Shown here one piece after another: positions 1 to 64,000 of a stretch of 64,000 nt of DNA. The stretch lies in contig NC_091123.1 in the NCBI RefSeq assembly GCF_040183065.1, positions 105,924,321 to 105,988,320 of the forward strand. Direction: 5' to 3'. The translations under genes and the position numbers were made by a program. The DNA comes from Periplaneta americana (lineage: Eukaryota > Arthropoda > Insecta > Blattodea > Blattidae). How positions within the stretch are numbered: position 1 is the first letter of the stretch; each line of letters begins with the position of its first letter. The notes under the pieces were generated by a model. It had not been told where the DNA came from, did not search any database, and worked only from the letters and a program-made list of their open reading frames with translations.

Positions 1-420
1 TTGCACCATAACACAGCAGTCCAGACAAGAAATGGACTGGAAAATGTCAGGCATGAAAGATTGAGGAAGAAGGACAGTAAGAAGGAGTTTGCAAAAATTA
101 ATCTTCTGTTCAGAAGACCTGCATATGGACCTCAACTAGAATTACAGCATAGGGAAATTCGTCTTCATTGTACAACGCAGCACCAGGGGTGGGCTCCAGA
201 GCAGTAGGTCTCTGTCCTCTTCACTAATGAGAGCCATTTTAATCTCAGGTCTGCTATGGACAAGAAAGGGTGTGGAGAAGGCCTGAAGAGAGCTACTTGC
301 CCGTTGTTTTCTCCTTAAGGACTCTATGTGGGGACATCTCAGTAATGCTGTGGGCTGGCATCAGCAGTGTGGCCCACACTGAAGTGGTGTTCATCGATTG
401 CAAGACTCTCAGGTATAGTT
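1..420 (+). pseudogene. Tc1-like transposase fragment (N-terminal to central part)
   Basis: Decayed reading frames resemble a Tc1/mariner-superfamily transposase. A stretch like 'WAPEQWSSVLFTNESHFNL' around 186-245 matches the usual 'W..VLF.DES.F' block that carries the first catalytic Asp. A segment like 'MLWAGIS' follows near 343-362, where the family has 'VMVWGGIS'. Stops and frame changes interrupt it, and the left end runs off the window. The similarity stops near position 420, just before the next block of the same domain, which is found at 3.1 kb. It is a dead copy and probably lies in an intron of the glutaredoxin gene. Confidence 0.65.
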
Positions 421-704
421 ACCCTTAAAAGGAATGAGACGACTCTTGGTCGTCGGAAGTTAAAGTTCTACAGTGCGGTTCACTCAATATCGACGTAACA
501 ATAAATACCATGACATATACAACAAGAATTGTTACAAGGACCACAACAAGGACAAGGACCAGAATAAGAATCACAAAGAAGATAGTCATTTAAGGCCACG
601 ATTTCACAACATTGCTCGAGCCACAAAATATCATTGCTTCTCTGTACCGAATGGCAAATACCTGCTATGGGATCTACATTCTGGACTGCTGCTGTCGCTG
701 TCTT

Positions 705-775
705 GTCTCGGTAGCTCATATAGTAGCGTGTCGGTTCCACTGTATAACCGAAACGTCTCGTGTTCGATCCCAGGT
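705..775 (+). repeat. tRNA-like SINE head
   Basis: A tRNA-like segment with an A-box-like 'tagctcatatagtagcg' and a B-box 'gttcgatccc' about 33 bases later, the spacing of an internal RNA polymerase III promoter. A poly(T) run follows. No TSD was established. Probably the head of a decayed SINE, not a tRNA gene. Confidence 0.45.
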
Positions 776-966
776 AAAACTTTTTTTTTATTGTGGTGTA
801 ATTAATTTCTTCAGAGTTCCTCGACTGTCTAATTTGTCGAAAAATATGGAATACTTTATGCCCAATTTCTGGGTCTTACAAGTGGGCTGGACCTCGTCAA
901 AAAAATCTTACTTGGAAGTTAAAAGTATTCTTTCTCAAACAATAATCATAAGAAACAAAAAGAGAC

Positions 967-1066
967 CTATAAATGACAATTAAAATGTATTACATGTGCC
1001 GTCTATGCTTATCCTTAAGGATAAGCATAGACGGCACATGTAATAAATTTTAATTGTCATTTATAG
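967..1066. repeat. 100-bp near-perfect palindrome
   Basis: Two 50-base arms meet with no spacer at 1016/1017 (centre 'ccttaagg'). By eye, 49 of 50 positions pair; the one mismatch is G987 against A1046. It could extrude as a cruciform or, if transcribed, fold into a long hairpin. It sits next to a minus-strand Tc1-like remnant, so it may be a fused pair of transposon ends or a small MITE. Confidence 0.9.
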
Positions 1067-1117
1067 TAATTAGCTTATCGGCCCCATCATGCCTCTTAAA
1101 TTTTTAAAAAAGAGACG

Positions 1118-1275
1118 TGTTAACTTAAAATCTTGTCCACATGCCATCAGCTTCTATTACAGCTCTAAGTCAATCCGGCATGGATGTCACGAGATTGTGG
1201 AATAGGTTCTGATCCCCGGCGAGATCTTCCCAGGTGTCAACAACGTGATTCCACAATTCGTCCCGCTTTCGAGGG
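1118..1275 (-). pseudogene. Tc1-like transposase C-terminal fragment
   Basis: Read on the minus strand, this gives the C-terminal signature of Tc1-like transposases: 'RDELWNHVV', then 'LVTSMPD', a stop where Arg is usual, and 'LRAVIEADGMWTRF', then stop. Only about 50 residues remain. Orientation is opposite to the other Tc1 fragments in this region, so it is a separate insertion. The 100-bp palindrome lies about 50 bases beyond its 3' side, where a terminal inverted repeat would be expected. Confidence 0.65.
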
Positions 1276-1289
1276 CGTCAGTGGGTATA

Positions 1290-2530
1290 GGTGGCTATTC
1301 TGTAGTGACATAAACATAGAGTATCTCTTGGAACTTTTCCGTAAAAGTAAATGAAATTCACTCCTTGAAACTGACAACCTTAGTCGTAGCGTAATTTTTC
1401 CACCAGCATACAAGCTGAAGTAGCACAGTCATTTATAAAATTTTTGTACACAGAATTAGACTGAATTTCTATTCGACAGAATCTATAATTAATGGCTTGT
1501 CTGAACATGATAAACAAATCCTAAGTGTTTCCAGTGTCACTGAACAATTTCAAAATATTAATTTAAAAACTAAAAAAGGGTCGTAAATGCTGTATCTAAT
1601 GATTATTTACATTTATGTCTACAAAATGAATCTTGGAAAAACGTATATGATACTGGTACTACTGACATTAAGAGTAAATGTATTGTATCTTTCACTTAAT
1701 TTCAGAATCACTTCAGTGGATGTTCTCCACTCAATGTTGTGAAAAAATTCAAAAGTAAAAAAAATGTAGATAACGCAGGGACTTAAAAACCTCATGTATT
1801 AAAAAGAAGAATCTCTATGTAATGAGCTGCAATGTAATGATCCTCATGTTCTTAAATACTACAAGAAGTACAGTGTAATTTATAAAAAATTATGAAAGAG
1901 GGAAATAGAATACATTTGAATAGAAAAGTACAAAATTCAGATAATGCAATTAAAGCTATTCGGAATGTTATTAAAGTTAAACTTGTAGATATTCTAAGAA
2001 AGAAAATATTTTTTCTTTAAAACAAGTGATTATAAAGTAGAGTATTCCAAATCGATTGCAAATTCTTTTAACGTCTTATAGTATATGGTACAGAAATATT
2101 ATTGACAACTTAAACATTAAAGGTTTTGCAAAAGATACTACAATTGGTTACTTAACAGTTGTATTTAATAATTAGTATTAATATATGTAATTAGTCAATA
2201 ACTGCAACATTGCTTTTTCATTCAATCATAACATGAATAAAATTGAATGCACATTAAATTAAACACTATTGGAAACACGTGGATAAAATAGTTAAAATCA
2301 ACTGAAGGGGTGAGAATGAAATAATCCAAAGCCACACTTTTAACAAAAAGTGTTTTGTGCGAGTGCATTTCTTACACATATGGGAAAGCTACTAATAAAA
2401 TATTGTAATAATTACTCAGCAAATGACATAGCCTAAGGACTCTAAACCTTTGTAAAAGTTTGTCCGTGTGGCTTAGGAATATTTTTTAATTTCATTTTAA
2501 TTGTTAGTTTTTAATATATATGCATTTACA
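1290..2530. other. AT-rich stretch, no feature recognised
   Basis: No coding-like frame, RNA gene or inverted repeat could be supported. Probably intron sequence upstream of the glutaredoxin exon. Confidence 0.5.
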
Positions 2531-2537
2531 TTGTATA

Positions 2538-2604
<67 letters not shown>
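2538..2604. repeat. (GT)n-(TA)n microsatellite
   Basis: An uninterrupted GT run passes directly into a TA run of more than 40 bases. Confidence 0.95.
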
Positions 2605-2608
<4 letters not shown>

Positions 2609-2757
2609 GCATTCACTAGATTAACGTTTATAATATTATAACTTGTAATTTTGTCTTGTCTGTGATCATTAACACTTAATCTCAGGACTTTGTAAAACTC
2701 TATTTCAACGTTACTTAGCTATTTGAACATTATTTAGACAAAAAAAAAATCGTTGAT

Positions 2758-2835
2758 GTAGACTGAGAATCGAACTCGCTCTCTTCTACACAACAGGCAG
2801 AAGTCTTAGCGTCTGAGCTATTGAAATGACTCGAA
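2758..2835 (-). repeat. tRNA-like SINE head, minus strand
   Basis: On the minus strand there is an A-box-like 'atagctcagacgctaagac' and a B-box 'gagttcgattctc' at pol III promoter spacing, followed by poly(A) (the poly(T)-facing run at 2742-2750). Decayed SINE. No clear TSD found. Confidence 0.5.
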
Positions 2836-3098
2836 AGTTTTCCTTTCTGTGCGGAGTGTCGATCTAGTCATGAAGGTCCATTGTCGATTTAAGTACACGA
2901 TTTACATATATATTTATATTTTATTTACGTAATATTATCATATTTTTTGCAGTATTTGAAGTGAATTTCGGAACGATGGTAGTAACAAACCAAATAGCCT
3001 GCATTTAAGTAACTCAATATTCGTTATCTTGTGTATCAGTGCTCTGGTCTCCGATCATGCGCAGTGTCTTACATCTGAGACTTAAGAATATTCAATCG

Positions 3099-3232
3099 TC
3101 TCATCCTTTTCTAGGGAAACTGTACATCAAAGAGGTCATGGAGGACCATGTGATGTCGTTTTCATTTTTCATTGGCCAGAACTTCACACTGATGCACGAT
3201 AATGCCTGTTTGCATACTGCTCTGTGTTGTGC
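3099..3232 (+). pseudogene. Tc1-like transposase fragment (central block)
   Basis: An open stretch reads 'LYIKEVMEDHVMSF' then 'IGQNFTLMHDNACLHTA'. This is the block containing the second catalytic Asp of Tc1-like transposases ('..iG.nf..mhDNA..Ha'). It begins almost exactly where the 1-420 fragment ends and stops before the 'DWP..SPDLNPIEHVWD' block, which is found at 5.95 kb. The three pieces may belong to one broken element. Confidence 0.7.
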
Positions 3233-3593
3233 AATACCTGTGGTGGGGTGTGATTTGAAGACCTGTGATTTTGTCGCTGTGACAGGTTTGTCATTGGTTC
3301 CGACTGTGAATTCCAAATCACAGTTCCGAGAAATCACCATCTCCAACTGATATGTGTTTCATAGTGATGGTGAAAAATTAGGATCGGAAATTATCTTTTT
3401 GGAAAAAGTAAGGTATCCACCAATACAAATATTTGAGAAGAACATTTTTGGAGGAGAAAAAGATATTATTGCGAAAATTAGCAGCCATTATATTAGTTCT
3501 TTGATGTTAATAGCTAGTATATTTAAAATGGGTCTTAAAATATAAATACACACACACGTTCTACCAAAGTTCAGACAACTGCAAGTCAGAAAG

Positions 3594-3672
3594 TTAACTT
3601 GAAAGACAACGTAACTGGGGTCCATTAACTTGAAGGACAACATAACTGAGATCTATTAACTTGAGATCTAAT
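3594..3672. repeat. 31-bp tandem repeat, about 2.3 copies
   Basis: The start 'ttaacttga' recurs at 3594, 3625 and 3656, an exact 31-base period, with 'gacaac.taact' shared by the first two units. Confidence 0.8.
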
Positions 3673-3895
3673 TAATTACACTATCTAACATGAAATTTAC
3701 CTCCGTGAAGATAATATATATCTTTAATCCATTTTCACGCGTAGATTCTGAAAACAATGCTTAAAATGTCACATCATGTCACAATTTTGAGATGTTTTAG
3801 ATATCCTACATCGAAAATGAGTTTGCGTGCCACCTGGTAACATGTGTGTCATATGTTGGCTACCCCTGTCCTACACGATTACTTACATACTTACA

Positions 3896-4082
3896 CTAAG
3901 GTTGCGGGTTCAATCCCGGGCCAAGTCGATGGCATTTAAGTGTGCTTAAATGCGACAGGCTCATGTCAGTAGATTTACTGGCATGTAAAAGAACTCCTGC
4001 GGGACAAAATTCCAGCACATCCGGCGACGCTGATATAACCTCTGCAGTTGCGAGCGTCGTTAAATAAAACAAAACAAGATTT
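3896..4082 (+). mobile_element. SINE with 13-bp TSD
   Basis: A tRNA-like B box ('gggttcaatccc') is followed by a body containing 'catgtaaaagaactcctgcg' and 'gcgagcgtcgttaaataaaa', a widespread insect SINE type in my memory. It is bounded by a perfect 13-base direct repeat 'ttacatacttaca' (3883-3895 and 4083-4095). The A-rich end is on the right, giving plus orientation. The A-box half seems missing, so it is 5' truncated. Confidence 0.85.
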
Positions 4083-4352
4083 TTACATACTTACAAAATA
4101 TAAAGATGAAAATGTATTATTTGTTATACCATCTAACCAAGTCTTTGTTAGTTATCAGGATACCAGTAATAAATCTGTCTTTTCTTCTAGAAGTAGGCAC
4201 CACAAAGAGATAAACCCAGGTAGAGACCAGTCTGGTACTTCTAATGGGATTGTAAAGTAAAATTATTTCCTGCTTAAAATGTGATGTAACTTATGTAAGA
4301 ATATATGTTTCTGTGTAGACATTAATGGTTTAATGAGTGAATAGGGGTTGAG

Positions 4353-4990
4353 CATAATACAGATGACTGGCGATTGGTTATAGATTCATCTAAATTTAGC
4401 TTAAAAGCAGTGTTACTTCATAATTGTAACGAATTTCCATCTGTTCCGGTTTTATATTCTGTAGGTCTTAAAGAAAGTTATGAAAGTATGCGTGTTTTAC
4501 ACAAAATATTGTTTGCGTATTTACAATGCATGTTTCCACAGCTACATACTGTATGCAAAATTGAAATAAGGGATTTTTATTGGACCTCAAGTAAGAAAAC
4601 TCATGGAGGACGAAATGTTTGAGAAAAATTTACAAATAGTTGAATTAGCAGCTTGGCAATCATCTTAAAGAGTTGTTCGTGGTTTTCTCGGAAACACAAA
4701 AGAAAAAAGAACTATAAAACTTTGGTGTTAAATTTGTTGAAATGTTACAAAAACATGGGATGTCGAAAATCTCTGAAAATCCATTTTCTTCATTCACATA
4801 TAAACTTTTTTTCTGGAAAATCTGGGTGATGTTAGTGATCAACAAGAGGAATAGTTTCATCAAGACATTTCCATCATGGGGAAGAGGTACCAAGGTCGTA
4901 AGGATCCAGTAATGATTGGAGATTACTGTTGGTTTCTAGTGAGGGTGAGCAGGCAGGAGTACAAGAGAAAATCACATATTACAAAACACT
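4353..4990 (+). pseudogene. Relic of a repeat-encoded protein of unknown function
   Basis: The frame at 4374-4622 gives 'DWRLVIDSSKFSLKAVLLHN' then 'YSVGLKESYESM'. Later frames give 'KLMEDEMFEKNLQIVELAAW', 'SLKIHFLHSH', 'FHQDISIMGKRYQG' and 'GDYCWFL'. I recall these blocks from a repeat-borne protein found many times in aphid, hydra and mollusc genomes. Its biochemical role is not known to me. Blocks between the N-terminal and C-terminal parts are missing, and several stops and frameshifts are present, so the copy is dead. No terminal repeats could be tied to it. Confidence 0.55.
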
Positions 4991-5079
4991 TTTAAGCAAA
5001 GTTACAGGTATATTCCTTTAAAATATAGCCCAAATATTATTTTATGCATATAAAATTACATTTGTGAATTAATCTTAAT

Positions 5080-5395
5080 CTAGCATGAATACGTCATTAT
5101 AATATAAAGAGTTCGCGGGAAAAACAATGAATGTCACATTTCTGTTAAGGATTAGATAATGATCTAATTGAATCTATAACTGCAAGATGTAGTGCTGTTT
5201 CTATAGAAAATATAGGAAAGGATTACTGTATTCGTGGTGATAATTCTCCTTTTTACCATTTTTCATAAGAACAACATTAAATTTCGTAGTGATCCATTGA
5301 ATTAGATAATGACATCAACCTTAACAAAACTGTGACATTCATCGTTTTTCCCAAACTCTTCATTTATTATATCATAAGAATTAATCTAACATAAT
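5080..5395. repeat. Foldback element with about 95-bp arms
   Basis: The left arm (about 5080-5172, containing 'gggaaaaacaatgaatgtca') and the right arm (about 5295-5392, containing 'tgacattcatcgtttttccc') are imperfect reverse complements. The loop is about 120 bases. No coding frame lies inside. Most likely a foldback MITE. Confidence 0.75.
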
Positions 5396-5947
5396 ATTTT
5401 ATCTGAAACCTCATGTGAGATCTAAATGTGTTTATATCTTTTTAACCTGACGTGATATGACATTCCTATGGCGATTTTCAAAATCAGCGTGACTTTTTCG
5501 TCAAGAATCACCAATTTTTATGATGGAGGTATGATAAAAAAATTGTTGGGTAGTTTTATCTTTTCACTCTAAAGGTTTACTTCAACAATTCTTTGATACT
5601 AAAACTACACATTGAGCTCTCTATATTCTTCCACAAATGATTCACCTAATCATTCGTAAATATTCTTGCTTGAATATATGCACCCACACATCACACTAAT
5701 ACAGTTCAGAGCGTTTTTTATTTTTAGTATACTATCAGTACTAAATCACTATTGTTGATATAAAACATGGCATCGGAATATCAATTCAATTTGCAGAAGA
5801 GTGGTAAACATCAGCATCTGTTGGCTCATGATGAGAAACATTCACAATCACCAAGAATCATCCGAACTCAAAAATCACACTGTGACAAAACCGCTTTTAT
5901 TTATGACAACTATTTTTCTGGAGCTGTGACAGAAAAACGGTGTCACA

Positions 5948-6215
5948 CCTTGCCTCTAACTTGCAGGAAGTTGGAATACGAACCTTGGACTGGCCAGCTT
6001 ATGGTCCCGTCATAAATCACGTAAATCCTATTGAGCATGTGTGAGATATGCTTGGAAGGTATGTCTGACGAAGTGACATTAACACCTTTGTGCAGTTGAG
6101 GGCATCATTAATGTAAGAATGGGATATCATCTATCAAGAGGCCCTCCATGGTTAGTGGACAGTATGTCAGAAAGGCCATCTGGGACACCAGAGGTAGAAA
6201 CACCTGATTTTTGTG
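5948..6215 (+). pseudogene. Tc1-like transposase C-terminal fragment
   Basis: With one frame change the plus strand reads 'LQEVGIRTLDWPAYGP' then 'NHVNPIEHVWDMLGR', then 'EWDIIYQEALHGLVDSM'. This is the C-terminal third of a Tc1-like transposase, including the block with the third acidic residue region. It continues where the 3.1-kb fragment stops. It carries an in-frame stop and lost motifs (Asn-His-Val-Asn in place of the usual SPDLN). Confidence 0.7.
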
Positions 6216-7065
6216 ATTATGACCTCAAGAGATGCAATATACACATTAATTTTGTTTTGATTGGTCTTCATTGACAAAATCGTGATTAGTTTATGTAATT
6301 ATTATGGCACTAAAGAATCAACGATTTCTCCAGATTCTCTACATTACAGAGCTATAATGGACATTTTTGCCAAAACGTTTCAATATGTGCTTTTAATTAT
6401 GGAAAATAAAATTATATTATGCATTTGAAGGGGAATAAAAACCTTCAAAACATGCATTTATGCAAAATAAAGTTGGCTTCATTCAAATGTAAAATTCAGT
6501 GTTGACGGCACTGTAATCAAGAAGTAATTGTGGTTGTAGATCAGAAATCCATTTTGGTCATAGAGAAATACACGGATGTATTGTTGGTTTTCCATCTTTC
6601 CGTCTGTTGTCCATCTCTGGTTCCTACTTAAAGCAGGAATAGTACATTTTTATCCAAGGAATCACTATCACTGTAAGCCCTTATCTTGAGATTTGAAATA
6701 TTGTTAATGGAGGTTGCAACTCTTTGATACTGTTTCTTTAGTGCTTCATTATCAGAAGACTTGGGCTGGAGGAGACATATCTGAAGTCTGCTGATGTGTG
6801 ATTTTTACTGACAGTTCAATAAAGACGAAGGTTTAAATTTCTTTGCTATTGGTCTGCAAAGTTTGTTAAATAGATTTTAATCTACTTTAATTTAGAATGC
6901 TCCTTGTTAATATTATTATACTATTGTTGTTGTTATTATTATTAATTGTAATTATCGAGTGTAATTAGTTACCACTGGCCCATTTGCAGTGTGAATAAAT
7001 ACACATACTTTATTGCTTCTATTTGCACAATCTTACTAATTTAAATTTATTTACTTTTGTTTCAG
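6216..7065. other. Presumed GLRX5 intron sequence
   Basis: No second coding block was recognised. The stretch ends in a pyrimidine-rich 'acttttgtttcag' splice acceptor directly before the glutaredoxin exon. The upstream exon that should carry the CGFS active site was searched for by eye from 1 to 7065 and not found, so it probably lies left of the window. Confidence 0.5.
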
Positions 7066-7262
7066 GAATAAAAGTGTATTCGAACTGGCCAACAATCCCC
7101 CAGGTTTTTATAGGAGGTGAATTTGTTGGAGGCTGTGACATCATGCTACAGATGCACCAGAATGGAGAGCTAATAGAAGAATTGCGCAAAGCTGGTATTA
7201 AATCTGCCTTACTAGATAAAGTCACACAGCAACAGACATCAAAGGCAGATGGCAGCAAATAA
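7066..7262 (+). CDS. GLRX5: Glutaredoxin-related protein 5 (monothiol glutaredoxin), last coding exon
   Basis: The exon follows a strong acceptor (ends 'tttcag' at 7065), starts with the last two bases of a split codon and ends at TAA 7260-7262. It encodes about 65 C-terminal residues with '[20 protein letters not shown]', closely matching the GLRX5 family. The TIP turn with its cis-proline and the GGCD loop both belong to the glutathione and Fe-S binding groove. The downstream helix '[13 protein letters not shown]' is also typical. Family members are mitochondrial CGFS glutaredoxins that pass Fe-S clusters from the assembly scaffold to target proteins. The CGFS cysteine lies on an upstream exon outside this window. 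The short Lys/Ser-rich C-terminus is lineage variable. No lesion was seen, so this looks functional. Confidence 0.93.
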
Positions 7263-7459
7263 AAGTCATACTATTGTACAAAAATGTATTAATATTTTAT
7301 TAATATTTTATGTGTAGCAGTTTGTGAAAAGTGAACTTCTGGCAGGAAAGCTGTATAAATTATTTGATACCTGAGTACCCCATTCTCAGCATATGTTCTT
7401 GTTATGCATAGTTTCATGTAAGATAGATCCGAATTGCCTTCTGCTTTACTTTTATTGTA

Positions 7460-7465
7460 AATAAA
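7460..7465 (+). terminator. Polyadenylation signal of GLRX5
   Basis: A canonical AATAAA lies 198 bases after the GLRX5 stop codon and is followed by T-rich sequence. It is the first AATAAA downstream, so a short 3' UTR ending near 7480 is likely. Confidence 0.6.
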
Positions 7466-7480
7466 CTATATAACTTGGTC

Positions 7481-8149
7481 TGGTTCGTATTTATTTTCCT
7501 TCTGTTACAAGTGATATTGTCATCTAATGTAATAGCAGTATATTGCATTTTTGTCGGCTGTAGTGTATGTAGTATTTAAGACATTTTATCGCCTATAGGC
7601 CAAAGTCGTGGTCTTATATTCTATTTAAGTATGCATATCTCTCCCAAGACTATATCATGCCATATATTGTCTTGAGTGGAGGCCAGTAAAATTGATCATG
7701 TTTTAGGAATGCTGCAGCTACTGTGTCTGCTGTGTAAAATTAAAATTCTGTGAAAGAATAACAAGATCAATTGTATTTCTGGTCAGCATAAAAGGCTTAA
7801 AGAAGAAAAAGGAGAAGCAAAATTGATATACTGTATTTCATATGACTCACTCAACTGATTATTGCTACTGAAAACTTTTCTTCTTTGGATAGATGTGTGT
7901 TAAATAGAACATCTACATGTGTGCACAGAGTTCATCAGTTGCCATTGGTAAAGTATTGCCATTGGTATCATAGTTCTCACAAAGGGGAGGGAGAGGAATT
8001 CAATAAGATATTGCAGGATTTAAGCTTATCGTTTTTGAATATATTGACAAGTACATAATAATAAGCAAAACATGAAAATTTGGGCTTCAGAATATTCACG
8101 TTTCATATCAGAGGATGTAAGAAACAGATAAAGTTTGTGCGTTATTTTA
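7481..8149. other. Intergenic stretch, nothing recognised
   Basis: AT-rich sequence downstream of GLRX5. No coding similarity, RNA gene or clear repeat structure could be supported. Confidence 0.4.
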
Positions 8150-8530
8150 ATGTTTCATACTGCTTGATTGGACCCTTCTTTACTGAATGAACAGTGCAAT
8201 GTAACAGCTCTCTTGACATGTTGGAAAGTTTAGTGTATCTACAGCTGGAAGAACTTTAGGCAAATGCCTTCTTCCAGCAAGCTTACACCCTTCCACATAG
8301 GGCATTGGTTGTGTGTGCATCTCTCAATGTCAAGGTGGATTGGCCATGTTGGACCAATATCTTGATATTTAGATAATCTGATCACTCCCTGTGATTTCTT
8401 CCTTTGAGGATTTGTAAAGGACTGTGTATACAGCATCCCAGTAGCTGACATTGATGACCTGAAGATAAGAATCAAAGCTCAATTCAAATTGATGTGGATG
8501 TGCTTGAACATACTTGTAGGGAGAGGATTT
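8150..8530 (+). pseudogene. mariner-like transposase fragment (DDE C-terminal half)
   Basis: Broken frames resemble the catalytic C-terminal half of a mariner-like transposase. 'GPFF' is followed by a degenerate 'QQACTLPHRALVV' (family: 'QDGAPPH...VR..L'), a lost 'SPDLTP.DFF' region, and 'RICKGLCIQHPSS' (family: '.VKD.VY..p..'). Many stops; an old dead copy. A similar remnant on the other strand lies at 16.3-17.1 kb. Confidence 0.55.
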
Positions 8531-9740
8531 AGAATATCACTTAACATTTTATATACTACTGTAACTACGGGAAACATTTATTTATTTACTTATTATTTAT
8601 TTACTTTTTGCTCTCATAATATACCTAGCTGTAAGTCTGTTGCTTAGATTAATTTTATATTTGTTATCAATCAATCAATCATTGTGTCTAGCTGTTTGCT
8701 GACAACATAAGAACCACTGTAGTCTTTTCAGGTCTTGTTTTTCATGTGTTTTATTTGTTATAAAAGTTTCAAAAATAGTTTTCGTGTACATCATAGTTAT
8801 TCTTCTAATCACATTACTAATGCCTTGCAGAATACATCAGTATGTACAGAGAGTTTCTGTACAAACCAGTTCCACTCCAACCTCTACCTAATAGAATCTG
8901 TTGGCAGTGAGTGGTCATACACTGGCTTATGAACAGGTCCATACATAGACAGGTCTCCCTTCATCCTTTACTATTTAACTTTCTTGGAACAGGCACTCTA
9001 TACTACTATCACTAAGCTGACAGAACATGACCTGGGAACTGTCTGTGTAAGAACTCTCTGTGCTTAGAAACATTATATTCATTCTCTTGAGTCTTTATTG
9101 ATTAGTCTATTGAAAGACAAATCCTGGTACTTTTATTTATGGTATCACATGAACTTAAGTCTTTCGACAATAGAGTAGTTTAATAGATTACGGTCTTGTC
9201 TTGGGAAGAATGTTAAATTTGTTTTTCTGTGTAGATAAATGGATGTGAAGTACCGGAAATTATGTGAGAGGAGGAACAATTTCAGTATTATTTCTGTTCT
9301 TTATTATGAAGTATCCATGTGGTGCCATAATAGGAAAGTATCCAAATTATTATTAGAATGTACAGTAAAATTATATATTTTTCCCTCGTTTAGATCATTA
9401 TATATGGGGATGAAGTTATTGAATTCTAGTTGAAGTATTGAAAACTGAAGTATAATTGGAGATTCTACAAATATACCCTCTAAGTTCTGAAGACTTGGAA
9501 GCTTCAGTGTGTGTGACTTTTTAAAATATGTCTCGGAATAGTAATGTTGAAACTGGATACGCTAAACTAATGAAAGAGGACATAAGACTGTCCTATTTGT
9601 CTGGTTTTGATTTTTCACTGGAGAAAAAAAATAAGAATTGCATTCTGCTTACCAAATTCTTTTTAACTAAAGCGCAATAATTATGTGTTTATACTCTGAA
9701 CTTATAGTATTATTATTTCTGTATAGTCAGAGTTTTGGAA
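8531..9740. other. Intergenic stretch, possible unclassified repeat
   Basis: Contains a short TCAA tandem run (8669-8684) followed by sequence that may be a decayed repeat (to about 8990), which I could not classify. The rest shows nothing recognisable. Confidence 0.3.
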
Positions 9741-9761
9741 TATGTACAACAGAAAAATTGT

Positions 9762-10037
9762 TTATAACCACTCTTCAGCTTCAACCAGCATTTTCTCTAG
9801 CCATTTGTCATTAACTTCAACTTTATTTATGTTAGTATCTTCTGCAACTGTATTCCAATCCAGAGAGCTCTTGTCTAATAATAGTTCACCAGTACTCATT
9901 TCTTCACAGATATTTGCATCCTGTTTGGTTTCAACTTTTCCTTGTGTAATGTCCATCAGTTTTTTCTCCAGCTGTCTCTCAGCATCCCTGGTATTGGTTA
10001 CCTGTATAGCAGAATTACACACTTTATTTGATGACAT
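9762..10037 (-). CDS. Candidate small protein or terminal exon, unknown function
   Basis: A minus-strand open frame of 91 codons from ATG (10037) to TAA. The predicted peptide is hydrophilic and acidic, likely alpha-helical ('AERQLEKKLMDITQGK'), and ends 'KWLEKMLVEAEEWL'. This composition is unlike the low-complexity shadow frames around it. An in-frame stop lies about 50 bases upstream of the ATG. A pyrimidine-rich tract ending 'attatgaag' just upstream could instead be a splice acceptor, making this the last exon of a longer minus-strand gene. No family was recognised, and the opposite strand is also open by chance over this stretch. It sits between GLRX5 and KAT5. Confidence 0.35.
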   Translation of the reverse strand: MSSNKVCNSAIQVTNTRDAERQLEKKLMDITQGKVETKQDANICEEMSTGELLLDKSSLDWNTVAEDTNINKVEVNDKWLEKMLVEAEEWL

Positions 10038-10413
10038 AATATTGTCTTCATAATGGAAGCAAGAACAAATTACGCGATATAATTATTTGGAGACAGACAT
10101 GACATGAAATCTAAACTGCTTGGTAGGAAGACACAGCTTGTGTTTCTGTTGGACATAAATGGTAAGCAAGCAGTCTTTCAGTTGTCATTAGTGAAGTTTT
10201 ACAATATAAATGTCTCAGTGTACTAGGGAAGTGGATTTCATAAAAAGGATACTACTGATCATCCATATATCTCAGAACCGGAGCTGCGTGAAGTGGCTCA
10301 GCCGACAATAGCAACGCATTTGTGCAGGTGGGAGGGGATAACAGGTTTATTCAAGGTTTCGCAACGCAGTTTGTTCTGTGTTTCAGTGAAAGCGACACAT
10401 GAAGTGAAGTGAG

Positions 10414-10720
10414 AGTAATGGCAAATAATAGGCCTAATTATTCTCTTCATTCAGATGTTTATTTACGATTCATATGTCTGTACAGAATCTGCTAATGCTG
10501 TCAGAAGGTTATTTCAAGAGAATTTTCCAGGTGTTCGAGTCCCAAGTTATGGGACGATTCATAGATTAGTTAATAAATTTCGTGAAATAGGAAGTGTTAT
10601 TGATAAGCGAAAAAAGCGATGCACAATGTATAAAACGAATCCACACACTTTAGACGAACTTAAGGATAACTTTCGTTAAGAGATCAATTCAATTTCTCAA
10701 ACAACAAATTCCACAATTTG
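10414..10720 (+). pseudogene. mariner-like transposase N-terminal (HTH) fragment
   Basis: The frame at 10455-10679 gives 'MFIYDSYVCTESANAVRRLF', then 'FPGVRVPSYGTIHRLVNKFR' and 'GSVIDKRKKR'. This is the N-terminal helix-turn-helix DNA-binding part of a common insect mariner-like transposase. A start-like 'ATGGCAAATAATAGGCC' at 10419 is in another frame. The frame is broken and no catalytic domain follows. A second copy of the same N-terminus lies at 38.0 kb. Confidence 0.75.
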
Positions 10721-11890
10721 GAACATCTGGCCGAAATCTACGGCTGACCACTAGGATCCAGAATACAAAGCAGAGGTTAAATGAAAAATACAATATGATT
10801 GCAGAAAGAATACTGAACAATGATAAATTTAAAAATAAAGTACAATTTGATTTCGGAGAAACATGAGATGAAAATACATTGAAGAGTAATGAAATGAAGT
10901 GAACTAAGAAAAGTAATGGGTAATTTCATAAGATGCCAGAAATGTGTTTAAAACGAAGACAGAGAGTTCAGCATCTCCTTTAGTGACATGGGTGAGTACA
11001 TAACTTTAAAATGCATTAGAATTTATTAGGCAGCCACTCTAGCTTGCTAAACATCGGGCTCTCATATTGCCTGGCTGGCTGGAAGCGATAGCTTATCAGC
11101 CAAGCAGTGTCCCACCTCGGTTTCAATGCCACAATGTATGGATGACCCAATACAATAAACCACACATTGAATAAAGGGTAGCTTCCATTTATGTACTTCA
11201 TGGATGTTTCCTAATATTTTGCGAAGTTTATAAACTGAATTGTAAAAAACTACTAAACTAATATTAATAAAATGGCATTGAATTGAAAGAAGGCAAAACA
11301 ATATGAGATGAAAACATATTACAATTTCGTTTACTATTTTCAATACACTGTACTGTACCTATATGGAGAGTCTTCAATTAACCATGACTATCTTTGAGTT
11401 TGGCGGCATGTTTTGAGCCGAGAGACTTGATAATAATACCAAGTATGTTATTTAAGTGCTAAAGGAAGTGAAGTTTTGTGTATGTATCTTTTTTCTATGA
11501 AGAGACTTCTCTTATTGATTCCAAAATTTTACATGATTCTGAATTATTCTGTGTGCCATTTTTGTGTTTGCATATACTTCAGTTGGTTGGTGTGTTTCCA
11601 TCATCTCCCATCATGCATCCTCCTAGTGTTAATATTGTTAGGAAGAACTTTACAGCAATTATTACATATTTAAGGAACTTAAGTGATTATAAATTATGTT
11701 TTGTTACATAACATCACTTGCCTCTTGCAAAATTCATGGAGAGTGGTACCAAATAATGCTGAAATGCTATTTCAACAAATGGGAGCTTTTTACAATATTA
11801 GTTTCTCTTTTTTATACTTTAGAATTAAGAGTACCTTCTTCCTGCATCTTAACACTGCACATAATGATCATGAAGCAACTGGTAGGAAAC
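10721..11890. other. Intergenic stretch, nothing firm
   Basis: Open frames here are short and of low complexity. Part of 11030-11140 may be a decayed SINE but no promoter boxes could be placed with confidence. Confidence 0.3.
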
Positions 11891-11894
11891 TGTG

Positions 11895-12370
11895 TCTGAA
11901 ATTCTAGTCATTGCTCTCTTTTCTGCTCTACAATGGTGTCCACGTCTTCAAAATAACAGCCATTCAGTGGTGCTTTGTGTTTTGGGAACAAAAAGTCACG
12001 GGATGCTAAATCTGGTAAATATAGTAGATGCAACAGCACACAGACTTTCCTACTGGCCTAAAACTCCGTAACATCTACCAAGCACTGGCTTGATGCAATG
12101 TCATGCAACAGGATCCAACTGTACACTTCTCAATATTGAAGTCATACACAATAGATACTCTGGAGTAAAAGTTTCAAAATGTCAAATTGGTAGGCAGCTG
12201 TAACTATTTGACCATTTGGTACGAACTCATGCTTTGCTGTCATAGAAGATGATTAAAATAGTTCCGATTTTTTTTTTTATCTTACTTGGCTTGGGGAGAG
12301 TTTGCCGACTTTCACCCTTCATTTTGTTTTGTAGTGGTACTGGAAACACCATGTCTCGTCATAATCGAAT
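11895..12370 (-). pseudogene. mariner-like transposase C-terminal fragment
   Basis: On the minus strand, 'YLPDLASRDFLFPKHKAPLN' is followed by 'GCYFEDVDTIVEQKR'. This matches the 'YSPDLAPCDFFLFPKLK..L.G..F' end of mariner/SETMAR-type transposases. The sequence to the right (to about 12370) continues the decayed domain, including a 'hDNa'-like region. The catalytic Asp context (SPDLAPCD) is altered to LPDLASRD. A dead copy. Confidence 0.6.
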
Positions 12371-13084
12371 TCATTAAGCTGGGTTTATTTTCAATGGCCT
12401 AAATGAGTTTCCTTTAGTGTTCAACTTGGAACTACTGTTGATTGTCTGTTAATGAATGTAGAACAAATCATGCACAGAACTTAATTTTCTTCAAATACCG
12501 AGTTATTATTTGTTGAATGTTTTCCTTATTAATTCACAGATTCTCTGAAATAATGTGTAGTATTGTGTGTTAGTCATTGGTGTTTATTTATTAGAGTCAG
12601 GATTTATATGCATTATAAAGTAGTATTGCTGTTTTGTATATATTCAAACATGCCCCCATTTGCGTCTGTTATCATATGTTTCTGGATACTTAGCTATGGT
12701 GTGGGAAGTGATGCATATAATGTCCAAATACAGAAGCCTTTAAAGAAGATAAAACAAATTTAAATGCAGTGTCTCTTGGTAACTACATTAACAGTAACTT
12801 GCACATGTAATACACTTCACACACAGTTCAGTAAGAGAAGGAGACTGCTTGTTTCCTTTACATATTATTAGATAATGACTGGAAGATTTAAACTCTGTAA
12901 CTTTGTAAACCGTATTTTCTCAACTGTAATGTATACCATGGCTGCCCAAATATAGTGGATGACATTTTAAATTTATAGTGCATATAAATCCGGGCTCTTG
13001 AGACTATTAAGTTACACATACTTTTTCAATCAACTTTGGCATTCAAATAATTTTTTGCTGATCAGAATGTTCGTCTTCCAGTGA
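12371..13084. other. Intergenic stretch, nothing recognised
   Basis: AT-rich sequence with no coding, RNA or repeat structure that I can support. Confidence 0.4.
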
Positions 13085-13845
13085 TTTGCTTTCTTGGTTG
13101 AAATGGTTCATTCATTCATTCATTCATTTAGTGTTCTGCCCAAGGACAGGTCTTTCACTGCAAACCCAGCTTTCTCCAATCCTTCCTATTTTCTGCCTTC
13201 CTCTGTCTCCTCATATGATCCATATATCTTAATGTCGTCTATCATCTGATATATTCTTCTACCCTGAACTCTTCTCCCTTTCACCATTCCTTCCAGTGAA
13301 TTCTTCAGTAGGCAGTTTCTTCTCAGTCAGTGACCAACCAATTCCTTTTCCTCTTCCTGATCAGTTTCAGCATCATTCTTCCTCACCTACTCTTTCCAAC
13401 ACAGCTTCATTTCTTATACTGTCTGTCCGTCCACTTCACATGTTCAATTCTTATCCATATCCACATTTCAAATGCTTCTATTCATTTCTCTTCACTTCGT
13501 CATAATGTCCACATTTCTGCCCCATACAATACTACACACCACAAAGCATTTCACTACTCTCTTAGTTCTTTTTCCAGAGGTCGCCAGAAGATGCTCCTTT
13601 TTCTATTAAAAGCTTCCTTGGGCATTGCTATCCTCCTTTCGACTTCCTGGCAGAAGCTCATGTTACTGCTTATAGTACACCCCAAGTATTTGAAGCTGTC
13701 CACTTACTCTACTGCCTCATTTAGAATTGGTGAGTTTATCTTCTGTATTTTTCTTCCTATGACCATGTTCTTCGTCTTATTTGCATTTACTTTCATCTCA
13801 TATTGCTGATAGCTGTCATTTAGCTCCTATAGCGTATCCTTAGTA
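13085..13845 (-). mobile_element. LINE 3' fragment with GAAT-type tail
   Basis: The minus strand carries the C-terminal part of a non-LTR reverse transcriptase ORF and its 3' UTR. The left end is a tandem ATTC run (about 13107-13130), which is the (GAAT)n 3' tail of the element. The adjoining 'cccaaggacaggtctttcac' and 'tcatatgatccatatatctt' are a LINE 3' end I recall from aphid and cockroach genomes. It is truncated at its 5' side near 13845 and has no long frame. Clade not assigned (L2/CR1-like is a guess). Confidence 0.6.
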
Positions 13846-14127
13846 AAATGGTTAGAAATAGTTCTCTGTATATAACTTGCTACGCCATTCGAAATGCTTA
13901 CATAACTTTTGTTCAGTCAAACAATATTTTGTTCACTCTGTTTCGTTCTTGCTTCATGATACACAAAAGAGGAATGTGTAGTTCAAATCACACAATGTTT
14001 CCAATAATTGGCAGCATTGTATGATGACCTACTTATAGACTCAATCTTTCTTGGAATTTCTTTTACTTCTAATAGATGGCAGCATCAGTTCATGTCAGTC
14101 TCTTTACCACACTGTATAGGATTTTGT

Positions 14128-14345
14128 TATGTCTCGTCCATGGCCTAGTGGTTAGCTTTTCTGCCTTCCACAGTGACAACCCAGGTTCATTCCTCGTTTG
14201 GGTTATGAAGGAATTTGTGGTGGACAAAATAGATGCGAGGATTTTTCTCTGGGTCCTCCCATTTCCCCTCACAATTATCATCATTCCACCAACACTCCAC
14301 AACCATCCTCACTCTGCGAGGTCCCAAACCAGGACTTCAGAACAA
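14128..14345 (+). mobile_element. tRNA-derived SINE
   Basis: A-box 'tggcctagtggttagc' and B-box 'ggttcattcc' are spaced as in tRNA promoters. A body with 'ttctctgggtcctcccattt' and 'ttccaccaacactccacaa' follows. The same body type recurs at 44.05-44.23 kb. No TSD found. Confidence 0.65.
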
Positions 14346-16265
14346 ATAAAAAAACAGCTGAAAGTTGTACACATTCGTTATTTAATGAAGACTATTACTA
14401 TTTTATTGTCAGTTTTACCTTCAATATTTTATAACACTCTTGACGAAAGCTTCCAGAATCTCCTATGCTCATTCGAATTACATTTGCTATTGCGGCTGAC
14501 ACAATTTGGGAGTACACTTTATTGGAATCCACATCCTGTAAAAGTCAATAGAAATAAGCATTTCATTCTGAACCATCAGTAATATTAGGTATCATGTAGA
14601 ATGAAGTGAACTTAATAAATAAAATAAATCAATAACAATAAAATAAGTAAGTAAAGTAAATAAGCACTTCTATATTAGACTTACTTATTTTAAAACTAAT
14701 TTTTTAAGAGTTTATACAGAAGATGGTTTTGAAACAAATACCATTAGATAGGCTACTTGCAGTACCAGTATAATGAAACATTTTTCTTCTTTCAAATTAA
14801 GAAATATTTAGAAGGTACAAACTGTTACTTTATTATCATCATCATAGAGAGTACCTATAAGAAGAAACTATATGACGTTGCAAAAAAAAGAAAAACATTG
14901 AGAATTTTACGAAAGTACACATTTCCATCCTTGACACTATGGCACTAGAGAAGTAGTTTTTGGAATGCCATTTATTTGTCCATTCTTCTGTCCATATGTC
15001 TTCGTAATTTATATGTATGGTTCCTTCTAAAAATCTGTTATATATGTGGGCTACTTACAAAATTCCTGACAACATTTGTATGATAAAAAAAATCTTTTAT
15101 GCAGTAGATGAGTATTGTATCATTCATGTTTCAACCGGACTGTAATCATAAAGGTGTCTTGGTTGTCACTGAAGAGAATAGAATGTTGAATAAGAGCATA
15201 GGAACAGTATTGTCAAGGCTGAGTGAGACAAAATTGCTTAGCTGTTACTTTACTTAGACTTGCATGTTAAGTTATCTGAAAATATCCTAGTGGTCATAAA
15301 ATGCTGCAGTATGAAATACATTTTATATTGTGATGCCAATATACTTATACTCTGATGGAAGTGATAACGATATTCAAGATTTTCTTCAACATAATTATTA
15401 TTAACATCCTTTATATATGTAGTCAAATTTACCCCAGATCATAACAAGCTAAGGTTTTTTTGTGTGTAAAAATGATCAGCCCATGCTATTGTATTTTTAC
15501 AGATTGATACACGCAAACAGGAACTTGTTTATTTATTTATTTATTTCATTAAACATATACTGTAATTTCTAATAATACTTGAAAGTGAAATTTACCCCAT
15601 TTTGTGTTATGTTATGATTTCTGAAAATTAATAGTTGCTCAGTTACAAAACATGACTCATCATGTATAACTTTTGCTTTGCAGCCTGTGATGATGGTTGT
15701 TTGGTTGGATGCTTACTAATACCGGTACCTCAAAATATGATAAATTAAGGCTACCTTGAGTCTACTAGTCTGGAAGTGTGAAGAGTTTCATTTCTGAGGT
15801 GGGAGCACACACAAAATGTAATATTATATTACAACTGGTAATAGAGTTGTAGGTGAGGATAATGATTGGCGGAGTTGAATTTTGACATGGTCTGGAAGTA
15901 ATTGGCAAATTTTATTACTTGGCCACTTATTTAGCGACAAGATTCTTTTGTGTGTCAGAAATATGGCATGGGCCACTCATCATTACTTCTCTTCTGAAGG
16001 AGACCATTCTAAATAAAGGGTGATCCAAATGCTTATTATAAAGTAACTATTAACTTAGTTATACAACAACATGGTGTACATCAGTATTGTTAACAAAGCT
16101 CTTAAAGTTTTAATTAACACTTAAAAAACATTCATTGTGGGAACTCCATGTCACAACATATGAAGATCTAACATTCTAAATGTGCTAAATGCCAATTTTT
16201 TCAAATTTCATTTTATTCAATCTGAGAGAGGAACATCCACATGAGAATATCATACTAATGTCTTT
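14346..16265. other. Intergenic stretch, nothing recognised
   Basis: AT-rich with simple runs (for example 15525-15550 TTTA repeats). No gene or element could be supported. Confidence 0.4.
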
Positions 16266-16269
16266 GTCA

Positions 16270-17130
16270 TAGCTCAACTGTAAGTGACTCATTCGAGCGC
16301 CAAAAGACGGTGTTGTAGGTACCTCAACATGCATTGTGCAGTGTGCTTTTCATCAATATCTCAGAATGTTAGGTCCTCATATATCAAGGCAATAGTCAAA
16401 TTCTTGCTGTTCTTCAACATATGTATGCTTATGGATGCAATGGCCTTAATTTTTTTAAGATCTTGAGGCACAGGTAGCACATAAATGTCGTCCTTCACGT
16501 ATCACTTATTCCCCCAAAGGAAAAAAAGTCTCATGAAGTTAGATCTAGTGATCAGGGAGGCCAAGTACGATACTCAGATCAGTGGTGATGGCATGTCCAA
16601 TGTAATGAAGTTGTAGATGTTCATTGAAAGAAATGTGGGCTTTATTATATAAATGAGGTAGAGTGCCATCTTGTTAAAAAAGAATAAGTTTGTCTTTTTT
16701 TAGCTGCAGAACGCAAATGACATACTGTGGAGTCTCTATTTTACCACTTATTTAGCCTGACAGCGCAAATAGCAGTGGTAATGGTGGCAGTCCAATGACA
16801 CTGGGCATTAGTTGATCTGCATTATTTTCTCCCTGGCTTTCCTATATAGTGTGACTAGGTTGCTGCTCATCAGGCCCTCAAATTCTCAAAGATGGCTTCT
16901 GTTCCTCAAGATGTCTTTATTGCTATTTAGATGTAGATAGACTGTTTATCTTGCATAGATGTACGGCAAGGTAGCCATGACCAATTTCCATCTTGAATAG
17001 GGCCATTACAGTTTTTCTTGGCATGTTGAGATAGTCAGCTTTGTTGCAGATGTTCTGATATGTTTGTCTTTTAACAATTCTTCCTCTGTAAGTCGTTGTT
17101 GAGGTGCAACATAGTGATTCATTTTATTAA
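16270..17130 (-). pseudogene. mariner-like transposase remnant
   Basis: The minus strand gives a decayed DDE block: 'QDGTLPHLYNKAHISFNEHL' (family: 'QDGAPPH...VR.FLNE.FP'), then 'IGHAITTD' and fragments of the C-terminal tail. At least six stops. It belongs to the same broad family as the 8.15-kb fragment. Confidence 0.55.
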
Positions 17131-17159
17131 TCTACTTGGGTATCTTTAATTGTCCTGCT

Positions 17160-17790
17160 GGTTTTCCTTTCACCATGGGCCCCTATCATAGCCAGCAGGT
17201 CAGCATTTTCATTATATATATAACTTCCACATGGGCATGTATCTAGTATAGTATCACTTTTTATTTATTATTTTTATCATTTTTATTAGGCTTCTTATTT
17301 TTTGGATATCCTTTATTGTTTTGTTGCTGTAATTTATAATGGTTTCTGAGAGGATTGTTATCTTTTATTTGATGCTGTGTTGCTTTGATTGATGTCAGTT
17401 CATCATTATTATGGTTAGCATTTTTATCAAGAGTTAGATACAGTGAGAAGTGTTTATAGTGGGGACCTGCATCTTTTCCATTGTTTATGAGAGATCCATC
17501 TGTGAATATTCTCAACCATTCACTTTCTGGGTACCTTTCATTTATTGTGACCAATACAATAACTTCAATTTCCTCTGGTTTGTCAGTCTTTTTACTTATT
17601 GGATGTATTAGATCAATTCTGTGTACAATATCGATATATTCTACTAAGCTGGTTAAACTTATAATAACTTCATCTGGAATTATGAATAAATATTTTGAAG
17701 CTTATTTAAGTTTTCATACTCCCATATTTACTCGACTTATTTCTGTATTTTTATTTACAAAATTGGAGGAGGGTCTTATAGGCGCAAACT
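17160..17790 (-). pseudogene. LINE ORF2 fragment (end of RT, start of RNase H)
   Basis: The minus strand gives 'TINERYPESEWLRIFTDGSL', the first beta strand of a LINE RNase H domain with its catalytic Asp, followed by a decayed 'HYKHFSLY'. Upstream frames are broken remains of the RT C-terminus. It resembles the LINE families at 22.4-26.2 kb and 58-61 kb and is truncated on both sides. Its right border is at the TSD of the tRNA-bearing element. Confidence 0.6.
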
Positions 17791-17801
17791 TCATAAAATC
17801 A

Positions 17802-18079
17802 TGCAAATCAAGCTTTCAGGTATAACTCCCTGTAAAGCTTGATTTGCATAATACACGTCACTAAAGCCACAATTTAAGTCACACAGATTTAGTGTGCACT
17901 CAACGTTGGTTGCTTGACAGCTGTGAGCCCACTTTGAGGTCTGTGGATATAGAGGGAAAAATTGGATCAGTGTCTGGTAGAGTTCCCGGGTAGCTCAGTT
18001 GGTAGAGCGTTGGTACGTTAAACCAAAGGTCCCGGGTTCGATGCCTGGCCCCGGAACAATTTTTTCCTCGAAATTATTC
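17802..18079 (+). mobile_element. tRNA-bearing retroelement unit, single copy with 5' inversion
   Basis: A unit of about 278 bases homologous to the 284-bp repeats at 40.6-41.5 kb. It is bounded by the direct repeat 'ttcataaaatca' (17790-17801 and 18077-18088), whose 'ttc' may belong to the element. Its 3' end is a tRNA-like segment followed by 'ttttttcctcgaaattattc', the same 3' end as at the 41-kb locus. There is no poly(A). The first 36 bases are an inverted copy of the following kind of sequence, giving perfect 16-base arms at 17801-17816 and 17834-17849. That is a typical 5' inversion of target-primed reverse transcription. Confidence 0.75.
17984..18056 (+). tRNA. tRNA-Asn(GUU)-like segment, probably not a functional tRNA
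   Basis: A cloverleaf can be drawn: acceptor TCCCGGG/CCCCGGA with one mismatch, D stem GCTC/GAGC, anticodon stem TTGGT/ACCAA with GTT in the anticodon position, and T stem CCGGG/CCTGG with one mismatch. Base 33 is C where U is universal, arguing against function. It lies inside the mobile unit. Confidence 0.5.
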
Positions 18080-18499
18080 ATAAAATCACTTAGCTTGGGA
18101 GTGGATTAAAAATACCCTTTATTTTTATGCCACATAATATAGATATACTATATAATTAAACAAAGTTATTACAAAATATTGTGTTTTGACTTCCAAAAAA
18201 TAAGGGGACATTATAGCCGATGAGGACCTATAGCCTAATACAGTATTTCCCTTACTGGCTCTTTTGCAATGTAATGATAGGTGTTGCTTTCACTACGTAT
18301 AACAAAGTATTTTGTGATATTTCAAGTTAATTTTTTTAAGTTGGTATTTACTATTGTTAAAATTTCATCTTTATACTGTATAGTAAATCAGATTTGAAAC
18401 TTATTTTCCACGTCAGTAAGGTAGAATTTTAAATATTTCATTAACAATTGTTGCACAATATGTTATTGTGTATTTTATAATAAAAGAAGGCATATGTTA

Positions 18500-18832
18500 C
18501 TGTTGATAGTGATTCGTCTGTTGGATGGGGATGATAAGCCTGGCAGCCCCTCTTGGTGCTATTCGACAGGAGTAGGCAATGTGCCGGCACCAGGTTTACC
18601 CTTCTCCCTCCTCATCATCATAAATACTCATTACATACACTACACTTACACATACACTCACCCTAGTACACGACATAACTCTCCACAGATACACATCATG
18701 TACAACGTGGCCCACTGAAGTGGTGTGCAACTAGAAAATGGGTCACAGTCCAGCTATCTATCCGCAATATGCGGAACCCGAATCACGTAAAGTGAAGTGG
18801 GTAGACATTGGATACATACATACATAATAAGC
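18500..18832 (+). repeat. Interspersed repeat with CATA tail
   Basis: Sequence with 'aggagtaggcaatgtgccgg' and 'ctatctatccgcaatatgcg' ends in a short 'catacatacata' run, like the 3' end of a LINE with a tetranucleotide tail. No coding frame was recognised. The call rests on the tail and on recollection of the sequence as repetitive. Confidence 0.45.
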
Positions 18833-18958
18833 AAATGAAAGTGTTTCCATCATTTTAAATCACAGTGTATTTTATTAGGTCTTAAAGATCCATCATGATG
18901 CTCAGTCCAATTACAAGGACGTTAGACCATGTAACTACATAAAACTGTGCAATGAGCA

Positions 18959-19398
18959 TAGGGTGACCAGATGTCTTCTTTTATCCGAACATGTCCTCCT
19001 TTTTAGGCCTTTGTCCGGGGTCCGGGCGGATTTTTAAAAAAATCAAGAAATGTCCTCCTTTTCGTAACTTGTATGCCTGATATTCTGAAACTAGGTATCT
19101 GATTTGATGCCCTTTTCAAGCAATTTGCCTGTAGTTGGCAGCAGAATCGACGGAATATACTCTTTGCCAATATTCTTAACACTCTTTGCTTCTCCTTGTG
19201 ATAATAATTATAGTTCCCTTGGCTTTCATAATATGTAAAATCATTTTACATTATTAAGTTTTATCATAAGTATGCTATAATAAAATAGATATTGACATAA
19301 TTTTAAATACAATATAGGCCTAAGCCTAAATATAAATAGATATTTTCTGTCCTTAATAATTATAGTTCCCTTGACTTTCATATTAGCTAACTGTAAAA

Positions 19399-19459
<61 letters not shown>

Positions 19460-19676
19460 GTTTTATCGTAATTATTTTGTAATAAAGTAGATATTAACAT
19501 ACTTTTAAGTATGATATAAGCCTAAATCTGTACTGTATATTGACGTAAGTTAAAGTATAATATAGGTCTAAGCCTAAATCAAAGTACATATTTTCTGTCC
19601 TCTTTTTTCGAACAATGTCCTCCTTTTTGAACTTTGTGTCCTCTTTTTTTTTATCGATGTGAATCTGGTCACCCTA
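18959..19676. mobile_element. hAT-like nonautonomous DNA transposon, 718 bp
   Basis: Terminal inverted repeats 'tagggtgaccaga' at both ends are flanked by 8-base direct repeats AATGAGCA (18951-18958) and AATGAGTA (19677-19684), 7 of 8 identical. An 8-bp TSD with a TAGGGTG terminus fits the hAT superfamily. Subterminal 'gtcctcctttt' motifs occur near both ends in opposite orientation. The interior has partial duplications ('taattatagttcccttg' near 19206 and 19355) and an ATT microsatellite. There is no transposase frame. Confidence 0.85.
19401..19457. repeat. (ATT)n microsatellite
   Basis: About 19 uninterrupted ATT repeats inside the hAT-like element. Confidence 0.95.
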
Positions 19677-19869
19677 AATGAGTATCACTAATAACAATAT
19701 TCAGCTGCTATTAATGTTCAGTCAGATATTCATGAGTACTGAGAAAAGACATTAACATTTTTAATTTCCTTGTTGACGAAGTTGTGCATAATTTCATAAT
19801 ATAATCAGTATGTTTGTAATTACAGTACTTACTTTAATGGCAACGTGTCTTTACTGTATTTGGCGCATA

Positions 19870-20655
19870 TTAGGCTGGATGCACACAGAATCATATGCTG
19901 CATGGTGCAACACAATATTTTGTCCGTTGGCACTCGACTCCCATTGATTTCTTATGATGAGATGTACACAGTATAAGATGAGACCAGACACAAGGAGATG
20001 ACATTGGATGACAGCTTGAACTTGATCGTGAACAAACAGTCTGATGGCTAAAGCATACTCATGCATGAGTAACCATGTCCACTATCTACAGCTCCTATTG
20101 CTGTGTAGTGCACATTGTTCAGAATGGAGCTCGATAAATAATAAATTGTTTTAATACGAGACAGACCCGTTCTGTACAATCTCACTTTGAAACAATATCA
20201 AGACAATAATGCAATTTTTAAAATGTGGGAGGAAATTGCAAATGAGATGAAAGCACCAGGTAGTAGGTTTCTTCTTTGCTCTTTACTATCACTCATTATT
20301 GATTTAATATAGTTCATAATCAAAAGTAGCGATACTCACTGTAGTGAAACTTTTTTTGTCACTTCTCAGTTCTTGCATGAACCAATTTAGATCACGTCTT
20401 TATTCCATGGATCTACACAAAATCTACGCTTATTCTGCTCTTCTTCCAAAAGGGTAACAATGCACCACAAAAGCACATCGTCCTATTTTCTAGGCTAGGG
20501 CAGTTCTCCAAACCCACACAACCAGCAGATCAGTTGTCGCAAACAGACAGTGTTAAGCTATTGCAGGGTGTTGTGAGAGACTATCAAGCAAAATGTCATG
20601 TCGCAATCCACTGCACCATGCCAAATCTTATTCTGTGTGCACCTACCTTAGTGGT
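19870..20655. repeat. Possible DNA element with imperfect terminal inverted repeats
   Basis: The left 'ggatgcacacagaatcatat' and the right 'cttattctgtgtgcacctac' are imperfect reverse complements. The similarity extends inward to a shared 'gcatggtgca' on the two arms, about 35 bases per arm. The interior is non-coding and no convincing TSD was found. Confidence 0.4.
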
Positions 20656-20929
20656 AGCATCTGATCGTGGGGATTGTGTTTTACCCTCCACCAGCGTGTA
20701 TTTCTGTAAATATTGCGAGTTAAAGGTTACAATAGGTTAGGTTAGGATAGATAGGGGATAACTGAGTGACAGGAGGCAAGGACTGTGACAAGGTTAGAAT
20801 GGGTTAGATGAGGGATTATGTAAGTTGGTGCCACTGATATAAACAAATACCAATATTTTAATAATAATTTACAAGTTTATAAAAGAGACTCAATACATTC
20901 AGGTCACTAATAATCGTCACGTAGCTTTC

Positions 20930-21400
20930 ATAGAGTTAGGCTACAGTACTTGTTGACTTGTTCCAGCCTCACTGTTCCAAAACTCGTTTTATAGGTCTTC
21001 CCTCATTTCTTCTTTCTTTTGGTGCATAGTTTTCTAAAATTTCGGGTTGTCTGTTTCTTGTCATTCTGTATACATGTTGAAACTATTTTGTTATATGTTT
21101 CGATTTTTTTAACACGAACTACTTTCAATTCTTCTACAGTCTCTCTATTAGTTTTGTGATCTATCCAAGAATAACTTGCTGTTTTTCTTATATATTTTCC
21201 ATTTGTGCTGCTCTTGTTTTTTTTATATATCTCTGATCATATATAAAAGTGTGAGGGGAGGTAGTGTATTTATGTCTTCTTTATGGTTTTCTGCGATTTA
21301 AACACATTGTTTATTATGCATGTTATTTTCAAATAATTGTTTATTTCATGGCTGATATCTTTTTTTTCCTCTCATATGAAATCAAATTCAGGTCCGTATA
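20930..21400 (-). pseudogene. Possible LINE 3' coding remnant
   Basis: The minus strand has 'VYRMTRNRQPEILENYAP' and 'RRNEGRPIKRVLEQ', resembling the poorly conserved 'GRPRK.W' C-terminus of some LINE reverse transcriptases. Short and broken, so low certainty. Confidence 0.3.
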
Positions 21401-22153
21401 TAATAAATAACAGTAAACATCTGAATGGTGTAAGTACTCATTGCATTTTGTAAAGTAAAAGTAAAATAACTACTGATTTACATGTAGATGTGCCATATAT
21501 CCATGACTACATTGTTCGAGATCTCAAAGTGTTGAAAATATCCACATCTAATCATTGAGATTGAAAAAAATGTGACTAAAAGGCTTTCTGTACCCATTCA
21601 TTTCTTTCTCCTTGTCTACTCAGGCTGTGGAAGGTTCCTTCAAAAGAGCGAGTACACTTCAGTGATAGAAGTGACACTAAGGAAATATTTATAGCTTCTT
21701 TGTACTCTTTGTCCTACTTACTTGTTTTAACTTTTTCTTTAAAGAAAAGATTATTTCTAATGTCTTGTTACTACATCTCTTTGACCATTCTGGCTAACTA
21801 TAGATTGGAATACTGACTTCATACCAGTAAGATCTCAGAGTCTGAGAGTTTTCATGATTGACATATACCATGACGTTAACTAGAATGCTTAATAAATAGT
21901 GCGAATATGTATTCCAGAACTCCAACGAGAAATGACACTCCTCTTCAGATTGTTAGAAATCTGGAGTTTTCAGCCTTACAGGTTCTTGGAACCCAGTTTC
22001 TCCAGCATTCTGTAAATGTTCTGTTATCTGTGCTTGAGATCTGAACATATTAGATGATCCTTTATATTGAAATTAAAATTAGAATGAAATGCAACCTGTA
22101 TGTAGTTTCAAAATATTGCCAAGGTTAAGGAAGCAGTAAATCGATAGCATATA
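21401..22153. other. Intergenic stretch, nothing recognised
   Basis: No supported gene or element before the pogo-like terminal repeat. Confidence 0.4.
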
Positions 22154-22469
22154 CAATAAAATCCCTCGTAAATGGCACCCAAACTGGCAATATCAAAACG
22201 ACGACACTGTTGGCTGAACCAAAAAAAAAAAAAGTTTAAATCTGCCACATTGCCGCAGTCTGGGCCATCAGTTTTGCTACATTAGGAAGTTTGCGCGAAC
22301 TTTCATTTTCAGTGAATATTCGAACCTAAAATTAGTGTATTATTTGTGTTGTGTGATGTGTTTTAATGAAGAAAATCCACACAGTGTTTATGTTCATTTA
22401 GTTATGTTACCACATTATAGTGTGCGTGTGTGTGTGCGCGCACGTGTGTGTGAAGTCATCCTTCTTACT

Positions 22470-23696
22470 TCCCAGTATTTTGATGGAAGGTCCACAAATG
22501 TCCCAAGAGTTTCACAATTAGCCAAGTGCTCCATCTCCATGTCCTCTTCTCTGGTGCACAGTAAGCATTTAGGTGAATTCAGTACTCCAATACGATGGAG
22601 GTGTTTACTGAGGCAATCATGACCCGTAATCAATCTAAACATGGCCACAGCAGATTTTCGAGGCAGAACAGGAATTACTTTTGGATCTTTGAATGATTCT
22701 TTCCATTTTGAATTTTGATGTTTTGCCTGTTCGCTGTTACTTATTCTTTTTATGACTCGTTTTATTGATTCATATGGGAACTTGAAATTTCTTTTTAAGT
22801 TGATTTTAGTTCCTTTCTTTGCTAACATATCTGCTTTCTCGTTACCGTTCAGTCCACAGTGGGGCGGGATCCATTGGAAGACCACTTTTCTATTTAGCAT
22901 TTGAATTTGTTTTGCCATGCAATGAATTTCTTTTACTTTTTCCATTTTAGGGGATGTAGTTGATCTGATGGATTGCAGCTTTGGAGTCAGACAGGATGAC
23001 TATGTTTTTGCGCTGGTTTAGCCAAACAAATACAACTTCACCATCAAAATTTGTTGTGTACTTGCCAACATTTTTATAAAGAGAAAAGAATTGACAAGTA
23101 GCTCCTGCTCCAGCTCCTTCATTTTGATCCATGAGACATCCATCAGTGTAAATGTACAACCAGTCCTTTTGTGGATATTTTCTATTAATTGTTTGTAGGG
23201 CAATGGCTTTTGCTACTTCTGGATTTATATCTTTTTTGTTGAAGACTTCATCAAGATCAAGGCAGCAGTCTACTTTGAAGTTATTAAGTGGATTATATCG
23301 AGACATCAAGTTTTCCTTTTCACTTGGTATTTCTAGATTTTGTTTAAGCTTTTCTACCTCTAGTATGTATCTGTGTTGGGTCCTCAATGTAAATTTAGAA
23401 TCTTTGTATCTACTCCATTTATCCCAATTTGAAAGCCTTCTTAATTTTTCATGGGTTGAAAGGGCTTGTGTTTCAAGGTCTGTTACAACTGGTTTATTAG
23501 ATGTGATTATTTGCATGGCTTCAATTGGACTAGTTTTGATTGCACCAGTGATGAGGCGTAAAGCTTGATTTTGAGTGTGTTCTAATATCTGTTTATTTGT
23601 GGTTGATGAGGTTATTAGTGCTTCACCACAGTACGTTAAGATAGGTTTTATGTATGTGTTATAGGTTGTGTTGAGTGTACTCCTTGAGCTACCCAT
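22470..23696 (-). pseudogene. LINE RT C-terminus, RNase H and C-terminal Cys/His domain
   Basis: Two open frames: 23696-22947 and 22945-22415. The first begins with the RT 'thumb' and reaches RNase H ('YIYTDGCLMDQNEGAGAGAT', then 'VILSDSKAAIHQI', giving two of the catalytic acidic residues). The second continues with 'FQWIPPHCGLNGNEKADMLA' (third acidic site) and a terminal 'LITGHDCLSKHLHRIGVL' leading to 'CLLCTREEDMEMEHLANC', a Cys-x2-Cys...His...Cys set. A stop/frame shift near 22946 separates the two frames. Confidence 0.85.
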
Positions 23697-23699
23697 TTC

Positions 23700-24830
23700 G
23701 TTTCTGCCAGTCTTTTTAGTAATTTAAAACGATTTGTTGCCTTTGTGCTGATGTGTTCAATGTGATTTCTCCACGTGAGCTTATTGTCGAAATGTATACC
23801 CAGGTATTTTGCATTTTCAGTTCTTTGTAACTTATCATCTCTATAGTTTAGATTTATTTTCACTGGTTTCTTTCGTAATGAGAAGAGTTGAAAGTTTGTT
23901 TTTTTTTTTTTTTGTGTTCACTGACATCATATTATTTGAACACCAGGTTTCAAGTGCCACTAATGATGACTGGATGGAATTTTGAAGTTTCTCTACTGCG
24001 TTGGTTTTATGTGACGTCCAAATAACCAAATCATCAGCAAAGAGTGCTGTTTTAGTGTCATGTTTTTGCAGCTATTGTGGTAGGTCGTTAATATAATTAT
24101 ATGCTGAATAGTGTTGTGCTTAATACTGCACCTTCAGGTAAGCCCCAGTGAGTTTGTTTATATTTAGAACTTGCTGATCCATAAGTTGTAGAACAAAATC
24201 TTTGGGTGATGAACTCAGAGATCCATCTTAACATATTGGCCTTTATGCCTAGTTTCTGGAGCTTTGTAATCAGATTGTATCTCCACACATTATCATATGC
24301 TGATTTCAAATCAACGAATATAGCTAATGTATCTTTCTTTTTATTAAATCCATTCTTAATAGCTTGACTTAGTAAGATTATTTGTTCTTTTGTTGTGTGA
24401 TCTCTCCTAAATCCGGCTTGCTGTGTTGATAGAAGATTGTTTCTAAAAACCAGTTTAATCGCTCTGATATCATCCTTTCCATGATTTTAGCTAAATGGCT
24501 TGTTAGTGATATAGGTCTATAGCTTTCAATTTTGTCTGCTGGCTTTCCTGGTTTCAATATTGGAATAATATTGCTTTTTTTCCAATTTGCAGGTACGGAG
24601 GTGTTCCAAACATAGTTATAGAAGTCAAGTAATGCATTTCTTGCTTTAATGCCTAAGTGTTGGATGAATTCTGGGTGGATATTGTCTGGGCCTGGGTCTT
24701 TTTTGTTACTAAGTTTGTTAATGGCAGTTTCTAGCTCTAATAGGTTAAAGTTGTGGTAGAAAATTTCATCAGTAGTGGTAACATTTTGATTCTGAACCTG
24801 CATTTTTGTCTTAATTTCTAATTTCATTGA
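23700..24830 (-). pseudogene. LINE reverse transcriptase, broken
   Basis: Pieces in order: 24827-24378 with 'NKLSNKKDPGPDNIHPEFIQ' and 'ESYRPISLTSHLAKIMERMI' (RT motifs 1-2); 24309-24097 with 'MKSAYDNVW' (motif A, altered from D.KSAYD) and 'LPEGAVLSTTLFSI' (motif B, altered from GLPQG.VLSPTLF); then 24029-23648 with the YLGIHFD region. The YADD motif C region near 24060-24030 is degenerate. Frameshifts separate the pieces. Confidence 0.8.
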
Positions 24831-24990
24831 CTTCTGTAGCTTTCTGTGTTGTCTTGAGAGTTTAGGAGCAGAGTAATATGTATTAAAAGCTGATACAATT
24901 TTATAATCATCTGTTATATTTTTGTGTCCGTATCTTATTGGTTGTTTATATGTAGATTCTCTCCGTACAGTAGATACATATTTTTAAACT

Positions 24991-25095
24991 ATCTGTGCTT
25001 CAGTGGCTGGTCATGATAATATCTTTGAAAAATATTGGAGTGCAAGAGGTCAAATGACTTTATTGTCAAACGCCTGGCATTAGAAAACAACAACA
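24991..25095 (+). mobile_element. 105-bp 3' end of a CAA-tailed LINE, 15-bp TSD
   Basis: A tiny 5'-truncated insertion bounded by perfect 15-base repeats 'acatatttttaaact' (24976-24990 and 25096-25110). It matches the 3' end of the LINE copies at 39.18 and 58.0 kb (sense 'caatgactttattgtcaaac'-type sequence, ending 'agaaaacaacaacaa'). It is plus-oriented inside the minus-strand LINE. Confidence 0.9.
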
Positions 25096-25329
25096 ACATA
25101 TTTTTAAACTTTGTTACTATCTTGTTTATAAGTTTTCTACAAACTTATCAAATGCATTTCATTTGGCATTTAATATACCCTTCCTAAATCTTGCAGCTTT
25201 ATTTTTCCAATCAAGAAAGCTTTCCTTATCCTTGTTGATTTCTGCTACCTGCCTGGCCTGTTCTCGTTCAACTTTTAGTTTTTGTAACTCTTTTGACCAA
25301 AATGGGACATATTTCTTTGCTGTTGTAAT

Positions 25330-26173
25330 CAGAATTTTGCATATATCGTTATTAATGGTATCTGGTGAGCTAGATTTGATTTTGATCTCGTTTGGTAATC
25401 TGTTTTCCAATTCACTTTTGTATCCCTTCCAATCAGCTTTTTTAAAATTCCAGGATTTCTTGCAGTGGGTGGTTTTGCCTTGACTTTAATACTGGCAATT
25501 ACGACTCTATGGTCAGATCCGAGACTTTCATATATTTCTCGGTGTGTTCTTTCAGCTATATTTGATGTCACTAGTATTAAATCAGGGTTGGATTTTTTTT
25601 AGTAGGTTATTTTACGACGCTTTATCAACATCTTATGTTATTTAGCATCTGAATGAGATGAAGGTGATAATGCCGGTGAAATGACTCCGGGGTCCAACAC
25701 CGAATGTTACCCAGCATTTGCTAATATTGGGTTGAGGGAAAACCCCAGAAAAAACCTCAACCAGGTAACTTGCTCGACTGGGAATCGAACCCGGGCCACC
25801 TGGTTTTGCGGCCAGACGCGCTGATCGTTACTGCACAGATGTGGACATCAGGGTTGGATGTGGAGCCTATATAATGCATGTAAGTAGCCTCTTGATCCCT
25901 ATTGAATACAAGTTCCAATTCATTTGTATCTAACCAATCTTCCATTGCTTTACCAGCTGTATTTTGGTCTCTATATCCCCATAATTTGGAATGGGCATTA
26001 AAATCTCCCGTTATTACAGTTTTATGTGATATATCAAAAATATTCAAATCAGGACTGTTATTTGGAGGATTGTAAACAAAATATATTGAAAAGTATTCTG
26101 TCTTGTCCGTTTCATTCATTTCTTTCACAATTTTGAAATTTGATGTGAGGTTATTTCTAACACCAATGAGCAT
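25330..26173 (-). pseudogene. LINE endonuclease domain, split by a SINE
   Basis: The frame 26173-25860 carries 'KTVITGDFNAHSKLWGYRDQ' (the GDFNAH motif with catalytic residues of APE-type endonuclease) and 'YIGSTSNPD'. After the SINE at 25594-25846 it resumes with 'LVTSNIAERTHREIYESLGS' and 'DHRVVIASI' (the SDH motif with the catalytic His). Downstream spacer frames (25410-25159) lead toward RT. The N-terminal end of the domain is missing because of 5' truncation. Confidence 0.82.
25594..25846 (-). mobile_element. tRNA-derived SINE with 13-bp TSD inside the LINE
   Basis: Perfect 13-base repeats 'atcagggttggat' (25581-25593 and 25847-25859) flank it. The poly(T) at its left end is its poly(A) tail, so it reads on the minus strand. 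The head contains 'gggttcgattccca' (B box). The body includes 'cctggttgaggttttttctg' and ends 'aagcgtcgtaaaataac', a very common SINE type in cockroach sequence as I recall it. Removing it restores the endonuclease frame. Confidence 0.93.
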
Positions 26174-26644
26174 ACCACTAGCTATTTGTCTTCCTTTTGG
26201 TAAGAGGTACGTTGTATAGTCAGTGTTACCACATTAGGAAGTTCGCACGAACTTTCATTTTCAGTGAATATTCGAACTTAAAATTAGCATATTATTTCTG
26301 TTGTGTGATGTGTTTTATGTTCGGGCCATTAGTGTTGCCACATTAGGAAGTTCGCACAAACTTTCATTTTCAGTGAATATTCGAACCTAGAATTTTATTA
26401 GTGTATTATTTGTGTTGTGTGATGTGCTTTAATAAGGAAAATCCACACAGTTTTTATGTTTATTCAGTTACGAGCAAGTGATAGAGAAATAAACTTCAGA
26501 TGGCTGCAGTTTCAATATTTGGCACCATGAAATACGAACTTTTTTTTTGTATATACCGGTATTTATTCAATTATACGGCAAAGTCTCGTATCTGGAACTA
26601 GCCTGGTCCCTTTGGTGCCATTTAAGAGGGATTATACTATATAA

Positions 26645-26724
26645 TATATGAGCCATTCAGAGAAGAAGTGGTGTACGTCAATTTTGACTTCCACCACTTT
26701 TGCTCTGAACGGCTCATATAAACT
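26645..26724. repeat. Short foldback element ('gagccattcagag')
   Basis: Arms of about 29 bases, imperfect ('atatgagccattcagag' against 'ctctgaacggctcatat'), with a 20-base loop. The same end sequence 'gagccgttcagagcaaaagt' recurs at 26874, so these are probably termini of a MITE family. Confidence 0.7.
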
Positions 26725-27690
26725 AGGCTAATGATTCGGTCGTTATTATACAAATTTAAATGACATGAATATATATTTTGCCTGTAAATGTATATACGAA
26801 GAACAGAGAGATTGAGAGAGAGAGAGAAAAAAACAAAGAGAAAATAGGAATTGTATTTGTATATTATTTATTTGAGCCGTTCAGAGCAAAAGTGAAGATT
26901 ATGACAAGCAGAAGTGGATTTATGTAGTCTAAAATAAAGGTAAATTTTGGTTACTGCCCACTGACAAAGAGGGGACACACACCTTTGGGAGTTTACCGAT
27001 TTTGATGTACTGTTTTGGATGGAAGGTAATTATGTTAAACGAAGTATAGCAAAGCTAAATTATACATGCTCTAAGTTATTGTTAGCCGAAAATTGCTGTC
27101 TATTGCTTCTTCAGTTAGGCTATCTACCACTGCTTCAAACTGCTTCTGGTAGGTCAAAGGTACAATGCTGGTTTAGTAATGGAGATGTGCTAAATTTGAT
27201 ATCTGTCGTCTTCTTCTTCCTTTTTTTTTTCTGTGTTAATATAGTGCTTTACAGTGGGAGTTACTATTTCAACATCATCTTTACCTGTATTTAGACTACG
27301 TTTATATCTCTACAGATGGAACACTTTTATTTTATTCAAAGCGTAGCTTTGTTTTAGAGCGTCTGTTTTCAAATTAATTTTACTATGGAAACTAAAATGA
27401 ATGTGTCTTCATGTTCATATAAAGGCTGTCTGCTCTTAGTCTGCATCCTAATGTAAACATTAACCACGTGCCAGTGACTACTAGATATTCTACTCACAGA
27501 AAAGTAGTGGAATGGAGAACAAACTTATTGATCTGATTTTGTGCAAGTGTGGTTTGTGGCAGATGGATATAATTTGTTTAAATGAGGACCCATTCTAAAA
27601 GTGAACGGAGTATAGTGATGACAACTTAAAAGTAATTGGTGAAAGCTTGGTGACTTTAGGGAAGCGAATATTGATACAGTATTTCTTATT
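26725..27690. other. Intergenic stretch, nothing firm
   Basis: Contains a short GA run (26814-26826) and one more 'gagccgttcagagc' terminus at 26874. No gene recognised. Confidence 0.4.
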
Positions 27691-27930
27691 TGTGGCAGTC
27701 CAGTGGCTATAGCATATTACTCATAATCCTGTGGACCCAGGTTCAATCTCCAGCATATCCCTGATTTATGACTTGTGTTGAGCAAGCCTGTGTTCCAGGT
27801 AACACGGAAGCTTTGCTATTCTAACTATCTCCATAATCTCATCTTATCACTGCTGTAATGTAGATCAGCCTCCTATGGGCAATAACTGTCAGTAAATTGG
27901 TCTGCATAGCTGACTTTGTATGTATAAATG
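27690..27930 (+). repeat. tRNA-derived SINE, decayed
   Basis: A-box-like 'ccagtggctatagcat' and B-box 'aggttcaatctcc' have about 30 bases between them, followed by a non-coding body. No TSD found. Confidence 0.5.
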
Positions 27931-27998
27931 ATGAATAGTCATGTACCCATTATTAGTGAAAAAAGTAAAGGACTAAATTGAGAAAAGAACCAATACAT

Positions 27999-30756
27999 GA
28001 GTCATTCCACGTCAAATCACACAAAATTATACAAATTTTGACCTTCATATTTATGATTGCGTTTATATTTTTTTTTACCAACTCTATGGGTCTAATAAAC
28101 CAACAAGTGTGTTTTTATTTCCTCCTAAGTCCACATGTTTTTAAAATATTGCATGCTAAAATTCGTTAAAAATATCGCACAATGCAACATTTAAAGCGTC
28201 ATATTTCTGACGATATTGATGTTAAATTTTTTTTTGAAAAATGCATTTAAAAGCTTAAAGTACTGTCTTTTGTTAAATATTTACTAACTAATTTTAATAT
28301 AATTATTACAAATATTTTTTTATGATTCAATTTTTAAAAGTTAGATATCAATGTGAAATAGCCGTATTAAAAATCTAGGTGCACTGAAGTATTCTTAATA
28401 ATTCCAGAAAAAATCACAATGGGATCTCCAATAGTTTAATGGAAATTTAATTACTTACGAAACAATGTGTAGCGGTCGGTGCAGCAGCAGTGAACGGGAA
28501 GCGTTGAAGCGCGCTGGGAGGTTTATCGGCGCTGGATGAACGAGTGAACGTTGCAACATTACACCCAGTACGGATCAAGTCACTCGAGAAAACACTGCTA
28601 ATTTACTTGTTATATCTTCAAATATTTGTACATTATGCTCTTTAAACGTTTTTTTTTTCATTTACACTACACTTTAAATTTTCATTCGCCTACTTTCTTT
28701 CTCGAAAGTAAATTGTTGTACTACATCTTCAGTTTTCTGACAACGGAGTGAAAGAATGTAATTTTAATGTACCAGTTATTGGTTTTAGATTGTGGGGTCT
28801 GGCTTGCAAATTTTCAGTGTGGTTTTTGTGCTTATTCAATGGACAAAATATAAATGACACGTTAGAAATGTTTTTTTGTGACCAATCAAACCTTTTTTTT
28901 TTTTTTTGTGTTGTTATAGGATCTTATATAGGCTGGCTCTCGTGGAAAATCTTTTAACAGTTTCTCCAGTGCCATCACATGGACCTTTACCATGCAGCTT
29001 TGCAAAGAAGTGTCATTCGGCGCTATTTCCGTAATCGTCTTCATGTAAACAATTATTTTTAAAATTATTTTTGTTTTTGTATTGTGAACTTATCCATCGG
29101 AAAAGTAGATGATTTTTTTTTTTCATATCGTTGAATTCTTGGTTTAAGAAATAATTTCTTCAGATTGAAAAAGTGAAAGGAATCGGTGTCATGTTTCATG
29201 CTTTCTGAGATGACAACAATACTTTTGTGACGAATTTCTGTATCTTCTTTGAAATATACTACGAAAGGATGTATTGTGGCTTGGCATTTGTTCCAATGCA
29301 CACCTTGTACTGAATCTTGTATTACAAATTAATGATTTTCAGAAACGTCTGCAATAACTACATATATGTAATTTTCAGGTTGTACATTTTCTTTGCATTC
29401 CGTCAAAAACAAAATATGGCCGACTTTTGAAGGGATGACGATGCATCTTCTATATGGATAACTTTACTTGCTAGGGAACCTTTTACTTTTTTTTAATTTT
29501 CACGAGGGTATCGTTTTCGTTGTAGTTTTCTTTTCTTGATAAGGGATTCTATTGACATCAAACTCTTGTTTAATTCCTCGATATTACTGATTTATAGCGC
29601 TTTATCCATATGACTGCTAGAAGAAGAACTGGTATAATCACTTTCTCTGTCCGCATTTTCATTTGATTCATGTTTATTAATATCACAAGAACTACGGGCT
29701 TCACATACAATTTCACCTGACCTATTCGGAAGTTGATAGATTTTTTACGGAAAGAATCACATATTCGCACATTCAAAGACTCCTTTAAATTGAGCTTTAT
29801 CAATAAATCGCGACTTACGCGTCTTAGTGTATTTTTATTCTTTTTAAAAGTGTGATTAGGAAGATCAAATGGATTTAAACACTTCTTATATATTACGCGA
29901 TCTTTGCTGTCACTAATGTTGTATAAAAGTCAAGCCACTCCATGAAATTCACCCTGACTGATTATTTTTCTCTTCTATATTTTGACTCCTGCCATCTCTT
30001 TACTGCCTTACCCAGCCTTGCTATCGTTAATCACTTGGCTGTATTACAGTATAAACATACAGCATTGTGAAGGGCTCCCCCTCTCAGCTGAGCTGACAAT
30101 AATAAAATTACTTTAGATAAGATATTAACTGTTCCTTAAGGTATTAATCATTTGATGAATGAATGTATTTGTATTTTAGTGTGGCGTATATGCAATGGGG
30201 GATTTTGTAAAACTCTCCGTGGGCAGCCTTCTAGCCCACGGCCACAAGTAGTTCATTAGCTGAGGTTCGCGAGCGCGTGCATGCCTCCGGAAAATAAATT
30301 GTTACAAATGTATGTGTGCAGATCCCATATTTCTAAATGCAGTAGTTTACAGATAATACATCAGGGAACAAGTCTATATTTTTTTCAGATTTTTAACTTG
30401 GCTATATAATATAGTAAATTTGCTTTGAAAAATAAATGATTAAAAAATTAGGCCAAATTTTAAATTTATTTGTGATAAGCCTAAAGTAATAAAAAGTGTT
30501 GTATTTAGTCTTTCAAATGCGCCAAACCGCAAATCTCAATTATATGTAGACACAGAGTTCCAAGTGAGTTTTTGTAACAGTGTGCGCATAATTTGCGTAA
30601 TTTCAAATAGTCATAACTACACAAATAATTAATAATTGTGAAAATAAAACAATACGGGTCTCCTTGTTTGATGTCTGGAATTCATGAAAAAAAAAAATTC
30701 GACCATTTACGAGAAGGTCGTGTTTTATTGCTGTGCGATTTGACGTGGAATGACTC
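27999..30756. mobile_element. 2.76-kb DNA transposon, GAG termini, 4-bp TSD
   Basis: Terminal inverted repeats of 25 bases beginning 'gagtcattccacgtcaaatc' differ at one position. The element is flanked by 'acat' on both sides (27995-27998 and 30757-30760). The interior holds a minus-strand coding relic (28930-29420) of an unusual protein. A 4-bp target duplication with GAG ends recalls the Sola superfamily, but that is from memory and the protein was not matched to a known transposase. Confidence 0.8.
28930..29420 (-). pseudogene. Relic coding region inside the GAG-terminal transposon
   Basis: The minus-strand frame 29301-29065 gives 'HWNKCQATIHPFVVYFKE' and 'VVISESMKHDT'. In shifted frames it continues with 'IIYFSDG', a 'HEDDYG'-like segment, a stop replacing Trp in 'AE*HFFA', then 'LHGKGPCDGTGETVKRFSTR'. 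I recall the combined pattern (HPFV.Y ... HDT ... YFSDG..Q.KN ... HFFA..HGKGPCDG) from uncharacterised repeat-borne proteins of many animals. The conserved Asp, His and Glu residues would suit a nuclease or transposase, but that is inference. Several stops make it inactive. Confidence 0.65.
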
Positions 30757-31049
30757 ACATCTCTCTTATTATTTTAAACATATGAGAACGAACATAAATG
30801 ATTAATTTTTAAACGTAGAATAACATAACAAGAAGAAGGAAAAACTGGAATAGTTTCAAACTTAGGATCTTAATATCAGCAGTCCAACACTTTACCTCAG
30901 ACCTAATACAACAGCCAGTTTGGAACAGTGTGTAGAAGGTAGGTAGATTAACTAAATAGGTAAATGGCAGACAGCAACTTTTGTAGTCAATAAGTCGGAA
31001 ATTATAATATGTTATATAAGTTAATTTGGCTTTGCTACAGTACTTCAAA

Positions 31050-31181
31050 TTACCTAGACAGATACACCACTACACACCACGAGGGAAAAGGCTAATTGGA
31101 AGACCACAAGAAATTGTTGGAGACTGTAACAGGTCACTAGGCCTACTACTTGAAAGGTTGATGATGATGATGATGATGATG

Positions 31182-31213
<32 letters not shown>
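31050..31213 (+). mobile_element. LINE 3' end with GAT/AAT microsatellite tail
   Basis: The frame gives 'GKRLIGRPQEIVGDCN', the weakly conserved 'GRP...' C-terminus of a LINE ORF, followed by (GAT)n then (AAT)n (31159-31213) as its tail. 5' truncated to about 110 coding bases. Confidence 0.55.
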
Positions 31214-31215
<2 letters not shown>

Positions 31216-31485
31216 AGTTTTAAATCAATTTCCATTCAAAACATTACAATTGGTAATCCTGAAAGCCTATCTTTCCATGTCAGAACGCTGTAATATTGCA
31301 TACATTTGTGAAGTAAGAGTCCTGGATTTGCCTCTGCTGTGAAAGAAGCTTTGCAAAGGATTTTATAACTCTTTACAAGCCTCTACTTTGGGCTAAGAAA
31401 CTAGTAAACAAACAAATTTGTAGTTATTTCATCACTGAGGATAGCACATCAAAGAAACATTTATAGCACATATTAATAGTTAAAA

Positions 31486-31694
31486 AATTCGGTAGAAAAC
31501 GTTGGTCGATATGGCGGACATAATCGAGGATCAAAGACAGGTTAAGTTAGGTTCGGTTAGTTCAGGCTTTTGGTATGCCTACAAAAAAAAAAAAAAAAAA
31601 AACACCCAAAAACCTCAACAAGCCAAACTAACCTGTACCTGATCCTCGATATCATTGATGTCCGTCTTACTGCCCAACGTTTTTTTACCGAATT
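31486..31694. repeat. Foldback element with about 85-bp arms
   Basis: The left arm (31486 to about 31580, 'aattcggtagaaaacgttgg') pairs imperfectly with the right arm (about 31615-31694, 'ccaacgtttttttaccgaatt'). A poly(A) run lies in the loop. The arm contains degenerate 'ggttaagttaggttcggtta', similar to TTAGG-type sequence. No coding frame. Confidence 0.75.
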
Positions 31695-32410
31695 GCTAAA
31701 AATTCTAAATATGCCTATATTGAAATAGGTTTACAATATTTGAGTTAAACTTATCATAAATGTAATTATTACTAAATCTATGCGTTAATAAAAGGGACGG
31801 CATCTCACTTCAGGTCTTTGTTTTTTAATTCCAGCAATATATGAAGACGTGCTATTTTCATTTTCCATTCTAGCGTTGGAAATAAGCGCGGGATAAATGA
31901 ACAAAGCACAAATAGTCGTAAAAATGCTTAATTTATGGTATAAGCGTATAAGTCGTAATTTCATTCACTGAAAATGTAATAGCATTTTGAAACAAAATTC
32001 GAGTGAACCGCCACAAGCCAAGGCTCGTGGAACTAGGAAGTGGAGTGGTTGAACCGTTGCTTACGAGATTATACGAGAGTGTAATCCCGTAAGCAATGGG
32101 TTGAACATCCCTCCACTACATGGATTTTTCGATACGTGATCACTGGAAATTAATTCATCTGAAGGCTTTCACTTATTCACAACCATAAAATTGGTTTGGT
32201 GGCGTTAAAACGGGTCAAACAACCTAAGAAATATATATATATATATATTTTTATAATTGTCTAATGTATGGTTATAATACTTTGTTTTTGCATGTAGAAT
32301 TCACTAACGTATAGTTGGCGACCCTGAACATAATACTTGGTTGCATGTATCATTTAGAAGACCAAGACCATAAAGAAAGAAAAATATAAAACATTCTTAA
32401 CTGAATAAAA
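31695..32410. other. Upstream region of KAT5 (promoter/5' UTR expected here)
   Basis: AT-rich with no recognisable core promoter. A short foldback around 32050-32090 ('ttgcttacgagattatacga' against 'cccgtaagcaa') is present. The KAT5 5' UTR should lie within or upstream of this stretch; its boundary cannot be set from sequence alone. Confidence 0.35.
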
Positions 32411-32455
32411 ATGACCGAGGACGGGGATGAAAGAGAAACCATTTGTGATTCAGTA
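32411..32455 (+). CDS. KAT5: KAT5/Tip60 histone acetyltransferase, coding exon 1
   Basis: Fifteen codons, 'MTEDGDERETICDSV', ending at a consensus GTAAGT donor (32456). The start is chosen because an in-frame TGA at 32402-32404 leaves ATG 32411 as the first possible initiator. The next exon begins in phase 0 only 246 bases later with the Tip60 hallmark 'EGCRLPV'. Short acidic N-termini before that motif are usual for the family. Tip60 is the catalytic subunit of the NuA4/TIP60 nuclear complex, acetylating histones H4 and H2A. A GTAG donor three bases earlier would also keep frame. The exon itself has no diagnostic motif, so it is supported by phase and context. Confidence 0.7.
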
Positions 32456-32701
32456 GTAAGTAATATTAGTGTAGAACGATGATCAGTATTTAAGTATCGT
32501 CTTGGTATTATTAGGATAAGATGACATAATATTGTATATTTATGATATATTTGAGGTTATGTTTGAGCTTATAAGCTGTTCATTTAATAATTATTTTAAC
32601 ATTTTACATAGTACTTGTCATGTCATACTTATTGTAAAATTATTGAAAATAATTTTTCAGTCACAATTACTAGTTGACAACACCTGTACTTTTCATTTAA
32701 G

Positions 32702-32759
32702 GCATCACTGACCGAAGGATGTCGACTGCCTGTCAGAATGCAAGGAGGGGACGATTGGC
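32702..32759 (+). CDS. KAT5: KAT5/Tip60, coding exon 2 (start of chromo-barrel)
   Basis: Preceded by a pyrimidine-rich acceptor ending 'catttaag' (32701) and followed by GTAAGT (32760). It encodes 'TEGCRLPVRMQGGDDW' and one base of a split Pro codon that exon 3 completes. 'EGCRLPV' followed by 'D.WPLAEI' is diagnostic of Tip60 among MYST proteins and begins the chromo-barrel domain, which binds modified histone tails or RNA. At 58 bases it is easily missed by ORF scans. The intron that follows is 7.15 kb and holds two LINE fragments of one GTAAG-tailed family, others of the CAA type, and a mariner N-terminal piece. Confidence 0.92.
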
Positions 32760-32959
32760 GTAAGTATGTTCCTAGTGTTGGATAGGTTTTGTAAGACAGT
32801 GTTATTTTAACAATTACCAATTTGTAAAGTGTTACGCTTCAAATTTAATTCGTTGTTTGAAAAATCAGGTTAATGAAGAGAATTTGAGGTTATGTTATAG
32901 TAGCAATGTTGAAATTACAGAACATCTCTCGGGTTCCCCATCTCTTTTTAACTAAAACT

Positions 32960-33400
32960 AATACAAAACGAACAAATGACTTTTAAGGAACTCACAGGTT
33001 CATTACCAACCTCACGTAAGCCCGCCATTGGTCCCTATCCTGAGTAAGATCAATCCAGTCTCTAACATAATATCCCACCTCTCTCAAATCCATTTTTATA
33101 TTATCTTCCCATCTACGTCTCGGCCTCTCCAAAGGTCTTTTTCCCTCCGGCCTCCCAACTAACACTCTATATGCATTTCTGGATTCGCTCATACGTGCTA
33201 CATGCCCTGTCCATCTCAAACGTCTGGATTTAATATTCCTAATTATGTCAGGTGAAAAATACAATGCTTGCAATTCTACGTTGTGTAACTTTTTCCATTC
33301 TCCTGTAACTTCATCCCTCTTAGTCCAAAATATTTTCCTTAGTAAGTTTCACAACCATACAGAACAACTGGTAATATAACTGTTTTATAAATTATAACTT
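32960..33400 (-). mobile_element. LINE 3' fragment, GTAAG-tail family, minus strand
   Basis: The minus strand encodes 'DIIRNIKSRRLRWTGHVARM' and 'GKRPLERPRRRWEDNIKMDL', the C-terminus of a LINE also present at 34.1 and 46.2 kb. Upstream, 'TVILPVVLYGCET' is followed by an internal deletion of about 50 bases. It lies antisense in KAT5 intron 2 and is heavily 5' truncated. Confidence 0.85.
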
Positions 33401-34096
33401 CCTCTCTTTAACTGCGGTTTTAAAATTTATTTCGTTTAATATGCATATAGGCTATTTAATGAGTGTCACCATTTAATATTGATTCGAATTAAAATTGATA
33501 ATCTAAATATAATTTTAAAACTCGTAACAGGCATACGTTTGCTGTCATCTAATAAGTAACAAGATGTGCATTTGTAATATATAGCCTATATATATAATGT
33601 TAAAGAATAGTTATAGATATATATATATATAGTGGACCATTTACTTCATTGTTATTATACTGTGGTAACATTGAGGACTCAATATTAGGAATTCGTTCTG
33701 GATCTCTCGGCAACATGGAAGCCCAAGAAAGATAAGCAAAAGAAAGTTGTTTCTTCTGTGTTAAAGTTGCTACGCATTTAACTTGAAGAACTACAGTCAT
33801 TATTTCTGTAGTAGATTAATATGATATGGAATCTTCCTTTTAATGTATAGTGTCTATATTACTGTATCTTGTAATTCTATGTGACCAGGAGTTTCCATTT
33901 GTAGAATAATGATTTATTATTTCATACTTATTTTTATATTTCAATATTAATTATTTCAATGTCTTTACATATATTTTCGTTGAGATATGACGGCGGTTAT
34001 TGTTAGTTGCATGCATTACCAAATTTTCCTAAAGCTGGAATGGTAAAAGTGTTGATTTCATGACGTTGTCATAGCCTGTGCCATTCTTATAGAACT
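33401..34096. other. KAT5 intron 2 sequence, nothing recognised
   Basis: AT-rich, with a short TA run near 33618-33631. No element could be defined. Confidence 0.4.
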
Positions 34097-34105
34097 TAAC
34101 ATATT

Positions 34106-34969
34106 GTATTATACAACGTTTATTTAATATACACAATATATGCGGATGACGTGAATATGTTAGGAGAAAATCCACAAACGATAAGGGAAAACACGGAAAT
34201 TTTACTTGAAGCAAGTAAAGCGATAGGTTTTGAAGTAAATGCCAAAAATACAAAATATATGATTATGTCTCGTGACCAGAATACTGTACGAAATGGAAAC
34301 ATAAAAATTGGAGATTTATCTTTCGAAGAGATGGAAAAATTAAAATATCTTGAAGCAACAGTAACAAATATAAATGACACTTGGAAGGAAATTAAACGCA
34401 GAATAAATATGGGAAATGCCTGTTATTATTCGGTTGAGAAGCTTTTGTCATCTAGTCTGCTGTCAAAAAATCTGAAAGTTAGAATTTGTAAAACAGTTAT
34501 ATTACCGGTTCTTTATGGTTGTGAAACTTGGACGCTCACTTTGAGAGAGGAACAGAGATTAAGGGTGTTTGAGAATAAGGTGTTTAGGAAAATATTTAGG
34601 GCTAAGAGGGATGAAGTTACAGGAGAATGGAGACAGTTACACAACGCAGAACTGCACGCATTATATTCTTCACTTGACATAATTAGGAACATTAAATCCA
34701 GACGTTCGAAATGGGCAGGGCATGTAGCATGTATGGGCAAATCCAGAAATGCATATAGAGTGTTAGTTGGGAGGCCGAAAGGAAAAAGACCTTTGGAGAG
34801 GCCGAGATGTAGATAGGAGGATAATATTAAAATGGATTTGAGAGAGGTGGGATATGATGATAGAGACTGGATTAATCTTGCACAGGATAGAGACCGATGG
34901 TGAGCTTATGTGAGGGCAGTAATGAACCTGCGGTTCCTTAAAAACCATTTGTAAGTAAGTAAGTATACA
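34106..34969 (+). mobile_element. 5'-truncated LINE with GTAAG tail and 9-bp TSD
   Basis: The frame 34151-34816 encodes the RT from motif C ('YADDVNMLGENPQTIRENTE') to the C-terminus: 'YGCETWTLTLREEQRLRVFE', then 'RRSKWAGHVACMGKSRNAYR' and 'GKRPLERP'. A TAG follows the last motif prematurely. The 3' end is 'ggttccttaaaaaccatttg' plus a GTAA-type run. A 9-base repeat 'taacatatt' (34097-34105, 34970-34978) fits a TSD. The clade is uncertain; this C-terminal pattern is common in RTE-, Proto2- or CR1-like elements. Confidence 0.82.
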
Positions 34970-34979
34970 TAACATATTC

Positions 34980-36035
34980 ACAACATTCTTTATTACTATT
35001 TGATATTTAATTTATGCTTGTCACTGTAACCTTACTGCAAATAGCTAAGTTATATATGCGTCATATTTAGTAATTAGGCCTGTTGACTTGAGAAAACATT
35101 ATGAATAAAAAAACAAACAGCAGGATTCTTGCACTCATGCCGACCATATGATAAGAGGTTTTATGTCACAGTCACTTTTATCCGATGTTAATCTTTTACA
35201 TATTTGATAATTGGTTCATTCCATTTCAACTTAACATTCATAACCTGTAATGAAATACAAAACGTTTATATACCAGGAATGACTGTTTTAGAAATAGCAC
35301 AGGTACAAACAATGCAATTTAAAATCATCATGCTTTGTTGAATACAACCAATGACACAAAGCACTAATAGATATGTTTGAACATAACAAAATTATTCGAA
35401 TCTGTTACTATTAAGAATCTTGTAAAAATTGTCATGTAGGTCTCTCTCAACAAAAGTGTAAGGCACAACCATCGTAGATGCCAAAAGAGTGTGAATTTGT
35501 TTAAAGTATAACAATTTAAGATTTGTTTCTGATGTCCTTATGGAACACGTTTTTCTTGAAAAGTTATTACAGAATTTGAACTTCTCATAATCTAGTAACT
35601 TCTATTTTATACTTTGTTTATTTATTTTATGAATGAAACTTGTGAGACATATCTTTAATAGGCCTATATTTAATTTGCGCATGTTATTGCTGTCAAAATG
35701 GGATGGTAAGAAGATTTTTTCACTTTTGTTACTAAGAGAGGTTTTCTTTGTTTAATATTCTTTTGGCACTAACTTTAAGTTTTACAGTCTAAAGAAGTTT
35801 ACAATCTGAAATGCTCTTTTCGGAATATTTTAGTTTACGGGTTGCTGGATATAAATTTTCTGGAGCTATAGTTGAAAAATCACGAGAACAAATGCAATAA
35901 AATTGAAAATAACAAAGCTTGATTGATGGTTTGAAATAATTTGGACATACTTGTGTCAGGAGAATGAAGCTACTCTCAGTATGGTGATGCTCGATTACTT
36001 CATTTCTTGTTAACATTGCTGACCTGGAAAATGGT
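34980..36035. other. KAT5 intron 2 sequence, nothing recognised
   Basis: AT-rich intron sequence with no repeat or coding structure that could be supported. Confidence 0.4.
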
Positions 36036-36039
36036 ATAG

Positions 36040-36500
36040 ATAAATTTTTTGTCGTTGTTGTTGACCAATGCTAAGGATTTTGGATTTTTTCCATTTACCT
36101 GCGGGCATTCCAATAGTATTTGGTGAGCTGCGATGGTAAATCAGCATCTACTTTCTTTATTGGTGGGCATTGTAGCAAATATTCTTCATTCATGATGGAG
36201 TTCTGATTTCTACAGAAAGTGCACTGTGAATGCTGGTAGATATTAATCCGATGTAGATGAATGGTGAGACAATCGTGTCAAGTGGTTAAACGAAATATAG
36301 CGACAGCCTTTTTTCTTAGAAAATCTGGGATGTTATTACTGCCTAGCAGAATGTATAAGGTAAATTTTGATATGAATGAATTTGTATCTCTATATAACTT
36401 TGCCTCACTTGTGTCAAGAATATTAAATATACATTTCTGTATATTCATATTCTTTATTTTTATATTTTGCAGGAAATCATTCCAAAAATGATCCTCCATA
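36040..36500 (-). pseudogene. LINE C-terminal fragment, minus strand
   Basis: The minus strand gives 'KKAVAIFRLTT', then 'CLTIHLHRINIYQHSQCTFC' and a Cys/His tail, the same C-terminal domain as the LINE families at 22.5, 39.2 and 58.1 kb, with strong divergence. It abuts a plus-strand LINE fragment, so the two are joined tail to tail or by insertion. Confidence 0.65.
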
Positions 36501-36504
36501 CATT

Positions 36505-37640
36505 CTTAAGTTAGATTCCACAGAACTACTCTGCAGTACATATAAGGATCACCTTAAGTTATTTCATACCATGTTCATCCTCCTCCAGTCTTGACACTGA
36601 ATTGCTAGCTATTGATGCTGCTCTTCAGTGTGTTACTCAAATTTCTGAAAAATCTATTTGCATACTTACCGACTCCAAGGGGGCTATATTTGATATATTA
36701 TAATATGTACCAAACCTATATGCACATAGAATTATTCCAATTCAGAAACAACTAAGTAAACTAAAAGAACTCCAAAAGGAAATAACATTTCAATGGATAC
36801 CTAGTCATTGTGGTATACCTGGAAACGAGAAAGTCAATAATATAACAAAACAGGCAACATATTTACAACCAAGACCTCTTCAAGTGATATCTCTATCCAA
36901 TGCTTTTGCTTCAGTAAAGTCTCATTTTACAAACCTATGGATAAAAAATTGGCTCTCTTCTGGCAAAGGAAAAATTTTACAGTCTGTACAAAAGTAACCA
37001 AATGACCTGGAAATGTACAAAAACTTGTCCAGACATGTTCAAACATTTTTAACAAGAGCCAGAACGGATCACATTGTCACTCAATTGTACCTACACCAAT
37101 TTCACATTTCTGTTAATCCTACTTGTCTGTGGTGTAATAATCCTGGTGAAGATCTGGAACACATTCTTCTATACTGTCCATCCATAAACCACAAAAAAAG
37201 TAAATTAAAATCATCAGTACCAGTTGCAGAAGATACAGCCCTGCAGTATATATTGACTACACCCCACGTCTGGCTACTAACAACAGGCATCTGTAATGAA
37301 TACCGATCAAAGTACCTTTCATTTCTCGTGAAAAACAACAACTGAATAGACTACAGAGGACTTTATGTTGTCAGCAAGGAGCTGGATATATTAAGAAGAT
37401 TGATTTTTATATTTTTTATACTGCCAACTAATGTGCACAAAATATTGAAATAAGATATATATTAAAGTTATGCATCTCTCAATGTAATCCCATCTTCATG
37501 TAGACATCACCTCAACAGCAGTGAAATAATGTTCAGTTACTGTTCAGTATAACAGTATAACCCTATAAAAACAGTAAACTTTGTAATTAAGAAATGGGGA
37601 ATCCATAACCTCAAAAAAAAAAAAAAAAAAAAAAAAAGAT
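36505..37640 (+). mobile_element. 5'-truncated LINE, RNase H and C-terminal domain
   Basis: Plus-strand frames include 'AIDAALQCVTQISEKSICIL' with 'TDSKGA' (RNase H), 'TFQWIPSHCGIPGNE' and a C-terminal 'LYLHQFHISVNPTCLWCNNP' with 'DLEHILLYCP' (Cys/His set). Stops break RNase H near 36700. The element ends in poly(A) at about 37614-37637. A separate family from the CA- and CAA-tailed LINEs. Confidence 0.72.
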
Positions 37641-38035
37641 AATGTTGTGATGCAAAAAAGATAAACATACTGACTAACAATAGAAGTACAAACAAAACAA
37701 CATAACACCTATTTATCAAAGAAAATTCGCCTACAAAAGCAGATATAATAACAGCTCAGGATTATCATAACTGATTGTTTCTTTTCCTATTCTTATGGAG
37801 CAAAACTTTTTAGTGCAATCTCTGTATTTACCTGTTATTATTAGATATATTGTACAGGGTGAACAATCCCTTGCGTGCCAGTGCTTTCACAGCTTATGGC
37901 TAGTCAGCAGAAGCAGCTGCTAAGTCTCCCGAGGCAGGAGGCCACCATGCTGAATTTCACGTCAGGTGTTGGTGTGAGTTATACACTTACAAGATAGGCA
38001 CGTGTTCTTTAGGCAACATAATGCATTGTGTTAAT
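37641..38035. other. KAT5 intron 2 sequence, nothing firm
   Basis: No recognisable coding or repeat structure before the mariner fragment. Sequence from about 37860 may be the 5' UTR/terminal part of that mariner copy. Confidence 0.3.
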
Positions 38036-38039
38036 TAAG

Positions 38040-38215
38040 TTAATATGGCTCAATTTAGGTATTCTGTTCCCCAAAGAGTATTGATGTATGATTCATTTGT
38101 GCATATAGAATCGGCTCTTGCTGTAAGGAGATTATTTCAAGAGAGATTTTCTTGTGTCCGAATTCCAAATCGAAGTTCCATTCAAAATGTAATTAGTGTT
38201 TATTAGCAATAACTT
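38040..38215 (+). pseudogene. mariner-like transposase N-terminal fragment
   Basis: 'MAQFRYSVPQRVLMYDSFVH' is followed by 'ESALAVRRLFQERFSCVRIP', the same helix-turn-helix N-terminus as at 10.4 kb. The similarity ends after 'RSSIQNVI', and a 70-bp duplication follows. Confidence 0.72.
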
Positions 38216-38308
38216 ACACAACAAACTGTAGGTAGATTTTTTTAAGTGTTTTTTATTCTTTAATTGTTTATTAGTAATAACTTACATGACAAGCTGTAGG
38301 TAGATTTA
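38197..38308. repeat. 69-bp direct duplication
   Basis: 'tgtttattag.aataacttac' followed by '.aca.gtaggtagattt' occurs at 38197 and again at 38266, 38 of about 43 bases alike. Confidence 0.7.
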
Positions 38309-38861
38309 CTGCGGACTTCTTGACACCCATTCACTTCAGTTATCGGCTTGTCTAGCCCAAGACCCACATGCAGTGGAGGTGATGTATGGAGGATTTTTCA
38401 CCCAGTATTTGCTTTATAGGCTCTGATCGATATTAATAAAATGCTGTTTGGTTGACAAAGCATTTCATATTGGAAATGTAACTCAGTTCTATAATGTAAT
38501 TTTATTGTAGTAGTTAATACATTCATTATAATTTTCTTTAGAGTACTGTACTAGTTTTCGTGAGTGTGAGTAATTGTGTATGGCTTCAAAATTTTTGTTG
38601 AGTTTTGTGCTTTAGGAAAACTGTCTGTAACTAATAAATAATTATATTACTGGGGAGAGATTTAATTCGGATTTGTTTTATTACTGAAATGGTTAATCAA
38701 AAACTTGTATTAAGTACATTAACATCAAGGGCATATATTCATATAGTTGCTCGAAGGATTGCTTCCTTACCTTACAGAGTTAAAAACACAGAAATATATG
38801 TCCCTAAACCATTATGTTATAGCTGTTACAGTTCAACACTGCTGCGAAACTATATAGAAAA

Positions 38862-38862
38862 A

Positions 38863-38903
<41 letters not shown>

Positions 38904-38932
38904 TATTATTATTATTGTTGTTGTTGTTGTTG
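38862..38932. repeat. (AAT)n/(ATT)n/(GTT)n microsatellite
   Basis: AAT repeats switch to ATT repeats and then GTT repeats without unique sequence between, except a central 'atgtatt'. Confidence 0.9.
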
Positions 38933-39180
38933 CACTTGTCATTTTGATTGTGTTCTTAATTTATGCTTTGTCAGTGATCAACTAATTTTTTTTTATTTCA
39001 GCAATGATTGCAGTTGAAACCAGATATTTAATTAATTAGACTCCCTTACTTCCCGCCCTCCCTTTAAAAGATTATTTGACCTTTCTTTTTTCGATGTATT
39101 CCCGAACTGTAAGGTGATTATCAAGTAATATCATTGTGAATCTCGCCAAACAAAAATTTGCTGTCTACATTTTTCACAGC

Positions 39181-39640
39181 TGTTGTTTTCTAATGCCAGG
39201 CGTTTGACAATAAAGTCATTTGACCTCTTGCACTCCAATATTTTTCAAAGATATTATCATGGTCAGCCCCTGAAGCACAGATTTTGAGGTGTTCCGAAAC
39301 CATTTCTTGGTTTGAGTTGCACAATGGGCAGTTAGGGGACTGATATATTCCAATTCTATGCAGGTATTTGGCCAAACAGTCATGGCCTGTTGCCAATCTA
39401 AATGCAGCTACAGACGATTTTCGTGGTAAATCGGGAATTAACTGTGGATTGTGATCCAGAGAGTTCCATTTTTTCCCTTGAGATTATATTATCAAATTTT
39501 GTTTGTTGAAGTCTAAGTATGTAGATTTAATAAATCTTTTCACAGAGTAATACGTAGATTTAGTAACAGGTCTGTAAGTACCAGTGCTGTCCTTCTTTGC
39601 TAAAGCATCCACATTCTCGAGTTATACCTCCAGCATTCCA
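39181..39640 (-). mobile_element. CAA-tailed LINE, 3' fragment
   Basis: The minus strand encodes 'ATGHDCLAKYLHRIGIYQSP' and 'EKYWSARGQMTLLSNAWH', nearly the same as the copy at 58.0 kb, then ends in 'ttagaaaacaaca'. It is truncated on the right with an internal rearrangement near 39630. Antisense within KAT5 intron 2. Confidence 0.85.
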
Positions 39641-39913
39641 TTGTAAGATGTTTAGTTGATTCTGTACCATTAAAGTAGTCCTCGCCCGGAGATCCGATTG
39701 GGGGAATCACAGATGTAGATAACCATCCAGTAGCTACAGTATCATTCAGTAATCGCTTAAAAATATTTAAATTAATTATATTAGTGCTTGACTTTAGGCT
39801 AAAAATTTAGTGTTGCTATGTGCATGTGTGTACATAGCTATGCAATATATAAAGTTGTTAGCATCTGAAACACTTCATGTTAATCTAATTATAAGACATC
39901 TATTTATTTTTAG

Positions 39914-39982
39914 CTCTTGCCGAGATAATCAGCGTGAGAGAAGTGCGAGGATTGAAGAGCTACTATGTACACTATGTAGATT
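39914..39982 (+). CDS. KAT5: KAT5/Tip60, coding exon 3 (chromo-barrel)
   Basis: A 69-base exon between acceptor 'tttatttttag' (39913) and donor GTAAGT (39983). It completes the Pro codon begun in exon 2, encodes 'LAEIISVREVRGLKSYYVHY' then 'VD', and leaves one T for the next exon's Phe. Tip60 family members read 'WPLAEI.S......YYVHY.DFNKRLDEW' across exons 2 to 4, so sequence and phase agree exactly. The aromatic Tyr pair lines the chromo-barrel. No stop or frameshift was seen. The following intron is 5.85 kb and holds the tRNA-unit array and LINE pieces. Confidence 0.95.
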
Positions 39983-40089
39983 GTAAGTATTATGAATTTC
40001 ATTACTTCTTAATGAACTTTAATTAATCATGGTCATTATTATTATTACCACCACTATTATTAGTTTCCTTCAAATGAAACATATACTGG

Positions 40090-40578
40090 CTTGGCAACAC
40101 TGTCGATTTTGTGGGAGATCATAGCGACACTGTACAGGTTGATAATGGTGTATTGCCATGTTAGTGTGTTAGTCGTTCAGTGTAGCAAGAACATAAGCAA
40201 GGGAAGTGAAATAAGGTTGTGCGTGGATACATCCAAACACACACAACAGGCTGTGATTAAGTTCCTTTGCAAGGAAGATATAGATTCAGTGGACATGTGG
40301 CAGCACATGACTCTTCACACAGCCATTAGGATCAAGTGTCAAAGGAAGTTGTCTCTGGGAGTTCCTTCTTCTTCATGACAGTGCTAAGCCCAGTATTGCA
40401 AATGCCACAATCACAACCCAATGACTTCAGATGAGAGACATTGGAACATCCCTCATATAGTCTCAATTTTTCACATTGTGGCTACAATTCTTTGACCAGT
40501 GAAAAGGTGTTTGAAGGAATGTTGATTCAACTCCAATCGGGGTGTGAAAGATGCAGTGGAACAGTGTCTTCTGCAGAG
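40090..40578 (+). pseudogene. mariner-like transposase remnant, interrupted by the tRNA-unit array
   Basis: 'AVIKFLCKEDIDSVDMWQHM' resembles the mariner N-terminal helix ('AVIKFL..EG....EI...L'). After a deletion, 'LHDSAKPSIANATITTQ' resembles 'HDNARPH.A' with the second catalytic Asp. The frame 'DAVEQCLLQRSAI' runs up to the array's left TSD and resumes as 'FFAS' after the right TSD at 41536. Confidence 0.6.
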
Positions 40579-40613
40579 ATCAGCAATCTTGAATAATTTC
40601 GAGGGAAAAATTG

Positions 40614-40685
40614 TTCCGGGGCTGGGTATCGAACCCGGGACCTTTGGTTAAACGTACCAACGCTCTCCCACTGAGCTACCCGGGA
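40614..40685 (-). tRNA. tRNA-Asn(GUU)-like segment, array unit 1
   Basis: A cloverleaf with acceptor, D, anticodon (GTT) and T stems can be drawn; base 33 is C. Part of the 284-bp mobile unit, probably not a functional tRNA. Confidence 0.5.
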
Positions 40686-40897
40686 ACTCTACCCGACACC
40701 AATCCAATTTTTCCCTCTATATCCACAGACCTCAAAGTGGGCTGACAACTGTCAAGCAACCAACATTGAGTGCACACTAACTCTGTGTGACTTAAATTGT
40801 GGTTTTCTGTTACGTACAGTGACGTGTATTATGCAAATCAAGCTTCCAGGTATAACTCCCTGTAAAGTTAATTTGAATAATTTCGAGGGAAAAATTG

Positions 40898-40969
40898 TTC
40901 CGGGGCCGGGTATCGAACCCGGGACCTTTGGTTAAACATACCAACGCTCTCCCACTGAGCTACCCGGGA
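40898..40969 (-). tRNA. tRNA-Asn(GUU)-like segment, array unit 2
   Basis: As unit 1, but the anticodon loop reads ATGTTTA, giving the canonical U33 before GTT. The T stem CCGGG/CCCGG is perfect. This and unit 3 are the most tRNA-like copies. Base 37 is T, where tRNA-Asn has a purine. Confidence 0.5.
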
Positions 40970-41181
40970 ACTCTACCCGACACCGATCCAATTTTTCCCT
41001 CTATATCCATAGACCTCAAAGTGGGCTGACAACTGTCAAGTAACCAGCATTGAGTGCACACTAACTCTGTGTGACTTAAATTGTGGTTTTCTGTTACGTA
41101 CAGTGACGTGTATTATGCAAATCAAGCTTCCAGGTATAACTCCCTGTAAAGTTAATTTGAATAACTTCGAGGGAAAAATTG

Positions 41182-41253
41182 TTCCGGGGCCGGGTATTGA
41201 ACCCGGGACCTTTGGTTAAACATACCAACGCTCTCCCACTGAGCTACCCGGGA
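41182..41253 (-). tRNA. tRNA-Asn(GUU)-like segment, array unit 3
   Basis: Same anticodon loop as unit 2 (U33 present). One T-loop-side change in the stem region ('cgggtattgaacccg'). It forms a long inverted pair with the plus-strand copy at 41387. Confidence 0.5.
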
Positions 41254-41386
41254 ACTCTACCCGACACCGATCCAATTTAAGTCACACAGAGTTAGTGTGC
41301 ACTCAATGTTGGTTGCTTGACAGTTGTCAGCCCACTTTGAGGTCTGTGGATATAGAGGGAAAAATTGGATCTGTGTCGGGTAGAGT

Positions 41387-41458
41387 TCCCGGGTAGCTCA
41401 GTGGGAGAGCATTGGTACGTTTAACCAAAGGTCCCGGGTTCGATACCCGGCCCCGGAA
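41387..41458 (+). tRNA. tRNA-Asn(GUU)-like segment, inverted unit
   Basis: Plus-strand copy in the inverted part of the array. Acceptor TCCCGGG/CCCCGGA has one mismatch, the T stem is perfect and base 33 is C. Confidence 0.5.
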
Positions 41459-41535
41459 CAATTTTTCCCTCGAAATTATTCAAATTAACTTTACAGGGAG
41501 TTATACCTGGAAGCTTGATTTGCATCAGCAATCTT

Positions 41536-41895
41536 CTTCGCATCTATTACCTTAATGCTAAAGGGGATTATTTCTAGACCCATCTGACCCTATGGCATAT
41601 GTCAGTGTCTGTATATACTTACTTACATGTTTTTACCAAACACATAAAAGTCTGAATCTATGTTTCATTTGAAGGAACTATTTATTACTTTCACCTTCAC
41701 TTCCATCATCTCAGACCCCAACACCACCACTGCCCCTGGCAGGACTTCAAGGACTGAACATTTATGCCCATTCTGTTCTCACTCTTATGAGGTCTGTGAA
41801 TAAATAGAGAGAGATCAAAAAGTCATTGTACAACTTACTGTACCAGTACAGTTACATTGTTACAGTAAACGTCAGAAATGTTCTCGTTGTAGTTT
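41536..41895. other. KAT5 intron 3 sequence
   Basis: Begins with a few residues of the interrupted mariner remnant. The rest shows nothing recognisable. Confidence 0.35.
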
Positions 41896-41899
41896 TAGG

Positions 41900-42350
41900 T
41901 GTGTGCACGCACACACACAAAATTGAATTGTAAATAATGTAAAATATAAATTATAGAAAATGTAAATAATTGTAAAACTAGAGTATCTTAAAAAAAAAAA
42001 ACAATAATTTTAGAATCTGCAATAACATCACAGTCTAACAGTAGATTGTAAACTATAAATGGTAGATAACTGTAATTAATTGTGACCTTAGAACATTTTT
42101 ATAGAGAAAAAAGAGAAAATTGTCGAAACAAAATAATCCAAATCAGATTGTAAATTTCAAATTGTAGAAAATCACTATAAATATAGCATATATTTTGAGA
42201 GAAATAAGCGAATTGTGAAAACAAAATCACCTCATCTTCAAATTAGATTGTAAACTTTGAATTACAGATGAATGTAAATAATTGTAATATTATAAGAGAG
42301 TCTAGTGCATGTAATATTACTTTGTAATGGAACATGAAAAAAACACACAC
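41900..42350 (+). mobile_element. 3' UTR fragment of the CA-tailed R1-group LINE (copy D)
   Basis: Ends with the family's 3'-terminal box (42308-42336, 'catgtaatattactttgtaa'), then A-run and CA repeats. Inside are three diverged repeats of about 100 bases, each starting 'agattgtaaa' (42043, 42145, 42245). No coding sequence remains. Confidence 0.7.
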
Positions 42351-42355
42351 AGGGG

Positions 42356-42384
42356 GAGGGGAGAGAGAGAGAGAGAGAGAGAGA
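42356..42384. repeat. GA-rich microsatellite
   Basis: GGGGGAGGGG followed by a GA run at the junction between LINE copies D and C. Confidence 0.9.
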
Positions 42385-42389
42385 CCGAC

Positions 42390-43400
42390 CCCCAACAACC
42401 ACAATGAATTAATAGATGCCATTAGGAAAAAATGTTAAGACTCAGGAAGATAAAAATTGGACGATAGAGTTCAGCTGGATAAAAGCTCTTGCAGGATATC
42501 ACGGGAATGATTGGTAGATAAACTTGCAAAGAAAGCAGCAGTAGACACGAGTTTAGAAATCTGTTATCAGAGAGTATCCTAAAGCCACATAGTAAAAGAG
42601 AGATGAGAAAGGAGTGAAGATCAATGGGAAAGGGAATGGCAAACTACAAAGGGAGAAGTAACCAAGTTTTTCTTCCCCACGATAAAAAAATGGGCTAAAA
42701 ATGAACATCTCTCTTATGCCTAACCTGGCAGTTCTTTTGACTGGACATGGACGGCTCAGATCCTATTATCACCGTTTCCAGATTATGGATAGTCCACAAT
42801 ATACATGTAATGCTCCAGAGCAAACAGTTGATCACATTATATACAAATGTTAAAAATTAGAAAAACTAATAAATGACCTCAACAACGAAGTTGGGAAGAA
42901 AGTTGGAAAATGGCCAGTAACAAAAACTTCAATGGTAAATGCTCACAAGAAGGAATTTCTTAAGTTTGCCAACAGTATCGATTTCCAGCTTCTATGATAC
43001 ACCCCTGGAAATAAAGACATACCAGAGGGGGGGAGGGAATCAAGATAAATGTCAAACTGAATATAAATTTAATTAGGCCATATCAGAACACTATTTAAGA
43101 ATATTAAATCAAGAAAATATTGTACAAACTTATTGTCAAGATACAGAAATACTAGATGTATTACTAGATTATAATAGGTGTTATATAGTAGGAAACTTCA
43201 ACATAAGGGATTAAAACAAACAAAAAGAAAAAAGTTATACAATTATACAATACAAAATAACATTCAGTCATTGGAACAATTATGTAACAGCAAGACACTA
43301 AACTAAGGATGGAATTAATAACAATGTTAAGAAGAATCGGCATGTAGTATTGCTATGGATGTAATGGGACATGGAGTGAAAGAAGATTGGGGAAAAAAAA
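42390..43400 (+). mobile_element. R1-group LINE fragment (copy C): RNase H end and 3' UTR
   Basis: Broken frames give 'NWTIEFSWIKALAGYHGND', 'LAKKAAVDTSL', then 'LTGHGRLRSYYHRFQIMDSP' and 'APEQTVDHIIYKC', ending 'FANSIDFQLL' at a stop near 42996. This is the same C-terminus as in copies A and B ('I.F..LQ' end). The 3'-terminal box is at 43341-43373, followed by an A-run and AC/CT repeats. Confidence 0.75.
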
Positions 43401-43430
43401 ACACTCTCTCTCTCTCTCTCTCTCTCTCTT
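43401..43430. repeat. (CT)n microsatellite
   Basis: CT repeats directly after the A-rich end of LINE copy C. Confidence 0.9.
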
Positions 43431-44010
43431 CATCTTCTTTGTAAAGACTCATATCAGCTCCAATAGAAGGTTGCTCGTCATGAATGGTATGATGGCTTCC
43501 TTTAGTTAGCTGAAAAAGATATCTGGGATTGTCTCTGTAAAAACTGTTTTTCATTGCTCGACACAAATAATAATGTAGAGGTGTCAAATTAGGTGAATGT
43601 GGTGACTGTATGTCTTTTGAGATTAATCTGTCTTCAAACATATCACGCAAGACTTTTTTTATTGCTCCCCACAAATAATCTGGAGCTGTCAAATTAGGGG
43701 AACTTGGTGGCCATATGTCCTTTAGAGATTAATTTGTTCCCAAACTTATTCAAGAGCATCATGGGGTCATGAGCTGTGTGTGCCATAGCACTGTCTTGCT
43801 GGAACTAGCCGTGTAAAATTTGTAATTGTTTAATCAAAGGATATAGATTTATTTAAAAATAATGTTCTGCATTTATGGTGTTGTCCAAGAAAATGGTGCC
43901 AGTTAACCATTTTCGAGAAATTGCACACCATACACAAACTTCCTAATCATTAAGGTGTCTTATGTGGGTTATTCAAAGACAAGTTGCAATTGTTTTGACT
44001 GTTCATGTAA
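43431..44010 (-). pseudogene. mariner-like transposase remnant with internal duplication
   Basis: The minus strand gives 'QQDSAMAHTAHDPMMLL' (family 'QQD.A.aHta..s'), then 'NKLISKGHMATKFP' and a second version 'DRLISKDIQSPHSPNLTPLH' with 'YRDNPRYLFQLTKG'. Positions 43562 and 43670 start two copies of a 108-base (36-codon) segment, so the DDE region is duplicated in frame. Stops present. Confidence 0.65.
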
Positions 44011-44049
44011 CATAGGTTTCACCAGAAAAGAGTGTGATTTAGAGAATCC

Positions 44050-44340
44050 GTATCTGTGGCTCAAGTGATCTTCCATCCAAGTGGTAAGGATTCTATCACT
44101 GGACAGATTGTAATGGACAAAGCTTATATTGTGGTGGGTTTTCTCAGGGTACTCCCGTTTCCCACTATCATTTCACCAGCACTCCATCTTCCTGTCGTTT
44201 GATCTATCGTCTGCATAGTTAAAAATAGACTGGAGTAAAGTCTTCTGAGTAGTACAGGTAAGAAAGAAAAGACTTGCAACTCTGGGCCCAGGGGCTTATT
44301 AGGCTATTCGTCCAAGGATGGAACCTGGCTCTGTCGGGGT
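44050..44340 (+). repeat. tRNA-derived SINE, decayed
   Basis: The head includes 'tctgtggctcaagtgatctt'. The body 'ctcagggtactcccgtttcc' with 'tcatttcaccagcactccat' matches the body type of the SINE at 14.13-14.35 kb. Boundaries uncertain. Confidence 0.5.
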
Positions 44341-45832
44341 TGAGATAGAATGGCCCACCTTTCACGAATGCCACCCAATCATCTGTCAGACTTGGACAAT
44401 CACGCATATAAAGGGTGTGCAATGGGTCGAAGTAATTCTAATTGCAAGGACTTCAGGTCCAGTTCTTTAAAAGCCAATTTAAGCCAAGATGTCGCGAATC
44501 TCCCCTCCATTGACACTAATAAACTCTCTGAACCAGTGGCAATACTCATCACTCATCATCTTTGCTATGGAGATGCATTGTTTAATTTTGTATGTGTGCT
44601 TTGTCAGTTCGTCAATCTGAAGTGACTTCATTGGATCTTGCACATTGAGATGCGATATATCCAGTTCTCCTATATTAGTATTTGTGACTTGCCAGATCTT
44701 GGCCTGTCCTTCAATGATCCTGTTCTGTGAAATTTATCAATTAATCACAGCACTGCTTTGCGAAATGATCGGTCTATCTTAGCTTAGCTACTTTCCTACA
44801 GTGAGAACAAGCTCCCTGAGTGTTGAGAGATCAAGCAAGCCTGGCTTTGCAACATTTAGATGCCAGAGGCTAGGAAATCGATAGACTCTGCTGTCGAGGA
44901 TTGAACATCTCAAGCCACGCGACTTTTTGATAGCATAGGGGTTTGAAGGTAGAACTAGGATCGAGCAAGTCGGGATGAATGAAAAATCGAAGTCAAGAGT
45001 GCTACAAGGGTGAAAGGTGGAGAGTAGATGCTAACATTATGAGGAGTTGCGAGCACTTCCAGAGTGAACAATACTGCCTGCTCTGTCTCTCTGGCCATGC
45101 TTTTATTTACACCAGCTGGGTTGCGTCCCTCACGTGACTAATGATGTCATGTTGGTGTGAATCAGTGGGGAGGAAGGATCTCTCTTCCTAGGGTAAGTGT
45201 TCAGGGGTGAGGACCAACTAATGGCTTCCCTGTTAAGTTTCACAGAGGAGAGAAAGACAGATAGCGAATTGCCCAGCAGGCTTACATTTTTAACTCGAGA
45301 GTGAAACAGGGAATGGCTGAAATCTAGGGAGGATTGCATCAGGCACACAGAAATGGAGACATAAGTGAGAAATGAGAGTGAGAGGATGGAAAAAATTACC
45401 TAAATTGGAGACTTTTCTATTATGGACTAAACTGGTTTTAAACCATTAGCATTTCCATGTACTTAACAAAACTATACAGAATAAAAAATTCAGTGATGTA
45501 GAATTACACTAATATGTGGCTAGAAATGACATGAGACTCGAGATAGGGTTAGTGATAAATGATAATGCAGAATTCTTCTATGCAGACTGATTTATTTTAT
45601 ATCTACAATTAAAAATTTTACTAATATTGATGTTTTTTCTACGGAGACATACTATTCACTACATTATTTCTGAATCAACAGTATATCGGGCTGCACTATG
45701 TCAGGCTTCTACTGTACTTATAAAGACAGTGCTATGGATAAGATGTGTTTCAGAGTTTGCGAGAGTTTGATAATGCTTTAGTGCAAGTGCTTATATTTTG
45801 TTTAGATAACACATTTAAATGTTATATTTTAG
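44341..45832. other. KAT5 intron 3, right part
   Basis: No element or gene could be supported. It ends with the acceptor 'gttatattttag' of exon 4. Confidence 0.45.
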
Positions 45833-46089
45833 TTAATAAGCGGCTAGATGAATGGGTGACAGAAGAAAGATTGGACACAAGGAAAGTTCAATTTCCACGG
45901 AGAGATGGTCCTGCACAAGCTGCTGGTACAGGAACACCTAAGAAACTGGGAGGTGGTAACAACTCAGTTTCGCGTCCAGCGTCACCACCTGCTGGGCCAG
46001 AGATGCAGCTTAATGGAAGTGCTGTCCTTGCTGCAGCTCTTCAGAAGAAGATTTCACGTAAGAGGAAAGGAATCTCTCTGGAAAGTGAG
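45833..46089 (+). CDS. KAT5: KAT5/Tip60, coding exon 4 (chromo-barrel end and linker)
   Basis: After acceptor 'tatattttag' (45832) the exon completes a Phe codon (T + TT) and encodes '[20 protein letters not shown]', the end of the chromo-barrel with its conserved RLDEWV segment. A Pro/Ser/Gly-rich linker ('[20 protein letters not shown]') and a basic 'KKISRKRK' stretch follow; the latter is a likely nuclear-localisation type element as in other Tip60 proteins. It ends in phase 0 at a GTAGGA donor (46090). An ATG at 45745 upstream is in intron sequence and does not start a protein. The next intron is 17.1 kb, the longest seen in this window. Confidence 0.96.
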
Positions 46090-46102
46090 GTAGGACTACT
46101 TT

Positions 46103-46340
46103 AATATTAGTGCATATCAGTTGTCTGAACAAATTAATTGAAGGAATGCGTTTAGTTTTAAACTATCTTTAATATTAGTGCATATCAGTTGTCTTAATCT
46201 TGCACAGGATAGGGACCGATGGCGGGCTTATGTGAGGGCGGCAATGAACCTTCAGGTTCCTTAAAAGCCATTTGTAAGTAAGTAAATCAGTTGTCTGAAC
46301 AAATTAATGGAAGAAATGTGATTTAGTTTTAAAATATCTT
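46103..46340. repeat. 68-bp tandem duplication carrying a LINE end
   Basis: 'aatattagtgcatatcagtt' starts at 46103 and again at 46171. The second copy is interrupted by the 91-bp insertion at 46195-46285 and then continues with 'gaacaaattaatggaa', matching the first copy. Confidence 0.85.
46195..46285 (+). mobile_element. 91-bp LINE 3' end, GTAAG-tail family, 11-bp TSD
   Basis: Flanked by perfect 11-base repeats 'atcagttgtct' (46184-46194, 46286-46296). It carries 'gggaccgatggcgggcttat', the last coding bases and tail ('tttgtaagtaagtaa') of the LINE family at 32.96 and 34.1 kb. It lies 106 bases after the exon 4 donor. Confidence 0.93.
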
Positions 46341-46599
46341 TATAGTATGAGAAATAACAGGCATTATAAGTGTATTATGTTAAATGTATGTATGAATGTG
46401 GTCCAGTGTTAAAGGTGCAGGTGTTGGTTATATATATGATCAATATGCAACCTTGACATCACAGACATTTATCGATTAGTGGAGGGAAGGAGTAATATGA
46501 GTAGCTGTGCAAGCATTGTTGTCCTTCATCTGCTAGTCTGAGTTTCGCATACAAACAAAATGGTCAGTGTGAATGGAAAGTTTTCCAAGTTGAGGTGTG

Positions 46600-46678
46600 C
46601 GCGGTTAGGATTTTTTCAAGCAAAAGGAGTGAATTAGAGTGCTTAATGACTGGGACATTTTAACCTGAAATGAAGAGG

Positions 46679-46729
<51 letters not shown>

Positions 46730-47530
46730 CATGCTTGTGCGCGTGCATGCATGCGCATGCAACAAATTCCAAGATGGCCAAACGAAACTGAATGGTGATT
46801 CAGAGTAACAAAGAGGCAGACCAAGGACCTGAGACACAGATGACAGATGTGTCATTGTTGGTAAGGGACGATTGAAGAATCAGAGTTCCTGAAATATCTG
46901 CAATGATAAATGTTTCAAAGAACACTGTTCGTGAAATCATCTCAGTTTTAAGTTCTGTTTACTTGGTTCCGAAAATGCCGAATGAGGAACATGATAGAAA
47001 AAAAGGGCTGCTTCACTTGAAAATTACCAAGTGAAAGAAAATCCTTTTTTCCAAAGCATCATTATGGGAGATGAGATATGGGTTTACGAATTCACTCCGG
47101 AGACAGAGAGAAATGTCATGATGTGGAAATTTCCTGCATTACTATCATCTAGAAATTCTGGGACTCTCAAGACCTCTCGTTGTGTGAAACTATTATATAA
47201 AAGAGGCCAGAATGGTTGCATGCTGGAGTGAGACTTCTGCATGATGGTGCACTACCTCACTTGTCAGAACAGACAAAAGCTTGGTTGAAAAAGTACAACT
47301 GGGAAGTTCTGTAGCATTCACCGCACACTCCTAATCTGGTTCCATTAGTTTTACACCTCTTTGACCCATTCGAGAACTTCTTATCCAGGAAAAGATTCAA
47401 GGGCCAAAATACATTGGAAATCACAGTTGTGAACAGTATTCTACGACATTTGGACTGGAAAACTATCATGAAGGAATGTATAAACTTGTTCAATGCAGGG
47501 ATAAGTGTTTGAATGTTAATAGTTACATGA
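46600..47530 (+). pseudogene. mariner-like transposase remnant
   Basis: Plus-strand frames include 'FQSIIMGDEIWVYEFTPETE' (family 'ITGDESWVY.Y.PETK', first catalytic Asp), 'LLHDGALPHLSEQTKAWLKK' (second Asp: HDNA.pH) and a C-terminal 'ENFLSRKRFKGQNTLEI'. N-terminal helices are faint at 46855-46960. At least four stops. Confidence 0.7.
46679..46727. repeat. (GA)n microsatellite
   Basis: An uninterrupted GA run of nearly 50 bases, followed by a CATG-rich stretch. Confidence 0.95.
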
Positions 47531-48190
47531 AAAAATTAAACAGTGGTATGTAGTGTTTATTTTAATTTTTTTCTCCGTGTTTTGAAATACATTAGTGTTT
47601 ATCAAAGTCGGATATATACTATAATTATCAGATCATTCTCGTATCATACAAGTTTGTTTTTTGAAAGCCATACTGGTTTTTTTAAGTTTGCTTTTAAACT
47701 TTTGTTGAATTTTTGTTTCTTGACATATCTTTGAGAACTGTCACACTTATTTGCTGAATCACTTGCACACAGTGTCTGTAACCTGTTTTCTGTCTGTAGC
47801 ATATCTATATTTTTTAAAGACTTTGTTGAATGTTCCGAACATATTGTGAAAGTGTGGATGTAGACTGTATAGCAGGTGCTGTGAAACTTACCGAGACATT
47901 TGTTGTAGAATCTCCTGAATGTCAGTTGTAGTTCTTTCTTGGTAGTCCAATTGTGTGCCATAAATCTATGATACTGTATATTGTAACTTTTATTCTGCTT
48001 TTAAACCACCACACCTGTAAACAATGCGACTTTTATTCTTAATGATTCACCCTACAACAATGGGTATTCCTCTCAACACAGCAACACAGTAGTCGTTATT
48101 GCACTCCACACAGTGACGACAATACACGTGTATTATTGAGAAGAACAACAATGCATTCCTAATTTCAACTAATGTTCACAAACACTATGT
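47531..48190. other. KAT5 intron 4 sequence, possible repeat at 48.0-48.2 kb
   Basis: 48000-48190 ('ggtattcctctcaacacagc' type) has a repetitive look but no family or ends were identified. Confidence 0.3.
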
Positions 48191-48236
48191 GTAGAACAAA
48201 TATTCTTCCACCCTAAAAGTAGATGAACGAATTGAA

Positions 48237-48950
48237 ATGGATGACATGTTCATGGAGACAGTAAGTACTGGGGAAATTGAGACAGCCCTAAGGAGTGTAG
48301 CAGTAGATACATCTCCTAGCCCTAATCACATCATTGTGAGAGTAATTAAAAATAAAACAGCAACAGAAATAATAGCTTCTATCACTACACGAATGTTACA
48401 AACTGGCTTTGTGCCCTCCAAGTTTAAACAAGCTCGAACCATATTAATCCATGATACAATGGATTTAACAAACTGGAGGCCTATCACAATATATTCAGTG
48501 ATCAGAAGAGTAATTAAATATGTACTTGACCGACGTATCCGCAAATTCGTGAGTTTTAACCCCAACCAAAGACGTTTCACCAACTCCTCTGGTACTCACA
48601 TCAACAATGCAATTCTAGATTCTCTGCTACATGAAGCCAAAACAAATGCAAAAGATCTGGCTGTTATTTTCATTGATATAAGAAAAGCTTTTGATATCAT
48701 AGGTCATAACCACTTAAGAAATGCCTTAAACGCATTACTTATTCCAACTAAACTCACAAATCTGGTCTTCAGCTTACAGACAGGCAATATCACAACGATT
48801 CAATCTAACAATGGTAAAACAAAACCCATCACCATAGTCAGAGGTGTGTTACAAGGTTCCCCTTTGTCACCTACTCTTTTCAATCTATGCATTGACCATA
48901 TTTTGAACAAACTAAGTGAAACATGGCATTACTACTCAGTATGGATTTAA
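48237..48950 (+). pseudogene. R2-like reverse transcriptase fragment
   Basis: 237 codons cover RT fingers and palm up to just after motif B. The N-terminal zinc-finger/Myb DNA-binding part typical of R2 ORFs is absent because of 5' truncation. The frame ends at a stop where motif C should follow. Downstream frames continue the palm ('NKCKGICIKKDQ', 'FIRYLGVNFYDEI'). Confidence 0.85.
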
Positions 48951-49799
48951 CTTAAGTCCATCTGAAGATCAATTAACTGTAATGGGCTTCACAGAGAGAT
49001 TGTTGTCATTGGTAAAGACAAAAAAAATCCGCTTTAATACTCTTCAATCACGCAGTTCAACAATTCCAAGAAATCGGACTAGATATTAACATTAACAAGT
49101 GTAAAGGCATATGTATTAAAAAGGATCAACTGTTTGAAGAAAATTTCCACATCTTGTCTGGAAATGAAATAGCTGGTTTGCAAAGAAGTGACTTCATTCG
49201 CTATCTAGGAGTCAATTTTTATGACGAGATTAATTTTGATCCTCTTTCAACATTGACTAAGAACAAATGTAGAATTGCTTATTTCTTCACCACACTTACA
49301 AGCGGATCAAAAATACAACATCATTAACACCTCAATCTGTCCTAGTCTAATATATCCATTTCAGACAATGTCTCCAAAAAAAATTTCTAATAAATTCATA
49401 GTGGATGCAGATATTATGATAAGGGGTGTGCTGAAAGAAATACAGCAACTGCCTAATGACATTCCTACAGATATGTTGTATACAGACACAAAATTCAAGG
49501 GATTAGGTTTATTCTGTTCAGCATGGGAATTATACTTACAACATATAAATGCATGTAAGATATTGCTTAAATCCAATAATTCCTTCCTACATGCTATAAG
49601 GCAATTATCCCAAGAAATTACATCCAGTCTAATAGCACTCAATATCACCGAATCAGCAAATATTATAGACAAATACAGCACTGTAGATACGCGAAAGGTA
49701 CAGCAAGTATTAAGAGAAAAAAGCGTTTGTGAACTGGAGCCAGAAAAAACATAAAGGCAAAGGCATGCTCTTATACTAACAATATACTCAGCTATTAAG

Positions 49800-50289
49800 T
49801 AGATCTGGAATCACAAGGGTCTTTCCTGTAGTGAGTGGAGGGAAGCAATCAAGATGAATGAGAACATGTCAGCTGTGCATAGTGTATCTGGCAGGTCTTC
49901 GGGCAGTAACCTCTGTCGACATTGCGACAGGGAGGTTGAAACCCTTGCCTATTGTCCTGGGGGCCTGTCCACACGGTAAACTTCTACGAAATACGCGACA
50001 TCATATAGTAAGATCTATAATAGCAACTGCCTTAAGGAACAAAGGTTATTCAGTATATGAAGAAGTACACAGCATATCCAGTGAGGGCAGTAATCGAAGA
50101 ATCGACATAATTGCATTTAAACATCCCTCTCTTGAAGGTTACATTACAGATCCTACTGTGAGATTCGAATTGCATAAACATCAGCCAAAAGAAGTACACG
50201 AGAAAAAAAGGAATATACAGTATATGAACTTTCCATCAATTTTTATAAGGACAAATACCATCTGGAATCCATCGTCATTATGGGACTAA
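49800..50289 (+). pseudogene. R2-like restriction-like endonuclease domain
   Basis: Cys-x2-Cys (near 49910-49925), 'ACPHGK' and 'NTRHH' complete the CCHC knuckle across a one-base frame change near 49950. 'NRRIDIIAFKHPSL' carries the conserved Asp of the nuclease, and 'FELHKHQPKEVHEKKR' occupies the place of the downstream catalytic block. Confidence 0.75.
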
Positions 50290-50360
50290 TGATATCATGG
50301 TACTCTTTGTCAAAGGCAACCTGTAGGGGTCACAGGAAGAAATAAATAAATTACATATAT

Positions 50361-50405
50361 ATATATATACACGCACGCGCGCGCGCGCGCACACACACAC
50401 ACACG

Positions 50406-50442
<37 letters not shown>
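50361..50442. repeat. TA / CGCG / (CA)n microsatellite
   Basis: A TA run, a GC-rich CGCG run and two CA runs lie between the R2-like 3' end and LINE copy A. The CGCG core could favour Z-DNA. Confidence 0.95.
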
Positions 50443-50444
<2 letters not shown>

Positions 50445-51440
50445 GAATTATATACGAAAATGGCACTCTAACAAGCGAACTAAAATTCAAACTCCATAGC
50501 CAATGTTCCAACAATCAAGCGGAACAAATCGCAATATTAAAAATACTGGAAAAAATAGAAGAAATTCAGAATGAAGACAACGACAAATCTGTTGCATTAT
50601 ATACAGATAGTAAAATTACTTTAGACTTATTGAAAAACAACTACAAAAGAAATCAATTAATAGAACTTATTAAAACAAAAATAATTAATTTGGCACGTTC
50701 GAATTGGAAATTACATTTCTGCTGGATTAAAGGACATTCAGGAATATAGGGGAATGAAATAGCAGATAGACTTGCAAAGCAAGCAGCAGCAGAAGACCGG
50801 GAAATCATTTACAATAGAGTACCGAAAGAGGTTATTATAACACAGGAAAAAGAAAAAGGAATCGAAATGTGGCAGCAACAATGGACAGACACAAGGAATG
50901 GAGCAATAAGTAAGGATTACTTCCCATCAGTGAAGAATAGACTACGACAGAAAATTCCCTTCTTTCCAGAATTCACAGCAATAGTAACTGGCCATGGAAA
51001 GCTGAGGGCATACCTTCACAGATTTAGACTTTCAGACAACCTGATGTGTCCATGTGGAGAAGAAGAACAAACTGCAGATCACGTCGTATTCCAATGCAAA
51101 AAATTATATACAGAAAGAAAGGAAATGAGTAAAAGAATAAGAAACATTGGCGGAGATTGGCCTACGACTCATGACAAGCTAGTTAGCAAGTATTTGCAAA
51201 TATTCGTCCGTTTCATCAGCTCGATAAACTTCAATGATCTACAATAATATGCCAACTAATCGTGACAGATTGCAATTAAAATATTATATTATACGATATC
51301 ATAGTATGTATGAAGATTATAGCTAAACACGTGTATATTATAATACGTTAGATACTGTAAACTGATGAATTGAAATTACAAAGCATGTAGTATTACTATG
51401 TAATGGGGCATGCAGTTAAAAAAAAAAAACCCACACACGA
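50443..51440 (+). mobile_element. R1-group LINE, 3' fragment (copy A)
   Basis: Begins within RNase H ('SNNQAEQIAILKILEKIEEI', 'ALYTDSKITLDLLKNN', 'HFCWIKGHSGI*GNEIADRL' with one TAG). It continues with 'VTGHGKLRAYLHRFRLSDNL', 'CPCGEEEQTADHVVFQCKKL' and the end 'ISSINFNDLQ' at TAA 51245-51247. The 3'-terminal box (51384-51412) is followed by an A-run and CA repeats, and copy B begins directly after. Confidence 0.88.
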
Positions 51441-51449
51441 ACACGCACA

Positions 51450-52495
51450 CGCACACCGTGCAACTAAACCTACAACCTTCACGGAATGCAACTTACAACT
51501 TATCCCAAATTATACTAGATAAAAGCATAGACATTGCTTTCGTGCAAGAACCCTGCAACATTTCCAACAACTTGGCTGGATTTCCTAAGTCATTTAAAAC
51601 CTTCACACTTGGAAACGGAAGGAAACGATCATCCATAATTATAAACAACAACAACATAGATGCCATAACAGTTAACCAAATCTCAGACGAGGATTGTGTT
51701 GTATTGGAGTTAACCCACAAGAATATTCACTTCATTGGCGCCAGCATATACTGCGACATTCAAAAAGAAATAAAAGAAGATATCGAGAAAGTGGAGAAAA
51801 TCACAGAATTGGCAAGAGGAAAAGGTCTAATACTCTGCATGGACACCAACGCAAGAAGCAAGTTATGGTACGACGTACTCACAAATCAACGAGGAAAATC
51901 TTTTGAAGAGTTTCTAATAACAAGTAATCTGCTTTTGATTAACGAACGTACAGAGACTCCAACCTTTGAATCTCCTAGAGGACATAGCTGGATTTATCTG
52001 ACTTTATGTAACTACATATCAGCCCAATCAATAAGAGACTGGATGTGTGGTACAGAGGAAAGTATTTTTGATCACAATCTAATACTCTTCAATATCGTCA
52101 GTGGAATAAAGGATAGCAAGGAGCATACCTACATCCGCAACCGATACAACATAAAAGCAGACAATTTCAAGAAATTTGAAGAAAAATTGGTGCATTGTTT
52201 ATCAACAGCTTTTGGCGTGGATAATAACAGCGAACCCTCCAACTATGACGACAAATTGTGCAACAAAGCAAAAGTCTCTACAGACACAGAAGCTCGTATT
52301 ACCAAATTTAATTCCAGTATAATATCAGCTTGTAATGCAGCCTTCACGAAGTCTAGAGCCAGGAATCGTGTAAATACGGGAAAATCAGTGCCATGGTGGT
52401 CAAACGAACTGACCATATTAAGGAAAAAGACACAGGCTCTACGGAGGAGGTACCAAAGGACGAGAAATGACGAAACCTTGAGACAAGAGAGATAG
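51450..52495 (+). pseudogene. LINE copy B: APE-type endonuclease domain
   Basis: Starts 'VQLNLQPSRNATYNL' and 'IDIAFVQEPC' (the catalytic Glu block). 'GLILCMDTNARSKLWYD' (D-x-N), 'GHSWIYLTLC' and 'FDHNLILFNI' (catalytic His) follow. Length and order fit R1-group endonucleases. It ends at TAG 52493, beyond which the same frame stays open into RT. Usual 'G.SWIDLTL' is altered (Tyr for Asp). Confidence 0.88.
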
Positions 52496-53900
52496 CTTCA
52501 ATACCATGAAGGCAAGAGGATATACCAGGCAAAATTACAAGAAGAAAAAATCAGATCATGGAAATTATTTTGCACCCAAACCAGTAATTCCAACCCTTGG
52601 AATGCCGTGTACAAATTAGCTTCTGGTAAACTGCAGAACACAACCACACTATCTACTCTTCGAACTCAAAACAGTAACTACACAACAGATATGAACAGCA
52701 CAATCCAACACATGCTAGATTATTTCATACCTGAAGACAACCGGAACAACGATAATGAATATCATAATCAAATTAGACATCATGCTGTGCAGCCTATTGA
52801 TACACCTGATGATGTGGACTTTACGGAGGAAGAAATATTGGCAACATTACAACAGTTCAACCCAGACAAAGCACCTGGGGAAGATGGTTTAAATAGCGAA
52901 ATACTTACAAAGACATTCAACCTTTTTCCAAAATTGTTCACAGAGACATATAACCAATGTCTACAGAATGGCTGTTTTCCTAAACAGTGGAAACGTTCAA
53001 TTATAATCCCCATAGTAAAGCCGGGGAAAGAAGCATGTAAAGAAGTCTCCAAATATCGACCGATTAGTTTATTAAATGTAGGTGGCAAACTGCTGGAAAA
53101 ACTACTCATTAACAGAATAAATCATCATGTCTTCTCTAACAAACTCCTAAATGACAACCAATATGGTTTTATTCCTCAAAGGAGTACAGTGGATGCAGCA
53201 TTTGCTGCAAAAGAATTTATAAAACATAACTTACAACAGAAGAACTCTGTAATCATGGTGAGCTTGGATGTCAAAGGTGCCTTTGATGCTGCCTGGTGGC
53301 CGAGCATACTAAGTAACTTGCACAACCTTAGCTGTCCAAAGAACCTCTACAAACTAACCAGTAACTATTTTGAGGATAGAGTAGCAACTCTCCAAGTAAA
53401 CAGCTATAAAGCAGTAAAAGCGGCAACAAAGGGCTGCCCTCAGGGATCATGTTGCTCCCCGGGATTATGGAACATCATGTACAATAGCCTCCTAAATTCA
53501 GAATTTTCTAAACACACAAAAGTAATAGCTTTTGCTGATGATATTGCTATACTGACAACAGGAAATACCCCATGCGAAGCCGAAGTGATGCAAATTCAGA
53601 CCTTGCAAAAATAGAGAAATGGGCAAGAGACAACAAAGTAGAATTCAATGACAGCAAATCAAAAGCTATGTTAATAACAAGGAAAAAGAAAATCGAAAAC
53701 ATCGACATTTATTTAAACAACAGTAGACTGGAAATGGTTGAAGAAATAAAATATCTAGGAATACATTTTGACCACAGACTGACTTTCGACAAACATATAG
53801 ATAAAGTAGCAGAGAAATCCACCACTTTGATCCATATGCTAGGCAGATCCGCAAAACTTAATTGGGGTCTAGGCCATAAGGCACTTAAAACAATCTAGGA
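52496..53900 (+). pseudogene. LINE copy B: reverse transcriptase domain
   Basis: Continuous frame to 53614 with 'FNPDKAPGEDGLNSEILTKT', 'SKYRPISLLNVGGKLLEKLL', 'VSLDVKGAFDAAWW' (motif A), 'GCPQGSCCSPGLWNIMYN' (motif B) and 'VIAFADDIAIL' (motif C, catalytic FADD intact). A one-base shift then moves to the frame 53572-53898 ('NSDLAKIEKWARDNKVEFND', 'KYLGIHFDHRL'), ending at TAG where family members have Tyr. Confidence 0.9.
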
Positions 53901-55092
53901 GGGAGCGCTGATACCATCGATTGTGTATGGAGCCCCTGTATGGGAAGATTCTATAAATAAACAAGCAAACCTTCGGAAGCTGCAGAGGGTACAAAGGCTT
54001 ATAAATACAAAGATGGCTAAGGCCTATAGAACTATCTCCTTTGAAGCCTCCTGTGTGATGGCTGGTATGCCACCAATAGGAATGGTAATAGAAGAAAAAG
54101 TGCAGCTCTACAAAGAAAAACACCACGTAGAGAGAAGATCTGATTATGATCTCCCACTATCTGTTGAAGACTGGTCACACCCAGCACGACAGACGAAAAT
54201 ACATGAAATAAATGACTCAACAACATACCATGTACATATCTTCACAGACGGCAGCAAAATCGAAGACAAAGTAGGTGCAGGAGTAGCAATATATGTAAAT
54301 AGAACTCTGACAAAGAAATTTAAGTACAGACTACATCAAAATTGTTCAAACAATCAAGCCAAGGCTTTAGCCATTTTGAAGTCCTTGGAACAACTACAAT
54401 CTCTCCTCAACTGTACTAACGACAACAAAACAGCAGCCATTCACACTGATAGCAAAGTGACGCTTGCCTCACTGAAGAATACTGTTATACATAGCCCAAT
54501 AATAGAAGAAATTCGAAGGAAGATTCGCCAACTTAAGGACCTCAACTGGACAATTCACTTTGGATGGGTAAAGGCTCATATTGGTATAGAAGGCAATGAA
54601 TTGGCAGACAGACTTGCCAAAGAAGCAGCCCAAGATAGTGAACTACCTATAATCTATAACAGGAAACCTGTAACATCAGTCGTCACTGGGCTGAGGAAAG
54701 AATGTCTTCAAAAGTGGCAGAGTCAATGGCAAAACACACAGAACGGTGCCATATGCAAATTATTCTTTCCAACAATAGAACAACGACTAAAACTGAAAAT
54801 CCCCATATCACCAGAGTTCACAGCACTTGTTACAGGGCACGGGAAAACAAAAGCTTACCTTCATATGTTTAAATTAGCAAACGATCCAATGTGCCCCTGC
54901 AGCCTTGGAGAGCAAACTACACACAATCTCATCCATGAATGCAAAATAATCGAAAGACAAAGGAAAATTCTGAAGAACCAGATTGTATCTAGCAGAGGGA
55001 ATTGGCCAACCACTTACAGTAACCTCATAGCAAGATATACAAATGCATTCTCAAGATTCATTAAATCAATTGACTTCGACAAATTGCAGTAA
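53901..55092 (+). pseudogene. LINE copy B: RT thumb, RNase H and C-terminal Cys/His region
   Basis: Open to TAA 55090-55092. 'RVQRLINTKMAKAYRT' is the thumb/connection. RNase H has 'HIFTDGSKIEDKVGAGVAIY', 'NQAKALAILKSLE', 'HTDSKVTLASL' and 'WVKAHIGIEGNELADRLAKE', so the catalytic Asp-Glu-Asp-Asp positions look intact. The C-terminus has 'MCPCSLGEQTTHNLIHEC' (Cys/His knuckle) and ends 'SIDFDKLQ'. Confidence 0.9.
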
Positions 55093-55510
55093 TACCGCGA
55101 GTCAGATGAGATGCAAATGTATCATATATATTTTTAAGTCTGCAGAATTAGAATTTCAATATAAAAGAAAAACTCAATATCACACTTGTATATAAGTATT
55201 ATACAATGGATATATATCAAATGATAACTGATGTAAATATGTTTTAGTTTTACTTTTATTTTCTTTTTGGGATTAGACATATATATATAAGTAACAATAT
55301 ACATCCATAAATTAGAGAAGGATTAAAAAAAAAAAAAACACTACCTACATTAAATAAAACAATCACCTCCAACTTCGAAAGTGAATAAATTTTAACCACC
55401 TCTGCTAAGATAGAACATACAGCTAAAAGAAAACTAAAACATGTAATATTATTTTTGTAATGGGGCAAAAAAAAAAAAAAAAAAAACCACACACACACAC
55501 ACACACACGA

Positions 55511-55857
55511 GTTCACAAAAGGATGGTGGGGTTTGTAACCATTGTACTTTCTGGATCTTTTAATTTATAAATTAATTACAAGCTTCAATCGGAAGAATAA
55601 CTGTCCAAGTTTGGTGTACATCACTCAAAGTCCCTCTATATGCGCACCTCTTAGACACACCAAGAAATTGCAGGAGGACTTTTTTAAAGAAGGAGCAGAA
55701 GATGATATCGTCTTGGAATTCATAATCGTCAATCTTCAGGACTCCGATTCTTATGACAATTCTAGTGGATCTTCAGAATAGTTTAATTGTTTAAACTATT
55801 TTTAACAAATTTAATTTACTTCTCTGTTAAGGAGATTTTTTATTTTAAATGCTTAAC
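55511..55857. other. KAT5 intron 4 sequence with a short open frame
   Basis: A frame ending at 55781 has a hydrophilic tail ('FFKEGAEDDIVLEF', 'DSDSYDNSSGSSE') that could be a coding remnant. No family was recognised, so it is not called a gene. Confidence 0.25.
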
Positions 55858-55861
55858 TTAA

Positions 55862-55943
55862 CACGTTGACTGCCGCTTGACGCGTATATACGTCTCGCAG
55901 CACGTATATGGACGTATATACGTGTCAAGTGGCAGTCAATGTG
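55862..55943. mobile_element. 82-bp piggyBac-like MITE
   Basis: Flanked by TTAA on both sides (55858-55861, 55944-55947). It has 33-base inverted repeats beginning 'cacgttgactgccgcttgac' with 30 of 33 matching, and a 16-base loop. The TTAA target and CAC-type end fit piggyBac-like nonautonomous elements. Confidence 0.85.
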
Positions 55944-55949
55944 TTAATT

Positions 55950-56412
55950 TGAATATGTGTTCATTTCACCTTTACTTAATATTTCAACATGCAAATAGTA
56001 TTCTGAGGTAGGTTACATTTAGTCACTACATAATTTTATTATAGTGTATGTAAAAAGTGAATAATTTTATTTTTCCGATGGTATATTTCAACTTGATTTT
56101 TTAATATACTGAAACTATATAAACTATATGAAAAGTTAAAGAACCCATTGTTTTCATTCACATAAAATCCTAAAATATTAGCTCTTTTTCAGAGATAGTT
56201 AAATTAGTGTAATAAGTATAAGCATAATAAATATAAGTGAGAAAAATGTATAACTGAAATGGCATTTAATAACATTTGATGAATATGTGTGGAGAACAAG
56301 TTAAGTAAATTCAGTAAAATTTTCACAACAGAAATTTATAACTTCTCTGTTAAGCCATCTTTGAGTTTGTAGTACAGTACTCAAATTTATAACACATATT
56401 CTTGAAGGTTGT
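55950..56412. other. KAT5 intron 4 sequence, nothing recognised
   Basis: AT-rich sequence without supportable features. Confidence 0.4.
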
Positions 56413-57786
56413 AAGGTGTGTGTGTGTTTTTTTATAGGAATTTTATTAATCAACATGTTCCATTACAGTTTGTAATACTACACGTTCTGGTTTACATCAA
56501 TATTGGTTGGAATGCATATTACTTCTGTTGAATTCCAGTTTTGTTAAGTTGATGATGGATTAGCTATACCTAATTGTTGACTGTTTACAATATAAGCTAG
56601 TGTTATATTGCTATTTGTTTGGAATACCTAAGTTTGGTAATGTTTATACGTTGTAAAATTTAGATTATACTTCTTAATAATTCCTATTCTGTCTTACATA
56701 AATCTATGTTTATGTATTTACACTTTGTGCAGATATGTGCTTATTACTATTCTGTGCTCTATTCTACTTTAATTGGCTGTAAAGTCAATTGGGGTCAGAA
56801 GCAAAGGGAGTATAAGTGCACTTAGGTTATTTGTGAGAAAATGTGGTTGAAAGTACTTAAGATTTCGTAAATTTCGGGAAATTTTTTATTTAAATTTTAG
56901 TGTTTAATGTGGTTAAAAGATGTATCTCTTCGCCACTAAAATTTTTAATGTTTTAGCTTAACCTGGATCCACTTAACTCATGTTCTTGGAAATGTCACTT
57001 GTACCCTTTGTCTTCTGAGCCCCTCAATTGTATTCACATATTTGCAAACTTCTTTTAAGAACTATTTCATTAAGTCTCTTCTCTCTGGTGGTAAAACTCC
57101 TCCCTTGGTTATTTTGCTTCTCTGTAGTGTTTGTCTTTCCATGTTGTATTTGGAGCACTCGAGCAGAAGATGGTCGACGGTTTGGTCTCCTCCTTCGCAG
57201 GGGCAATTTGCATCTTGTGTTATACAGAATCTATAGAAGTAGGTTCTTATTCTTCCTGTCCTGTGAGCATGGTTATGAGTCCCTATGCAATCGGAATCTT
57301 CACAACTAGTTTCTCTGCAATGCTTGGAAATTACTTCTTTGTTTTGGCTCCTTTATTTGTAGCTCGCTATTCTATTTCCCAACTCCTCATGCTCTCTTCT
57401 CGTAGTGTCTTCAGTACTTCAGTCTTTGGCATCTTATTGAAGGATGCTGGCTCGTCGCTTCTGGCACCTTGTTTGGCAAGATAGTCTGCTAACTCGTTGC
57501 CATATATACTGATATAAGCCTTGACCCACGAGAATGCTTTTGAGATAGCACAATATCTGCCTGATGTTTTCTATTAAGTGATTGTGATTCCTGGTATTTT
57601 TATTGAGTCTAGTGTAATTTTTCTGTCAGTATATAAAACTAGAGTGTTAGGAAAATTGAGGTTCTGTTGCATTTCTGGTATACTGTTTCTAGTGCTTTCA
57701 AGACAGCAAGTTTTTCCACCTGATTGTTCGAGCATTTGTCATCTATCTTATATTGTAATTGTGAGGTGCACGCAGGGTGTGTGCGG
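56413..57786 (-). mobile_element. R1-group LINE, minus-strand fragment (copy E)
   Basis: At the left, CA repeats (read GT on plus) and an A-run precede the family 3'-terminal box on the minus strand (56454-56484), then the 3' UTR. Coding remnants at 57757-57020 include 'WVKAYISIYGNELADYLAKQ' (RNase H end), 'FYRFCITQDANCPCEGG' with 'DQTVDHLLLECSKYNMERQT', and an end near 'YVNTIEGLRR'. Frameshifts and a stop are present. On its 5' side lie a poly(A)-CCGCACACACC stretch, the same kind of junction as between copies A and B. Confidence 0.8.
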
Positions 57787-57985
57787 TTTTTTTTTTTTTT
57801 TTTTACAGAAATTAACACTGAAGTTATCTTACTTCTTCCTTCTCAACTTTTTCCCAACATTTGGTTATAAGATACCCAGAAGTGTCAAAAGATTCACTAT
57901 TTGCCAATTTGCAAGGTGTTTCGTGTTCATTTCCTCTTCCTTTATTTATAACAAGCATTTAGAAGTCAATAAGCCGATTCGAGTC
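57787..57985 (-). pseudogene. LINE C-terminal scrap
   Basis: The minus strand gives 'LLTRIGLLTSKCLL', 'IKEEEMNTKHLANWQIVNLL', a decayed copy of the Cys/His tail of the 22.4-kb LINE, ending in poly(A) at 57805-57787. Confidence 0.6.
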
Positions 57986-57999
57986 AATAAGCTGAGGCA

Positions 58000-60900
58000 A
58001 TTGTTGTTGTTGTTTTCTGATGCCAGGCGTTTGACAATAAAGTCATTTGACCTCTTGCACTCCAATATTTTTCAAAGATATTATCATGACCAGCCACTGA
58101 AGCACAGATTTTGAGGTGCTCCGAATCCATTTCTTGGTTTGAGTTGCACAATGGACAGTTAGGGGACTGATATATTCCAATTCTATGCAGGTGTTTGGCC
58201 AAACAATCATGGCCTGTTGCCAATCTAAATGCAGCCACAGACGATTTTCGTGGTAAATCGGGAATTAACTGTGGATTTTGATGCAGAGAGTTCCATTTTT
58301 TCCCTTGGGATTGTGTTATCAAATTTTGTTTGTTGAAGTCCAAGTATGTAGATTTAAAAAATCTTTTCACAGAGTAATACGTAGATTTAGTAACAGGTCT
58401 GTAAGTAGCAGTGCTGCCCTTCTTTGCTAAAGCATCCGCATTCTCGTTTCCCAGGATTCCACAATGGGATGGTATCCATTGGAATACAATTCTTTTATTG
58501 AGTGATAATAATTGAGAGAGCATTTTAGTTATTTCTGCTGTTTGAGATGAAGGTGTGTGTTTAGAGACTATTGATAGAATAGCTGCTTTGGAGTCTGACA
58601 ATATAACTACATTTTAAAATTTACTGATGTGGCATAGAAGATTCCTGAGACTTTCACTTATTGCAATGATTTCTCCATCAAAACTTGTTGTTCCATACCC
58701 AAGAGATCTATAAAGTGAGAAGAGACAGCACGTAACACCTGCACCGGCACCTTGTTCTCTGGAGATCAAGGATCCATTAGTGTCTAAATGAAGCCAGTTT
58801 TGTGGAGGGTATCTAATATTAATTGTCTCTAAAGACAATTGTTTTAGTATTTCAGTGTTTACTTCTGTTTTCAGTATTTCTTCTGTTAAATTTAGATTAT
58901 GTTCCATATTTAATAGAGTTAAAGGGTTTGGTTTAATTTGTAAGTTTTCTTTTAAATTCGGGATATTGATTTTCTGTTTTAATTCCTGAACAATGGATAT
59001 GAAACTTTTTTGAGTTTTCAATCTACAGAGAGGACTGTATGAATGCCAATTGTTTCCTGGTAATCTAATAAGTTTTTCATATTGAATCAGTGCTTTTTCT
59101 TCTATTGTCATTTTGATGCTGTTAATATTAGTGAGGAATCTCATAGAATCTATTGGAGTTGTTTTGATTCCACCAGTAATGAGTCTGAGAGCTTGGTTTT
59201 GAACATATTCTATTTCGTTTATGAAAGGTGAAGTAATAAAAATTTCTCCTCAGTATGTCAGCACTGGCTGTATAAACATTTTGTATGTAGTGTTCAAAGT
59301 ATTCCTAGAGCATTCCCATTTCTTTCCTGCTAGTCTTTTTAGAAGGGAGAATCTTTTACGAGCTTTTTCAGAAATGTATTTCAAATGGTTGCTCCATGTT
59401 AACTTACTATCGAAAATAACTCCAAGATATTTGGATTCATAAGTCCTAGGAAGGTGTTGGCCATTGTATTGGATATTGAATTCTCTTTCTTTTTTTCAGA
59501 GTGAAAATATTTGGTAGTTACTTTTGCTTAAATTGAGTGTCATCAAATTTGATGTATTCCATTCATGTAGTTGATTTAGAGCTTTAAGAGCAGAATTTTG
59601 AATTTTGTCTCTATGTCTGTAAGATCCGGAAGTCCACAAAACTATATCATCTGCAAATAGTGCTGTTTTCATGTTTGATTCCTCTAATAGGTAGGGTAAG
59701 TCATTTATATAAATATTGAATAAAGTTGTGCTGAGGACAGCGCCCTGAGGTAGACCTCGATATGTTTGTCTGTAACTAGAAAGTGAGTTATTGAATTTAG
59801 TGGCAATGAATCGTTGACTAAGGAATTCTGAACATATTGCTGGAGATACCTAATTTCTGGAGTTTTAGTAATAATTTATTTCTCCAAACAGAGTCATATG
59901 CTAGCTGAAAGTCAATAAATATTGCCAAGGTATCTTCTTTCTTGTTAAAACTGTCTTTTATTTCTTGGCCGAGGCGTATGACTTGTTCATTGGTAGAGTG
60001 TAGTTGTCGAAAGCCGGCTTGTCTTGGTGATAAAAGATTTTGGGATTCTAAATACCAAGTTAATCTGTTGGAGGTCATGGACTCCATGGTTTTTGCTATC
60101 ATGCTTAATAGTGCTCTTGGTCGATAACTATTAACATCATGAGCAGGTTTCCCTTTTTTGTGAATTGGTACAATGATTGCTTTTTTCCAAGCTGCAGGAA
60201 CTGAGGTGTTCCATGATAAATTGAAAATGGATAAAAGTACAGACTTGGCTTTTTCCCCCAGATGTTTAAAAAATTCGGAATGAATGTTATCGGGGCCAGG
60301 AGATTTCTTGGTTTTAAATTTTGTAAAGCTAGAGTTAATTCTTTGGAAGTAAAATTTTGATGAAATATGTCAGGTTTTGTACTAGTAATATTGTTTTTAT
60401 TATTTTTATGTAATTCTCTTTTGATAAATTTGTCAGTTTTTTTGGTATTGGGATGTAATCTGTGAGAGTTTGAGTAGTGTTTATTAAATGCGTTTGCTAT
60501 ACCTCTGCTATCTGTTAGTGTTTTGTTATGAATAATAGGTTGGCTAGTATTTTCCTATGTATTGGAAATGTTCTTCAGAAAGTTATATGTTTTAGCGCTA
60601 TCGGTTCTGTAATTAATATTTTCAATAAATTTATTGAAACATTTCTTTTTTGCTGTTATGATTGCTTTTTTAAGAATGGCAGTCTTCTTCCTCCAATCTT
60701 GAGTATCTTCTGGTGTTTTTCTATGTTCTGCTTTGGTTCTTGCTTTATCTCTATCTTGTTTCAATAAATTCAGGTTTTCTGTCCAGAATGGGGTGTATTT
60801 TTTTGGTTTGCCTCGTGGAATGTGCTTGTTTGCAATTTTAAGAAGAGATTCACAGAAATATTTGTTCAATCTATCTGGGTTTGTATTTCCCGTTAGTGGT

Positions 60901-61200
60901 GTGTTGACCTTGAGGTGTTCGTCGAGTTCTGTTGTAAATAGTTTCCAATTCGCTTTCTTAAAGTTCCATGTTGTTTTGTTATTGTAGGGTTCTTTTCTTC
61001 GGTTTTGGTGGAGATGAATAGAAGCAATGATGACTCTATGGCCAGATCCAGGGTCTTCAATTGCTTTTTTCTTGGTTTCGTGATGGATATCTGATGTTAC
61101 TAGTAATAAGTCTGGATTTGTACCAGAACCAGAATAATGAATGAAAGTAGGGGGATCTTCTTTTCTGTAGACAAGTTCTGCGGTGCTGAGACAATTGTGA
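58000..61200 (-). mobile_element. CAA-tailed LINE (endonuclease-RT-RNase H), minus strand
   Basis: The largest copy of the family also seen at 39.2 and 25.0 kb. From its 5' side: endonuclease (61170-60980, 'SGTNPDLLLVTSDI', 'GSGHRVIIASI'), spacer, RT (about 60400-59250, with 'RQAGFRQLHSTNEQVIRLGQ' and 'IFIDFQLAYDSVW'), RNase H (58800-58450) and Cys/His tail, ending 'cagaaaacaacaacaacaa' at about 58000. It lies antisense in KAT5 intron 4. Frameshifts and stops split it, and the N-terminal endonuclease is missing. Confidence 0.87.
58005..59144 (-). pseudogene. CAA-tailed LINE: RNase H and C-terminal domain
   Basis: The frame 59144-58614 runs from RT thumb to 'WLHLDTNGSLISREQGAGAG' (RNase H strand 1; LDTN in place of the usual Y/FTDG). 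The frame 58601-57984 has 'MSDSKAAILSIV', 'FQWIPSHCGILGNENADALA' and 'LATGHDCLAKHLHRIGIYQS' with the Cys/His set 'CPLCNSNQEMDSEHLKIC'. One stop (58614-58602) separates them. Confidence 0.85.
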
Positions 61201-61209
61201 TCCGTAACC

Positions 61210-62190
61210 AATCTGAACAAAATGTAAGATTGTTTGTAGGAAATCTTATCTGCTTAGAGCCAAAGCTCGATCATATATCACATTTCAAACTCAAATCCAG
61301 AAAATTTTACGATATTGGCTTACCTTGTTCTTCCACTGTGATCTTCATTTAATAAGATATGATTATTTTACAAAAAAGAAAGTCAGTTGTTGTGGACTGC
61401 ATGCTCCTCAGGAATAAGCCACGCCCTCAAATTGTAATAATTCCATAATTTGTTCAGTTACATCATGATGTGTTACAAAATATTTCACTGTTTCTAAAGC
61501 ACTGTGTCATTAAAGGATACAAGATTAGTGGAGGAAAGTAGGGGCAGCTTCGAATTTCCACGAATATCAAAGTGGGCCGCATCTTAACATGAACATGTGT
61601 TGTATATTTTCTTGGCAAACCTAATTTGGAACAAAATTTATTTAGAATGTATAAATGACGTTTTGTATTTCATGGAGTTTGGTCCTGGTTTTTTCATAAC
61701 TTTACCAAATCACATTACGTGACAGCCACAATGCAACAATACTATGTGTAAGTTAAACTCTCAACAGTTATAAAGATTACCGGTACTATGAAAATTATTT
61801 GATTATGTGACTCTCGCATAATCATCCATTCGTATTCCCACTGTGCAGTACTAAAGCAGCACTAAATGTATCTGAAATGCCAAAAGTAAAGACCGTGAAA
61901 ACTCTACTGACTCGATAGTGGGTTGAGAAAAACATAATTTTACAATAGACATAAAAATTGTAGTTTACCAAAAAGTTACAAATAACTGGTAACTATACAG
62001 TAACAAACACTGCAGTTTTTTAGAAAGAAGCTTGGAACAATTGCGGTAATTTATTGTAAGAACAGCTATAACGAATTTGTTAAGCACTATAATGGTTGAA
62101 AGGTGCGTCAAGGAAAGACAGTGATTCTGCTATTCATTGTATTATTTTCTCTGCTTACCACATACTTCAAAGATGCTTGTGTTTGTTTAA
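61210..62190. other. KAT5 intron 4 sequence, nothing firm
   Basis: No element boundaries recognised apart from the LINE junction near 61190. Confidence 0.4.
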
Positions 62191-62192
62191 AA

Positions 62193-62480
62193 ATTAAATT
62201 AAATTAAATCCGTGGCACAACAGCCCATGGTAGGCTAAGGCCGTCCAACTGACTCTTTGCTTCACATTTACTTGCCTTAGCAGGGAATGACAGTCCGACC
62301 AGTATGGGGGTAATATGTTGTCAAAAAATGATTCCCCCATATGCTATATCTGGTATACGAAACCAGCTGTCACTACTCACTGTAGCTTCCCAAATTCTTC
62401 TTGAAGCTGTGTGGGTATCACTGATCATTGACGAAAATTTCATGGGAGAATTTCTTCCCCCATGAGTACTACAATCAATG
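62193..62480. repeat. Unclassified interspersed repeat
   Basis: Starts after an ATTAA run with 'ccgtggcacaacagcccatg' and 'taggctaaggccgtccaact'. The sequence is more GC-rich than its surroundings and recalls a repeat seen elsewhere in insects. It ends in poorly defined sequence near 62480. Confidence 0.4.

Positions 62481-64000
<1,520 letters not shown>

What the first reader, a model, noticed from the sequence alone, without database searches (positions are those of the whole stretch)
40579..41535. A tRNA-carrying unit inserted as a tandem-plus-inverted multimer with one 12-bp TSD
Two and a part 284-bp units stand head to tail and are joined to an inverted partial unit, yet the whole block lies between a single pair of perfect 12-base repeats ('atcagcaatctt') that interrupts a mariner remnant. 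A multimer inserted in one event, no poly(A), a fixed 3' end and a 5' inversion suggest reverse transcription of a concatemeric or circular RNA at a nicked target. Retrozymes and Penelope-like elements behave this way, and animal retrozymes are known as small tandem units. I saw no hammerhead core (CTGANGA), so either another ribozyme or another route to a multimeric template would be needed. This is the best candidate for an undescribed element in the window.
Basis: partly seen in the sequence, partly recalled or inferred. Interest (0 to 1): 0.88.

Follow-up and report, generated by a model that had tools for sequence, protein, structure and literature searches.

The report
tRNA-carrying Penelope-type multimer retroelement
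The block is one insertion of a very abundant cockroach mobile element that carries a tRNA, codes for no protein, and bears insertion scars like those of Penelope-type reverse transcription, which would make its many copies a natural record of how that poorly understood machinery works.

Summary
In detail: 2.43 head-to-tail 284-bp tRNA-bearing units plus an inverted 253-bp piece lie inside one perfect 12-bp TSD. It is not a lone oddity: the genome (apparently Periplaneta americana PAMFEO1) has 20,087 and 13,083 matches to tail patterns of two subfamilies, controls 0. Of 55 blocks parsed, 39 are inverted 5'-to-5'; in 33 of 39 one outer end is site A and the other site B, the two feet of a hairpin whose stem covaries between subfamilies. 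Eight resident Penelope-like element (PLE) insertions, their ends located with hand-set ranges, all pair one tailed with one untailed end, with a 5' inversion and 11-16 bp TSD. This fits the two internal start sites and both-strand priming reported for an Anolis PLE (PMC11167929). Best reading: a non-autonomous element moved by PLE-type machinery, without the hammerhead core seen in nine of nine PLE loci scanned. Array units are largely of one type per locus (4.5% against 45% disagreement). Whether the template is circular, a linear multimer, or arrays partly grew later is unresolved. No partner PLE sharing the hairpin was found.

The parts
40579..40590 (.). left copy of 12-bp target site duplication ATCAGCAATCTT
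   Evidence: (D10)
41524..41535 (.). right copy of the TSD
   Evidence: (D10)
40589..41278 (-). A arm: 2.43 tandem 284-bp units, sense of the tRNA on -, outer end = site A (TTATTCA)
41273..41525 (+). B arm: inverted partial unit, outer end = site B (GATTTGCA), including the 42-nt tail
40829..40880 (-). hairpin (tail) at the first unit junction; A and B are its two feet
41113..41164 (-). hairpin at the second unit junction (first hairpin plus 284 bp)
   Evidence: sequence, unit register
41476..41525 (+). terminal hairpin (tail) that ends at B
40613..40685 (-). tRNA-Asn(GTT)-like gene of unit 1, with T5 (Pol III stop-like) just after its 3' end in sense
40897..40969 (-). tRNA-Asn(GTT)-like gene of unit 2
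41181..41253 (-). tRNA-Asn(GTT)-like gene of the partial unit 3
41387..41459 (+). tRNA-Asn(GTT)-like gene of the inverted arm
17790..17801 (.). left TSD TTCATAAAATCA of the second copy in the window
   Evidence: sequence
17796..18080 (+). second copy: short inverted B arm, one A arm with the tRNA (17984-18057); alignment limits, which overlap the TSD
18077..18088 (.). right TSD of the second copy
   Evidence: sequence

Best explanation
The 284-bp unit is a non-autonomous retroelement carrying a tRNA and moved in trans by Penelope-type (RT plus GIY-YIG) machinery. Shown: insertions sit in one TSD, usually 12-15 bp; in most inverted ones the outer ends are the two feet (A and B) of a conserved hairpin, one of each; the two arms run towards each other 5'-to-5'; the arms of a locus mostly carry one subfamily of unit. 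Inferred: the protein cuts both target strands about 10-14 bp apart, leaving 3' ends that often finish in TG; one 3' end is extended from A and the other from B on hairpin-bearing multimeric or circular RNA; the two cDNAs then join at microhomology, giving the inverted, multi-unit block.
For: A/B ends in 33 of 39 inverted blocks, inverted 39 of 55. TSD of 9 bp or more in 29 of 32 A/B blocks against 1 of 488 mismatched flank pairs. Target read with A on the left starts CA in 12 of 30 and ends TG in 15 of 30 (counted by eye from the list; no null made). In position-ordered lists of exact tails on C1 (100 per subfamily) all 21 neighbouring opposite tails are head-to-head, none tail-to-tail. Hairpin covariation: 14 cells changed on both sides against 4.9 +/- 1.8 shuffled. 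Resident PLEs (RVT_1, telomerase-RT match, GIY-YIG) show tailed/untailed ends, inversion and 11-16 bp TSD in the 8 insertions measured. Published PLE chemistry: two internal RT starts that define the tail, both strands cut and extended (PMC11167929, parts 1-2 of 4 read); inverted pLTR with an optional tail at one end and TSDs of 8-10 bp or none (PMC3846280, passages).
Against: No PLE stretch in hand shares the hairpin: apart from a unit copy lying beside the PLE of L070, the best tail alignments in 37 stretches score 33-37 against a maximum of 35 in 60 shuffles. The PLE-1 tail folded is not a long palindrome. Six of 39 inverted blocks miss the A/B rule by script (L004, L023, L024 at 606, L076, L085, L090); on inspection L085 has its TSD at the B site and L076 has mirror-image flanks, L004 is an unresolved A/A, the rest are unexplained. 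PMC11167929 saw in vitro no difference in start site between the strands and no homology of start site and cut DNA, whereas here junctions often share two bases. Blocks were chosen mainly by similarity to the window units.
Confidence: 0.8

Rival explanations
1. An ordinary tRNA-derived SINE moved by a LINE; inversions come from twin priming and tandem units from template jumping.
For: tRNA head with intact-looking A and B boxes (read by eye), TSDs of LINE-like length. Twin priming by LINE machinery is known (recalled).
Against: Two recurrent 3' ends 42 nt apart, one of each in 33 of 39 inverted insertions; inversion is common (39 of 55); no poly(A) or simple-repeat tail seen at the A and B ends printed; PLEs in the same genome have this anatomy. 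No LINE tail search was made.
Confidence: 0.12
2. Animal-retrozyme type (a special case of the best explanation): the template is a small circular RNA made by self-cleavage and ligation, and multimers come from rolling reverse transcription by a PLE.
For: Unit size and tandem copies fit animal retrozymes, proposed PLE clients (PMC7229834, discussion read). Units of a locus agree at diagnostic sites (4.5% disagreement within, 45% between loci). L013 alternates two unit types twice inside one TSD. Highly folded RNA, z -4.55.
Against: No CTGANGA...GAAA core in U, S1b or S2; only a one-mismatch CTGTGGA...GAAA in U and S1b. No Rfam ribozyme, but Rfam also missed the PLE cores. A homogeneous linear multimer or amplification after insertion would give the same homogeneity.
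Confidence: 0.3
3. The arrays are mostly made after insertion (compatible with the best explanation for the ends): a 1-1.5-unit insertion grows in place by unequal crossing over.
For: L008 and L029 carry alternating unit types with 0 differences among most repeats of a type. Within-locus variants at non-CpG sites are mostly private (205 private, 69 shared).
Against: Ends, inversion and TSD need the insertion mechanism anyway. Many arms are 1.1-2.4 units long, so the template already exceeded one unit.
Confidence: 0.25
4. A DNA transposon or MITE whose hairpin ends are cut and pasted.
For: TG...CA ends and TSDs of rather even length.
Against: Arms have variable lengths and a 5'-5' junction at many places in the unit; A reads away from the hairpin and B through it, so the ends are not terminal inverted repeats.
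Confidence: 0.03

Closest known systems
Penelope-like elements (Penelope/Poseidon group), Anolis Poseidon (PAc) in PMC11167929
   Same: Two RT start sites flanking a stem-loop ('tail'), priming on both strands, tandem template units, short TSD; the 8 resident PLE insertions measured have one tailed and one untailed end
   Different: The unit codes for nothing, carries a tRNA, lacks the hammerhead core found in 9 of 9 resident PLE loci scanned, and its tail is a long near-palindrome
Animal non-LTR retrozymes (PMC7229834)
   Same: About 300-bp non-coding tandem units, many copies, proposed PLE clients
   Different: No hammerhead found; has a tRNA; circular RNA not shown; the words 'target site' do not occur in that paper's main text, so insertion ends cannot be compared
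Blattodean tRNA SINEs (Talua of termites, Sbg1-9 of Blattella; PMC4348803, PMC9191728, passages)
   Same: tRNA-derived head; TSD for Sbg

Membership tests
Penelope-like element (autonomous) | ORF with PLE RT and GIY-YIG endonuclease | tested here: not met
   The unit is 284 bp, far too short for the 807-aa or 609-aa ORFs seen in separate elements L070 and L073
PLE-dependent non-autonomous element | Two alternative 3' ends flanking a stem-loop tail | tested here: met
PLE-dependent non-autonomous element | 5' inverted partial copy inside one short TSD | tested here: met
   39 of 55 inverted; TSD of 9 bp or more in 29 of 32 A/B blocks
PLE-dependent non-autonomous element | Sequence shared with an autonomous partner | tested here: inconclusive
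   No shared tail in the 37 stretches around GIY-YIG hits, but few PLE families were sampled
PLE-dependent non-autonomous element | PLE protein uses the RNA | not testable with these tools
   needs biochemistry
Retrozyme | Hammerhead ribozyme | tested here: not met
   No strict core in U, S1b, S2; none in Rfam scans, which also missed the PLE cores
Retrozyme | Circular RNA | not testable with these tools
   no RNA data on hand
SINE | tRNA-like Pol III promoter head | tested here: met
   ARAGORN and Rfam tRNA 46-57 bits; box sequences read by eye
SINE | poly(A), simple-repeat or LINE-derived 3' tail | tested here: inconclusive
   No poly(A) or simple repeat at the A and B ends printed; no LINE tail search was made

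The most novel reading that the evidence does not exclude
A PLE parasite in which a tRNA gene takes the place of the hammerhead: host tRNA processing or Pol III, rather than a ribozyme, shapes the multimeric or circular template, and each two-sided insertion uses both feet of one hairpin, one per target strand, as two protomers of a PLE dimer would.
Probability: 0.25. Interest if true: 0.87.

Novelty: new variant of a known kind. Interest (0 to 1): 0.72.

Why it matters
PLE retrotransposition is one of the least understood eukaryotic routes. A tiny non-coding client with tens of thousands of copies isolates a candidate minimal RNA signal (the 42-nt hairpin) and gives a statistical map of start sites, target cuts and junctions. 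It suggests a rule, one A end and one B end per two-sided insertion, which sharpens the 'optional tail at one end' described for PLEs (PMC3846280, passages). It also links tRNA SINEs, retrozymes and PLEs, and would mean that part of the SINE-like fraction of the cockroach genome was made by a non-LINE enzyme.

Tried and rejected
Partner search by tail similarity in PLE loci failed (the hits are mainly unit copies next to PLEs). An exact pattern with a guessed start codon in the tail gave one hit in the genome, not informative. Rfam miRNA hits (MIR1031, mir-2513 and others) are below gathering score and overlap the inverted repeats; rejected. The mariner check was dropped. L042's tandem 277-bp repeat looked like a second tRNA unit, but ARAGORN finds no tRNA and I read it as a truncated SINE duplication. 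Period-2 arrays were first read as proof of dimeric circles; L008 and L029 are better explained by later amplification, L013 stays ambiguous. A cluster of arm 5' ends at u9-16 (15 of 85 arms; at most 12 in any 8-nt window in 2,000 uniform simulations) looked like a processing site just 3' of the tRNA; six of the 15 (L012, L079 twice, L085, L087 twice) lie at the palindrome or the tRNA-flanking repeat and the window was chosen after seeing the data, so it is only a hint. The first TSD null (57 of 2,970 at 10 bp or more) was inflated by element-internal repeats and was redone on A/B blocks alone.

Full report
What is there. The reading of the block is right: two 284-bp units and 122 bp of a third stand head to tail, joined to an inverted 253-bp piece, between perfect 12-bp repeats. 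In the sense of the tRNA the layout is: inverted arm, then 2.43 units. The second copy in the window (17796-18080) is a small version of the same thing, with a 12-bp TSD of its own. The window lies in a 3.23-Gb assembly of 91 sequences, which fits Periplaneta americana PAMFEO1 (3.23 Gb, 91 scaffolds; PMC12774602, passages); the identification is inferred.

How common. The first look of the block search had 5,985 candidates. Tail patterns matched 20,087 places (subfamily S1, up to 2 mismatches) and 13,083 places (S2, up to 3 mismatches), with 0 for the same patterns read backwards. In the first 100 exact places on C1 of each list, neighbours under 1.5 kb apart were same-strand 20 (S1) and 24 (S2) times and head-to-head 12 and 9 times, and never tail-to-tail; 32 of the 44 same-strand spacings are 285-292 bp.

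Anatomy. I parsed 55 blocks: those in the similarity-ranked loci L001-L038, those in 20 of about 39 clusters, and the window monomer, with duplicates removed. Thirty-nine are inverted. In 33 of 39 the two outer ends are sense 3' ends of two kinds, one A (TTATTCA) and one B (GATTTGCA), 42 nt apart. The six others: L004 (A/A beside an older copy, unresolved), L076 (B/B, but its flanks are mirror images, so the locus looks duplicated in inverse), L085 (the alignment ran past B; its TSD sits at the B site), L023, L024 at 606, and L090. L021 was split by a filler into two single-ended blocks but has A, B and a 14-bp TSD. Sixteen blocks, those two included, were scored as non-inverted, with one A or B end and a variable 5' end.

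Target. In 32 A/B blocks (window monomer left out), 29 have an exact TSD of 9 bp or more, 24 of them 12-15 bp, against 1 of 488 mismatched flank pairs. Read with A on the left, the maximal TSD begins CA in 12 of 30 and ends TG in 15 of 30 (list, counted by eye, no null), so the nicked 3' ends often finish in TG and can pair with the CA at A and at B. Arms from A and from B have similar lengths (means 366 and 404 bp; A longer in 15 of 32), and 25 of 38 inversion junctions abut or overlap.

The hairpin. A and B are the feet of a near-palindromic hairpin (seven variants fold at -12 to -21 kcal/mol). I aligned 38 of the 79 distinct hairpins found. Three neighbouring stem pairs change on both sides between subfamilies (C-G/U-G/U-A, A-U/U-A, A-U/G-C/G-U): 14 such cells against 4.9 +/- 1.8 in shuffles, and 96.7% of cells paired against 94.8% in shuffles and 58% or less for slid stems. 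The number of pairs with double changes is not above shuffles (3 against 2.6), and relatedness inflates such tests, so this is good but not independent proof.

Resident PLEs. A GIY-YIG scan of the same genome gave 108 matches (150 scored of 7,669 candidates). PLE-1 (L070) has an 807-aa ORF with RVT_1 and a weak telomerase-RT match (E 1.6e-4); Pfam did not report GIY-YIG for that protein at E 0.001, but the six-frame scan did at the same locus, 33.6 bits against a cut-off of 22.6. PLE-2 (L073) has RVT_1 and GIY-YIG. Eight insertions from three families (PLE-1: L052, L066, L069, L070, L072; PLE-2: L073, L075; PLE-3: L063) each have one end with a tail of roughly 40-48 nt and one without, an inverted 5' part, and a TSD of 11-16 bp. 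Nine of nine PLE loci scanned carry a minimal hammerhead-like core (CTGANGA, stem, CGAAA; motif recalled; the pattern is loose and also gives chance hits) that U, S1b and the S2 copy lack. Small PLE hammerheads are described in PMC7761336 (passages).

Literature. PMC11167929 (parts 1-2 of 4 read, and passages) shows that an Anolis PLE cuts and extends both strands and starts reverse transcription at two adjacent internal sites that define the tail; it saw no difference of start site between strands and no homology between start site and cut DNA. PMC3846280 (passages) describes direct plus inverted pLTRs with an optional 31-bp tail, and TSDs of 8-10 bp or none. Searches for a PLE-moved tRNA element or non-autonomous PLE and for cockroach and termite SINEs showed nothing describing this one among the papers listed; only open-licence PMC papers are covered and most were seen as listings only.

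Template. From 150 unit pieces (88% identity or more to the window unit, so older units are left out) in 53 blocks: at 12 diagnostic sites, units of one locus disagree in 70 of 1,565 comparisons (4.5%) and units of different loci in 45% (4,000 sampled pairs); at other sites 2.5% against 3.8%. The sites were picked for differing between loci, and 4.5% is somewhat above 2.5%, so homogeneity is large but not perfect. Non-consensus alleles common to all units of an array are nearly all found in other loci (106 shared, 6 private), whereas those varying inside an array are mostly private (205 private, 69 shared; non-CpG sites). So an array mostly derives from one template species and then mutates. 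L028 looks like a mosaic of two types. This fits a circular monomer, a homogeneous linear multimer, or growth after insertion; L008 and L029 point to the last, L013 (alternating units with and without a 15-bp deletion) is ambiguous. The five Ts just after each tRNA of the block would be expected to stop Pol III (established knowledge), so a plain Pol III transcript is unlikely to be the multimer.

Verdict. Membership as a PLE fails (no room for the ORF), retrozyme fails (no hammerhead found). It works like a PLE client, with confidence 0.8. The enzyme, the partner and the RNA form remain inferred.

Noticed in passing
L070:3630-6053 (-), L073-L075: PLE copies 96-98% alike, one with an uninterrupted 807-aa ORF, so probably recent activity; the genome paper's main text does not contain the word Penelope.
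   Followed up: partly
L063, L064, L069-L075: Minimal hammerhead-like cores in nine of nine PLE loci scanned; Rfam at E 2 did not report them in L063, L070 and L073.
   Followed up: partly
L008:605-2361, L029:956-3257: Arrays with alternating unit types, probably made by amplification of two-unit blocks after insertion.
   Followed up: yes
L013:633-1819: Two unit types, one with a 15-bp deletion, alternate twice inside one 14-bp TSD, the deleted ones with many private changes.
   Followed up: partly
unit positions u9-16: Arms end here more often than expected (15 of 85), 8-16 nt after the tRNA 3' end; six of the 15 are ambiguous.
   Followed up: partly
window 40065-40083 and 41659-41677: Perfect 19-bp inverted ends of the element into which the block inserted.
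   Followed up: no
window 42020-42295: Degenerate direct repeats spaced about 100 and 202 bp (D5-D7).
   Followed up: no
L076: Block with mirror-image flanks, a locus-scale inverted duplication or an assembly fold-back.
   Followed up: partly
L070:6576-6926: Subfamily S2 copy beside a PLE; ARAGORN finds no tRNA in it.
   Followed up: partly
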